From an uncultured Clostridia bacterium (GTDB lineage: Bacteria; Bacillota; Clostridia; Oscillospirales; Oscillospiraceae): a stretch of 55,970 bases of DNA. The stretch covers positions 1 through 55,970 of the forward strand of contig CAMHMK010000002.1 in assembly GCA_946186225.1 (NCBI GenBank), in the 5' to 3' direction. Both the position numbers and the translations under genes were made by a program. The notes under the pieces are model-generated. The model saw nothing but the letters and a program-made list of their open reading frames with translations, ran no database searches and was not told where the DNA came from. This document shows, one piece after another, positions 1 to 55,970 of this stretch. Within the stretch, counting starts at the first letter, position 1; every line of letters begins with the position of its first letter.

Positions 1-124
1 CAATCTTCTCCCAGGGCATGATCCGGGAAAGCTTCACCCAACGGTTCTTCGGGTCCAGCGAGCCGCCAAACGGCAGAAAGAACTCCTCCAGCGGAAGCTG
101 GTCATAATCCGTGCTGCAGTACAT
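1..124 (-). CDS. transposase N-terminus (DDE/IS1182-like), truncated by the window edge
   Basis: Reverse-strand reading from ATG at 124: MYCSTDYDQLPLEEFFLPFGGSLDPKNRWVKLSRIMPWEKI, which resembles N-termini of IS1182/IS5-type transposases (LPFGG-L---NRWVKL----PW). Continues past position 1. Not in the supplied ORF list. Confidence 0.7.
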   Translation of the reverse strand, partial: MYCSTDYDQLPLEEFFLPFGGSLDPKNRWVKLSRIMPWEKI

Positions 125-270
125 CCAAACACCCCAAATCCGGGACTTTTTACGCAAATCCCCTTATTTTGCCTGGCTGAATATCTGTGGGAGTTGGTCA
201 GCGCACTGAATAAACAGAATGCATCATTACCGGAACAGGATACCTCGGCAAATGGTCTTTGACACATCTA

Positions 271-310
271 TTATGGCAACACCACGCAGAAAACGGTGGT
301 GTTGCCATAA
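271..310. repeat. perfect 15-bp inverted repeat (TTATGGCAACACCAC / GTGGTGTTGCCATAA), 10-nt loop
   Basis: Arms 271-285 and 296-310 are exact reverse complements; no flanking T-tract on either strand. Confidence 0.85.
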
Positions 311-411
311 TTACGCAGGAACCCTTCAGATGGCTGGGGGAACCGTTCCGCCCGGCCGGAGTTCGGCGCCGGCCTCTCTACAGAAGCGGGTGTGATAAAC
401 CGGAGCTTCAA

Positions 412-1065
412 TCAGGTGGACTCGTCTTTTTTCAGGGTTTCACCGGTGTTAAGGTTGTCCGCGCTGGAGAAGACCTTTGCGAAGGTCAGGAAGAAGATTT
501 TGCAGTCCAGGGTAAAGGAGATGTGGTCCACGTACCAGACGTTCATTTCAATGCGGCGGTGCCACTCAACGTCCTTGCGGCCGTGGGTCTGGGCCCAGCC
601 GGTGATGCCGGGTCGGGCGTCAAACACTCGGCGCTGCTCCGGGGTGTATTCGTCGATGGGCCAGGGATGGTAGGTCAGAGGCGGGCGCGGGCCGATCAGA
701 GCCATGTCGCCGCGCAGGATGTTGATCAGCTGGGGAAGCTCATCCAGGCTGGTTTTGCGGAGGAATCTGCCGACCTTCGTGGTCCTGGGATCGTTTTTCC
801 CGGAGTAGACTCCGGAGCCGGTGTGCTCGGAGTTGACCTTCATCGTCCGCAGCTTGAGCATCGTAAACTCCCTGCCATGGTAGCCCAGTCGCCGCTGCCG
901 GAAGATCGCAGGTCCCGGAGAGGAGAGCCGGACCGCTAGCATGCAGATCAGAATGAGCGGCCAAAGGATCAGCAGGGCAAGCAGACTGAGGAAAAAATCG
1001 ATACCTCGTTTGAATAATCTATGATACATACCGCCTGACGCCACCCTTTCTGTTTGATGATTCAT
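412..1065 (-). CDS. bacterial sugar transferase (undecaprenyl-phosphate glycosylphosphotransferase, WcaJ/WbaP-like)
   Basis: [22 protein letters not shown] helix, then [62 protein letters not shown] signature motifs. Confidence 0.93.
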
Positions 1066-1265
1066 ATTAGATAAATTATACCATGCCGTTCCGTAAGATG
1101 CAAGCCTTTATCGCAAAAAGAACCGGTATCAGACAGAGATCTGCCCCATTGGATATTCTCAAAAAAAATCACGTTAGCACTTACGTTGGCTCTGTACATC
1201 GGCAAAAAGTTGTGGTATGATAATGGTGGATAATTATAAGCATCTTTCCGGAAGGAGGGGATTTC

Positions 1266-3590
1266 ATGAGCGAAGTCGGAAAACGTCAAGCGCGTGTGGA
1301 CGGTTATGACAAGGCCACGGGGCGGACAAAGTATTACGAAGACCGCATCCCTGCCGGGACGCTCTACGCCCGCATTCGGCACGCGGAGAAAGCCCACGCA
1401 ATTGTGACCGCGGTTCACACCGGGAAGGCCTCCGCTATCCCCGGCGTAGTCCGTGTGCTGACCTGTTTCGACGTACCGGACATTCCGTTTCCCACGGCGG
1501 GTCACCCCTGGTCGATGGATCCCGGCCATCAGGACGTAGCCGACCGCAAGCTGCTCAACACCCATGTGCGCTACTGGGGCGACGACGTGGCCGTCGTGAT
1601 CGCAGAGAACGAGGTGGCGGCGATACAGGGCGTCCGGGCCCTGGAGATCGAGTATGAGGAGCTTCCCTTTGTCCTCGACCAGCAGGAGGCAATGCAGGAT
1701 GGCGCTCCCCTGCTCCACGAGGCCTTCCCCAACAACATTCTGAAGCACACATCCTCCCGCTCCGGTGACTATGCCGCCGCGATCCGGGAACCGGGTCTGA
1801 TCAAGGTTGAGGGCTGGTACGAGACCCCCACGGTCCAGCACGCCCACATCGAAAACCACGGCTGCTTTGCCTGGATGGAAAACGGGCGGATTATCGTGGT
1901 CTCGTCCACGCAGATTCCGCACATCATCCGCCGTGTGGTGGCCCAGGCCCTGGGCCGTCCCTGGGCGGACGTAGAGATCATCAAGCCCTACATCGGCGGC
2001 GGCTTCGGCAACAAGCAGGACGCCCTCTATGAACCGCTTTGCGCCTGGTGTTCCACCCAGGTGGGCGGGCGGCCGGTGCGGATCGACTGCTCCCGAGAGG
2101 AGACCTTCGTCTCCAACCGCGTGCGCCACGCGATCCGCTTCCACATCACGACCTGGCTTCGGCCAAACGCAACGATCACGGCCCGAAAGATTGAGCTCTG
2201 GTCCAATCAGGGCGCCTACGCCTCCCACGGGCATTCCATTGCGGCCAAAGCCATGGGCTCCTTTGGCCAGCACTACCCCTGCCCGAACATGGAATGTGAT
2301 TCCTGGACTGTCTTTACGAACCGACCCGCGGCCGGGGCCATGCGCGGCTACGGAATGCCTCAGGCCAGCTTCGCCGACGAGAGCAACATCGACGACTGCG
2401 CCCGGACCATTGGCATGGACCCGATGGAATTCCGGCGGTTAAACATCATGCCGCAGGGCTTCCACGACAACTTCTCCGGCAACACGAACTATTATGACAC
2501 CTTCCGCGAATGCATGGCGAAGGGTGCTGCGCTGATCGACTATGAGGGCAAGCGGAAGGCATATGCCGACCAGACCGGCAATCTCCGCCGGGGCATCGGC
2601 GTGGCGACCTTCTGGTACAACACCGGCGTCTACCCGATCTCGCTGGAGACCTCCTCCAACCGGATGCTGCTCAACTTAGACGGAACTGTGACCATGCAGT
2701 GCGGCGAAACCGAGATCGGCCAGGGCGCAGACACCGCCTACGCCCAGATGACGGCAGACGCGGTCGGGCTCAGGAGCTACCGGGACGTGCGCGTGGTCTC
2801 GTGCCAGGACACCGATATCACGCCGACCGGCCTTGGCGCCTACGCTTCCCGGCAGACCTATATGGCTGGATTCTCGATCCGTCAGACCGCGGAGCTGCTG
2901 AAGGAAAAGATTCTGAACTACGCCGCCGAGCTTACCAGGCTGGCGCCGGACAGCATGGAGATCCGGGATGGCGCAATCGTCCGCCGGGAAGACGGCGAGG
3001 TGATGATGGATCTCAAGGAGCTGGCCATGACGGCCCAGTACAACCCGGTCCACGCCGAGCACATCACCGCCGAATCCACCTACACGATCCGCAGCAACGC
3101 CTACTCCTTCGGCTGCACCTTCGCGGAGGTCGAGGTGGACATTGCCATGTGCAAGGCCCAGGTCATACGGATCATCAACGTCCATGACTGCGGCAAGGTC
3201 ATCAACCCGGCCCTGGCCGAGGCGCAGGTCCACGGCGGGATGTCGATGGCGATCGGCTACGGCCTTTCGGAGCAGCTGCTCTTTGACCAGAAGACCGGCA
3301 GGCCGCTGAACAACAATCTGCTGGACTACAAGCTGTCTACTTTCATGGATCATCCGCGCCTGGAGGGTTGCTTCATCGAGAATCCGGAGCCCACCTCCCC
3401 CTTCGGCACCAAGGCTCTGGGTGAGCCGCCCGCCTGCTCCGGCGCGCCGGCGATCCGAAACGCAATTCTGAACGCCACCGGCGTTGCGATCGATCGACTC
3501 CCGCTCAACCCGCACGTACTCTACGCCGAATTCTGCAAGGCCGGACTCATTCACGACGTCTGGCAGGAGGAGGGGAAGCAAGATGTATGA
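1266..3590 (+). CDS. xanthine dehydrogenase-family molybdopterin-binding subunit
   Basis: GGGFGNKQDALYEP, AGAMRGYGMPQASFA, CGETEIGQGADTAYAQ, VHDCGKVINPALAEAQVHGG and FGTKALGEPP motifs of molybdenum hydroxylases. Confidence 0.93.
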   Translation: MSEVGKRQARVDGYDKATGRTKYYEDRIPAGTLYARIRHAEKAHAIVTAVHTGKASAIPGVVRVLTCFDVPDIPFPTAGHPWSMDPGHQDVADRKLLNTHVRYWGDDVAVVIAENEVAAIQGVRALEIEYEELPFVLDQQEAMQDGAPLLHEAFPNNILKHTSSRSGDYAAAIREPGLIKVEGWYETPTVQHAHIENHGCFAWMENGRIIVVSSTQIPHIIRRVVAQALGRPWADVEIIKPYIGGGFGNKQDALYEPLCAWCSTQVGGRPVRIDCSREETFVSNRVRHAIRFHITTWLRPNATITARKIELWSNQGAYASHGHSIAAKAMGSFGQHYPCPNMECDSWTVFTNRPAAGAMRGYGMPQASFADESNIDDCARTIGMDPMEFRRLNIMPQGFHDNFSGNTNYYDTFRECMAKGAALIDYEGKRKAYADQTGNLRRGIGVATFWYNTGVYPISLETSSNRMLLNLDGTVTMQCGETEIGQGADTAYAQMTADAVGLRSYRDVRVVSCQDTDITPTGLGAYASRQTYMAGFSIRQTAELLKEKILNYAAELTRLAPDSMEIRDGAIVRREDGEVMMDLKELAMTAQYNPVHAEHITAESTYTIRSNAYSFGCTFAEVEVDIAMCKAQVIRIINVHDCGKVINPALAEAQVHGGMSMAIGYGLSEQLLFDQKTGRPLNNNLLDYKLSTFMDHPRLEGCFIENPEPTSPFGTKALGEPPACSGAPAIRNAILNATGVAIDRLPLNPHVLYAEFCKAGLIHDVWQEEGKQDV

Positions 3591-4473
3591 TATGAAAGCG
3601 CTCTATGAGGCCGAAAACGTCCAAGACGCGATCCGCCTTCGACTGGAGCATCCCGAGGCCCAGATCATTGCCGGCGGGTCCGACGTGCTGGTCCAGATGC
3701 GGGAGGGCAAGCGGGCCGGAAAGGAACTGATTTCCATCTATAGGATCGACGAAATGCGGGGCGTCACCCTGGACGAGGACGAGAACGTCCGCATCGGCTC
3801 TCTGACCAGCTTTTCCCACATCACCAGGGACCCCATCATCCAGAAATACGTGAACGTGCTGGGGGAGGCGGTGGATCAGGTGGGTTCGCCCCAGATCCGG
3901 AACATCGGCACCATCGGCGGCAACACCTGCAACGGCGTCACCTCCGCCGACTCCGCCTCCACCCTCCACGCCTTAGAGGCCATCGTGGAGCTGACCGGCA
4001 AAAACGGTGTCCGGCGGATCCCCATCCGCGACTTCTACATCAAGGCCGGCCAGGTGGATATCCGGGCGGAGGAGGGCGAGATCCAGACCGCAATTTTGAT
4101 CCCGAAGGAGAGCTACGAAAACTGCTTCGGCAAGTATATCAAGTACGGTATGCGCAATGCCATGGAGATCGCCTCCTTGGGCTGTTCCGTGAACGTGCGG
4201 CTGAGTCCGGATAAAAAATACATCCGCCGCTGCCGCATCGCCTATGGCGTGGCGGGACCGGTGCCCATGCGGGTGCCCAGCGCGGAGGCGGTAGCCAACG
4301 GCAGCCGTCCCACCCAGGCCATGATCGATGAATTCGCGCTGGCGGTCCTGCTGGACATCCGTCCCAGAGACTCTTGGCGGGCGAGCAAGGCCTTCCGCCA
4401 GCACATCGCCGTAGAAATGGCGCGGCGGGCCTTGACAGAAGCCATTCTTCGGGCGGGAGGTGTGATCGAATGA
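3583..4473 (+). CDS. FAD-binding subunit of molybdenum hydroxylase (CoxM/XdhB type)
   Basis: MYDMKALYEAENVQDAIRLRLEHPEAQIIAGGSDVLVQMREGK and IRNIGTIGGNTCNGVTSADSAS motifs. ATG at 3583 chosen over the upstream ORF start because it overlaps the end of the preceding gene. Confidence 0.92.
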   Translation: MYDMKALYEAENVQDAIRLRLEHPEAQIIAGGSDVLVQMREGKRAGKELISIYRIDEMRGVTLDEDENVRIGSLTSFSHITRDPIIQKYVNVLGEAVDQVGSPQIRNIGTIGGNTCNGVTSADSASTLHALEAIVELTGKNGVRRIPIRDFYIKAGQVDIRAEEGEIQTAILIPKESYENCFGKYIKYGMRNAMEIASLGCSVNVRLSPDKKYIRRCRIAYGVAGPVPMRVPSAEAVANGSRPTQAMIDEFALAVLLDIRPRDSWRASKAFRQHIAVEMARRALTEAILRAGGVIE

Positions 4474-4964
4474 GCCAGTATAAGGTCGTCCACTGCAACA
4501 TCAACGGACAGGACGTGGAGAAAATCGTAGATGTCCGCGCCTCCCTGACGGATATGCTGCGCAACGAATACCATCTGACCTCTGTCAAAAAGGGCTGTGA
4601 GGTCGGCGAGTGCGGGGCCTGCACCGTTCTGATCGACGGCGAGGCCTACAACTCCTGCATCTATCTGGCCGTGTGGGCAGAGGGCAAGCACATCCGCACG
4701 CTGGAAGGCCTGACCGGGCCGAACGGGGAGCTGAGCGATATTCAGCAGGCCTTCATCGACGAGACCGCGATCCAATGCGGCTTCTGCACCCCGGGCTTCA
4801 TCCTTTCCGCATCCGAGCTTCTGGATTCCGGCAAGTTTTACACCGACGACGAGCTGCGCAAGCTGCTCTCCGGCCATCTCTGCCGCTGCACCGGCTACGA
4901 AAACATCCTGCGCGCCGTCAAGAAGACCATGTATCGCCGGTTGGGAAAGGAAATTGACTCGTGA
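4470..4964 (+). CDS. (2Fe-2S)-binding subunit of molybdenum hydroxylase (CoxS/XdhC type)
   Basis: KKGCEVGECGACTVLIDGEAYNSC and QCGFCTPGFILSA...LSGHLCRCTGYENI motifs; ATGA overlap with the upstream gene. Confidence 0.94.
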   Translation: MSQYKVVHCNINGQDVEKIVDVRASLTDMLRNEYHLTSVKKGCEVGECGACTVLIDGEAYNSCIYLAVWAEGKHIRTLEGLTGPNGELSDIQQAFIDETAIQCGFCTPGFILSASELLDSGKFYTDDELRKLLSGHLCRCTGYENILRAVKKTMYRRLGKEIDS

Positions 4965-4987
4965 AGGCAACCAATTCCTGGCCTTCT

Positions 4988-5015
4988 CCAAAAGCTCCCG
5001 CTTGGGAGCTTTTGG
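4988..5015 (+). terminator. rho-independent-like hairpin after the molybdenum hydroxylase operon
   Basis: CCAAAAGCTCCC / GGGAGCTTTTGG, 12-bp arms, 4-nt loop, weak T content after. Confidence 0.6.
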
Positions 5016-5055
5016 CATTTAGGGGCAAACAACGCTGCTTCTCTTGCAAAAGCAG

Positions 5056-5084
5056 TTGAATTATGACAAAATAAATGCTATAAT
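5056..5084 (+). promoter_or_regulatory. sigma70-type promoter for the oxidoreductase-hyp cluster
   Basis: TTGAAT (5056-5061), 17-bp spacer, TATAAT (5079-5084), 45 bp upstream of the CDS at 5129. Confidence 0.7.
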
Positions 5085-5128
5085 CGTAAAATACAACAGC
5101 GCTTGACGCAGAAACGGAGAGAGGTACG

Positions 5129-7942
5129 ATGCCGAAGGACGTTAACCCGAGAATCCACGTCAATGAGCGGGATTTCCCGCTTGAGGACTATCATTGCAGC
5201 GATCCCGAGAAAGAAAAGCTGGTCAAAAAGCTGGCGGTTCTGATCACCGACAACATTCCTCGCAAGGCCCCCGGCGGGATGAAAACCAACCACATGGATT
5301 TCTGGATCCTGGACCGGATGCTGACCAAGGACGAGGTCAAATTCATGCTCAGCTTCAAGAAGCGCCGCTTCCCGCTGACCACGAAAGAGCTGGCCCAGCG
5401 CAACGGAATGACCGAGGAAGCGACCCAGAAGGTCATCGACCATCTGCTTTGGATCGGCATTCTGGAGCAGAACCGCGACAACGCGGATCACCACATCCAG
5501 TATTTGATCCCGAAGTGGGTCGTGGGCTCCGGCGAGTACATGGTGGAGCATCCCACCCTGCCCGACGAGCATCCCGAGGTTGCCACAATGTTCAACCTGG
5601 CCCCACAGGAGCCCCTGGAGCTGGCCGCGAAGCTGATCCCGCCCGGCGGCGCAGGCATCGGTATGCACGTGATCCCCGTGGAGAAGGCGATCGACGCCTG
5701 CTCCACCTCCGTCAGCGTGGAGCATCTGTCCCACTGGCTGCAAAAATATGACACCTTCTGCACCATGGTCTGCGCCTGCCGCAAGGCCCAGCGCATCCGC
5801 GGTGAGGGCGTGGGCGACATCGAGGGCCAGATGTGCATCGGCGTGGGCGACATTGCCGAGTTCCTGGTCACCTCCGGGAAGGACGCCCACTACATCACCC
5901 GCGAGCAGGCCATGGAGATCATTGAGCGGGCCGAGCGCAAGGGCTACGTCCACCAGATCACGAATCTGGACGGGCCGAACCGCATCGTCGGCATCTGCAA
6001 CTGCTCCCCCGGCTCCTGCTACGGTCTGCGTACCTCTCAGCTTTTCAACACGCCGAATATGTCCCGTTCGGCCTACCGCGCCCATGTGGACAAGGACAAG
6101 TGCGTGGCCTGCGGCAAGTGCGTGGAGGTCTGCCCCGCCGGTGCCGCCAAGCTCGGCCAGAAACTCTGCAAGGCCGACGGCACGAAAATGAAGTACAAGC
6201 TCCACGACCTCCCGGACGATTTGCCCTGGGGCGAGGACCGCTGGGACCCCGACTACCGGGATCACAACAAGATCAACTGCTGGGAGTCCGGAACCTCTCC
6301 CTGCAAGACCGCCTGCCCGGCCCACCTGGCCGTGCAGGGCTATATCCAGATGGCCGCCGAGGGCCGCTATGCCGAGGCTCTGGACCTGATCCGTCAGGAC
6401 AACCCCTTCCCTGCCGTCTGCGGCGCGGTCTGCAACCGCCGCTGCGAGGACCGCTGTACCCGCGGCACCATCGACAAGCCCGTCGCCATCGACGAGATCA
6501 AGAAGTTCCTCGCCCAGCAGGAGCTCAAGGTCGATCCGAAGCTGCCCATCTGCGAGAACGGAGAGGGAAAGCAGTGGGACGAATTCCCGATCGCCGTCAT
6601 CGGCGCGGGTCCCGCCGGTCTGTCCGCGGCCTACTACCTCCGGTCTGAGGGCTATCCTGTGACCGTCTTCGAGCGCGAGTCCCGTCCCGGCGGCATGCTG
6701 ATGAACGGCATCCCCTCCTTCCGGCTCGAAAAGGATGTGCTCACCCGTGAGATCGAGCTGATCGAGAAGATGGGCGCGGAGATCCGCTGCGGCGTTGAGG
6801 TTGGCAAGGACGTGACGCTGGATGAGCTGCGCAAGCAGGGCTTTAAGGCCTTCTACGTCGCCATCGGTCTGCAGGGCGGACGTCTGGCCGGCGTGCCCGG
6901 CGAGGACGCCAAGGGCGTCGAGTCCGGCGTCAGCTTCCTGCGCCGTGTCAACCAGGACGAGTCCATCCGCCTGCAGGGCGACGTGGTCGTGGTCGGCGGC
7001 GGCAACGTGGCCGCTGACGTGGCCCGCACTGCCGTCCGCACGACGGACGGGACCGTCACGATGCTCTGCCTGGAGCAGCGGGACGAGATGCCCGCGGCAA
7101 AGGACGAGGTCGCCGAGGTCGAGGAAGAGGGAATCGTCATCCGCAACGGCTGGGGCCCGAAGGAGATTCTGACTGAGAACGGCGCTGTGACCGGGATCGT
7201 GTTCAAGAAGTGCACCCGCGTCTATGACGCCGAGCACCGCTTCTCCCCCGTCTACGACGAGAACGAGACGATCACCGTCCCCTGCTCCAACGTGCTGATG
7301 GCCATCGGCCAGAGCGCCGAATGGGGCAAGCTGCTGGACGGCTCCAAGGTTGAGCTCAACCGCAACGGCACCGCCAAGGCCGACCCCGTGACCCGCCAGA
7401 CCGCAGAGCCCGATATCTTTGTGGGCGGCGACGTGCGCCACGGCGCGAGATTCGCCATCGACGCGATTGCCGACGGACGCGAGGGCATGGTCTCCATCAA
7501 CCGCTTTGTCCATCCCGGCCAGAGTCTGACGATCGGTCGTGACCTGCGCGAGTTCATCGAGCTCGACCGCGACGATATCCGCGTGGAGGGCTACGACAAC
7601 GCCGAACGCCAGACCCCCGGCTTCAAATCCGGCAAGAGAACCGCGACCTTCGACGATCTGCGCCTGCCGCTGACCGAGGAACAGGTCCGGGCCGAGGCCA
7701 GCCGCTGCCTCCACTGCGGTGCCACCACCGTGGACGTCAACCAGTGCGTCGGCTGCGGTCTTTGCACCACCCGCTGCGAGTTTGACGCGATTCATCTGAC
7801 CCGCGACATTCCGCAGGCGAGCGAGATGCACACCGCCGAGGAAATGATGAAGATCGTCGGCCCCTATGCGGCCAAGCGTGCGGCCAAGATCATCAAGCGC
7901 AAGGCCACCGGTAAGGCCAGCTACCCCACCGAAACCGAATAA
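5129..7942 (+). CDS. large Fe-S/FAD/NAD(P)-dependent oxidoreductase A: Cys-rich N-terminal domain, 4Fe-4S motif, GltD-like module, C-terminal 4Fe-4S motif
   Basis: N-terminal VCACRKAQRI...CIGVGD...ICNCSPGSC; CVACGKCVEVCPAG; GltD-type CKTACPAHLAVQGYI...CNRRCEDRCTRG; VIGAGPAGLSAAYYL; VVVGGGNVAADVARTA; CVGCGLCTTRCEFDAI. Confidence 0.88.
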   Translation: MPKDVNPRIHVNERDFPLEDYHCSDPEKEKLVKKLAVLITDNIPRKAPGGMKTNHMDFWILDRMLTKDEVKFMLSFKKRRFPLTTKELAQRNGMTEEATQKVIDHLLWIGILEQNRDNADHHIQYLIPKWVVGSGEYMVEHPTLPDEHPEVATMFNLAPQEPLELAAKLIPPGGAGIGMHVIPVEKAIDACSTSVSVEHLSHWLQKYDTFCTMVCACRKAQRIRGEGVGDIEGQMCIGVGDIAEFLVTSGKDAHYITREQAMEIIERAERKGYVHQITNLDGPNRIVGICNCSPGSCYGLRTSQLFNTPNMSRSAYRAHVDKDKCVACGKCVEVCPAGAAKLGQKLCKADGTKMKYKLHDLPDDLPWGEDRWDPDYRDHNKINCWESGTSPCKTACPAHLAVQGYIQMAAEGRYAEALDLIRQDNPFPAVCGAVCNRRCEDRCTRGTIDKPVAIDEIKKFLAQQELKVDPKLPICENGEGKQWDEFPIAVIGAGPAGLSAAYYLRSEGYPVTVFERESRPGGMLMNGIPSFRLEKDVLTREIELIEKMGAEIRCGVEVGKDVTLDELRKQGFKAFYVAIGLQGGRLAGVPGEDAKGVESGVSFLRRVNQDESIRLQGDVVVVGGGNVAADVARTAVRTTDGTVTMLCLEQRDEMPAAKDEVAEVEEEGIVIRNGWGPKEILTENGAVTGIVFKKCTRVYDAEHRFSPVYDENETITVPCSNVLMAIGQSAEWGKLLDGSKVELNRNGTAKADPVTRQTAEPDIFVGGDVRHGARFAIDAIADGREGMVSINRFVHPGQSLTIGRDLREFIELDRDDIRVEGYDNAERQTPGFKSGKRTATFDDLRLPLTEEQVRAEASRCLHCGATTVDVNQCVGCGLCTTRCEFDAIHLTRDIPQASEMHTAEEMMKIVGPYAAKRAAKIIKRKATGKASYPTETE

Positions 7943-7954
7943 CCGTCAATTCAG

Positions 7955-7988
7955 CTGCCCCCGCCCGCGACGCGCGGGGGCAGTTTTT
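7955..7988 (+). terminator. GC-rich hairpin plus T5 between oxidoreductase A and hypB1
   Basis: CTGCCCCCGC (7955-7964) / GCGGGGGCAG (7974-7983) followed by TTTTT. Confidence 0.7.
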
Positions 7989-8000
7989 CAGGAGAACGAT

Positions 8001-8666
8001 ATGAACTTTGAAGTGATCGAGACCAAGGAACGGGTCCTGGCCGACAACGACGCCGCGGCGGCGGAAAACCGCGCGGCGCTCCGGCGGAGCGGGGCTTTCT
8101 TGGTCAATCTGATGGCCTCTCCCGGGGCGGGCAAGACCACGACCCTGCTTCGGACCATCGAGGCCCTGCGAAATCAGCACCGGATCGCTGTGATAGAGGC
8201 TGACGCCGATGGAGACGTGGACGCGAAGGCCATCGCTGCGTCAGGCATCCCGGTTCTGCAGGTCCACACCGGCGGGAGCTGCCACATGGACGCCGATATG
8301 ACGCGGCGAGCCCTTGAGCGCCTCGGAACCGACTACGACCTGATTTTTTTGGAAAACGTAGGGAATCTGGTCTGCCCCGCGGAATTTGACGTCGGCGCGG
8401 ACCTGCGCGTGATGATTCTCTCCACACCGGAGGGGCACGACAAGCCGCTCAAGTACCCACTGATGTTCCAGGTCAGCGACGTGCTGCTGGTGAACAAGAC
8501 GGACGTCGCGTCGGTCTTCGGCTTCGAGCTCGATTCCCTGCGGCAGAACGTGGCGCTGCGCCATCCGGAAATGGAGATCCTGCCCATTTCCGCCAAGACC
8601 GGAGAAGGCTTCAAAGCCTGGACGGACTACCTGACCGCGCAGATCGAAGGGAGGTCGAACGGATGA
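8001..8666 (+). CDS. hypB: HypB-family nickel-incorporation GTPase, copy 1
   Basis: FLVNLMASPGAGKTT (P-loop), GGSCHMDADM, FLENVGNLVCPAEFD, VMILSTPEGHDKPLKYPLMF, LLVNKTD, ISAKTGEG. ATG at 8001 with an AGGAG RBS; lacks the N-terminal CxxCGC and His-rich extension. Confidence 0.92.
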   Translation: MNFEVIETKERVLADNDAAAAENRAALRRSGAFLVNLMASPGAGKTTTLLRTIEALRNQHRIAVIEADADGDVDAKAIAASGIPVLQVHTGGSCHMDADMTRRALERLGTDYDLIFLENVGNLVCPAEFDVGADLRVMILSTPEGHDKPLKYPLMFQVSDVLLVNKTDVASVFGFELDSLRQNVALRHPEMEILPISAKTGEGFKAWTDYLTAQIEGRSNG

Positions 8667-9322
8667 AGGTCATCCAACTGAAAGAGACCGTGACGGCCTC
8701 CAATGACCGCGACGCAGAGACCCTGCGTGAAGAGCTGACCATGCGCGGCGTCCTGCTGGTCAATCTGATGAGCGCACCGGGCTCGGGCAAGACGAGCCTG
8801 CTGACCAAAACCGTACAGGACATGCCGGATCTGCGCATCGCCGTTTTGGAGGCCGACCTGGACGCCCAGGTGGACGCCGAGGCCATGGAGGCCGCCGGTG
8901 CGCGCTCCATTCAGGCCCACACCGACGGAATGTGTCACATGGACGCCGGAATGACCCGGGCCGGCCTGGAAGCCCTGGGCACCGAGCACACTGACCTGGT
9001 CTTTCTGGAAAACGTGGGCAATCTGATCTGCCCGGCTGAGTACGACACCGGAGCCCAGCTCCGGGTGATGATCCTGTCGGTCCCCGAGGGCGACGACAAG
9101 CCCTTGAAATACCCCTTGATGTTCCGAAACAGCGACGCTTTGATCATCTCAAAAACCGACGCCCTCCCCTGGTTTGACTTTGACCTCGCACGCTGCGCCG
9201 AACGGGCGTACAAGCTGAATCCGACCATTGCCGTCTTCCCGCTCTCCGCCAAGACCGGAGAGGGTATGGAAGCCTGGGAAGCATGGCTCCGCCAACAGAG
9301 AAAGGAGATCCTACATGCCTGA
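8663..9322 (+). CDS. hypB: HypB-family nickel-incorporation GTPase, copy 2
   Basis: LLVNLMSAPGSGKTS, DGMCHMDAGM, FLENVGNLICPAEYD, VMILSVPEGDDKPLKYPLMF, LIISKTD, LSAKTGEG; overlaps copy 1 by 4 nt. Confidence 0.9.
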   Translation: MKVIQLKETVTASNDRDAETLREELTMRGVLLVNLMSAPGSGKTSLLTKTVQDMPDLRIAVLEADLDAQVDAEAMEAAGARSIQAHTDGMCHMDAGMTRAGLEALGTEHTDLVFLENVGNLICPAEYDTGAQLRVMILSVPEGDDKPLKYPLMFRNSDALIISKTDALPWFDFDLARCAERAYKLNPTIAVFPLSAKTGEGMEAWEAWLRQQRKEILHA

Positions 9323-12236
9323 AATCTATGACAAGAACCCGGCGACCAAATCGCAGTACGACGGCGAAGCGGAAAAGAAGAAAAAGTATGCCAAGCTCGG
9401 CGCAAAGATCACCGACAACGTGCCGCACAAGCTCTTCGGTCTGAAGACCACCGATGAGGAATATTGGGGTCTGCGCGAGATCCTCAGCGAAAACGAGGTG
9501 GACGTCGCCCTGTCCATGAAACAGCGCAAGTGGTACACCCACGACGAGCTGCTCGCCAAGAATCAGAAGCTGGGCAAGGAGGCCTTTGAAAAGGCACTGA
9601 ACGACCTCTGCATCCACGGCTTCGTGGAGTACGACTACGGCGACCACTACGACGACAACGGCCCGATCCCCGGCGCGCCGAAGGAGATCCGCTACCGTAC
9701 CTCCTACTTTGTGCCCGGCAGTGCGGAGCTGTTCAACTCCTCAGAGGATCGGATCGCGAAGAATCCCCCGGTCACCCGGATGTTCGAGCGGATGACCTTC
9801 CTGCCCCTGGAGCACATCACCTCTATGGTCCGTCCCGGCGGCAACGGCATTGGTATGCACGTCATCCCGGTGGAAAAAGAAGTACAGATGAGCCGTGAGT
9901 CGGTAAAGCTGGAAAAGATCTCCTACTGGCTGCAAAAATATGAGGGCCATCTTTCGGCGGGCATCTGCTCCTGCCGCGCCTCCCGCGCTGTTCTCGGCGA
10001 GGGCTGCACCGACGATTGCAAGGACTGGTGCATCCAGGTGGGCGATATGGCCGACTACACCGTGGAGACTGGCCGCGCCCACTACATCACAAAGGAAGAA
10101 GCTCTGGACATTCTGAAGAAGTCCGAAGAAAACGGCTACGTTCACCAGATCACGAACATCGACGGTGAAGACCACATCTTCGATATCTGCAACTGCAACG
10201 TTCAGATCTGCAACGCCCTGCGGACCTCCCTGCTGTTCAACACGCCCAACATGTCCAAGAGCGCCTACACCGCAAAGGTCACCAATGAAAACTGCGTCGC
10301 CTGCGGACGCTGCGTGGAGATCTGCCCCGCCGGCGCGCTCAAGCTGGGCCAGAAGCTCTGCCAGAAGGACGGCAGCGAGGTCGAGTACCCGATCTCCATC
10401 CTGCCCGACAAGGTCCGCTGGGGCAAGTACGCCTGGGACGAGAATTACCGCGACTCCGCCCGCGTCAACACCCACAAGACCGGCACCTCCCCCTGCAAAT
10501 CCGCCTGCCCGGCCCATGTGCCCGTGCAGGGCTATCTGAAAATGGCGAAGGAGGGCCGCTACGCCGAGGCCCTGGCCCTGATCAAGCGGGAGAACCCCTT
10601 CCCTGCCATCTGCGGCCGCGTCTGCAACAAACGCTGTGAGGACGCCTGCACCCGCGGGACCATCGACAAGCCCGTCGCCATCGACGACGTCAAGAAGTTC
10701 CTGGCCGAGCGCGATCTGCACGCCGAGACCCGCTACGTGCCCAAGAAGCGGATCAACCGTGTGCGCGGCGAATGGGATCAGAAGATTGCCATCATTGGCG
10801 CAGGTCCGGCTGGCCTGAGCTGTGCCTACTATCTGGCCGAGCGTGGCTATCATCCCACGGTCTTTGAAAAGCACGAGAAGCCAGGCGGCATGATGACCTA
10901 CGGCATCCCGTCGTTCAAGCTGGAAAAGGACGTGATCGACGCGGAGATCGAGGTCATCCGACAGCTCGGCGTGGACATCCGCTGCGGTGTTGAAGTCGGC
11001 AAGGACGTCACGATCGAACAGCTCCGCAAGGAGGGCTACCAGGCCTTCTATATCGCCATCGGCTGCCAGGGCGGCAAACGCCCCGGCGTAGAGAATGACG
11101 ACGCCCCCGGCACTGAGATCGCCGTCTCCTTCCTGGAGAAGGCCCTCGGCGGCAAGGCTCCGGCCATGCCCGCGAAGGTCGTGGTGGTCGGCGGCGGCAA
11201 CGTGGCCATCGACTGCGCCCGCACAGCCAAGCGCCTCGGCGCGGCGGAGGTCTCGATGTACTGCTTGGAGTCCCGCGAGACCATGCCTGCCTCCCCGGAG
11301 GAGATCCTGGAAGCCGAAGAGGACGGCGTGACGATCCTCCCGTCCTGGGGCCCGAAGCAGGTGCTGACCGCCGAAAACGGCCACGTATCCGGCCTGACCT
11401 TCAAGCGCTGTCTTTCCACCATCGACCCGCAGACCAAGAAATTCTCCCCGAAGTATGATGAGAACGAGACCATGACCGTGGACGCAGACTACGTGATCTT
11501 CGCCATCGGCCAGGCCATCGAATGGGGCAAGCTCCTGGACGGCACCAAGGTCGAGTTCTGGCACGGCAACTACCCCGTGGCTGACAAGTTCACCTATCAG
11601 ACCGCCGATCCCTCCATCTTCGTGGGCGGCGACGTCTACACCGGCCCGAAGTTCGTGATCGATGCCATCGGTCAGGGCCACGAGGCAGCAGAATCCCTGG
11701 CCCGGTTTGTCTCGGAAAACAACGTGCCCCAGACTCTGGCCCGCGATCGCCGTTACTTTAAGGCGCTCGACCGCGACAATGTGGCAATCGACTCCTATGA
11801 CCACGCCCAGCGCCAGGTCCCGCCCGAGAAGGCTGGCGCTGACCACGAGGCAAAATTCTCAGACCCGCGCGGCATTCTCACCGAGGAACAGGTCCACACG
11901 GAGGCCTCCCGCTGCCTGAGCTGCGGCCGGAGCGTGGTGGATCCCAACAAGTGCATCGGCTGTGGACTCTGCACCACCCGCTGCGAGTTTGACGCCATCC
12001 ACCTGGTGCGCGACCATCCGCAGAATTCGACGATGCGCCGCGCCGAGGACAAAGTCGGCGGTTTGCTCGGATATGCGGTCCCCAGAGCCTTCAAGATCCT
12101 GATCAACAGCGGCTCGAAGGAGGCCAAGATCATGCGCGAGAAGCGCCGCGAGTTCAAGAAGCAGGTCGCTGCGCGGCCCGAGAAGCTCCCGCACACCGGC
12201 AACGCCGTGGATGTGGATGAGCTGATGCAGGATTAA
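9315..12236 (+). CDS. large Fe-S/FAD/NAD(P)-dependent oxidoreductase B, paralogue of oxidoreductase A
   Basis: Same architecture as 5129-7942: ICSCRASRAVLG...CTDDCKDWCIQVGD...ICNCNVQIC; CVACGRCVEICPAG; CKSACPAHVPVQGYL; IIGAGPAGLSCAYYL; VVVGGGNVAIDCARTA; CIGCGLCTTRCEFDAI. ATG at 9315 overlaps the hypB2 stop. Confidence 0.88.
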   Translation: MPEIYDKNPATKSQYDGEAEKKKKYAKLGAKITDNVPHKLFGLKTTDEEYWGLREILSENEVDVALSMKQRKWYTHDELLAKNQKLGKEAFEKALNDLCIHGFVEYDYGDHYDDNGPIPGAPKEIRYRTSYFVPGSAELFNSSEDRIAKNPPVTRMFERMTFLPLEHITSMVRPGGNGIGMHVIPVEKEVQMSRESVKLEKISYWLQKYEGHLSAGICSCRASRAVLGEGCTDDCKDWCIQVGDMADYTVETGRAHYITKEEALDILKKSEENGYVHQITNIDGEDHIFDICNCNVQICNALRTSLLFNTPNMSKSAYTAKVTNENCVACGRCVEICPAGALKLGQKLCQKDGSEVEYPISILPDKVRWGKYAWDENYRDSARVNTHKTGTSPCKSACPAHVPVQGYLKMAKEGRYAEALALIKRENPFPAICGRVCNKRCEDACTRGTIDKPVAIDDVKKFLAERDLHAETRYVPKKRINRVRGEWDQKIAIIGAGPAGLSCAYYLAERGYHPTVFEKHEKPGGMMTYGIPSFKLEKDVIDAEIEVIRQLGVDIRCGVEVGKDVTIEQLRKEGYQAFYIAIGCQGGKRPGVENDDAPGTEIAVSFLEKALGGKAPAMPAKVVVVGGGNVAIDCARTAKRLGAAEVSMYCLESRETMPASPEEILEAEEDGVTILPSWGPKQVLTAENGHVSGLTFKRCLSTIDPQTKKFSPKYDENETMTVDADYVIFAIGQAIEWGKLLDGTKVEFWHGNYPVADKFTYQTADPSIFVGGDVYTGPKFVIDAIGQGHEAAESLARFVSENNVPQTLARDRRYFKALDRDNVAIDSYDHAQRQVPPEKAGADHEAKFSDPRGILTEEQVHTEASRCLSCGRSVVDPNKCIGCGLCTTRCEFDAIHLVRDHPQNSTMRRAEDKVGGLLGYAVPRAFKILINSGSKEAKIMREKRREFKKQVAARPEKLPHTGNAVDVDELMQD

Positions 12237-12249
12237 CGGAGGATCAGCC

Positions 12250-12648
12250 GTGCATGAAATGGGAATCGTGCTCCATCTGGCAAAGACGCTGGACGAAACG
12301 GCTGCCGAGGAGCATCTCGCAAAAATCGGCTCTGTGACCCTACAGGTCGGAGAGGTCTCCGGCATTCTGACCGACTACTTCCAGGAGTGCTGGGACTACT
12401 TCAAGGTGCGGCACCCGCTTTTGAAGGAATCCAAGCTGATTTTGGAGACCATCCCCGCAGTGACCTGGTGCGACAGCTGCAAGCGGACCTACGAGACCGT
12501 GAAGTATGGTCGCGAATGCCCCTACTGCCATAGCGGGGAGACCTGGCTTCTCCGGGGCAACGAGTGCATCATCAAGCAGATCGAGGCCGAGGAAGCGTCG
12601 GAGGACGAGCTAAAAACTGACGAGGAAGCAACGGGGGAGCAGCCATAG
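12250..12648 (+). CDS. hypA: hydrogenase/nickel maturation protein HypA
   Basis: MHEMGIVLHLAKT N-terminal Ni-binding MHE motif; WCDSCKRTYE...CPYC zinc motif. Confidence 0.92.
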   Translation: MHEMGIVLHLAKTLDETAAEEHLAKIGSVTLQVGEVSGILTDYFQECWDYFKVRHPLLKESKLILETIPAVTWCDSCKRTYETVKYGRECPYCHSGETWLLRGNECIIKQIEAEEASEDELKTDEEATGEQP

Positions 12649-12662
12649 CGCTGCTCCCCTTC
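12634..12662 (+). terminator. terminator hairpin overlapping the hypA stop codon
   Basis: GGGGAGCAGC (12634-12643) / GCTGCTCCCC (12650-12659), followed by TTCTCC. Confidence 0.55.
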
Positions 12663-12721
12663 TCCTCCGAAAGCTTTCCCACGATCTTGCCCTGCTCCAT
12701 TCTGTATTTGGAAAAACATGG

Positions 12722-12749
12722 TTGACAGTCGGCGGATTTCTGCTATAAT
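12722..12749 (+). promoter_or_regulatory. sigma70-type promoter
   Basis: TTGACA (12722-12727), 16-bp spacer, TATAAT (12744-12749). Confidence 0.75.
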
Positions 12750-12787
12750 AATGATTTAGAATGTATAAATTTATCTCGGAGGTTCTC

Positions 12788-13366
12788 ATGCGAGTAAGCG
12801 AGCTCTTTCGCAAGGGACAGGTCTGGACGATCCCAAATCTGTTGACCATGCTGCGGATCGTGCTGCTGCCCTTCATTATTTGGTCCTACACGAGTCTGCA
12901 TAATACGAAGCTGGCCATCCTGCTTCTGGCAATCTCGGCTCTGTCTGACGTTTTGGACGGCGCAATTGCACGTAAATTCAATATGGTCTCCGATCTCGGC
13001 AAGGCCTTGGATCCTGTGGCCGATAAGCTGACACAGGTATGTCTGGTCCTCTGCCTGGCGTTTACGCATCCGCTGATGTGGTATCTGCTTGCGATGTGCG
13101 TCGTCCGCGAGACCGTGATGCTGATTCTGGGACTGATCACGATGAAGCGTATCAATGGCGTTTTCAGTGCGAAATGGTATGGCAAGCTCAGCACGGTGAT
13201 GCTCTATGCCACCGGTTTGGCGCTTCTGATCTTCAAAGATATGCCGTCCTGGCTTTCAACGTGCCTGATCGTGCTGTGCATGTTCTGCGTTACGCTGGCG
13301 CTTGTGCTCTACATTCAGTTCCATCTGGATCTTTGGCGCAGAGCAGCAAACAAAAAAGAAGAATAA
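12788..13366 (+). CDS. CDP-alcohol phosphatidyltransferase (PgsA-like)
   Basis: ALSDVLDGAIARKFNMVSDLGKALDPVADKLTQ matches D-G-AR-D--D motif; hydrophobic; ATG 12788 with GGAGG RBS. Confidence 0.9.
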   Translation: MRVSELFRKGQVWTIPNLLTMLRIVLLPFIIWSYTSLHNTKLAILLLAISALSDVLDGAIARKFNMVSDLGKALDPVADKLTQVCLVLCLAFTHPLMWYLLAMCVVRETVMLILGLITMKRINGVFSAKWYGKLSTVMLYATGLALLIFKDMPSWLSTCLIVLCMFCVTLALVLYIQFHLDLWRRAANKKEE

Positions 13367-13390
13367 TTCGCAGTCCGTTTCTGCGACGGC

Positions 13391-13430
13391 CAAAGCCGCT
13401 TCATCTGCAGATGAGGCGGCTTTGATTCTT
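13391..13430 (+). terminator. terminator hairpin
   Basis: CAAAGCCGC...TTCATCTGCAGATGA...GCGGCTTTG followed by ATTCTTT. Confidence 0.6.
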
Positions 13431-13458
13431 TCCCGGGCTGCAGTTCCCGGGATTTGGA

Positions 13459-13487
13459 TTGACAGACCGTCCGGAATTGGGTATAAT
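13459..13487 (+). promoter_or_regulatory. sigma70-type promoter
   Basis: TTGACA (13459-13464), 17-bp spacer, TATAAT (13482-13487). Confidence 0.75.
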
Positions 13488-13522
13488 AGGGATAAACCAA
13501 ACTGTACAGGGAGGCGATTCTT

Positions 13523-14818
13523 TTGAAACTCTTGCTCAAGCACGCCGATATTCTGACGCTGGAAGGCGAAGTCTGGCGCACCCTGCGCGACGCTTATCTG
13601 GGCATTGACGGAGACACGATCTGTTGGCTCTCGACCGAGCGGCCCCTGGATGCCTATGATGCGGAAAAGGACCTGCGCGGCAAGCTGCTGCTCCCCGGAT
13701 TGATCAATTGCCACTGCCACAGTCCTATGGTCTTTTTGCGCGGGATCGGGTCCGATCTGAATTTGCAGGACTGGCTCTACCACTATATCTTCCCCACCGA
13801 GGCCCGATGGACCGACCGCGGCGTCCGTGTCGCCAGCGAGCTTGCGATCCTGGAGATGATTGCCAGCGGCATCACCTCCTTTTCGGACATGTATTACCGC
13901 TGCGACCAGACCATCGAGGCCCTCTGCGAGGCCGGGATGAAGGCCAACATCTGCCGCTCCACGCAGGGGCGTCCGGATCTGCCCTTTGAGAAAAACGAGG
14001 ATTGTCGGGAAGGACTCGCTCTGTTCGACCGCTATCAGAACTATAACGAAGGCAAAATCCGCATTGATCTCTGCATTCACGCCGAGTATACCAGTACCCC
14101 GGAGACCATTGAGGCCTACAGCGCCGTGGCATTTGAAAAGGGTGCGGGCATGCACATCCATCTTTCGGAGACGAAATCTGAGCACGAGGCCTGTATCCGA
14201 AAATTCGGCATGACGCCCACGGCCCTGTTTGAAAAACTCGGGACCTTCCGCAACCGGACCACCGCGGCCCACTGTGTCTGGGTCACCGAAGCCGACATGG
14301 AGATCCTGAAGGCCAATGGCGTCAACCCGGTCCACTGCCCGAGCAGCAACATGAAGCTTGGCAGCGGCTTCGCGCCGGTCCAGCAGATGCTCGACAAGGG
14401 CATCAACGTCTGCATCGGCACCGACGGCGCAGCATCGAACAACAATCTCAACATGCTCGAGGAGCTCCATCTGGCCTCTGTGATCCACAACGGGTTCACC
14501 GGAGATCCAACCGTTGTCACCCCCGCCTCCCTTCTGAAAATGGCGACGCGCAATGGCGCCAGACTTCAAGGGCGGCCGGATACCGGCGAGCTGGCCGTAG
14601 GCAAGAAGGCGGATGTCATCGCCGTGGACTTTGACCGTCCGCACCTGATCCCGGCCTTTGACTATCCTGCAATGCTGACCTATTCCGCACAGGCAAGCGA
14701 CGTCTGCTTGACGATGGTAGATGGAAAGGTCCTCTATGAAAATGGTGAATTCAAGACCATCGACGCCGACCGGGTCCGCGCTGAGGCGCGGCGGCTCGTG
14801 CGCGAGCTCTACGACTGA
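13523..14818 (+). CDS. amidohydrolase (ATZ/TRZ, MtaD/SsnA-like aminohydrolase)
   Basis: LLPGLINCHCHSPMVFLRG, IHLSETKSEHEAC, AAHCVWV, CIGTDGAASNNNLNMLEE; TTG start with AGGGAGG RBS. Confidence 0.88.
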   Translation: MKLLLKHADILTLEGEVWRTLRDAYLGIDGDTICWLSTERPLDAYDAEKDLRGKLLLPGLINCHCHSPMVFLRGIGSDLNLQDWLYHYIFPTEARWTDRGVRVASELAILEMIASGITSFSDMYYRCDQTIEALCEAGMKANICRSTQGRPDLPFEKNEDCREGLALFDRYQNYNEGKIRIDLCIHAEYTSTPETIEAYSAVAFEKGAGMHIHLSETKSEHEACIRKFGMTPTALFEKLGTFRNRTTAAHCVWVTEADMEILKANGVNPVHCPSSNMKLGSGFAPVQQMLDKGINVCIGTDGAASNNNLNMLEELHLASVIHNGFTGDPTVVTPASLLKMATRNGARLQGRPDTGELAVGKKADVIAVDFDRPHLIPAFDYPAMLTYSAQASDVCLTMVDGKVLYENGEFKTIDADRVRAEARRLVRELYD

Positions 14819-14871
14819 GGGCAGCGGAACGGAAAACGAAAGGTGCAAATCAAAAAAATTTCGATTTCCTA

Positions 14872-14899
14872 TTTACAAATACAAAAAATGTGGTATAAT
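14872..14899 (+). promoter_or_regulatory. sigma70-type promoter
   Basis: TTTACA (14872-14877), 16-bp spacer, TATAAT (14894-14899). Confidence 0.6.
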
Positions 14900-14962
14900 A
14901 CACATGATATAATGCAGACAAAAAAGGATGACCCAACCAGGCATTCAATAAGGAGGATTCAT

Positions 14963-15442
14963 ATGAAAAGACTTTTCGCGATTCTGCTGGCTGTTCTGAT
15001 GTTAACGGCCATTGCCATGCCTGTTTTTGCGGGCGAGAACACTGAGGAGACAGAAGAAGTCGTCAGCCCCACGGAAAAGAAAGAGTACAAGATTGACGTC
15101 TACTACGATCTGGACCAGGTGGTCTATGACGGCCAGGTTCTGGTCACCGTCGGAGAGGATTTCATCTTCACCCCGAAGGATCAAGGCGCTCAGTACATCT
15201 TCGATCACCTTGAGATCGAGGGCGACTACACGGTCACACAGAACGGCAACACCTTTGTGATCCACCCGAACGGCGATCTGGTCATCCATGTGAAGTATAA
15301 GGGCCAGAACCCTCCGACTCCCCAGACAGATGACACCCCGATCTCCCCGAACACCGGTCTGCCCACTGAATGGCTGGTTCTGATCGCGGTGATCGCTGTC
15401 GCCGGCGTTGTTCTCTCCGTCCGCAAGCTGCGCAAGAACTAA
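14963..15442 (+). CDS. small secreted/membrane-anchored protein with LPXTG-like C-terminus
   Basis: Signal peptide MKRLFAILLAVLMLTAIAMPVFA; C-terminal SPNTGLPTEWLVLIAVIAVAGVVLSVRKLRKN; AGGAGG RBS. Confidence 0.75.
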   Translation: MKRLFAILLAVLMLTAIAMPVFAGENTEETEEVVSPTEKKEYKIDVYYDLDQVVYDGQVLVTVGEDFIFTPKDQGAQYIFDHLEIEGDYTVTQNGNTFVIHPNGDLVIHVKYKGQNPPTPQTDDTPISPNTGLPTEWLVLIAVIAVAGVVLSVRKLRKN

Positions 15443-15453
15443 ATGAATATGGC

Positions 15454-15490
15454 ACTTCCCCGGAAGCATCTGCTTCCGGGGAAGTTTTTT
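15454..15490 (+). terminator. rho-independent terminator
   Basis: ACTTCCCCGGAAGCA...TGCTTCCGGGGAAGTTTTTT. Confidence 0.9.
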
Positions 15491-15510
15491 ATGTCAGCAG
15501 CACTCGGCGC

Positions 15511-15801
15511 TTACAGATATTCCTGAATCGCCTTTTGGAAATCCTCGAGCTTCTGGGTATCGCCATCGGCCAGCGCGTGGACGATGCAGTGAGACATATG
15601 CTCCTGAATGATTTCCTTACCAAGCCCGTTCAAGGCTGAACGGGCCGCAGAAATTTGACGCAAAACGTCAGCGCAGTCTTCGTCGCTTTCGATCTGCTTT
15701 TTTACAAATTGAAGATGGCCGATGATGCGCGAGAGCCGGTTGAGCTGGCGCTTTTTTTCATCCGGATCATGATAATGCGCATGGAGTCTGGTTTCATCCA
15801 C
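15511..15801 (-). CDS. metal-sensing transcriptional repressor (CsoR/RcnR family)
   Basis: RQLNRLSRIIGHLQFVKKQIESDEDCADVLRQISAARSALNGLGKEIIQEHMSHCIVHAL; C...H...C ligand pattern. Confidence 0.9.
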   Translation of the reverse strand: MDETRLHAHYHDPDEKKRQLNRLSRIIGHLQFVKKQIESDEDCADVLRQISAARSALNGLGKEIIQEHMSHCIVHALADGDTQKLEDFQKAIQEYL

Positions 15802-15833
15802 AGTGGTAACGCTCCTTTCACGGGCAGCGGATT

Positions 15834-16339
15834 TTATTTCCCAAAGCGAAGACGCCAGTACTTTTGGAGTCTGGCAAGTACAAGGTCATAGAGAAAAAAA
15901 GCGAGGTTGCCAAGCAGCAGCAGGACGATCAGCCAGACTGGCCCGGATTCCTTCAGCTCCCGAACCAGGGCATCCAGCTGAAGCAGGAAAATCAGCACGG
16001 TGTAGGCTGCCGCCACGGCAACGTGGAAGATGGCGAGCTTCGCCAGAAATCGGGGCAGGGGCCGCAGACGGTCGAGGCGCTGCTTGCCGATCGGGTACCA
16101 GCCCAGGAAGGCGAAGGTCATTGCACTTTCCCGATCCGGGCAAAGCAACAGCCCCAGGACTGCGACCACCGCATACCAACCGATGCAGCCGCTGGCCGGA
16201 AGCCGTTCCAGCAAAGGAATCAGCAGCAGAGAGGCCAGCATCGGCCCTGCAAAGGTGCCGATCCCTATCATCCCGCCCAGGAGCAGGCATACAACGGCAA
16301 GGGCGGCGAGTACGCCGCCCAATGCTACGTCACGGCTCT

Positions 16340-16343
<4 letters not shown>
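15834..16343 (-). CDS. hypothetical integral membrane protein
   Basis: Several hydrophobic TM segments; overlaps the start of the ClpE operon convention (same strand, 4-nt overlap). Confidence 0.7.
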
Positions 16344-18649
<2,306 letters not shown>

Positions 18650-18677
18650 TCAGTTTCCTTTCCCCCTGCCCGAAAGG

Positions 18678-19898
18678 CTACGGGATATAGAGATGTGCAG
18701 AGCTGTTGCTGAGCAGGAACGCGGTTCCGTCGTCCCGTACCAGTACATTGGTCGCGTCGTGCAGCTCTTCTGTTCGGTAAAAGGTTTTGAGCTTACGGTT
18801 GAGAATCAGAAGCTCACGGTCGGTCAGCAGGGCAACATACCGGTCCTTGACCGATACGTCCCGGATGGCGCCATCGGGAATCGTCTCCGCCAGGAGCTCT
18901 CCGGTATGATCCAGAATCTGCAGGCGCGTGCCGCTGCCTGCGATGTTCTGCTCCAGAACCAGGGCCATGAAGCCGTCTGCGCTGAATTCGTAATCCAGAA
19001 TCGTCTGCCCGGACAGAGCGACGGAGTTGGAGATCTCTCCATCAACGTCAAAGAAGGTCACATTGTCCTGGCCGATGGCACAAAGATGGCTGCGATCTAT
19101 AAACTCCAGATCCAGGATAATCTGATTACCCAGGTCAACCCGGACTGCAGAGCTTCCATCCTCGTCCAGGTCGCTGAGCGCCTCATCGGTTCGAAGAACC
19201 GTGACGCTGGAGCGGTAGACGCTGTCCTCCTCGCCCAGTGTGGCAAGGGCCAGATAGGTCCCACCCTCACTGACCGCACAGGCGTTCAGGTAGCGGGTTC
19301 TGGAGGAAAAACGGAACGTGGGGTCCAGCTTCGGGTTCCGAACCGTGGCGACGGATTTATAACCAGTCTCACTCAGAATATAGGCTGTATAGCCGTCATT
19401 TGAAACGTCGGCGTCAATCACCTCGCCGCTCAAAGCCTCATCCAAGCAAATCCCACCGCTCTCGTCCACAGCGGCCACATAGCTGCTGCCCGGGCTGAAG
19501 CAGAAGCTCACTGCTTCTCCGAAGGTGAGCACCGGCGTCGGGAAGGAGGCCTGCACAAAGGCCTTCTGCTCCCCTTCCAGATCGTAGACGATCATGCCAC
19601 CCTCGCCGGAGACCAACAGACCGCCGCCAAAGGCAGCATAGCCGTTGGCGGAGCCGGCATCGAAGCTGATCACGCCATAGTTTTTCCGGTCCTTTAGGCC
19701 CATATAACGGAAGAAGCGGACGACACTGTCCGTATTGAAGAGCTTCGGAAAGATCAGCGACGCTGCAACCCCGATGGCAATCAAAACAATTGCGACGATC
19801 ACGATAATCTTAAAGGTCCGCAGCGCGCCGCTGCCGCCCGGCGTTCGTTCCGGGGCGTGGTTATCATTCAACGTGAAACACCGCCTTTCCATCGTCAT
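18678..19898 (-). CDS. DUF5711-like membrane-anchored beta-propeller protein
   Basis: One N-terminal TM segment (IIVIVAIVLIAIGVAASLIF) followed by repetitive beta-rich extracytoplasmic region; exact family is a weak call. Confidence 0.6.
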   Translation of the reverse strand: MTMERRCFTLNDNHAPERTPGGSGALRTFKIIVIVAIVLIAIGVAASLIFPKLFNTDSVVRFFRYMGLKDRKNYGVISFDAGSANGYAAFGGGLLVSGEGGMIVYDLEGEQKAFVQASFPTPVLTFGEAVSFCFSPGSSYVAAVDESGGICLDEALSGEVIDADVSNDGYTAYILSETGYKSVATVRNPKLDPTFRFSSRTRYLNACAVSEGGTYLALATLGEEDSVYRSSVTVLRTDEALSDLDEDGSSAVRVDLGNQIILDLEFIDRSHLCAIGQDNVTFFDVDGEISNSVALSGQTILDYEFSADGFMALVLEQNIAGSGTRLQILDHTGELLAETIPDGAIRDVSVKDRYVALLTDRELLILNRKLKTFYRTEELHDATNVLVRDDGTAFLLSNSSAHLYIP

Positions 19899-20628
19899 AC
19901 CACAGCCTTGTCATGTACAACCCGCCCGCAGGTGCGGTCGGACCGGCAGCGGTGCGGTTTCTGCCGGCAAGGATGTCTGTCACAGCCTCCGGCGGGAATT
20001 TACCCTCCGCAGCGTATACCGCGGTTCCGACCATTGCGCGGGCCATATTGTAGAGGAAGCCATTTGCGCAGATGCGGCAGGAGATCAGATCTCCATCCCG
20101 CTCTACCTGATAGTGGTAGACTGTGCGCACCGTGGATTTGACATCTGTACCCACAGACCGGACCGCGGCAAAGTCGTGGGTTCCGACAAAACAGTCAGCC
20201 GCCCGCTGCATCACGGCTTCATCCAAATGCTTTGGATAGAACCATGCGCGGTTAACATAAAACGGGTCGCGGATGTGGGAATTATAGATGAGATAGGTAT
20301 ATTCCTTCCGCACGCAGGAGCCGATGGCGTTGAAGTCCGGATGGGTATCGAAAGCCTCACTGACCACGATGTCCTCCGGCAGATGAGTATTGAGGGCATA
20401 GGGCAGCCGGTCCACCGGGATCCGGGATTCCGTGCGGAAATTGGCCACGTAGCGTCTGGCATGGACGCCGGCGTCGGTTCTGCCGCAGCCGGTGATATGG
20501 ACCGGATGTCCAACGACCATCGACGTGGCCTTTTCCAGGGTCGCAGCCACGCTGACGGCGTTTTTCTGTACCTGCCAGCCGTGGTAAGCGGAGCCCTCGT
20601 ATTTCAGAATCAGTACGATATTTCTCAT
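19864..20628 (-). CDS. truA: tRNA pseudouridine(38-40) synthase TruA
   Basis: YEGSAYHGWQVQKNAVSVAATLE, GCGRTDAGVHARRYVANF, FLYNMARAMVGT motifs. Confidence 0.96.
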   Translation of the reverse strand: MRNIVLILKYEGSAYHGWQVQKNAVSVAATLEKATSMVVGHPVHITGCGRTDAGVHARRYVANFRTESRIPVDRLPYALNTHLPEDIVVSEAFDTHPDFNAIGSCVRKEYTYLIYNSHIRDPFYVNRAWFYPKHLDEAVMQRAADCFVGTHDFAAVRSVGTDVKSTVRTVYHYQVERDGDLISCRICANGFLYNMARAMVGTAVYAAEGKFPPEAVTDILAGRNRTAAGPTAPAGGLYMTRLWYDDGKAVFHVE

Positions 20629-20632
20629 AGGG

Positions 20633-21439
20633 TTACAGTCCGAAGCGGCGCAGCACGATCACCGCGGCGACCAGCAGGACGCCGATGGCCAGGGCGACAT
20701 AGTCCATCGATGCAAAGCGCAGAACCTTGAGGCGGGTGCGTCCCTCACCGCCGTGATAGCAGCGGCATTCCATGGCCGTTGCAAGCTCATCGGCCCGTCG
20801 GAAGGCGCTGACAAAGAGCGGCACAAGGATCGGGATCAGGGCCTTTGCACGGCGGACCAGACTGCCGGTCTCGAAGTCTGCGCCTCTGGCCTTCTGGGCG
20901 GACATGATCTTATCCGTCTCCTCGATCAGGGTGGGGATGAAGCGCAGGGCAATGCTCATCATCATGGCGAGCTCATGGACCGGGACCTTGAGCTTTTTGA
21001 GAGGGCTGAGCAGGCTCTCCAGGCCGTCAGTCAAGGCGATGGGAGAAGTGGTGTAGGTCAGCAGGAAGGTGCCGCAGATCAACATCATGATTCGCAGGAC
21101 CATGAAAAAGGCCGTCTCAACGCCCTTGGTGTAGATGTGGATGAATTTCCACTCGAAGAGGAGTCTGCCCTCCCGGGTGTAGAAGAGGTTCAGAACCGCA
21201 GTCAGGATGATGAAAATCAGCATGGGCTTGAGACCGCGGGTCATGGAGCGCAGGGGAATCCTGCCGACGGCGGTGGCCGTGATCAGAAAAACCAGGACCA
21301 GTGCATAAGAGACGAACCATTTTGCGCAAAAGAGCGCAACCATGTAAATCACAAGCAGCAGGAGCTTCGTCCGGGGATCGAGGCGATGGATCGGCGTTTT
21401 TCCGGGGAAATACTGACCCAGGGTGATATCCTTCAGCAT
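20633..21439 (-). CDS. ecfT: energy-coupling factor transporter transmembrane protein EcfT
   Basis: ITLGQYFPGKTPIHRLDPRTKLLL; SAQKARGADFETG (ARG motif); AMECRCYHGGEGRTRL. Confidence 0.95.
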   Translation of the reverse strand: MLKDITLGQYFPGKTPIHRLDPRTKLLLLVIYMVALFCAKWFVSYALVLVFLITATAVGRIPLRSMTRGLKPMLIFIILTAVLNLFYTREGRLLFEWKFIHIYTKGVETAFFMVLRIMMLICGTFLLTYTTSPIALTDGLESLLSPLKKLKVPVHELAMMMSIALRFIPTLIEETDKIMSAQKARGADFETGSLVRRAKALIPILVPLFVSAFRRADELATAMECRCYHGGEGRTRLKVLRFASMDYVALAIGVLLVAAVIVLRRFGL

Positions 21440-22299
21440 GCGTCGGTCCCTCCCTTCCGCGCGGTCAGGGCAGCGACGGCCTGACGGACCGTATAGACGT
21501 CGTCCGGGAGCCGGATTCCGGCCGCCCGCAGGCGGGTGAAGACCTCGGTCACCTGAGGAACGCTCAGGCCGATGGCCTTGAGCTCAGCGGCCCGGGGGAA
21601 GATTTCCGCCGGTGTTCCGTCCATGGCAATGTGGCCCTGATGCATAACCACCAGGCGGTCACAGGTGCGGGCGACCTCCTCCATCGAGTGGGAAACCATG
21701 AGCACGGTGGCATTCTGGGCGTCCCGGTAGTCGCGGATGTTCTTTAAGATCGCCTCTCGTCCGGCAGCGTCCAGTCCGGCGGTGGGCTCGTCCAGGATCA
21801 GAACCTCCGGCTCCATGGCAATCACACCGGCGATGGCAACGCGGCGCTTCTGCCCACCGGAGAGATCGAAGGGTGATTTCTCCAACAGCTCCCGATCCAG
21901 ACCGACAAAGCCTGCGGCACGGTATACCCGGCGCTCAAGCTCAGCGCCGCTCACGCCCTGATTCTTCGGGCCGAAGGCGATGTCCTTGAAACAGGTCTCT
22001 TCAAAAAGCTGATACTCCGGGTATTGAAACACCAGACCGACCTTGCCTCGGATGGAATGGGTGAATTTCTTGTCTTTCCAGACGTCTTCGCCGCGGAAGG
22101 TCACGGTTCCGGAGGTTGGCTTGAGCAGGGCGTTGAGGTGCTGGATCAGGGTGGACTTGCCTGAGCCGGTGTGGCCGATGACGCCGATCAGCTCGCCTGC
22201 CTCAGCGGAAAAGCTGACATGATCGACTGCGACATGCTCGAACGGGGTTCCGGCGCTGTAAATATGCGTCAGATCGTTGACGGAAATAATCGGGGACAA
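21433..22299 (-). CDS. ecfA2: energy-coupling factor transporter ATPase EcfA2
   Basis: GVIGHTGSGKSTLIQHLNALLKPTSGTV, DLSGGQKRRVAIAGVIAMEPEVLILDEPTAGLD; probable TTG start at 22299 after GGAGG (ORF track extends further upstream). Confidence 0.93.
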   Translation of the reverse strand: MSPIISVNDLTHIYSAGTPFEHVAVDHVSFSAEAGELIGVIGHTGSGKSTLIQHLNALLKPTSGTVTFRGEDVWKDKKFTHSIRGKVGLVFQYPEYQLFEETCFKDIAFGPKNQGVSGAELERRVYRAAGFVGLDRELLEKSPFDLSGGQKRRVAIAGVIAMEPEVLILDEPTAGLDAAGREAILKNIRDYRDAQNATVLMVSHSMEEVARTCDRLVVMHQGHIAMDGTPAEIFPRAAELKAIGLSVPQVTEVFTRLRAAGIRLPDDVYTVRQAVAALTARKGGTDAC

Positions 22300-22337
22300 T
22301 GCAGTATCCTCCAATGGAAAGAATCGCAGAAGGGAGA

Positions 22338-23195
22338 TTAGTCGGGACTCCGCAGGACCCGAAGCAGGGCCTCGGCGCATTCGGCTTCCGAAAGCGCGTC
22401 AAGGGGGACGTTCCAGCCCTGTCGGCTCAGCTCATAGAGCAGCTCCGTCGTCTGCGGAACATCCAGCCCTGCGTTCCGCAGGGTTTCGACCTGGGTAAAG
22501 ACCGTGCGGGGCGTGCCGTCCAGCAGGATCCCGCCATCTTGCATCACGATGACGCGGTCGGCGTTCACGGCCTCGGACATATGATGGGTGATCAGGACGA
22601 CTGTGATGCCGCGCTCCCGATTGAGACGGGAAATGGTCTCGACGACCTCCTCCCTGCCCCGCGGGTCCAGCATGGCCGTTGGCTCGTCCAGGACGATGCA
22701 GGTCGGCTGCATGGCAAGCACACCGGCAATGGCAATGCGCTGCTTCTGACCGCCGGAGAGCAGGTGCGGGGCGTGCTCCCGGAACTCATACATTCCCACG
22801 GTCTTCAGGGCGTCGTTCACACGGCTGCGGATCTCTGCAGTTGGTACGCCAAGATTTTCCGGCGCAAAGGCCACGTCCTCCTCCACGACGTTGGAGACGA
22901 TCTGGTTGTCGGGGTTCTGGAAGACCATACCGACGGTGCGGCGAATCTCCAGCAGCAGCTCCTCATCGGTCGTTTCCATGCCCGCGACCAGGACCCTGCC
23001 GCCGGAGGGAAGCAGGACGCCGTTGAAATGCTTGGCCAGGGTGGATTTGCCGCAGCCATTCGGACCGATGACAGCGGTGAAGCTTCCGCGGTCGATGGTA
23101 ACGTTCAGATGTTCAAACACCGGGAAGGCCAGCTTCTCGCCGTTGGGCGGATAGGTGAAGCTGAGGTCCTCGGTGACAATGATCGGTTCAGGCAT
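22338..23195 (-). CDS. ecfA1: energy-coupling factor transporter ATPase EcfA1
   Basis: AVIGPNGCGKSTLAKHFNGVLLPSGGRV, LLSGGQKQRIAIAGVLAMQPTCIVLDEPTAMLDP. Confidence 0.94.
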   Translation of the reverse strand: MPEPIIVTEDLSFTYPPNGEKLAFPVFEHLNVTIDRGSFTAVIGPNGCGKSTLAKHFNGVLLPSGGRVLVAGMETTDEELLLEIRRTVGMVFQNPDNQIVSNVVEEDVAFAPENLGVPTAEIRSRVNDALKTVGMYEFREHAPHLLSGGQKQRIAIAGVLAMQPTCIVLDEPTAMLDPRGREEVVETISRLNRERGITVVLITHHMSEAVNADRVIVMQDGGILLDGTPRTVFTQVETLRNAGLDVPQTTELLYELSRQGWNVPLDALSEAECAEALLRVLRSPD

Positions 23196-23205
23196 AGGGG
23201 CTCCT

Positions 23206-24093
23206 TTATCGGTTGAAAAGTCGTTCGGCTTCCGGCGAGAGCCAGCGGCCTGTGGCTCCGCAGGGCAGATTCAGCCCCGATGCCTTCACCGGCAGACCGA
23301 GCTCGCGGCTCTCGGTATGGCCGCCGAAGCGCCGGGATAGGACGCTGTCAAGCAGATAGCCGACGACCGACGGGGCAAGCCCCGTGGTGTAGGAATTGAC
23401 CAGGACAAAAAGCGGATGATCCGAAAGGACCTTGCTGACCAGCTCCACAAAGGGATAGAGACTGGTTTCCAGCTTCCAGACCTCGCCGGATGGGCCGCGC
23501 CCGTAAGAGGGCGGGTCCATGATGATCACGTCGTAGCGGCGGCCGCGGCGGATCTCCCGCTCCACGAACTTGCCGCAGTCGTCCACGATCCAGCGGATCG
23601 GTGCATTTTCGAGGCCGGAGGCGCGGGCATTGTCCTTTGCCATCTGGACCATGCCCTTTGCGGCGTCAACATGGCAGACACTTGCCCCGCCGGCGGCGCA
23701 GGCCAGGGTCGCACCACCGGTGTAGGCAAAGAGATTCAGCGCCTGGATGGGCCGGCCGGCTGCGCGGATCATCGAGGTGATAAAATCCCAGTTGACCGCC
23801 TGCTCCGGGAATATGCCCGTATGCTTGAAGTTCATGGGCTTGACCAGGAAGGTCAGGTCCCGGTAGTGCATGGCCCAGTGGTCGGGAAGATGATGGTCGG
23901 ACCAGTGCCCGCCGCCGGTGCTGGAGCGGGCATAGCGAGCGTCGCAGCTGCGCCAGTGCGGGTCGGCTTTCGGCGTGTTCCAGATCACCTGGGGGTCCGG
24001 GCGCACCAGGTAATAGGCGCCCCAGCGCTCCAGCTTTTCACCGTCAGAGGCGTCCAACACCTCATAGTCCTTCCATTGGTCGGAAATCCACAT
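23206..24093 (-). CDS. class I SAM-dependent (rRNA) methyltransferase, RlmI/RlmK type
   Basis: ALNLFAYTGGATLACAAGGASVCHVDAAKGMVQMAKDNARASGL, DVIIMDPPSYGRG. Confidence 0.9.
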   Translation of the reverse strand: MWISDQWKDYEVLDASDGEKLERWGAYYLVRPDPQVIWNTPKADPHWRSCDARYARSSTGGGHWSDHHLPDHWAMHYRDLTFLVKPMNFKHTGIFPEQAVNWDFITSMIRAAGRPIQALNLFAYTGGATLACAAGGASVCHVDAAKGMVQMAKDNARASGLENAPIRWIVDDCGKFVEREIRRGRRYDVIIMDPPSYGRGPSGEVWKLETSLYPFVELVSKVLSDHPLFVLVNSYTTGLAPSVVGYLLDSVLSRRFGGHTESRELGLPVKASGLNLPCGATGRWLSPEAERLFNR

Positions 24094-24129
24094 AGTTCTC
24101 TCCGTTTCTTATGTTTCTGGTTCTATACG

Positions 24130-26784
24130 TCAAGTCTCGGACGGCTCTGGCTCCAGTTCCGAAGGCTCCGGAGGCGTGACGTCCCGCTCGGCAGATCTTG
24201 CCTCCTCCAGCGCGGCGCCGAGGGCCTGCAGCTGTTCAAGCGTGTGAACCGGGCAGTAGGTCAGGTGGTTTTCTGCAAGTGCAGCTTCCAGGGATGCGCC
24301 GTTGTCAGCCTCGCCGTCCTTGTAGACGACGATCTTCTTGCTCTCCATTTCGTTGACCGCGTAGCTGAGCAGGGAAGGATATTTCGCCGCAAGTGCCTGG
24401 AACTCCGCGCTGGTCACGAGGTTGTGGTAGGCGGCGCAGTAGGTGCCGCAGCAGTAGGCGGTCCCGCTCTTGCCGTCCGGATAGCAGAGCTGGACGTCAA
24501 AGCCCGCGTGGTTGGTACAGGTGACCTTCGGCACGTCGGATTCAAAGAGCTGAATCGATTTGCCCTGGCAGAGCGGGCCTGCCAGCAGGCCGGTTTGGTT
24601 ACAGACCGTGCAGTAGACCATCTTCTCATCCGTCGGCATTTCAAAATCGCCGATTTCTTCCTTGGGAACCGCCTCATACAGGGAGGTCATGACGGCCTTC
24701 CACATCAGGGACGAGGGGTTGAGATTGACGACCGGGCGGACCTCCTCGGGGTTGTCGAATCCGCACCAGACCGAGGCCGTATACTTGGGCGTGAAACCGC
24801 AGAACCAGCGGTCACGGTTGCTGGAGGTGGTACCCGTCTTGCCCGCGCAGGGAACGCCGGGCACCTGGGCCGGCGTACCGGTGCCGTACTGGCAGGCGTA
24901 ATGCAGCATGCTAACCATATACCAGGCGGCGTGGGGGTCCATGGCGGAGTTGGTCTTCTGGGTGTTGTCGAGGACCACGCGGCCTTCGCTGTCCACGACC
25001 TTGGTATAGGTTCTGCCCTGGCGGTAGACGCCGCCGTTGGGGAAGGTGGCGTAGGCAGAGGCCATTTCGCGGACGGTCAGGCCGTGGGTCAACTGGCCCA
25101 TGCCGAGCGGGGCCAGGGAAACGTCGGTGAAGGTAGTGCCGTTGATCTCCTCGGTCTCCACCAGGCTATTGAGCATGAAGTGCTCCTTGGCAAAGGCGAA
25201 GCTCTTTTCCGGGGTCACGTCCGCAAGAACCTTGACCGCGATGGTGTTCAGAGACTGGGCGACGCCGTAGTTGACGATCATCCAGCCGGAGTAGCGGCGG
25301 GTCTCGTTCTGGGGCCAGTCCCTGCCGTCGATCTTCGTATAGGGGGAATCCTCATAGGCCGAGCCCGGGGTGATGATCCCCATGGCAAGGGCCGGACCGT
25401 AGACCGTGAGCGGCTTGATGGAGGAGCCCGGAGACAGACGGCTCTGCGTGGCGCGGTTCAGGGTCAGGTTGCCCTTCTTCTCCCCCACACCGCCGGCCAT
25501 GGCGACGATGTCGCCGGTCTCGTTATCGATCACGATAATGGCGGACTGCATCTGCTGAGAGGAATACGTGGCCGGGACATTTGCCGGATCGGAGTAGATT
25601 GCGTCCACCTTGGCCTGGGCCTCCAGGTCGATGGTGGAATAGATGATGAAGCCGCCGGTCGTGACCATCTGGCTGGCAGCCTCGGTGCTGAGCTCCAGCT
25701 TGGCTGCAAGGTCCCGCGTCACGTCGCGGATGACCTGATCCTCGAAGTAGGTGTAGTAGTCGGGTTCCTCGACGTTGAACTGGTTCCGGTGCTCGCAGAC
25801 CGGACAGACGTAGTAGTCTCCGTCCTCGGTGTACTCATCGATCTCATCCTCGAAGCCGCATTCTTCGCAGGTGAAGGTCTGATTGGGCAGGACCAGACTC
25901 TTGAACTCGAGCTCCTGGTCGCAGACAGCGTCATAGTCCTCGTCCTCAATATAGCCCTGCTCATGCATCTGCTGAAGGATGGTCAGCGTACGCTTTTCGT
26001 TGTTCTTCGGATAGATATAAGGATCGTAGAGCGAGGGGTTGTTGGTGATGCCGATGATGCAGGCGCATTCCTTGGGTGTGAGCTCATCGAGCTCCTTGCC
26101 GAAGTAGATGTTCGCGGCGCTCTTGACGCCGTAGGCGCCTTCGCCCAGGAAGATCGTGTTAAGATACCATTCCAGGATTTCCTCCTTGGTATAGTGCTTC
26201 TCAAAATCCAGGGCACGGTAAATCTCCATGAGCTTTCGGCGGACCGTAACCTCCTTGTCCTGGCTCAGATTCTTGATGAGCTGCTGGGTGATCGTGGAGC
26301 CTCCGTAGGTGGAGCCGCCGATGAACATATTGGCGGATGCCGCCAGCGTTCGCATCCAGTCCACGCCGTCATGCTCCCAGAAGCGCTTGTCCTCGATGGC
26401 GACCGCAGCGTTGACCAGATCGACAGGGATCTGATCATAGCTGACCCAGATTCGGTTCTCGACCGCAAGCAGCTGGCGCAGCTCCTCATATTCGCCGGTC
26501 TTGGGGTTTTTGGCATAAATAAAGGAAGTTTGGTTCAGCCGCTGCCCCTCCAGGGTGTAGTGGGCCTGCGGCTCAATGAAATCCGTGAGGTAGTTCATCG
26601 TCCGGTTGAGCAGCTTATAACCCGCAACGCCGCCGCTGATGCCGACGGTGGCGGAAATCAGCATGGCTGTTGCGACGAATAGCCACAGGACATGGATGAT
26701 CCGTCCGGTGATGGTCCGCTGGTGCGGATCCCGGACTTTCTTCCGTTTCAGATTGTTGCGCTCGTGCATATCGTTTCCTCCCAA
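24130..26784 (-). CDS. class A penicillin-binding protein (GT51 transglycosylase plus transpeptidase)
   Basis: AIEDKRFWEHDGVDWMRTL, GGSTITQQLIKNL, KEEILEWYLNTIFLGEGAYGVKSAA; SPGSSIKPLTVYGPA (SxxK), CAGKTGTTSSNRDRWFCGFT (KTG). Confidence 0.95.
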   Translation of the reverse strand: MGGNDMHERNNLKRKKVRDPHQRTITGRIIHVLWLFVATAMLISATVGISGGVAGYKLLNRTMNYLTDFIEPQAHYTLEGQRLNQTSFIYAKNPKTGEYEELRQLLAVENRIWVSYDQIPVDLVNAAVAIEDKRFWEHDGVDWMRTLAASANMFIGGSTYGGSTITQQLIKNLSQDKEVTVRRKLMEIYRALDFEKHYTKEEILEWYLNTIFLGEGAYGVKSAANIYFGKELDELTPKECACIIGITNNPSLYDPYIYPKNNEKRTLTILQQMHEQGYIEDEDYDAVCDQELEFKSLVLPNQTFTCEECGFEDEIDEYTEDGDYYVCPVCEHRNQFNVEEPDYYTYFEDQVIRDVTRDLAAKLELSTEAASQMVTTGGFIIYSTIDLEAQAKVDAIYSDPANVPATYSSQQMQSAIIVIDNETGDIVAMAGGVGEKKGNLTLNRATQSRLSPGSSIKPLTVYGPALAMGIITPGSAYEDSPYTKIDGRDWPQNETRRYSGWMIVNYGVAQSLNTIAVKVLADVTPEKSFAFAKEHFMLNSLVETEEINGTTFTDVSLAPLGMGQLTHGLTVREMASAYATFPNGGVYRQGRTYTKVVDSEGRVVLDNTQKTNSAMDPHAAWYMVSMLHYACQYGTGTPAQVPGVPCAGKTGTTSSNRDRWFCGFTPKYTASVWCGFDNPEEVRPVVNLNPSSLMWKAVMTSLYEAVPKEEIGDFEMPTDEKMVYCTVCNQTGLLAGPLCQGKSIQLFESDVPKVTCTNHAGFDVQLCYPDGKSGTAYCCGTYCAAYHNLVTSAEFQALAAKYPSLLSYAVNEMESKKIVVYKDGEADNGASLEAALAENHLTYCPVHTLEQLQALGAALEEARSAERDVTPPEPSELEPEPSET

Positions 26785-26835
26785 GGTGGCAGAGGCGGTT
26801 GGTCCTAAGCTTTCGTGCCTAGTTTATCAAATTAT

Positions 26836-26865
26836 ACTATACACTATTATACCACCGCTTGTCAA
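26836..26865 (-). promoter_or_regulatory. sigma70-type promoter for the PBP-led gene block
   Basis: Reverse strand TTGACA (26860-26865), 18-bp spacer, TATAGT (26836-26841). Confidence 0.65.
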
Positions 26866-26927
26866 ATGCAATGATGGAATCCGGAAAAATGTTTACAATT
26901 ATCCGGGAGATTTAGACGAAAAGACGC

Positions 26928-26962
26928 AAAGACGGTTCCATGCACTGCATGGAACCGTCTTT
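26928..26962 (-). terminator. terminator hairpin of rplS
   Basis: AAAGACGGTTCCATGCA / TGCATGGAACCGTCTTT, 17-bp perfect arms (26928-26944 and 26946-26962). Confidence 0.8.
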
Positions 26963-26977
26963 GCAACGGGTATTGAA

Positions 26978-27319
26978 TTACACCTTTTCCTTGACCTTAG
27001 CAGCCTTGCCCAGACGGTCGCGGAGGTAGTAGAGCTTGGCTCTGCGGACCTTGCCCTTGCGGACGGTCTCGACCTTGACAATGTTGGGCGCGTGCAGGGG
27101 GAACACCTTTTCGCAGCCGACGCCGTAGCTCAGACGACGAACGGTGAAGGATTCCTCGATGCCGCCGTGCTTTCTGGCGATGACGGTGCCTTCAAAAACC
27201 TGGACTCTCTCGCGGGAGCCTTCCTTGATCTTGACATGAACGCGGACGGTGTCACCAATATTGAACTGGGGCAACTCCTCCTTCATGTACTGGCTGGTAA
27301 GAGCCTTCATGAGATCCAT
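26978..27319 (-). CDS. rplS: 50S ribosomal protein L19
   Basis: [64 protein letters not shown]. Confidence 0.98.
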
Positions 27320-27424
27320 AATACTTGTCCTCCTTCATATTTGGGTGTTCATGAACACAGGGAATGTCGCTGCGCTCGCGCGCCGACGTGTGTCAGAGGA
27401 CCACTCCATTTCACAGACCAGTGT

Positions 27425-27453
27425 ATTTTAGCACAAGAAATTCAAAAATGCAA
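27425..27453 (-). promoter_or_regulatory. sigma70-type promoter of rplS
   Basis: Reverse strand TTGCAT (27448-27453), 17-bp spacer, TAAAAT (27425-27430). Confidence 0.6.
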
Positions 27454-27462
27454 GAAGTATTT

Positions 27463-28593
27463 TCAGTTTTTTTCAAGAATCTTCAAGGCGGGCAGGGCCT
27501 TGCCCTCGTAGTCGAACAGGGCCTGATTGGCCCACTCGTTGCCGCCCGGGCCGGCCTCCCGGACATAGGCCAGACCCGCTGGCGTCGTCCATCCGGATCC
27601 GGGAACCGGGAGCCAGGCGGGCTCCCACCAGATCAGGCCGCGGCCCAGGTCGTGGGGCGTTTGACGGATCGTTTGCCAGAGGTCCCGCAGAAAGGCCGCC
27701 TGACCTCCTGGCGTGATCGGGTACTCTGTGCGGTCGGCCAGACTTGGGCCGACGGCGAGGCCTCGCTTTTGATCGGGACGCAGGCCCTCATAGGCGCTGC
27801 AGTCCTCCAGCGTGAAGGCTGTGGAGGTCTCTGCCACGATCAGGGGCTTGCCCCAGCGCTCGGCCAGCGCATGCAGATTCCCGCGCAGGTCGGCAAGGGT
27901 GCCATGCCAGAACGGGTAGTAGCTCAGGCCAATGCAGTCGAAGTCCGCCCCGCCGTGGGCGGAATACTGCTCGAACCATTCGCGGTAGAGGCTCTGATTG
28001 CCGCCGTTGTCCAGGTGAAGCATCACGGACGCGGTCGGGGCCGTGTCACGGACTGCGCGGACCCCCGCGGATACAAAACGTGTCAGATTCTCCCAGGCCG
28101 GAACCCTGCCCAGCGGCCAGAGCAGGCCGTTGGAGAGCTCGTTCCCCGGTGCGACCAGGTCCGGCAGCAAATCCGCGTCCCGAAGCGCAGTCATGGTACG
28201 GGCAGTGTAGTCGTAGACCGCCTGTTCCAGGCCTTCGACATCAAGGTCCGCCCAGGCCTTCGGCGGGTATTGCTTGCCGGGGTCGGCCCAGAAATCGGAA
28301 TAGTGGAAGTCCAGCATCCACGGCAAGCCCAGGGCCTTTGCCCGGGCTGCCAGGCAGATGGTGGCGGCCAGGTCATTTGTGCCCGCGCCGTAGGCTCTGC
28401 CCAGCTCGTCATAAGGATCGTTCCACAGGCGGAGGCGGATCAGGTTCCAGCCGTGGCGGGAGAGGATCACCGGCGCAGCCTCCGCAGAGTCGCTGCCGAA
28501 ATCGAAGAAGGCTCCGCCGCAGGCCTCGACCTCTTCCAGCGAGGAGAGATCGACGCCGCAGATCAGGGTGTGCTGCAGGTCCATCCCGGCCAC
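27463..28593 (-). CDS. GH53 arabinogalactan endo-beta-1,4-galactanase, no signal peptide
   Basis: ICGVDLSSLEEVEACGG, IRLRLWNDPYDE, WMLDFHYSDFWADPGKQYPPKAW, APGNELSNGLLWP, IGLSYYPFWHGTLADL. Confidence 0.92.
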   Translation of the reverse strand: MAGMDLQHTLICGVDLSSLEEVEACGGAFFDFGSDSAEAAPVILSRHGWNLIRLRLWNDPYDELGRAYGAGTNDLAATICLAARAKALGLPWMLDFHYSDFWADPGKQYPPKAWADLDVEGLEQAVYDYTARTMTALRDADLLPDLVAPGNELSNGLLWPLGRVPAWENLTRFVSAGVRAVRDTAPTASVMLHLDNGGNQSLYREWFEQYSAHGGADFDCIGLSYYPFWHGTLADLRGNLHALAERWGKPLIVAETSTAFTLEDCSAYEGLRPDQKRGLAVGPSLADRTEYPITPGGQAAFLRDLWQTIRQTPHDLGRGLIWWEPAWLPVPGSGWTTPAGLAYVREAGPGGNEWANQALFDYEGKALPALKILEKN

Positions 28594-28812
28594 CTATTGC
28601 TCGTCCTCGAAGGTGAAGCGCCTGAACATCGCACCGTAGCGGAATCGGGCCATCTCGTTCTTCTCCAGGACCTCGGCTTCGTTGCCGCGGAACTGGCAGC
28701 GGAGACAGTAGAATTCATCCTTTTCCCTGTCATAGAACAGATCCATATCGATGTCCCGCATAAAGCAGGACGGGCAGCGGTAGTTTAGTCTGCCCTTTCC
28801 AGCCTGAGCCAT
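28594..28812 (-). CDS. small zinc-ribbon-like protein
   Basis: MAQAGKGRLNYRCPSCFMRDIDMDLFYDREKDEFYCLRCQFRGNEAEVLEKNEMARFRYGAMFRRFTFEDEQ, two CxxC; ATG 28812 preceded by AAAGGAGG. Confidence 0.7.
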   Translation of the reverse strand: MAQAGKGRLNYRCPSCFMRDIDMDLFYDREKDEFYCLRCQFRGNEAEVLEKNEMARFRYGAMFRRFTFEDEQ

Positions 28813-30623
28813 GTGGTAAAGACCTCCTTTTCTGCGCATTCGCGCTCATAACCGAGGGTAAACATCGGGCTGAATGCATAGCCCTCGCGAACAAAGCCGA
28901 CGCGTTCGCCATCCGCCCGCAGGGTAATGCGGGTGCGGATCGGCGGCAGGGTGCAGGAGACAGACTCGGCATTTGCAGCGCTCGCCTCCCGGCATTCATA
29001 GTGATAGGGAATGACGGTGCTCTCCTCCCCTGCTTCCACACGCAAGGTCAGGGACGTCATATCCTCGGGGTATTCGGTGGTGCCATAGGACGCGGTGATG
29101 TATTCGCGGATCGTCACGGTTTCGTTCGGGTCGGACATAGAGAGGATCCGTCGCTCATAGCGGATCTCGCCGCTGCCCTCGGGGAAGGTGACAACGGTCT
29201 GGAGCCGGACGGTCAGGCCGCCCTCGAAGGCGATCTCCACCGGGTCCAGGGTCAAACGGCGTTCCCCGCCCTCGTGGGTGAAATGGGCCTTTGTGCGGCA
29301 GAGACAGAGGTCCACCTCTTCCCCATTCCAGCACACCTTGGCCGAGCGGACCGTGCCCTCGCCCGCATAGTGAGTAAAGTAGCCTGCGCGGTACTTCTCC
29401 TGAATCAGATAGGGATAGGAGGCATTCTGAACGTGGGGGGTGCCGATACCGACCGGCCATTCCAACTTGGCGGCATAGGGACGCAGGTCCACAATGGCGC
29501 CGCCCTGGTCCATGTTGACGCAGGCACGGAGCCAGGGGTCGCAATACCAGAAGAGCTGCTTGTCAGAGCCGTAGAGGATGTCCCGCCAGAGCGCACACTC
29601 CGGGGTGGAGTAGGACTTCTCAGCGCGGTATCGGTCCGCCAGCTCGGACATCGTCAGGTCCTCCAGTCTGCCCTCCCGCTTGAGCTTGCCATAGTAGGCG
29701 CAGCCGTCCTCGTAGGACTTGAGCAGAAGCGCATAGGGCTGCTCCCAGCGGCCCATCTTATTCATCCAGCCGGGGCCGACAAACATCATGTTGTAGGCCC
29801 AGCCGTCGTTGTATCGTGCCAGACTGCGGTATTGGTCGATCAGGTTGTAAAGGTAAGGATATTCCCAGGTCTTTGTGTCGTAGATCATCCCGCGCAGGAC
29901 ATTCTGGGGGTGTGTGCCGAAGTTGGACCCGTTGCCGTCATAGCAGGCCAGCAGATCCCGGCTCAGGTGCGGGATGGCGACAATGCCGCTGTCCTCGGCT
30001 TCGTTGGCGGCCGGCGCGTGGGTGTTGGCCTTGGAGGGAATCCAAGGCGCCCAGGGACCGCCATCGAGGAAGGTATACCAGGAGTTGTTGCAGGTGTGGT
30101 AGGCCTTGGGTCCCTCCTCCCAGCAGGTAGCGACGGCACACTTCACGGTGGGGTACTCGGCCTTGATGTAGTTGATCAGATCAGCGTCCATATAATAGGA
30201 GCCGGTGGATTCGGGATAGAAGCCGAAGCAGTCGTGGAACTTTTCAAATACATCCCGGACGATGCGGCGCTTGTCCTCCATCGAAAACATCCAGATGCAG
30301 AAGTCCTTGGTCTTGTATTTCTCGCGAAATTGCTCGCAGGGCAGGCCAAGGAGGGTCAGGCCGATCTCGTCGCCGAATTCGGCGTGATGTGCCTTGGCAA
30401 GCACCACGGCCTCGGCATTGAAGAGGCTGGCATAGGTCATCTGGATTGTGGCTTTCAGGCCGTTTTTGTGGGCGACAGCCTGTTGGGTCTTGAAAATATC
30501 CAGGCTTTCGTTGAGCAGAGCCTCACGGCCGAGGTTTTCCTCCTTGCCGTGGCCTGTGACCTTTTCCGCGTATTCCGGCACCATCTCGGGCCGGTGAATC
30601 AGGTTCAATAACAGCTTATTCAT
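28785..30623 (-). CDS. uncharacterised ~612 aa protein, possible carbohydrate-active enzyme with a deacetylase/GH-like barrel
   Basis: MNKLLLNLIHRPEMVPEYAEK...FPYPESTGSYYMDADLINYIKAEYP-type region; lies between two GH53 genes on the same strand. ATG at 30623 is the only start lying outside the upstream GH53 gene. Confidence 0.75.
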   Translation of the reverse strand: MNKLLLNLIHRPEMVPEYAEKVTGHGKEENLGREALLNESLDIFKTQQAVAHKNGLKATIQMTYASLFNAEAVVLAKAHHAEFGDEIGLTLLGLPCEQFREKYKTKDFCIWMFSMEDKRRIVRDVFEKFHDCFGFYPESTGSYYMDADLINYIKAEYPTVKCAVATCWEEGPKAYHTCNNSWYTFLDGGPWAPWIPSKANTHAPAANEAEDSGIVAIPHLSRDLLACYDGNGSNFGTHPQNVLRGMIYDTKTWEYPYLYNLIDQYRSLARYNDGWAYNMMFVGPGWMNKMGRWEQPYALLLKSYEDGCAYYGKLKREGRLEDLTMSELADRYRAEKSYSTPECALWRDILYGSDKQLFWYCDPWLRACVNMDQGGAIVDLRPYAAKLEWPVGIGTPHVQNASYPYLIQEKYRAGYFTHYAGEGTVRSAKVCWNGEEVDLCLCRTKAHFTHEGGERRLTLDPVEIAFEGGLTVRLQTVVTFPEGSGEIRYERRILSMSDPNETVTIREYITASYGTTEYPEDMTSLTLRVEAGEESTVIPYHYECREASAANAESVSCTLPPIRTRITLRADGERVGFVREGYAFSPMFTLGYERECAEKEVFTTWLRLERAD

Positions 30624-30654
30624 TGTATTCTCCGTTTTCTCGTGAGGATGGACC

Positions 30655-32610
30655 TCAGCGAAGGCTGAGGCTGGCGTCATCGATCTTGCCCCACGCACCG
30701 GCGTTGGGGGCCTTGACATAGATGCCGACGGTCATGGTCTGGCCGGCCTCATAGGCGACGCCGCTGACCGTGCCGGGGTGCCATTCGTTCCAGGCTGTGA
30801 TCTCCATTGGGGCAGTGTCGACAATCGTCCCATCGATTTTCACATAGGCATAGACCTCGGCTGCGCCGCAATCGCCGCCCATGATGTAGATCGTGAAATC
30901 GTAGGTTCCGGTCTCCAGTCCCTCCGGCGTCTGCTCGAGGGTGAACTCGACCTTGTCGGCGGTTTCGCTCCAGAAATGCCAGTGCCATTCACCGGTGCGG
31001 GAGTCGCCGGCCTTCTGCTCCGGGAACAGGTCCGGACAGCCGCCCAGGTTTTCAACCACCCAGGGAGTGCCCACACCGTCCTCGAAGGAGGGGTTGGAGA
31101 GCAGGTTCACGTTCTCAACCGTCAGATGCAGTCTGGCGGTCTGGCCCTCGGCCGTGCCGCTGATCTCATAATCCCCGGGCAACTGCAGCTCACTGAGGTC
31201 CGCATCCCAGGTGACGGGGACGGTCTTTCGGCTGCCATCGGTCAAAACAGCCTCCGCAGTCTCGGGGAGGACGACAGGCTCGCCCACCGTCAGGCGCAGG
31301 GAGGCGTCCGCAATGCGCTCGACGCGTAGCTCGGTCTCGTTGCCCCAGCGGATCAGGTTGAATGCCTTGAGGCCCTCCATAACGTGGCCCTTGGAGTCGA
31401 AGAAGGACTGATTATCCACAGCGCAGCCTCCGTACCACTTACCGGCGTCGTCCGGGTCATATTCCGCCGCGTAGGAGGAGGCCCAGCCGGAGCCGTATTT
31501 CTCCCAAAGGGCCTGATTCTCCTCTCTGGACGCGCCGCCAACGGAGATCCAGGTTCCCTCCCAATAGCAGACGCCGATGCCGCCAGCATCCGCCACGGCC
31601 TGGGTCACGGCCCGCAGGCTGTTGACCTGTCCCTGCTGCGTATAGGGATAGGGCTGGTCGACACTGCTCTCATCGGAGATCGTATTGCCGGAGAAATCGG
31701 AATCCTCGCCCGTCCAGGCGTAGGAGGTCTCCAGAACCATCACCTGCTTGCCGAAATTCAGGCGGATCTTCTTGAGACTGTCGGTCAGGTTTTCCAGACT
31801 TCCGTGCCAGTAGGGATAGTAGGAGGAGCCGAAGACGTCATAGTCCAGGCCGTTGTCCCGCAGCGCGCGGGCATAGTCCGGATAGACGCCGTTTTCCGGG
31901 TTGGCAAAGTGGACCGCCACCTTGGCCTCCGGGAAGACCTCCCGGACGGCCTTGGAGCCGGCGGACATCAGACGAACGACATTCGGCCAGGTGGTTTCGC
32001 CGCACATTGCGCCGTTGGTCTCGTTGCCCACCTGGACCATGCCCACGTTCACACCCGCCTGCTTCAGCTTCTGCAGACTCTCCCGGGTGAACTGCTCCAA
32101 GGCGGAAGCCTTGGCATCCAGATCCATATCCTTCCAGGCCTTCGGGACCATCTGCTTGCCGGGGTCCGCCCAGAAGTCGGAATAGTGGAAGTCCACCAGC
32201 AGCTTCATGCCGTATTTGGTTGCGCGGCGTCCGATCTCCAGCGCGGTGTCAATGTTGCAGTTGCCGCCGCCATAGCCGTGGCCATCCGCATCAAAGGGGT
32301 CGTTCCAGACGCGTACGCGGATATAGTTGACGCCGCTTTGAGCCAGTATTCTAAAGACGTCAGTCTCAGCACCGTCGAAATCGTAATACTTGACGCCGCT
32401 GGCCTCTAAGGACGGAACCTGGGAGGCATCCATGCCGAAGATAAAATCCTCGGGAAGTCCTTCGACGGCTTTGATATAGAGGCTGCAGCCCTCCAGCTTC
32501 GCCTTCGGGGCGACGTCCTCCACCTGTATGGTGGTGTTATCGCTGCCGCAGGCGCTCAGAAGGCTCAACGCCAGGAAAAGCACTAGAATACGCGCAAGCT
32601 TGGTTCGCAT
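30655..32610 (-). CDS. GH53 arabinogalactan endo-beta-1,4-galactanase, secreted lipoprotein with C-terminal accessory domains
   Basis: Lipobox LSLLSACGSD; FIFGMDASQVPSLEASG, IRVRVWNDPFD, LLVDFHYSDFWADPGKQMVPKAW, VQVGNETNGAMCGE, VFGSSYYPYWHGSLENL. Confidence 0.93.
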   Translation of the reverse strand: MRTKLARILVLFLALSLLSACGSDNTTIQVEDVAPKAKLEGCSLYIKAVEGLPEDFIFGMDASQVPSLEASGVKYYDFDGAETDVFRILAQSGVNYIRVRVWNDPFDADGHGYGGGNCNIDTALEIGRRATKYGMKLLVDFHYSDFWADPGKQMVPKAWKDMDLDAKASALEQFTRESLQKLKQAGVNVGMVQVGNETNGAMCGETTWPNVVRLMSAGSKAVREVFPEAKVAVHFANPENGVYPDYARALRDNGLDYDVFGSSYYPYWHGSLENLTDSLKKIRLNFGKQVMVLETSYAWTGEDSDFSGNTISDESSVDQPYPYTQQGQVNSLRAVTQAVADAGGIGVCYWEGTWISVGGASREENQALWEKYGSGWASSYAAEYDPDDAGKWYGGCAVDNQSFFDSKGHVMEGLKAFNLIRWGNETELRVERIADASLRLTVGEPVVLPETAEAVLTDGSRKTVPVTWDADLSELQLPGDYEISGTAEGQTARLHLTVENVNLLSNPSFEDGVGTPWVVENLGGCPDLFPEQKAGDSRTGEWHWHFWSETADKVEFTLEQTPEGLETGTYDFTIYIMGGDCGAAEVYAYVKIDGTIVDTAPMEITAWNEWHPGTVSGVAYEAGQTMTVGIYVKAPNAGAWGKIDDASLSLR

Positions 32611-32781
32611 GATCCGATCCCTCTCTTTTGGATGATTTCAGCTCCATTGTAGCGAGGATCGCAGAGAAAAACAATAACATATTTCGACTTGGCTGGCAGC
32701 AATTCTTATCATATTTAATTCTTTATCGGAATCTTCTTTTCTTTTACAAAGAAATATGCTATATTACGGTGTGGAAGGGAG

Positions 32782-33858
32782 ATGATTGCGACGGGACACC
32801 GATTTTACACAGACACAGCAAAATATCCGGCTCTGGAGCAGCTGCTGCGGACCAGGGAGCTGAAGGGCTCCGACAACTACTATCACGAGGTGCTGACTCC
32901 CTTTCAGATCACGCTGATGTCCATCTGCGCGGCCGACCCAAGCAGAAATCGGCTCTCCATCTACGCACCTGGCGCCTGGGTCAGCCTTCCCCCGATGCCG
33001 CCGGAGCTCACGGACGGACTGCCGGGGATGCACCACCACAACTGCTATGAGTTTACCTACATCCTCGAGGGAAGTCTGTACCAGCTCGTCAACGGCAAGC
33101 GCTTTTACTATCCGGCCGGAAGCTGCTGTCTGATGAATCGCCACACGCTTCACGCGGAGGAGGATGCAACTGACTACTGCTGCCTCTTCCTCTCGCTTGG
33201 GCCGGAATTCGTGGAGCGGCTGAAGGGCGCCGGCCACGGTTTTCTCTTTCCGGAGGAGCAGCAGGGGCAGGAAAACGAGATCCTGCGCTTTTTGGGAAGC
33301 GGACGCGGCGAGGCCATACAGCGGGACTTTCTGGACATCGTCCCCCGCATCTCCCAGGCCGAGCAGGAGCAGTCGATCCATCGGCTCTTTGCGCAGATGC
33401 TGGAAACCCTGATCGATCCGCCGCATGGCGCAACCTATCAGCTTCTTGCGCTGACCAGCCGTCTGATCGCCGTACTGGGAGACGAGAGCAGGTATCATCT
33501 TTCCCACGTGACAGCGGAAACGGCGGTTGAGGACCTGCTGATGTCCCGCATCGACCGTATTCTGAGTCTGCGCCGGGGCCGCATTACCAACCACGAGCTG
33601 GCAGAGCTGCTGCACTACAACGGCTCCTATCTCGGACGGATCGTAAAAAAGCACAGCGGCAAAAGTCTTTTCGCCTACAGCATGGAGTTCTCGATGGACT
33701 ATGCCGGCGAGCTGCTGCGAAAAACGGAGCTGCCCGCAACGGCGATCGCCGCTGAGCTGTGCTTCACGAACGTATCGCACTTCTATCGCCTGTTCCGGTC
33801 GCATTGGGGCATGACGCCCCACGAGTATCGACTGGCCTGTAAAAGCTCTCATGCATAG
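32782..33858 (+). CDS. AraC-family transcriptional regulator
   Basis: Cupin-like N-terminus (MHHHNCYEFTYILEGSLYQLVNGKRFYYPAGSCCLMNRHTLH) and C-terminal HTH (NGSYLGRIVKKHSGKSLFAYSMEF...FTNVSHFYRLFRSHWGMTPHEYR). Confidence 0.9.
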   Translation: MIATGHRFYTDTAKYPALEQLLRTRELKGSDNYYHEVLTPFQITLMSICAADPSRNRLSIYAPGAWVSLPPMPPELTDGLPGMHHHNCYEFTYILEGSLYQLVNGKRFYYPAGSCCLMNRHTLHAEEDATDYCCLFLSLGPEFVERLKGAGHGFLFPEEQQGQENEILRFLGSGRGEAIQRDFLDIVPRISQAEQEQSIHRLFAQMLETLIDPPHGATYQLLALTSRLIAVLGDESRYHLSHVTAETAVEDLLMSRIDRILSLRRGRITNHELAELLHYNGSYLGRIVKKHSGKSLFAYSMEFSMDYAGELLRKTELPATAIAAELCFTNVSHFYRLFRSHWGMTPHEYRLACKSSHA

Positions 33859-33863
33859 GTGTG

Positions 33864-33906
33864 TAAAAAAGGATGCGCTGCAGCGAATGCAGCGCATCCT
33901 TTTTTA
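33864..33906. terminator. bidirectional terminator between convergent genes
   Basis: TAAAAAAGGATGCGCTGC / GCAGCGCATCCTTTTTTA, 18-bp perfect arms, 7-nt loop. Confidence 0.93.
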
Positions 33907-33915
33907 CAACAGAGC

Positions 33916-35031
33916 TCAGTCGCAGAGCAGGTTCTTTTCGGTCTTGGGATCGAAGAAGTGCATGACCTTGCCCTCGAAGGAGAGGTGGAGCTTCGCGCCG
34001 TAGGCCAGGTTCTCACGGTCGGCACGACTGAGGTTGACGGTGGGGGTACGAACGATCAGGCGGGTCTCATCCTCGGTGTAGACGTGCAGATGGAGCTCGG
34101 AGCCCATCATTTCATTGACCTCGAGGGTGACAGGGATGCCCTGATCGGACAGGCTGACATGCTCGGGACGGAAGCCCAGGAGGATCTCGCCGGCAGGGAC
34201 GTTCTTTGCGCGGAGAGTATCGCCCTTCTCGCCGTCCACCTCGATCTTCACGCCGAAGGGGGTGACGAAGTAGCGGTTGCCCTCACGGATCAGATTCGTC
34301 TTGACGATGTTCATCTTCGGCGCGCCGATGAATTCGGCCACAAAGAGGTTGGCGGGCATATCGAAGCACTCGGCGGGGGTGCCGACCTGCATGATAAAGC
34401 CGTCCTTCATGATGACGATCCGATCGGCCAGCGTCATAGCCTCTGTCTGGTCATGGGTGACGTAGATGAAGGTAGTGTCCAGCTTCTTGCGGAGAAGGAT
34501 GATCTCCGCGCGCATCTGGTTGCGGAGCTTGGCGTCCAGGTTGGACAGCGGCTCGTCCATCAGGAAAACCTTGGAATTCCGGACCATGGCGCGGCCGATG
34601 GCAACACGCTGGCGCTGGCCGCCGGACAGGGCGCGGGGCTTCCGCATCAGATACTCGGTAATGCCCAGAATCTCCGCCGCCTTGGTGACCTTGTCATAGA
34701 TCTCGTCCTCGGGGATCTTCTGCAGACGCAGGGAGAAGGCGATGTTGTCATACACCGTCATGTGGGGATAGAGGGCGTAGTTCTGAAAGACCATCGCGAT
34801 ATTGCGGTCCTTCGGCTGGAGGTCATTGACCACCTGGCCGTCGATCTCGATGGTACCGTCGCTGATCTCCTCCAGACCGGCGATCATACGGAGGGTGGTG
34901 GACTTACCGCAGCCGGAGGGGCCGACAAAGACCACAAATTCCTTGTCCTTGATATCCAGGTCGAAGTCGTGAACGGCAACAACCTTGTTATCGTATATCT
35001 TCTTGACTTTCATCATTTTTACACTTGCCAT
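33916..35031 (-). CDS. sugar ABC transporter ATP-binding protein (MsmK/UgpC/MalK type)
   Basis: VFVGPSGCGKSTTLRMIAGLEEISDG, ALSGGQRQRVAIGRAMVRNSKVFLMDEPLSNLDAKLR. Confidence 0.95.
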   Translation of the reverse strand: MASVKMMKVKKIYDNKVVAVHDFDLDIKDKEFVVFVGPSGCGKSTTLRMIAGLEEISDGTIEIDGQVVNDLQPKDRNIAMVFQNYALYPHMTVYDNIAFSLRLQKIPEDEIYDKVTKAAEILGITEYLMRKPRALSGGQRQRVAIGRAMVRNSKVFLMDEPLSNLDAKLRNQMRAEIILLRKKLDTTFIYVTHDQTEAMTLADRIVIMKDGFIMQVGTPAECFDMPANLFVAEFIGAPKMNIVKTNLIREGNRYFVTPFGVKIEVDGEKGDTLRAKNVPAGEILLGFRPEHVSLSDQGIPVTLEVNEMMGSELHLHVYTEDETRLIVRTPTVNLSRADRENLAYGAKLHLSFEGKVMHFFDPKTEKNLLCD

Positions 35032-35051
35032 AATTACAACTCCTTTTCGAT

Positions 35052-35945
35052 TTAGCCCTTGACTGCGCCGCCGGTGACACCCTCGACATAATACCTCTGC
35101 AGGCAGATAAACAGGATGGTCACCGGAATCGCGACCACAACGCCGCCAGCGCAGAAGTAGGTGTAATTATTGAAGATCATCGTGTCGGTTGCCAGCCAGG
35201 ACTGCAGGCCGACGGCTACGTTGAGGGAATCCTGATACATCTGAGAGACATAGCGGGCAAAGACGAAGTCGGCCCAGGGTCCCATAAACGCGGTCAGTGT
35301 GGTGTAGATGACGATCGGCTTCGACAGCGGAAGAATGATCTTGGTCAGAACCTGCGCACGGTTCGCGCCGTCCACACGCGCAGCCTCGTCCAGTGATTTC
35401 GGGATCGTATCAAAGAAGCCCTTGGACACATAATAGCCCATGCCGGAGGAGGCGACGTAGACCAGAAGAAGGCCGGGGACCACGTTTCCGTACTGTCCTG
35501 TCAGGTGGAGGTCATCCAGAACACGGTAAAGGATGATCATGGCAAGCATTCCGGGGAACATGCCAAGAATCAGCATGAAGCGCATCAGGCCCGCGCGCAT
35601 CTTGAAGCGGAAACGGGAGAGGGTGTAGCTCATGCAGAGCACAATAATGGTCTGGAGCACTGCGACGCCCAGCGCCAGAATGAAGGTGTTCAGATACCAC
35701 CTGGGGAAGTTGGTGTGCCAGAGATGAATGTAGTTGTCAATGCCCCACTGTTTCGGCAGCAGATAGGACTCCTGGTGGGTGGATTCGATGCGGAAGGACT
35801 GCAGCACGATAAAGACAAAGGGGATCAGCCAGACGATGCTGATGACGATCAGCAGGACGTAAACAAAGGTGTTGGTGATCCGGGTGCTGGCCTTGAGGCC
35901 CATGTGCTGCTTCATCGCGGCTTGCGGATCAGTATTCTTTCTCAT
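35052..35945 (-). CDS. sugar ABC transporter permease (MalG type)
   Basis: IPKSLDEAARVDGANRAQVLTKIILPLSKPI (EAA motif) and TM helices. Confidence 0.93.
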   Translation of the reverse strand: MRKNTDPQAAMKQHMGLKASTRITNTFVYVLLIVISIVWLIPFVFIVLQSFRIESTHQESYLLPKQWGIDNYIHLWHTNFPRWYLNTFILALGVAVLQTIIVLCMSYTLSRFRFKMRAGLMRFMLILGMFPGMLAMIILYRVLDDLHLTGQYGNVVPGLLLVYVASSGMGYYVSKGFFDTIPKSLDEAARVDGANRAQVLTKIILPLSKPIVIYTTLTAFMGPWADFVFARYVSQMYQDSLNVAVGLQSWLATDTMIFNNYTYFCAGGVVVAIPVTILFICLQRYYVEGVTGGAVKG

Positions 35946-37471
35946 TGGAAATCCTCCTCATTCTTGACGGAGGGCAGCAGGCCATAGACAATCAGCGAGA
36001 TCACCGCAACGACCACGAAAACCATGATGCCGACGACGGACGCCAGATAATACTTGGTGTCGCTGCCGGTGGTAATCTTGAAGAGCCAGGTGATCAGCAG
36101 GTCGGTGTGGCCAACGCTACCAGCAGCACCCGAGAGCGAAGGATTCGTCGGTCCGCCGCCGGTCAGAAGGTAGATCACGTTAAAGTTGTTCATGTTGCCC
36201 GTGAAGCTGGTCAGCAGATACGGGCCGGTGATAAACAGCATGTACGGAAGCGTGATCTTCGTAAACTGCTTCCAGCCGCTTGCGCCGTCAATCTTCGCGG
36301 ATTCATAGAGGTCCGCCGGGATATTCATCAGGATGCCGGTGGCGATCAGCATCAGGTACGGAATGCCGATCCAGATGTTGATCACGATGACCATGATGCG
36401 GGCAAGGGTCGGGGTGCCCCAGAAGTCAATGGCTTTGTGGATGATGCCGAGGTCCATCAGGAAGCCGTTGACCAAGCCGTTCAGGGAGAACATCTTGGAT
36501 ACGTACAGCAGGGAGATGAACTGCGGGATCGCAATGGTCATGATGAGGACGGTCCGCCAGAGCTTCTTGAGGTGGATGCCCTTCTTGTTGATCATCATGG
36601 CGACAAAGATGCCGAGGAAATAGTTGGTAAAGGTGGCAAAGAATGCCCAGATCAGGGTCCAGGTCAGGATCTCGCCGAAGGCTGCGGAGTAGTTGACGCC
36701 GCCGGCGGTCCAGGTGAACATCGTCTTGAAGTTGTCCAGGCCAACCCAGGTAAAGAGCTGGTTGGTATAGCCGTTGTGGGCTGCATCGTAGTTCGTGAAC
36801 GCGACCAGGATCATGAAGACGATGGGCATGACCGTGAAGACCAGGATGCCCGTCAGCGGAAGGGCCAGTAGAGTGCGGTGGAAATTGTCGTCCACCATGG
36901 AGCGAAGATCATCCTTGCCGCTCTTCAGCTTTTTGCCGGAACGGAGGATCTGCTCTGCGACCTTGTTCTGGCGAATGTTGACGCGCCAGGTGTAGAGAAA
37001 GGCAATAATAAAGAAGATCGTAAGGACGCCGTAGAGCAGAATCCGGAAGGAGTTGTCATGATACTGCGTCTGGTAGGAGTCGAAAACGGCGTTGTATTCG
37101 CGCGCCGGTCCCTGAACGCCGAGGCTCGCCAGCAGGCCGATCTGCTCGGCGCCGAAGACGATCATGTAGAAAATAAAGACGATCTCAAACAGCAAAAACA
37201 GAACGCCGCGAAGGATCTGCCCGCGGGCCAGGCAGCCAAAGCCCATCACAAGATAGGATAGCTTGGTCTTCCAGTCGCCGTTGACAAAGGTCGTAACGAT
37301 GTCCTTGGCTTCGGCCGCGATCCCGACACCGATCTTCTTGAAGAAAAGGCCGATGCTGCAAATCCCGTTCCAGATTCTCGTAGGAACGGAGGTAAAGAAG
37401 CTCAGCAGCTTATACAGGAATTTCTGCCATTTTGAGAGCTTCAAGTATTCTAATTCATCGTATTTTTTCAT
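35942..37471 (-). CDS. sugar ABC transporter permease (MalF type)
   Basis: IPADLYESAKIDGASGWKQFTKITLPYMLF (EAA motif) and TM helices. Confidence 0.93.
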   Translation of the reverse strand: MKKYDELEYLKLSKWQKFLYKLLSFFTSVPTRIWNGICSIGLFFKKIGVGIAAEAKDIVTTFVNGDWKTKLSYLVMGFGCLARGQILRGVLFLLFEIVFIFYMIVFGAEQIGLLASLGVQGPAREYNAVFDSYQTQYHDNSFRILLYGVLTIFFIIAFLYTWRVNIRQNKVAEQILRSGKKLKSGKDDLRSMVDDNFHRTLLALPLTGILVFTVMPIVFMILVAFTNYDAAHNGYTNQLFTWVGLDNFKTMFTWTAGGVNYSAAFGEILTWTLIWAFFATFTNYFLGIFVAMMINKKGIHLKKLWRTVLIMTIAIPQFISLLYVSKMFSLNGLVNGFLMDLGIIHKAIDFWGTPTLARIMVIVINIWIGIPYLMLIATGILMNIPADLYESAKIDGASGWKQFTKITLPYMLFITGPYLLTSFTGNMNNFNVIYLLTGGGPTNPSLSGAAGSVGHTDLLITWLFKITTGSDTKYYLASVVGIMVFVVVAVISLIVYGLLPSVKNEEDFQ

Positions 37472-37491
37472 AGAAGTCCCTCATTAACAGA

Positions 37492-37525
37492 TTTGGCTGG
37501 AGTCATATGGATGACTCCAGCCAAA
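37492..37525 (-). other. hairpin between the binding-protein gene and the MalF-type permease gene
   Basis: TTTGGCTGGAGTCAT / ATGACTCCAGCCAAA, 15-bp perfect arms, 4-nt loop, no strong T-tract on the minus strand. Confidence 0.75.
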
Positions 37526-37588
37526 GGTTGTTTAACGTCTTTGCCAAAGTCCTATGAACTTTGGGGTAAAACGGTTCTGCGCGATTGA

Positions 37589-39166
37589 TCAGTTCTTGAC
37601 GATGGTGATCGCGGTGCCGTCCCAGGTAACGGTGTAGTTACCGGGCTCAGCAAACACGATGTTATTGTCGCTGTTCTCTTCGCCGAGATCCTTGATCAGC
37701 TCAGCACCGGTGGTGACCTGCGCGAAGCCCTTGTCGGTATCCCACTTGCCCGGGGAGACGATACGGCCGCCCATATAGTCGCTTTCGGGAACGTCCAGCG
37801 TCAGGGTGAAGGTATTGCCGTCCTGGGTAAAGTAGTAGGTCTCAGCCTCGTCGGCGTTGTTCCATTCGTTCCAGGCGCCGACAAAGAGCAGCTTGGAGGT
37901 GTCGAGGTTGAACAGGGCGTCGATCTTGCCGTAGTAGTTGTCCAGAGCAGCCTGCAGGCCGGCGTCATCCTTCGCAGCCTTCACGTCGTCGGCAATGACC
38001 TTGGCAATATCCCACCAAGAGCCGTGGATCTGGCCCTGCGGACGGGAGTAGGCGTTCTGCTTGAGCAAGGCAGCCAGACCGGGGTTGGCCTGAACGGCCT
38101 CGTTGGCCTGGGCATTCTTGTTGGCGGGGCCCCAGGAGAGGGCTTCGAAACGCTCCAGCTGACGGGTTTCGTCAGTCAGGTACTGGGCCAGCTTGTGCAG
38201 GGCAGCGGCACGGACCGCGTCGCTCTGGGGCTTGACGCCCATCAGCTTGCAGCCGTTGAAGGAGCCGAGGTGGTATTCCTTGCCGTCAACCTCGAAGGAG
38301 GGAAGATCGGTGGCGCCCAGATTGTCGCCCAGGATGGACTTGATGTCTTCGTAAGCCCAGGTGCCGGTCACAACGACAGCGGCGCCCTTGGCAAATTCGT
38401 CAGCAGCAGAGGAGCTGATGTACATGGGGGAGTCGACGAGCTTCTTCATGCCCTTGACAGCAATCAGGCCCTCGGGGCTGTTGAAGGTGTCGTTGACGGA
38501 CTTGAATTCGCCGTTGTCATCGGTGGTCCATTCGGAGACACAGCCGGTGCCAAAGAAGAAGGAAGCAATGTACCACGCGGAGGTGTTGGTCTCCATGCAG
38601 AAGTACTTGTTGGCGCTCTCGCAGTCCGCGATCAGCTTTTCCATGGAGTCGACGTCGGCTTCGGGAATGACGCTCTTGTCGTAGTACATGAAGTAGCCGT
38701 TGTCAGAGGTCATGGGGTAGGCATACAGAGCGGAGCCAGCGGTGCCGGCGGCAACGACGATGGGATCGTCAGCCTCGGTGACCGTTTTGGCAGCGCCTTC
38801 GCCCAGCTGATCCAGCGCACCGGCCTTGACCAGACGAGCGAACTGGTCCTGCGCGAAGCAGTAGATATCTGCGCCGGCGTTGACGTCAACCAGCATCTGG
38901 TCGGCGGCAGTCGCTTCAGACACAGGGTTCACGGTCGCGTTGAAGGTGATGCCCAGATCGTTGTTCTTGTTGTAGTCTTCGATCTGCTTCTTGGTCAGGT
39001 CGACCGCGTTCTCACCGGTCCAAACAACGATGTCATAGGTGCCGGCGAGCTCCTTGCCGGATTCGCCGCCCTGGTTGTCGGTATTGCCCTGCTTGCCGGA
39101 GCAGGCAACCATTGCGAACACCATCACAACCGCAAGAAGAAGCGCAAGGATTTTCTTGATGTTCAT
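37589..39166 (-). CDS. sugar ABC transporter substrate-binding lipoprotein (MalE type) with C-terminal beta-rich extension
   Basis: Lipobox MVFAMVACSGKQG; WTGENAVDLTKKQIEDYNKN; GAAVVVTGTWAYEDIKSILGDNLGATDLPSF; ATG 39166 with AGGAGG RBS. Confidence 0.9.
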   Translation of the reverse strand: MNIKKILALLLAVVMVFAMVACSGKQGNTDNQGGESGKELAGTYDIVVWTGENAVDLTKKQIEDYNKNNDLGITFNATVNPVSEATAADQMLVDVNAGADIYCFAQDQFARLVKAGALDQLGEGAAKTVTEADDPIVVAAGTAGSALYAYPMTSDNGYFMYYDKSVIPEADVDSMEKLIADCESANKYFCMETNTSAWYIASFFFGTGCVSEWTTDDNGEFKSVNDTFNSPEGLIAVKGMKKLVDSPMYISSSAADEFAKGAAVVVTGTWAYEDIKSILGDNLGATDLPSFEVDGKEYHLGSFNGCKLMGVKPQSDAVRAAALHKLAQYLTDETRQLERFEALSWGPANKNAQANEAVQANPGLAALLKQNAYSRPQGQIHGSWWDIAKVIADDVKAAKDDAGLQAALDNYYGKIDALFNLDTSKLLFVGAWNEWNNADEAETYYFTQDGNTFTLTLDVPESDYMGGRIVSPGKWDTDKGFAQVTTGAELIKDLGEENSDNNIVFAEPGNYTVTWDGTAITIVKN

Positions 39167-39247
39167 GTAAATTCCTCCTATTTTCTGATACCGATCCATT
39201 GGATCGGCTTTTTGAACTATAGCTTGACTACTATAGCTATTGGCTCT

Positions 39248-39276
39248 ATTATACTACCCTTTGTAGAAATTGTCCA
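39248..39276 (-). promoter_or_regulatory. sigma70-type promoter of the ABC importer operon
   Basis: Reverse strand TGGACA (39271-39276), 17-bp spacer, TATAAT (39248-39253). Confidence 0.65.
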
Positions 39277-39339
39277 CAATTATTTACAACTTTTTAAAAA
39301 AATTATGAGAAAATACGGTCTGATTCTGTGGTGCCGTGC

Positions 39340-39369
39340 TTGACAAAATACCCTACGGGGGTATATAAT
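39340..39369 (+). promoter_or_regulatory. csoR-copA promoter with embedded CsoR-type operator
   Basis: TTGACA (39340-39345), 18-bp spacer, TATAAT (39364-39369); ATACCCTACGGGGGTAT (39348-39364) sits in the spacer. Confidence 0.85.
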
Positions 39370-39402
39370 GGGCACAAAAAAAGCGTATGGAGGACGGTTC
39401 AT

Positions 39403-39732
39403 ATGGAAAACAAACAAGCAGAGCTTCCCGCCGCCGGGAGCTGCTGCGGCTGCAGTCGGGTCAAGCACCGCGAGCCGGAGGAGCTCAAATCCCTGCTTAA
39501 CCGGCTCAGTCGGATTGAGGGCCAGATCCGCGGCATCCGCGGCATGCTGGAATCCAGCGCCTACTGCACCGACGTTCTGGTCCAGTGCACCGCGGTCAAC
39601 GCGGCCCTGCAGGCCTTTGAACGCGAGCTGCTCTCAAACCACCTGCACACCTGCGTCGTGGACCGAATCCGCGAGGGCGACGACGCCGTGGTGGACGAGC
39701 TGGCGGACACCCTGCGGAAGCTGATGAAATGA
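39403..39732 (+). CDS. csoR: copper-sensing transcriptional repressor CsoR
   Basis: [58 protein letters not shown] ligands; immediately upstream of copA. Confidence 0.94.
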
Positions 39733-39742
39733 GGAATGCGAT

Positions 39743-42283
39743 ATGGAACAGTATAACGTCACAGGCATGAGCTGCGCGGCCTGCTCGGCCCGCGTGGAAA
39801 ACGCCGTGAAGAAGGTGCCGGGCGTCACGTCCTGCGCGGTCAGTCTGCTGACCAACTCGATGGGCGTGGAAGGCAGCGCAAGTCCGGAAGCCATCGTGGC
39901 CGCCGTCACTGAGGCGGGCTACGGGGCCTCCCTGAAAGGGGGAAAAGCCGAAGCCTCCGGTCCTTCGGAGGATTCCCTGCTTGATCGCGAGAGTCCGAAG
40001 CTCCTGCGCCGTCTGCTGTGGTCTCTGGGCTTTTTGCTGGTTTTGATGTATGTCTCGATGGGGCATCATATGTGGGGCTGGCCGGTTCCCGCTTTTCTGC
40101 ATGGAAACCCGGTCGCTATCGGCCTGACCCAGATGATTCTGGCTGCCATCGTAATGATGATCAACCAAAGGTTTTTCATCTCCGGCACGAAATCGCTCCT
40201 GCACCGGGCCCCGAACATGGACACTCTGGTCTCTCTGGGCTCGGCGGCCTCCTTTGTCTGGTCGGTCTACGTCCTGTTCTGCATGACGCGTGCCCAGACG
40301 GACGGCAACGCGGCGGCTTTGAAGACCTATGCAGGGCAGTTCTATTTTGAATCTGCAGCCATGATTTTGACGCTGATCACCGTGGGCAAGCTGCTGGAGG
40401 CCCGCTCGAAGGGCCGGACCACGGACGCGCTCAAGAGTCTGATGAAGCTCAAGGCAGAGACCGCCGTCCTGATTCGGAACGGGCAGGAGGTCACGGTCCC
40501 CATCGACCAGGTTCAGGCAGGCGAGGTCTTCGTGGTCCGTCCGGGTGAAAGCATCCCGGTGGACGGTGTGGTCCTGGAGGGCAGCTCGGCGGTCAACGAG
40601 GCCAGCCTGACCGGGGAATCCATCCCGGTAGACAAGACCGTGGGCGACGCAATCTCCGCCGCGACTGTGAACCAGTCCGGCTATCTCCGCGCCAGAGCAA
40701 CCCGCGTGGGCCAGGACACGACGCTGAGCCGGATCATCCAGATGGTCTCCGACGCTGCGGCCACCAAGGCGCCCATCGCCAAGCTGGCAGACAAGGTCTC
40801 CGGCATTTTCGTGCCGGTGGTCATCTCCATCGCAGTGGTCACCACGGCGGTCTGGCTCCTGCTGGGACGGGAATTTGCCTACGCACTGGAGCGCGGGATC
40901 TCGGTGCTGGTCATCTCCTGCCCCTGCGCCCTGGGTCTGGCGACCCCGGTGGCCATCATGGTCGGCAACGGCGTCGGCGCAAAGAACGGCATTCTGTTCA
41001 AAACCGCCGTCAGTCTGGAGCAGACCGGCAAGACCCAGATCGTCGCCCTGGACAAGACCGGGACGATCACGAGCGGCGAGCCGCGAGTCACGGACGTCCT
41101 CCCTGCCCCCGGCGTGACAGAGCAGGCGCTTCTGAGCGCTGCCGCCGCCCTGGAGATCAAGAGCGAGCATCCGCTGGCGAAGGCCGTCGTGGAGCGGGCC
41201 GGCGATCTGGCCGCTCATGCGCCGGAGGTCGCAGACTTCCGCGCCGTGCCCGGCAACGGGCTGGAAGCGAAGCTGGACGGCAAGATGCTCTACGGCGGAA
41301 GCGTCAAATACCTCTCCGGTCGGACCGCTGTTTCCGACGAAATGCTGGCAAAGGCGGACGCCCTGGCTGCGGACGGCAAGACGCCGATTCTCTTTGCAAA
41401 CGAGGACGGTCTGCTCGGCATGATCGCCGCGGCGGACGCCATCAAACCCGACAGCCCGCAGGCCGTCCGGGAGCTCCAGGCTATGGGCCTGAAGGTCGTG
41501 ATGCTGACCGGCGACAATGAGCGCACCGCTGCTGCCATTGGCAGGGAATCCGGCGTGGATCAGGTGATTGCCGGCGTCCTGCCGGACGGAAAGCAGAACG
41601 TGATACGTACTCTGCAAAGCCGCGGCAAGGTCCTGATGGTGGGCGACGGCATCAACGACGCCCCTGCTCTGACCCAAGCGGACATGGGTATGGCCATCGG
41701 GGCCGGGACTGACGTGGCGATCGATGCGGCTGACGTGGTGCTTATGAAAAGCCGGCTGACCGACGTCTCGGCGGCGGTCCGGCTGAGCCGCGCCACTCTG
41801 CGGAACGTGAAGCAGAATCTGTTTTGGGCCTTCTTCTACAATCTGATCGGGATTCCGCTGGCTGCCGGCGTCTACACCAAGCTCTTCGGCTGGAGTTTGA
41901 GCCCGATGTTCGGTGCGGCAGCTATGAGCCTTTCCAGCTTCTGCGTGGTGACGAACGCCCTGCGGCTGAATCTGGTCAAGGTCCACGACGCAAGACACGA
42001 CCAGGCGATGAAGCACCCGGCCGATTTGAACGGATTGGAAATCTCCGGCAAAGCCGCTGCTACAGCAGCTCCGGATTTCCGGCTCAAGGTCAAGGGAATG
42101 ATGTGCCACCACTGTGAGGCTCATGTGCAGAAGGCTCTGCTGGCCCTGCCCGGGATCACAGACGCGGCGGCAAACTTCGAGACCGGGATGGTCGACGTCA
42201 AAGGTCAGGCAGAGGACGCCGCGATGAAGGCAGCAATCAAGGAGGCCGGCTACAAACTGGAAAAGGTCCTGCGCAGAGAATGA
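39743..42283 (+). CDS. copA: copper-translocating P-type ATPase with N- and C-terminal HMA domains
   Basis: [79 protein letters not shown]-terminal [18 protein letters not shown]. Confidence 0.96.
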
Positions 42284-42378
42284 AAAAATACAATTCCCTG
42301 AATTTGTTCTGTACAAGCTCCGGGAATTGTGGTAGAATAAGACAAGAACCCCGACACTGACGAAAGGAAGCGTACAAC

Positions 42379-43137
42379 ATGAATAAGCAAGAAATCGAAG
42401 CCTTGATCCGCGAGGTCGAGGATGAGACCGCCGAGCTTGGCGTCTATCCCGCACCGGTCCCCGCGCTGAACCCCGATACAATGGCGAAGTATATCGACCA
42501 CACCTATCTCAAGCCCGAAGCCACCGTGGATGACATCCGCCGCATCTGCGCTGAGGCCCGTGAGATGGGCACAGCCTCTGTCTGCGTCAACCCGAGCTAC
42601 ATCCGACTGGTGGCGGAGGAGCTGCGCGGCACCGACGTCACGCCCTGCTGCGTGATCGGCTTCCCCCTCGGCGCAACCACCCCTGACGTCAAGGCCTTTG
42701 AGGCCGAGGGCGCCGTCATGGATGGCGCGCGCGAGGTGGACATGGTCATCAACGTCGGCGCGGCCAAGTCCGGCGACTGGAAGCTGGTGCGCCGCGACAT
42801 CGAGGCCGTTGTGGACGCCGTGGCCGGAGAAGCCCAGGTCAAGGTCATCATTGAGACCTGCCTGCTCACCGACGAGGAGAAGGTCAAGGCCTGCGCAGCC
42901 GCCAAGCTGGCTGGCGCCGCCTTTGTGAAGACCTCCACCGGTTTCTCTACCGGCGGCGCAAAGGTCGAGGACGTTCGCTTGATGCGGCAGACCGTCGGCC
43001 CCGAGATGGGCGTGAAGGCCTCCGGCGGCGTGCGGACCTACGAGGATGCTGTGGCCATGATCGAAGCCGGCGCGTCCAGGCTGGGTGCCTCTGCAGGCAA
43101 GAAGATCATCGAAGGCGCAAGAGCCGCCGCAAAGTAA
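42379..43137 (+). CDS. deoC: deoxyribose-phosphate aldolase
   Basis: [87 protein letters not shown]. Confidence 0.96.
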
Positions 43138-43174
43138 CTCAACAAATCAATCCATATTAAAGGAGAATAACGTG

Positions 43175-43915
43175 ATGAGAAAGCCCATGATCGCAGGCAA
43201 CTGGAAGATGAACAAAACCCCCGCAGAAACCAAGGCTCTGATCGAGGATCTGAAGAAACTTGAAAACCGCAGCGGCGCAGAAGTCGTCGTCTGCCCGATG
43301 ACGGTCAGCCTGGCCGCCGCGGCCGAGGCCCTCAAGGGCAGCGAGATCCATCTCGGTGCGCAGAACGTCCACTTTGCCGAAAACGGCGCTTACACCGGCG
43401 AATGCAACGCCGCCTCCTTGAAGGAGCTGGGTGTGGAGTACGTCATCATCGGCCACTCCGAGCGCCGCCAGTACTTCGCCGAGACCGACGAGACCGTGAA
43501 CCAGCGGACGCTGAAGGCCCTGGAAGCCGGCTTGAAGCCCATCGTCTGCGTCGGCGAGAGCCTGACCCAAAAGCAGCAGGGCGTCACCAACGAGGTCGTC
43601 TGCATGCAGACCAAGATCGCCCTCCTGAATGTCGGCGAGAAGATTGACAATGTGGTCATTGCCTATGAGCCCGTCTGGGCCATCGGCACCGGTCTGACCG
43701 CCACCCCGGAGGAGGCCAACGCCACGATCGGCGCGATCCGCGCTGCCATCCGCGAGGTCTTCGGCGACGCCGCTGACCGCGTCCGTATCCTCTACGGCGG
43801 CTCCATGAACGCCAAGAACGCCCACGATCTGATGGCCCAGCCCGAGATCGACGGCGGTCTGATCGGCGGTGCCTCCCTGGCAGCCGAGAAGTTCGACGGC
43901 GTGATCAATTTCTGA
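43175..43915 (+). CDS. tpiA: triose-phosphate isomerase
   Basis: RKPMIAGNWKMNKT, YVIIGHSERRQYFAETDE, VIAYEPVWAIGTGLTATPEEA, RILYGGSMNAKNAHDLMAQPEIDGGLIGGASL. Confidence 0.98.
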   Translation: MRKPMIAGNWKMNKTPAETKALIEDLKKLENRSGAEVVVCPMTVSLAAAAEALKGSEIHLGAQNVHFAENGAYTGECNAASLKELGVEYVIIGHSERRQYFAETDETVNQRTLKALEAGLKPIVCVGESLTQKQQGVTNEVVCMQTKIALLNVGEKIDNVVIAYEPVWAIGTGLTATPEEANATIGAIRAAIREVFGDAADRVRILYGGSMNAKNAHDLMAQPEIDGGLIGGASLAAEKFDGVINF

Positions 43916-43940
43916 GCTTCCCCTCCCCCACTGACGACAA

Positions 43941-43967
43941 GCCCCGGGCTGCGATTGCAGCCCGGGG
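43941..43967. terminator. terminator hairpin between convergent tpiA and the licCA-like gene
   Basis: GCCCCGGGCTGC / GCAGCCCGGGG followed by TCTTCCTTT. Confidence 0.75.
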
Positions 43968-43979
43968 TCTTCCTTTGCC

Positions 43980-45752
43980 TCAGTCCAACAGGTATTTCAC
44001 ATAGCGCTCGGCCATGGCGTGCCAGAGATCGCGGGCCTCAGGCATCGGAGTGCCGCACGCCTCACGGTAGAGGGCCCAGACGAACCAATAGTAGGCAATG
44101 ATGGCAGTATAGGCCAGGAAGTGGAAGCGTTTTTGTTGGTCTGTCTCCTCGCCGAGATAGGCGTCAATGAAGCGGAGGGCCGTCTCCGGCTCATAGGCAG
44201 CATCCACGATGTAGTAGCCGACGTCGATGCCCGGGTCGGAAAAGCCCGCGTACTCCCAATCGATCAGGATCGTACCGCCGTCGGGGAGCAGCATCCAGTT
44301 GTGGCAATAGGTATCCCCGTGGCAGAAGCAGGGGGCCACGCCATCGCCGGCTGTTTTTTCGCAGAGGGTCCGTATTCCGGCCTTCAGGGAGAGATAGGGA
44401 GCAAAGCAGCCTGGCGTCTTCTGCTCCAGGGCAGTTTCGATCTGTTCCGCGTCCTCCCAAGGCTTCAGACCGTAGTCCGTTTGAACGGGAATGCGGTGCA
44501 GCTCCCGCAGCACCTGCAGAATCCGAAGAGAATCCGCCTCGCTGCGGTAATCCGGCTCCCGGAAGGCAGGCACGAAGCGGGAAATCTTCCAGCCTTCGCG
44601 CTCGTCCATGTAGACGAAGGTGGGGTCGAAGCCCCATTTCCGGGCAAGCTCCAGGGACTGCTTCTCGTGCACCCGGCTGACCAGCAGCTCTGTGCCCGCG
44701 CCGGGATGGCGGTAGATATAGTCCTCGTCCCGGTAGCGGAAGATAAAGGAGGTGTTGGTCAGGCCTTCGCTGATCTTGCGGAAGGAGTGGATTTCGGCCT
44801 CGTCGCAGTGAAAGACGGAGATGATGTTGCCGACGATGCGGCTGTGGGTATGCTTGACGTAGGCACTGTCAAAGCGGCGCAGGTCATCAAAGTAGTCGAA
44901 CTCCACAATGGCCCGGGCCGCGAATCGCTTGTAATACATCGGAGGCAGGCGGTCCAGATTTGCCTGCACCACCCATTCCCAATAGGCGTCCTCCCGTTCC
45001 AGGTCCGGATTCTCGTCAATCAGGCGGAGGAAGGTCTCTGCAAAATCCCGGGACCAGAAGCTATGGCCCAGGACCACCTGACCGCCGGAGCGGCCCTTTT
45101 CCATGCATATGATGCGCCCGTCACTGTCGGTATCCACATACATTTCGGGACTCGGCCCGTCCACGCGGACGCCCGCGTAGAAGGATCGGTACTCGAAGCT
45201 GTGGAAGGGATTTTCAGCAAAATAGTCGTCGCAGGCGCAGACATAGGCGTCCGCCAGCCGTTCCCGCGCGCAGCGGAGGCTGCGGATATTGTTGCAGGTC
45301 ATAAAATCCGGATTGGAGATCAGCTGAACGCCGGGCACCTCCGAGAGATAGGCAAACATCTCCTGCTTATAACCGACCACCACGGTAATATCCTCGATCC
45401 CAGCCTCCCGAAGCTGGGCGATTTGCCGGTCGATCAGGCACTCGCCCTTGACGCGGAACAGACCTTTGGGCAGTTCCAGCGAGAGCGGGATACAGCGGGT
45501 GGAAGGGCCGGCGGCAAGAATCACGGCCCGCTGCACGCGATATGGCGCGAGCGCGGCCATGCCGGCGGGCGTGATGCGCCGGAACTGAGACTCCACAAGC
45601 CCCGCATCAATCAGTGCATTCAGCACCTCCGGCCGCTCGCTCACGCGGTTCAGCTCTACGTCCGAGAAGGATGGCGCTCTGCCCCGCGATTCGTCATAGA
45701 AGGCGTTGAGCAGGGCGAAGGTTTCCGGGGTCAGCACGGTCTTCATCGGCAC
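43980..45752 (-). CDS. winged-helix / nucleotidyltransferase (LicC-like) / choline kinase-like (LicA/APH) fusion
   Basis: YRVQRAVILAAGPSTRCIPLSLELPKGLFRVKGECLIDRQIAQL (NTase); APCFCHGDTYCHNWMLLPDGGTILIDWEYAGFSDPGIDVGYYIVDA (kinase). Confidence 0.88.
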   Translation of the reverse strand: MPMKTVLTPETFALLNAFYDESRGRAPSFSDVELNRVSERPEVLNALIDAGLVESQFRRITPAGMAALAPYRVQRAVILAAGPSTRCIPLSLELPKGLFRVKGECLIDRQIAQLREAGIEDITVVVGYKQEMFAYLSEVPGVQLISNPDFMTCNNIRSLRCARERLADAYVCACDDYFAENPFHSFEYRSFYAGVRVDGPSPEMYVDTDSDGRIICMEKGRSGGQVVLGHSFWSRDFAETFLRLIDENPDLEREDAYWEWVVQANLDRLPPMYYKRFAARAIVEFDYFDDLRRFDSAYVKHTHSRIVGNIISVFHCDEAEIHSFRKISEGLTNTSFIFRYRDEDYIYRHPGAGTELLVSRVHEKQSLELARKWGFDPTFVYMDEREGWKISRFVPAFREPDYRSEADSLRILQVLRELHRIPVQTDYGLKPWEDAEQIETALEQKTPGCFAPYLSLKAGIRTLCEKTAGDGVAPCFCHGDTYCHNWMLLPDGGTILIDWEYAGFSDPGIDVGYYIVDAAYEPETALRFIDAYLGEETDQQKRFHFLAYTAIIAYYWFVWALYREACGTPMPEARDLWHAMAERYVKYLLD

Positions 45753-45756
45753 ACCC

Positions 45757-47328
45757 TCACGCCTTGGCCCGCGAAAACAGGCCGCGCAGCATGCTCCCCG
45801 CCACGCCGCCGCGGCAGCTTTGATAAGGCTGGCCGCCCAGAAGGAGCTGCTCTACGCGGAGCTCGCGCAGACGGTGCAGTTCCATCTTGCAGGGGTTTTC
45901 GGAGAGAATAACCATGTCCGCGATCTTTCCGACCTCCAGGCTTCCCCGCTCGGCATCGTCAAAGGTCGCGCGGCAGCCGTTGATCGTACACATGCGCAGG
46001 GCCTCCTGTACGGTCAAGGCCTGGGCGGGATTGGCGTGGTTGACGGCCTTGTCGATCCAGTCGATCGGATTGGGGGCAGTACAGGGGGCGTCGGAGCCCG
46101 CGGCGATGGAGATGCCCAGATCCCAGAAGGTACGCAGCGGATTGAGGGCCGATGCGCGGTCCTTGCCGAGGATCTGCTCCAGATATTCGTCCGGTTCCTG
46201 CTTCCAGTTGATGAAGGCGCTCTGCACAGGGAGCTGGATGCCGTAGTCCCGGCAGATCTCCAGGCCGGCCACGGTGGGCAGACAGGCATGGATGATGCCG
46301 TGACGGTGGTCCTTACGCGGGAAGTCATCCAGGGCGGCGCGCAACGCGCGGGTCGCCTGGTCAAAGGCACGGTCGCCGATGGCGTGCATCTCGATCTGCA
46401 GGCCGGCGCGGTTGGCCTTCTTGCAGAACTCAATCACCTTTTCATCGGAATAATAGAGTACGCCGTCTGTGCCGTCGTCAACATAGGGGGCGTTCATAGC
46501 CGCGTCATGGGAGCCAAAGCAGCCGTCCAGGGCGCAGGCAAAGCAGCCGCCGATGCGGGGCAGCTTCCGGCGCGTGGCAGCGCGAACGTCCAGAGACTGG
46601 GGGAAAACGCGGATCTGGAAGCCGTTTTTCAAGGAGCGGGCAAAGAGCTGCTCCAGGGTGATATCCAGGTTTGCCACGAAGCCGATGCCGCTGACCGTAT
46701 GGACCATACCGATGCCCCGGGATGCCTCGAAGTCCACGGCGTTCTGCAGATTTTTCACCAGGTCCACCAGAGAAAGTGAGCCCGTGATGTAGTCAGAGAC
46801 CTTGAAGAAAGCCTCCTGGTTCATCTCGCCCGTATCGGGGTGATAGCCGCGCAGAGGAGATAGCTTCTTTTCCAGCTTCTTGAGCAGAGGCGTATTGACA
46901 ATGCAGGCGTGGCCGTCATACTTGACCATCATCATCTCGCGGTCGGGGCAGACGGCGTCCAGCTCGGCGCGAGAGAGCAGCTTGCCCTCCCGGACCGAAT
47001 AAGGGGATGCGCCAAAGGCGATCAGGGTCTTGGCCGTGGAGCGGCGGACAAAGTCGCGGATCATATCCGAGATCTCGCGGTTGGAGGCCGCGTCCATGAC
47101 ATTCAGACCGGCATGGAAGGCGGAGAAGGATGCCAGGTGCTGGTGGGTGTCCACAAAGCTTGGGCAGAGGGCCTTTGCACCGAGCTCTACCTTCGGGGCA
47201 GCTTGGAATCGCTCCGGCAGCTCATTGCCGACGAAGATGATCTTGCCCTCATCTTCGACCAGCCAGCGGAACGTCTCATCCGAGGCGTTGACGGAAAGGA
47301 TATCGCCGTGATAGCATTTCATACTCAT
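45757..47328 (-). CDS. amidohydrolase family protein (YtcJ-like)
   Basis: KALCPSFVDTHQHLASFSAFHAGLN; HAIGDRAFDQATRALRA; IAAGSDAPCTAPNPIDWIDKAVNHANP; GKIADMVILSENP. Start 47328 (or 47322) after GGAGG rather than the longer ORF. Confidence 0.87.
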   Translation of the reverse strand: MSMKCYHGDILSVNASDETFRWLVEDEGKIIFVGNELPERFQAAPKVELGAKALCPSFVDTHQHLASFSAFHAGLNVMDAASNREISDMIRDFVRRSTAKTLIAFGASPYSVREGKLLSRAELDAVCPDREMMMVKYDGHACIVNTPLLKKLEKKLSPLRGYHPDTGEMNQEAFFKVSDYITGSLSLVDLVKNLQNAVDFEASRGIGMVHTVSGIGFVANLDITLEQLFARSLKNGFQIRVFPQSLDVRAATRRKLPRIGGCFACALDGCFGSHDAAMNAPYVDDGTDGVLYYSDEKVIEFCKKANRAGLQIEMHAIGDRAFDQATRALRAALDDFPRKDHRHGIIHACLPTVAGLEICRDYGIQLPVQSAFINWKQEPDEYLEQILGKDRASALNPLRTFWDLGISIAAGSDAPCTAPNPIDWIDKAVNHANPAQALTVQEALRMCTINGCRATFDDAERGSLEVGKIADMVILSENPCKMELHRLRELRVEQLLLGGQPYQSCRGGVAGSMLRGLFSRAKA

Positions 47329-48257
47329 ACCTCCGATTTTGAAGAACGGTAGTTTTCGTAAGAGGGATCCAGCTCCACGAGCTCGAAGAAATTGTCGATC
47401 TCCATGATATCGGACTTGGCGCATGGGCGGATCTCCACGCGGTATCGGTCCCGATAGAGGACCAGGGGAATGAATTCCCAGAAGAGGTCCTTCCCTTCCG
47501 GCTCGGTCTCATAGGCGCGGCGGAAATCTGCGCGCAGCTTCGCACTGTCGGCCCGGTCCCAATAGGCAATTTCATACTGATTGAAGCAGTAGACGCCGCC
47601 CTTCTGATAGTGACCGGTGAAGCCGTTTTCGAAGGTGAAGCACCAGTCGTCGGTCTCCTCGGCATAGGAGGCCAGGTAGTTGGTCCGATAGTGGTACTTG
47701 TGGATGACCTTGGGATTCGTTACCAGCAGATCCCCGGCGCAGATATAGCAGTTGTCAATCTTCTCCCCTGCCGCCAGGGCCGAAGAAATGTTGTTTTCAG
47801 TCTCGTAGGCGTCGTTATCCCGGAACTGCAGGAAGGGATATTTTTCCAGCAGGACGTCAAAGTCCGCCTTGCGATAGCCGCGCACGATCGTGATATCCCG
47901 GATGTCTCTGGCGATCAGGGCGTCAAGAAGACGGTCGATGATGCGCACGCCGTTCACCCGAACCAAGGGCTTTGGCGTATCAAGCGTGACCGGGGCCATC
48001 CGCGATCCGAAGCCTGCGGCAAAGATGACGGCCCGCTCCACCCGATAGGGCTCCAGGGCCGCCAGCCCTGCGGCTGTGATGCGCAGCTCATCGCCGGATG
48101 CCTCCAGAAGTCCGCGCTCGGTCAACGAGGTGCGGACCCGGATGATCTGCGTGCCGGACAGAGCCAGGGCGTCGGTCAGACTTCGCCAAGGATACACGCC
48201 GGGGCCGTTTTCGGCCACATGCGCCAGCAGATCAAATTCATATCGAGAAAGCTCCAT
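47325..48257 (-). CDS. winged-helix-fused nucleotidyltransferase (LicC-like)
   Basis: YRVERAVIFAAGFGSRMAPVTLDTPKPLVRVNGVRIIDRLLDAL; N-terminal winged-helix-like region ending LRITAAGLAALEP. Confidence 0.88.
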   Translation of the reverse strand: MELSRYEFDLLAHVAENGPGVYPWRSLTDALALSGTQIIRVRTSLTERGLLEASGDELRITAAGLAALEPYRVERAVIFAAGFGSRMAPVTLDTPKPLVRVNGVRIIDRLLDALIARDIRDITIVRGYRKADFDVLLEKYPFLQFRDNDAYETENNISSALAAGEKIDNCYICAGDLLVTNPKVIHKYHYRTNYLASYAEETDDWCFTFENGFTGHYQKGGVYCFNQYEIAYWDRADSAKLRADFRRAYETEPEGKDLFWEFIPLVLYRDRYRVEIRPCAKSDIMEIDNFFELVELDPSYENYRSSKSEV

Positions 48258-48284
48258 CCTGATCCCCTCTAAATCCTTGCGGTT

Positions 48285-49532
48285 TTAGTTGTTCTCTTGC
48301 GGCTGCTCCTGCTCCAATTCGCGCAGCTTCTCCATAAGATAGTCCGCAGCGCGGACGGCGCCTTCTCCGGGGTGCATCCAGACCTCCTCGCGGGCACGGT
48401 CGCGTGCCTTCTGATAGGCAGGATTGTCCCGCAGATCGTCGATGGACTCCTTGATCCGGTCCAACATCCCCTCATCCAGGCACTTGCCGATGCGGGGCAG
48501 GGTCTCCAGCGTCCAGAGCTCGTCCTTGAGCCAGTAGGAGTCGTAAGGGCCCTTGTCAAATTTGGCGTTGTGATAGATGACAGGCTTGTCAAAGACCAGC
48601 GCGTAATCGAAGATTACGCCTGAGAAGTCGGAGATCATCACGTCGGAGCTGCGCAGCACGTCGAAGTTGTCCGTGTCGCGGTTCCATGAGAAACGGTCGG
48701 TATCAGGAAATTGCTTCATCAGGCGGTCGATCATCTCCGTCTCTGACTGGAAGGACTGGGGATGCGGACGAACGACGACGCGGTAACCGGTGTCGATCAG
48801 CGCCTGGAGAATGCGCTCGCCGTAAAGGCTCAGGAGGGCACTCTTGCCCCAGGAGGGAGCGAGCAGGACCGTGAACTCGTGCTGCGGCAGGGCCGGAGCC
48901 TCGGCCAGCCGCTTGCGCATGACGTCCAGATAGGGAATGCCGACGTAGCAAACCTCCTTGGCCGGAAGATTTCGCTGGCCCTCCAGGTCCCGGAGCTGAT
49001 CCTCCTGGAATTTGCCGGACAGGAGCAGGGCGTCGTAGTAGTCGACGCCGAACATCCGGTATCCGGCCAGGTTTCCGGCAGCATGGAGGATGTGGACGTA
49101 CCAGCGCACGTCCTTGGAGCGCTTCCACTGATAGACGTCCAGGCCGGGCGTCGTGGAAAGCAGGATGTCGGTGTGCAGGACGTTGAGCACGGCAAAGGCC
49201 TTGTCCCCCTTGCCGATGAACTCGGCATGGACGTGCGGAAGGTCTGCCTTCAGGGCGGGGTCGTCCTCCGAGGCCGTCAGATAGGAGACGTCCTGGCCGC
49301 GGGCATTCAGCTCCCGGCAGATCGGGGAAAAGACGTTCCAGTAGCGCTTGTCATCCGAGAAGATCGTGAGCGCAGCCTTCTGCTCGGCCTTGGCCTTGCC
49401 GCCTGCAGCACGGAAGCGCAGCTTCATCCACAGGGCACGCGCAGCGTAGATGCCTGCGCCGAATACGCCCATCAGGACCGTAAACAGCATGCTGCCCGTG
49501 CCGGGATCGATATATAAAAACGTTGGATACAT
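48285..49532 (-). CDS. CDP-glycerol:glycerophosphate glycerophosphotransferase (TagB/TagF type)
   Basis: YHILHAAGNLAGYRMFGVDYYDALLLSG-type region; VLLAPSWGKSALLSLYGERIL; VVRPHPQSF; SDVMISDFSGVIFDYALVFDKPVIY. ATG 49532. Confidence 0.86.
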   Translation of the reverse strand: MYPTFLYIDPGTGSMLFTVLMGVFGAGIYAARALWMKLRFRAAGGKAKAEQKAALTIFSDDKRYWNVFSPICRELNARGQDVSYLTASEDDPALKADLPHVHAEFIGKGDKAFAVLNVLHTDILLSTTPGLDVYQWKRSKDVRWYVHILHAAGNLAGYRMFGVDYYDALLLSGKFQEDQLRDLEGQRNLPAKEVCYVGIPYLDVMRKRLAEAPALPQHEFTVLLAPSWGKSALLSLYGERILQALIDTGYRVVVRPHPQSFQSETEMIDRLMKQFPDTDRFSWNRDTDNFDVLRSSDVMISDFSGVIFDYALVFDKPVIYHNAKFDKGPYDSYWLKDELWTLETLPRIGKCLDEGMLDRIKESIDDLRDNPAYQKARDRAREEVWMHPGEGAVRAADYLMEKLRELEQEQPQENN

Positions 49533-49558
49533 TTGTTTTTCTCCTTTGACGATCCGGC

Positions 49559-52333
49559 TTAGCGATAGCCGATGTATTCCCAGTTTTCTCCCACGCGGAC
49601 GTCGTCGTGGACGGAGAACCACTTGCAGGGCAGGAAGGCAACGCCGTTGTTCTTTGCAACATTCCAGTTGTAGGAATAGGTCGCGTGCTGCTCCGGCGCG
49701 TACTTCATCTCATCGGTGATCGGCTTTCCGGTGAATGGGTTCACCGGGTTCTCGATCAGGCCGGAGAAGGCGATTGTCGGCGTGTCGGCGTTCGTCATGA
49801 AGCGCTCATCCACGGTAAAGCCCTTGCTGTTGAAGTCCTTTACCATCAGCATGCACTGGAGCATCATCATGTCCTCGACGTCCTTGTCGTCATCCACGTC
49901 ATGCAGCAGGTCCCGGAAGAATTGCAGATACCAGCCGTGGTCGGAAACGATGATGATGCGCGTATTGTCGTAGAGATCGTTCTCGCGCAGATAGTCGAAC
50001 CATTCTCCCAGCGCAAGGAAGGCCGCCATATTCGCATGATAGTGCGTTACCTGCATCTCGTTGCTCAGATAGAGGGTGCTGCCGTCGGCCGCGGTGCGGG
50101 GATTGTGCGCGGCTTCATAGTCGGTATCGTCCACATAGGCGGCGGGAACATAGTCCGGCTCCTGCAGGAGGACCGGGCGGTGCGGAAGCTCGTTGTCCAT
50201 GGCGAAGAAGGTGTTGCCCGAGGATTCGATCCGCGTGATTGAAGGAAGGTTCTTGAGCACCATGTAATTGTTCATGAAGCCCTTGTCAAATCCGGAGGCC
50301 GTGTAATCGGAGAGCATCGTCTGAACGGAGGTATCCGCCTCCTCCTGGACGGCCGCGGCGTCGGCCCTGTTGTAGTTGCCGTTGTCATAGAGCGTCTTCT
50401 GCAGGATCAGAGGTGCCGACTTGAAGAGGCTGTAGCAGAAGAAGTTTCGGTTCAGGAGGAAGTCTGTATCCTCCTGGGATCTGGTGCCGCGGTTGAATCT
50501 GCCGTCCTTGGCAAAGTAGGTGTGCATCCCGGGGTAATCGTCAAAGATGCTGTAGTCGGAGGGCTTTTTGTAGCCGCAATAGGGCAGGTCGCAGATCGTG
50601 ACCTCGTAGCCCGCATGGTAGAACAGGTCCGGCATCAGCTTCATCGACTCGTCGTGCTTTTCCTGGAGGAGCTGATCGGTTCTGGCGTTCATCTCTTCCG
50701 GCGTGTACTCATAGCCGCCGAAGACGCCGGTCACGCCGAAATTCGTGCATACGCCGTAGCTCATCGAGTTCGGGTAGTAGGTAAAGCCGTCAAAGGCTTC
50801 CTTGAGCTCCGGCTTTTCGTTCATCATGTAGGGGACCATGGAGGCAACTGCGCGATCCATCATCAGGACGACCACATTTTTGCCGGTCTTGCTCAGGCGG
50901 ATCTGAAGCTGCTCATCCGTCCGTTCCATCTGCGTCCGGATGGCGGAATACTCTTTTTGGATCCCGAACACATTGGTAACCGACATTCCAAAGGCAGCAA
51001 AGCAGAGTGCGCCGACCAAAAGGCGTAGCATCGCCTGCTTTTTCTTCCAGATCACATAGAGCAGGGCGGTCAAGGCCAGAAGGACACCTGCATTGAGGAA
51101 CATCTGACCGACGGTGTTCTTGGGATGGACGTCAAAGCGAAGCATCTCGGAGAGGTTGCCGTAGCCGGTGCCGAAGAAGAGATAGTCCACGGCAGCGCCA
51201 ACAGCCAGGGCAGAGATTGCAAGGCCTAAGATGCGCTTGCCCCTGCCGTCTGCCAGGTGATAAAAAATCTCGAACCAGACCAGGAAGGTACCCGCCGCCA
51301 ACAGCGCAGAATTCAGCAAATAATTCAGCGGAGAACGGGGCGCCAGATTGTCAACGAATTCCGAGGTGGAATCCCGGATGACGCCGGACGGGATCAGCAG
51401 GCCGGTCAGGATCATCAGGAGAAGGCAGCCCAGGAAGAAGCCAAAGCGTTCCGGCTTTTCGACCCGAACGGCGGGACGGGCAGCGCGGGTTTTGGCGCGG
51501 AGGGCCAGGAGCAGCGGCAGCTGCAGAGCCAGCAGGATCAGCGTCAGGAAGAACTTCATCCTCGCTGTCTCCACAGTGTGGAAGAAGAGGAAATAAACTG
51601 CCCCAAAAACGCTGACGGCAGAGAAGATAATTCCCAGCACCAGTCCGGGCCGCTTCATCTTGTAGAAGACGTTTTTCAGCAGGGAGAACAGGTTGTTGAG
51701 GGTCCAGTAGAAAACGAGACCTGCCGGGGAATTATAGAGCAGGACAAGGAACACCACGGCCAGGCCGTAGGTCTGGAGCTTGCTCTTGAGGGGGAAGCCC
51801 CGCATGTAGATGGACGCGGAGATATAGTTGATGGCCGTCATCAGAATGGGCAGAAGATTCAGCGTAAGGCCGAAGATCTTCAGCATTCCGTCCGGCGCGC
51901 CCATGTCGGCGATCGGTCCGAAGCTCATGCCGCGCAGCAGCTGGAGGCCGGAAAGGAACCGATAAGCCGCAGTGAAGAAGGGTACCTGTAAAAGCAGAGA
52001 GATCGAGCCCTTGAAGACATCCGTCTGCTTGTAGTCGTTCTGACGGTAGTAGGTCTGGAGCATCATGAAGCGCTCGTTGCCCTTGAAGGTCTTCTTGATA
52101 TGGGCGACGCCATCCTGCATTTGCGCAGCCTTGTCGCGCTGTTCCCGCTGCAGGGCGTCTGCGCGGCGATAGAGCGGCAAAACCAGGAAATTGATGGCCA
52201 GGCTCAGAAAAATAATGGCAATTCCGTGGTTGCCGACCAGGCGGTCTGCAATTGCGAAGATTACCTCAAACATCAGCTCCAGCGGCCCAATCAGCAGCTT
52301 GTAGAGCGCGGTTCCGAGAGACAAGTGAATCAT
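49559..52333 (-). CDS. YidC/Oxa1-type membrane insertase domain fused to an alkaline-phosphatase-superfamily (sulfatase/phosphoglycerol transferase-like) domain
   Basis: N-terminus: GNHGIAIIFLSLAINFLVLPLYRRADALQREQRDKAAQMQDGVAHIKKTFKGNERFMMLQTYYRQNDYKQ...LLQVPFFTAAYRFL (Oxa1); C-terminus: GKNVVVLMMDRAVASMVPYMM...TRIIIVSDHGWYLQFFRDL (sulfatase fold). ATG 52333 fits the promoter position. Confidence 0.88.
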   Translation of the reverse strand: MIHLSLGTALYKLLIGPLELMFEVIFAIADRLVGNHGIAIIFLSLAINFLVLPLYRRADALQREQRDKAAQMQDGVAHIKKTFKGNERFMMLQTYYRQNDYKQTDVFKGSISLLLQVPFFTAAYRFLSGLQLLRGMSFGPIADMGAPDGMLKIFGLTLNLLPILMTAINYISASIYMRGFPLKSKLQTYGLAVVFLVLLYNSPAGLVFYWTLNNLFSLLKNVFYKMKRPGLVLGIIFSAVSVFGAVYFLFFHTVETARMKFFLTLILLALQLPLLLALRAKTRAARPAVRVEKPERFGFFLGCLLLMILTGLLIPSGVIRDSTSEFVDNLAPRSPLNYLLNSALLAAGTFLVWFEIFYHLADGRGKRILGLAISALAVGAAVDYLFFGTGYGNLSEMLRFDVHPKNTVGQMFLNAGVLLALTALLYVIWKKKQAMLRLLVGALCFAAFGMSVTNVFGIQKEYSAIRTQMERTDEQLQIRLSKTGKNVVVLMMDRAVASMVPYMMNEKPELKEAFDGFTYYPNSMSYGVCTNFGVTGVFGGYEYTPEEMNARTDQLLQEKHDESMKLMPDLFYHAGYEVTICDLPYCGYKKPSDYSIFDDYPGMHTYFAKDGRFNRGTRSQEDTDFLLNRNFFCYSLFKSAPLILQKTLYDNGNYNRADAAAVQEEADTSVQTMLSDYTASGFDKGFMNNYMVLKNLPSITRIESSGNTFFAMDNELPHRPVLLQEPDYVPAAYVDDTDYEAAHNPRTAADGSTLYLSNEMQVTHYHANMAAFLALGEWFDYLRENDLYDNTRIIIVSDHGWYLQFFRDLLHDVDDDKDVEDMMMLQCMLMVKDFNSKGFTVDERFMTNADTPTIAFSGLIENPVNPFTGKPITDEMKYAPEQHATYSYNWNVAKNNGVAFLPCKWFSVHDDVRVGENWEYIGYR

Positions 52334-52381
52334 CCTTTGCTTTTCCCATAACGGGTGTTTTTTAGAATTAACCAATAATGT

Positions 52382-52410
52382 ATCTTATAAAAAAATACCC
52401 CGCTTGTCAA
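52382..52410 (-). promoter_or_regulatory. sigma70-type promoter for the YidC-sulfatase operon
   Basis: Reverse strand TTGACA (52405-52410), 17-bp spacer, TAAGAT (52382-52387). Confidence 0.65.
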
Positions 52411-52472
52411 GTCTGAAAACATGTTTGCGTGCCATTTCGCGTCAATGCTCTCTTGTTTTTTCATTTTTCCGG

Positions 52473-52501
52473 TTGAATCTCGTCGGCTGCCGTGATATAA
52501 T
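52473..52501 (+). promoter_or_regulatory. sigma70-type promoter for the nucleotidyltransferase-aminotransferase operon
   Basis: TTGAAT (52473-52478), 17-bp spacer, TATAAT (52496-52501). Confidence 0.7.
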
Positions 52502-52556
52502 CCAATCAATCTCTCTGCAGACGATTTCAATCATTATTCAGATACAGGTGAACGAT

Positions 52557-54362
52557 ATGCAAGCAGTTATCCTCGCCGCCGGTATGGGCAAACGCCTGAA
52601 GCATTTGACGGCAAACAATACCAAGTGTATGGTTAAGGTCAACGGGGTTCCGATGATCGATCGGATGCTCTCCCAGCTCGACAGCCACCATCTGTCCCGG
52701 ATCATCCTGGTTGTCGGATATGAGGGAGAGAAGCTCAAGGACCACGTCCGCAGCCTCTCCATCGAGACTCCGATCATTTTTATCGACAATCCGGTCTATG
52801 ACAGGACCAACAACATCTACTCCCTGGCGCTGGCCCGGGAGAACCTCTGCGCGGAGGACACCCTCCTGCTCGAATCCGATCTGATTTTTGAGGATTCGGT
52901 CCTGGATCTCCTTCTGGAGGATCCGCGTCCGAATCTGGCGCTGGTCGATAAGTATGAGAGCTGGATGGACGGAACCTGCGTCCTGCTGGACGAGGACGAC
53001 GGAATCGACTCCTTTGTTCCCAAGCAGAGCTTCCGATACGACGAGATCGCCAGCTATTATAAGACCGTCAACATCTATAAGTTCAGTCGGGAGTTCTCTC
53101 AGAAGCAGTATGTGCCGTTCCTTGAGGCATACGTCAAGGCGCTGGGCGAAAACGAATACTATGAGCAGGTGCTGCGCGTGATCACCATGCTCAACCACAC
53201 CTCCATCCGGGCCAGGCGCCTGTCCGGACAGCGCTGGTACGAGATCGATGACGTTCAGGACCTGGATATTGCTGAGTCCATCTTCACTGACAATATCTCT
53301 GCGCGCGCAGCCCGGCTCCAGGCTAGGTTCGGGGGCTACTGGCGTTACCCGGGGATGCTGGATTTCTGCTATCTGGTCAACCCATATTTCCCGCCCAAAC
53401 GGATGAGCGACGAGATCAAAGCCAGCTTCGAAACCCTGCTGACCCAGTATCCCTCCGGCATGCACATCAATTCCCTTCTGGCAGCCAAGGATTTTGGCCT
53501 GGCGGAGCGGAGCATTCTGGTGGGAAACGGCGCGGCAGAGCTGATCAAGTCCTTTATGGAGCGGCTCACCGGCAAGGTCGGAATCATTCGTCCGAGCTTT
53601 GAGGAGTATGGTCATCGCTATGAGAATCAGGTCGAATACCGACCGGAGAATCCCGACTTCTCCTACACTGCCGACGATGTCATTCAGTTCTTTTCCGTGC
53701 ATCCGGTCCAGAATCTGGTCCTGATCAATCCGGACAATCCAAGCGGAAACTATATCCCGAAGGAAGGAATACTCCGAATCGTCTCCTGGGCAAAGACGCA
53801 GACGATGACGCTTCTGGTGGACGAGAGCTTCGTGGACTTTGCCGACGAGGAGGACAGCAGTCTGCTCCATCAGACTCTGCTCGACCGGAATCCCCATCTG
53901 TTCGTAATGAAAAGTATCTCCAAGTCCTACGGCGTTCCCGGGCTGCGGCTCGGCATTTTGGCCTCCGGGGATGAAACTGCGATCGCGGAGATGAAAAAAG
54001 ACGTCTCGATCTGGAACATCAATTCCTTCGCTGAATTCTATCTGCAGATCGAGGAAAAATATCAGTCTGATTACCGGGCCGGCCTGATTCGCTTCCGTGC
54101 AGAGCGCGCCAGATTCGCCGCGAAGCTGGCTGAAATTCCCGGTCTGCGGGTGATTCCCTCCCAGGCAAACTATCTGATGGTGGAACTGACCAAGCCGGAG
54201 CAGAAGGCCAAGGACCTCCTGGCCTCCCTCCTGGCAAACTACAACCTGCTGGTCAAGGAGCTGACCGCAAAAACGGGCGGCCAATATCTCCGTTTCGCCG
54301 TTCGGGATACCAACGATAACGACCGCCTGCTGGCGGCATTGCGGAAGGAGCTTGCAATATGA
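52557..54362 (+). CDS. nucleotidyltransferase fused to a class I/II PLP-dependent aminotransferase (HisC-like)
   Basis: MQAVILAAGMGKRLKHLTANNTKCMVKVNGVPMIDRML; LVGNGAAELIKSFMERL, LVLINPDNPSGNYIPKE, LVDESFVDFADEE, SISKSYGVPGLRLGILAS. Confidence 0.9.
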   Translation: MQAVILAAGMGKRLKHLTANNTKCMVKVNGVPMIDRMLSQLDSHHLSRIILVVGYEGEKLKDHVRSLSIETPIIFIDNPVYDRTNNIYSLALARENLCAEDTLLLESDLIFEDSVLDLLLEDPRPNLALVDKYESWMDGTCVLLDEDDGIDSFVPKQSFRYDEIASYYKTVNIYKFSREFSQKQYVPFLEAYVKALGENEYYEQVLRVITMLNHTSIRARRLSGQRWYEIDDVQDLDIAESIFTDNISARAARLQARFGGYWRYPGMLDFCYLVNPYFPPKRMSDEIKASFETLLTQYPSGMHINSLLAAKDFGLAERSILVGNGAAELIKSFMERLTGKVGIIRPSFEEYGHRYENQVEYRPENPDFSYTADDVIQFFSVHPVQNLVLINPDNPSGNYIPKEGILRIVSWAKTQTMTLLVDESFVDFADEEDSSLLHQTLLDRNPHLFVMKSISKSYGVPGLRLGILASGDETAIAEMKKDVSIWNINSFAEFYLQIEEKYQSDYRAGLIRFRAERARFAAKLAEIPGLRVIPSQANYLMVELTKPEQKAKDLLASLLANYNLLVKELTAKTGGQYLRFAVRDTNDNDRLLAALRKELAI

Positions 54363-55429
54363 AAATCTGTGTGATCGGCGGCGGCAATATCGGTACGCTC
54401 TGCGCCTCAGAGCTGGCCGCCGGCGGCTGTGAGGTCGCCATGTACACCTCCCGCCCGGAAACCTGGTCGAGGATTCTTCGTGTTTACGATGCAGATGAAA
54501 ACCTGCTCCTGGAGACCGACCGCGTAAGGGCGACGGACGATTTGGCCGAGGCCGTCTCCGGCGCGACCCAGATCTGGATCACGCATCCCGCGTTTCTGTT
54601 TGAAGCCCTGGCAAAGCAGCTGCTGCCTCATGTCAGGGCAGGCCAGATGCTGCTGGTCATCCCCGGCAGCGGCGGCGCGGAGTTCTCCTTTCAGCCTCTG
54701 CTGGAAAAAGGCTTGATCCTCTGCGGTCTGCAGCGTGTCCACTGCATCGCCCGGTTGAAGAAAAAAGGCGAGAGCGTCTACGCTCTCGGACGAAAGCCGT
54801 CTCTGGCCCTCGGTGCGATCCCGGCCGGAGCAGCTCCCCTCTGGGCCGCGGAGATCGCGCGTCTGCTCAGTATTCCCTGCGAGGCCCTGCCCAATTACCT
54901 GTCTGTCACGCTGACGCCCTCCAACCCCATCCTGCACACTTCCCGCCTGTATTCCATGTTCCGCGATTACGTCCCAGGAATGGTCTGGGATCACAACATC
55001 CGTTTCTATGAGGAATGGACGGACGAGGCCAGCCGGATCATGCTGGCCTGTGACGCAGAGCTCCAAGCACTCTGCGAGCTTCTGCCGCTCGACCTGCAGG
55101 ACGTCAAGTCCCTGCGCGTACACTATGAGTCCGATACTGCTGAGAAGATGACCGCCAAGATCCGGGGGATCCGCGCCTTCCGCGGCATCACCAGTCCGAT
55201 GAAGCAAACCGAGGCGGGATGGATCCCTGATTTTGAATCCCGGTACTTCACGGCCGACTTCCCCTTTGGGCTGAAGATTATCCGTGACATCGGCTCGCTG
55301 GCCGGTGTTCCGATGCCGAACATCAACTGCCTCTGGGAGTGGTATGAGAAGACCGCACGTCTGCCGGGCGGCGCCAGTTTTCAGCTGCGGGAAGCATCCG
55401 TGGAGGCCCTGGTCAGGCTGTACGCATGA
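54359..55429 (+). CDS. NAD/NADP octopine/nopaline dehydrogenase family protein
   Basis: MKICVIGGGNIGTLCASELAAGGCEVAMYTSRP Rossmann motif; LSVTLTPSNPILHTSRLYSMF catalytic-type region; ATGA overlap with upstream gene. Confidence 0.87.
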   Translation: MKICVIGGGNIGTLCASELAAGGCEVAMYTSRPETWSRILRVYDADENLLLETDRVRATDDLAEAVSGATQIWITHPAFLFEALAKQLLPHVRAGQMLLVIPGSGGAEFSFQPLLEKGLILCGLQRVHCIARLKKKGESVYALGRKPSLALGAIPAGAAPLWAAEIARLLSIPCEALPNYLSVTLTPSNPILHTSRLYSMFRDYVPGMVWDHNIRFYEEWTDEASRIMLACDAELQALCELLPLDLQDVKSLRVHYESDTAEKMTAKIRGIRAFRGITSPMKQTEAGWIPDFESRYFTADFPFGLKIIRDIGSLAGVPMPNINCLWEWYEKTARLPGGASFQLREASVEALVRLYA

Positions 55430-55576
55430 CCATCCGCTCCCGGTGACGTCAGTTCGCAGCCAAGACCACACATCACGACGACAAATAGACCCGCGGGTCC
55501 GGGAGGCGCATGGCGGTCTCCCCTTCCCGCGGGAAACAATTTCGGAAACGAATTTTGCGATCTCCGAAAAAAAGTC

Positions 55577-55605
55577 TTGATTTTTACAGATGGATGCTGT
55601 ATAAT
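55577..55605 (+). promoter_or_regulatory. sigma70-type promoter for the tRNA pair
   Basis: TTGATT (55577-55582), 17-bp spacer, TATAAT (55600-55605). Confidence 0.7.
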
Positions 55606-55640
55606 ACGCGCGTGTGGTCGGCAAACCCGATCCTTCATTC

Positions 55641-55717
55641 GGGCCTTTAGCTCAGTTGGTTAGAGCTCCCGGCTCATAACCGGTTGGTCCTGGGTTCGAG
55701 TCCCCGAAGGCCCACCA
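55641..55717 (+). tRNA. tRNA-Met (CAT)
   Basis: GGGCCTT...AAGGCCC acceptor, CTCATAA anticodon loop, GGTTCGAGTCC T-arm, encoded CCA. CAT could also be tRNA-Ile2. Confidence 0.92.
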
Positions 55718-55720
55718 TAT

Positions 55721-55796
<76 letters not shown>

Positions 55797-55801
55797 TCAG
55801 G

Positions 55802-55834
55802 AAAACCTTGAAATCTCCGGATTTCAAGGTTTTT
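55802..55834 (+). terminator. rho-independent terminator after the tRNAs
   Basis: AAAACCTTGAAATC / GATTTCAAGGTTTTT with 4-nt loop. Confidence 0.85.
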
Positions 55835-55970
55835 CTCTGCTTTTCGCCGTTTTTCAGCGAAATAGCCATCGGTTTTGGCGACCGCCGCGATTGTTTTCCC
55901 TTATGGTTTCCCTTACACAATCAGACTAACTATTAAAAGTCAAGCCCTAAAAGCAGAAAAGTTTTGAATT

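Follow-up and report, generated by a model that had tools for sequence, protein, structure and literature searches.

The 55,970-nucleotide stretch of an uncultured Oscillospiraceae bacterium analyzed here (the window) encodes a protein that joins a YidC-like membrane core, seven further transmembrane (TM) helices, and an alkaline-phosphatase-superfamily domain in a single polypeptide. We propose, with a probability of about 0.5, that this fused protein is not a general insertase but the membrane core of a dedicated system placing phospho- or phosphono-substituents of the aminoethylphosphonate (AEP), phosphoethanolamine, or phosphocholine type on a surface glycan or glycolipid, in which the YidC-like part docks a partner protein, C1, and flips a lipid-linked intermediate. 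Both parent folds are known, and the fused family is widespread but apparently undescribed: the open-access literature searched (most subscription journals lie outside it) yielded no description of a YidC-sulfatase fusion, of its unfused form, of a YidC with phosphonate clusters, or of the DPGTGS motif.

The reading frame lies on the minus strand and is open from a TTG at 52375 to the stop at 49559. Judging from the sequence, TTG 52324 is the likelier start, since homologues begin at the residue that it encodes and an AAAGG stands 9 nt upstream; the alternative ATG 52333 abuts the ribosome-binding site. The resulting 921-residue protein (49559..52324) consists of a YidC/Oxa1-like domain (residues 1–225; 51650..52324), seven further predicted TM helices (residues ∼226–470; 50915..51649) located by a hydropathy scan and by the helices of the model, and a predicted extracytoplasmic phosphatase-superfamily domain (residues ∼471–921; 49562..50914). 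The AlphaFold2 model of the whole protein had a pLDDT of 82.5 and a pTM of 0.72. Pfam match coordinates below are numbered from the Met at 52333 and are 3 higher than the numbering of the TTG-start protein.

YidC/Oxa1 proteins are protein insertases, and the fused protein has their five-TM core with its cytoplasmic hairpin. Pfam 60KD_IMP (PF02096) matched residues 37–224 (E = 9e-22; 78 bits, cut-off 35), and the TIGR03592 profile (yidC_oxa1_cterm) narrowly missed its curated cut-off (81.7 against 84.3 bits). When residues 1–225 were modelled separately, Foldseek matched them to Bacillus halodurans YidC (3WO7, TM 0.72) and also to E. coli YidC (6AL2). Conservation peaks in the YidC half (mean pairwise identity 56%), falls to 39% in the sulfatase half, and is lowest, at 27%, in the TM part; within the YidC half it is high across the entire TM core, not on one surface only.

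At the position of the groove Arg or Lys, the fused protein carries N45. This position was uncharged and polar in all 60 distinct family sequences (Asn in 30, Thr in 19, Ser in 9, and Gln in 2) and was Lys or Arg in 29 of 32 other YidC proteins scored the same way; two of the remaining three read as Phe through an alignment offset, and one is an Asn. The protein with Asn is a seemingly canonical YidC from another Bacillota genome, G456 (L122:7212-8042). It is the sole YidC found in that genome, and its gene adjoins apparent dnaA, dnaN, and mnmE. The positive groove residue has been described as strictly conserved among YidC homologues; E. coli YidC carrying R366N and Y517W is nevertheless functional, and Streptococcus mutans YidC2 R73Q is inactive unless W234 is also made polar (PMC8920935). 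Loss of the groove charge is thus a clean trait of the fused-protein family but alone no proof of lost insertase activity, because some backgrounds tolerate its absence and others do not (PMC8920935) and because the G456 protein has Asn. As such a proof, we rejected it.

Pfam Sulfatase (PF00884) matched residues 485–803 with E = 2e-4 and 20.9 bits, below the gathering cut-off of 25. The whole-protein model matched phosphonate monoester hydrolase, MCR-1, PbgA/YejM, and LtaS in Foldseek. D490, T527, H715, D795, and H796 were invariant in 24 of 24 homologues. The likely nucleophile is T527 (in SYGVCT), with D795-H796 (in SDHG) completing the site and D490 as a probable metal ligand; this equivalence with the metal-ligand Asp/Glu, Thr nucleophile, and Asp-His pair was assigned by motif, not by coordinates. 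The earlier note had placed the nucleophile at the Ser of MMDRAVAS, a candidate displaced by the invariant T527. By TM count, an odd number of helices follows the C-in YidC core, which would put the enzyme domain outside.

C1, the near-obligate partner of the fused gene, is encoded on the same strand (48285..49532) and has one N-terminal TM helix with an LYIDPGTGSML leader and a Glyphos_transf domain (PF04464, E = 8e-13). It is the co-directional TagB/TagF-type neighbour picked out in the earlier note, and its co-occurrence with the fused gene is near-perfect. As a rule, the two genes are neighbours on the same strand, with either one first, and they often overlap by a few bases or have a few bases between them. 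The same 10 of 198 related genomes hold both. Among Spirochaetota, 40 genomes encode the YidC-like domain in fused or unfused form; C1 was present in 37 of these and in none of 158 others (E < 1e-40), being undetected in three carriers; carrier genomes are related and hence not independent, and they are patchily spread over several genera. DPGTGSML was invariant in the 19 complete C1 members aligned, and the leader as a whole is nearly invariant in two phyla. Possibly the YidC-like domain recognizes it as a docking signal.

The window also contains genes related to donor synthesis. On the minus strand are a LicC/PntC-like NTP transferase (47325..48257; PF12804, E = 5e-11) and a LicC-like NTP transferase fused to a choline-kinase-like APH domain, an arrangement of the LicCA type (43980..45752; PF12804, E = 7e-13; PF01636, E = 5e-16). 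An amidohydrolase gene (45757-47424) lies between these two, in the same place as in L004/L042. A divergent gene on the plus strand (52458..54362) joins, by profile matches, a LicC-like NTP transferase to a CobD-like phospho-amino-acid decarboxylase domain; this combination recurs in Treponema loci L010 and L012, and the gene product is predicted to function in CDP-ethanolamine-type donor synthesis. Directly after it comes an octopine-dehydrogenase-like gene (54359-55429). Of the 30 neighbourhood loci, among them several short or cut ones, 18 have LicC/PntC-like cytidylyltransferase genes. The fusion to a choline-kinase-like domain was found in the window, L004, L043, and L049, and the fusion to a CobD-like decarboxylase was found in the window, L010, L012, L015, L019, and L051. 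AEP genes (Ppm, Ppd, and AEP transaminase, AEPT) occurred in whole or in part in L008, L021, L104, L105, L108, L111, and L112, and L009 has Ppm and Ppd; none of the three was seen in the window. In Treponema denticola, PntC activates AEP with CTP, and the later steps were left open (PMC6697681).

Two Spirochaetota genomes (loci L104 and L105) have an unfused version, with stand-alone YidC-like proteins of 238 and 286 residues that carry the groove Asn. Gene order in L104 is ppm-ppd-pntC/AEPT-YidC-like-C1-TM/sulfatase, and L105 has a matching set. In both, C1 is followed by a separate TM protein of ∼600 residues; that of L104 matches Sulfatase with E = 1.5e-8, and the L105 copy is 55% identical to it. 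Since these proteins have no BLAST similarity to the fused sulfatase domain, it is the gene layout that is conserved, not sequence alone. A search for a fused-family sulfatase elsewhere in the two genomes found none.

A single scan across GTDB genomes yielded 19 loci, which belong to Oscillospiraceae, Lachnospiraceae, other Clostridiales, and Treponema/Spirochaetaceae; the fusion is found at full length in Oscillospiraceae and Lachnospiraceae of the rumen and in many Treponema. The fused gene was present in 10 of 198 relatives, in 3 of 399 genomes sampled from the phylum, and in about 38 of 198 Spirochaetota genomes (a count of strong matches, one of which is in pieces at the end of a contig). 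A single genome can hold as many as seven copies. Some Treponema loci hold three or four tandem or divergent fused copies with only one or two C1 genes (L010:1-10718, L012:2507-10736, and L017:2089-10730). A subfamily of ∼1000 residues (L107:5491-8481, L108:4038-7022, and L108:14982-17927) carries an insert of ∼90 residues after the YidC core, ahead of the next TM part. The copies in L109 and L110 (about 945 residues) adjoin a pyridine-nucleotide-disulphide oxidoreductase gene and are without surface-polymer neighbours. A canonical YidC was also found in 13 of the 14 carrier genomes examined, the exception being an assembly of only 1.6 Mb, and the window's own genome has a separate canonical YidC with Lys at the groove position. 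In a tree of either half, the Bacillota rows form one group and the same close pairs appear; deeper within Treponema the two trees branch differently. We rejected a phage or viral origin: the phage hits were YidC-like matches over 21% of the query, and no relative turned up on a viral contig.

The fusion of a YidC/Oxa1 core to a sulfatase-type domain, first noticed in the earlier note, is thus borne out by PF02096, by Foldseek, and by full-length homologues. The same note had suggested that the Oxa1 fold was repurposed for export or presentation of a surface polymer. Repurposing for a surface polymer holds up, given an architecture shared by two phyla, a housekeeping YidC alongside, the lost groove charge, the linkage to C1, and the unfused three-gene version in a phosphonate cluster. 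Export or presentation as such is a conjecture, and the clusters point to a nucleotide-activated phospho- or phosphono-substituent of the AEP, ethanolamine, or choline type more than to plain teichoic acid.

For the proposed system, we infer C1 docking, flipping, catalysis, and the exact donor and acceptor. In the cytoplasm, LicC/PntC-like enzymes would make a CMP- or CDP-activated donor, from which C1, anchored N-out by its DPGTGSML helix, would transfer the substituent to a lipid-linked acceptor at the inner face of the membrane. The YidC-like domain would hold C1 and pass the lipid-linked intermediate across the membrane via its uncharged polar groove, and the fused phosphatase-superfamily domain would perform onward transfer outside, using T527 and a bound metal. 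To our knowledge, in vitro lipid scrambling by YidC/Oxa1 proteins has no assigned role in a bacterial polymer pathway. The flipping step is proposed on the basis of that activity, as published for YidC, Oxa1, and their relatives (PMC10491306). More tentatively, the Oxa1 fold may have lost its groove charge and been taken over as a flippase dedicated to a lipid-linked phospho- or phosphono-glycan intermediate, coupling a cytoplasmic CDP-X/CMP-AEP transferase to an outer phosphatase-superfamily transferase in one polypeptide. If true, this would give the YidC superfamily a job other than protein insertion and would supply a missing late step of AEP, choline, and ethanolamine surface tailoring in treponemes and rumen Bacillota.

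Several observations count against the dedicated-system reading: the three Spirochaetota carriers that lack a detectable C1, the L109 and L110 copies without polymer neighbours, and the PF00884 score below its cut-off. In addition, the groove charge is not always needed, as E. coli R366N/Y517W and the G456 protein illustrate, so that insertase activity of the YidC-like domain is possible. The domain might accordingly be an active insertase dedicated to the N-out helix of C1 (Pf3-like, short-tailed, and with an acidic residue), and perhaps to the fused enzyme too, with no role in moving polymer intermediates. We consider this unlikely, although C1 does have a single N-terminal helix with the invariant DPGTGSML leader, and the Pf3 coat protein is the kind of single-helix client that YidC takes alone. 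Co-occurrence with C1 also persists where the sulfatase is unfused, and in E. coli proteins can be inserted even when the groove bears no positive charge (PMC8920935). Against it, the ordinary YidC of the carrier genomes could insert the C1 helix, and a leader invariant in sequence exceeds the needs of mere insertion.

Somewhat more doubtful still is a purely structural role, in which the YidC-like domain serves only to anchor C1 and the transferase, or as the platform on which they assemble, and is neither insertase nor flippase. Such a role would fit the lost groove charge, the tight tie to C1, and the occurrence of both fused and unfused versions, but the high conservation of the entire TM core suggests a working groove. 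The chance that the gene is an assembly error, a frameshift, or a chance fusion of two unrelated genes, the outcome that the earlier note said would undo its reading, is negligible, with no supporting point found, dozens of independent full-length homologues of 850–1010 residues in two phyla, and the same Bacillota group and close pairs given by both halves.

Under the dedicated-system reading, the data suggest that the YidC fold was put to a further use, building or decorating the cell surface. With a family that has kept the fold, has lost the groove charge, and is linked to genes for surface phospho-substituents, a polymer role of scrambling can be tested directly. The same family supplies candidates for what follows CMP-AEP synthesis in Treponema and rumen Bacillota, steps that Rice et al. 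left open (PMC6697681).

We compared the fused protein and C1 with known systems. Like the YidC/Oxa1/Alb3 insertases, of which B. halodurans YidC2 (3WO7; TM 0.72) is an example, the fused protein has the five-TM core and the Pfam 60KD_IMP domain; unlike them, its family has Asn, Thr, Ser, or Gln at the groove (60/60), seven TM helices and an enzyme attached, and an ordinary YidC alongside. With LtaS, EptA-MCR, and PbgA, it shares a TM region followed by an outward alkaline-phosphatase-fold domain and a matching motif (D490, T527, and D795-H796), but it has a YidC core plus seven TM helices in front, and its sequence match is below the Pfam cut-off. The loci resemble the Lic and Pnt pathways of phosphocholine and AEP tailoring in their LicC/PntC-like cytidylyltransferases and, in several loci other than the window's, in all or part of the Ppm, Ppd, and AEPT set. 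They differ in that no LicD-type phosphotransferase was seen among the neighbour proteins scanned, and C1 and the YidC-sulfatase may stand in its place. Finally, C1 matches PF04464 as the TagB/TagF glycerophosphotransferases do, whereas its invariant DPGTGSML membrane leader and its position beside choline, ethanolamine, and AEP activation genes set it apart from them.
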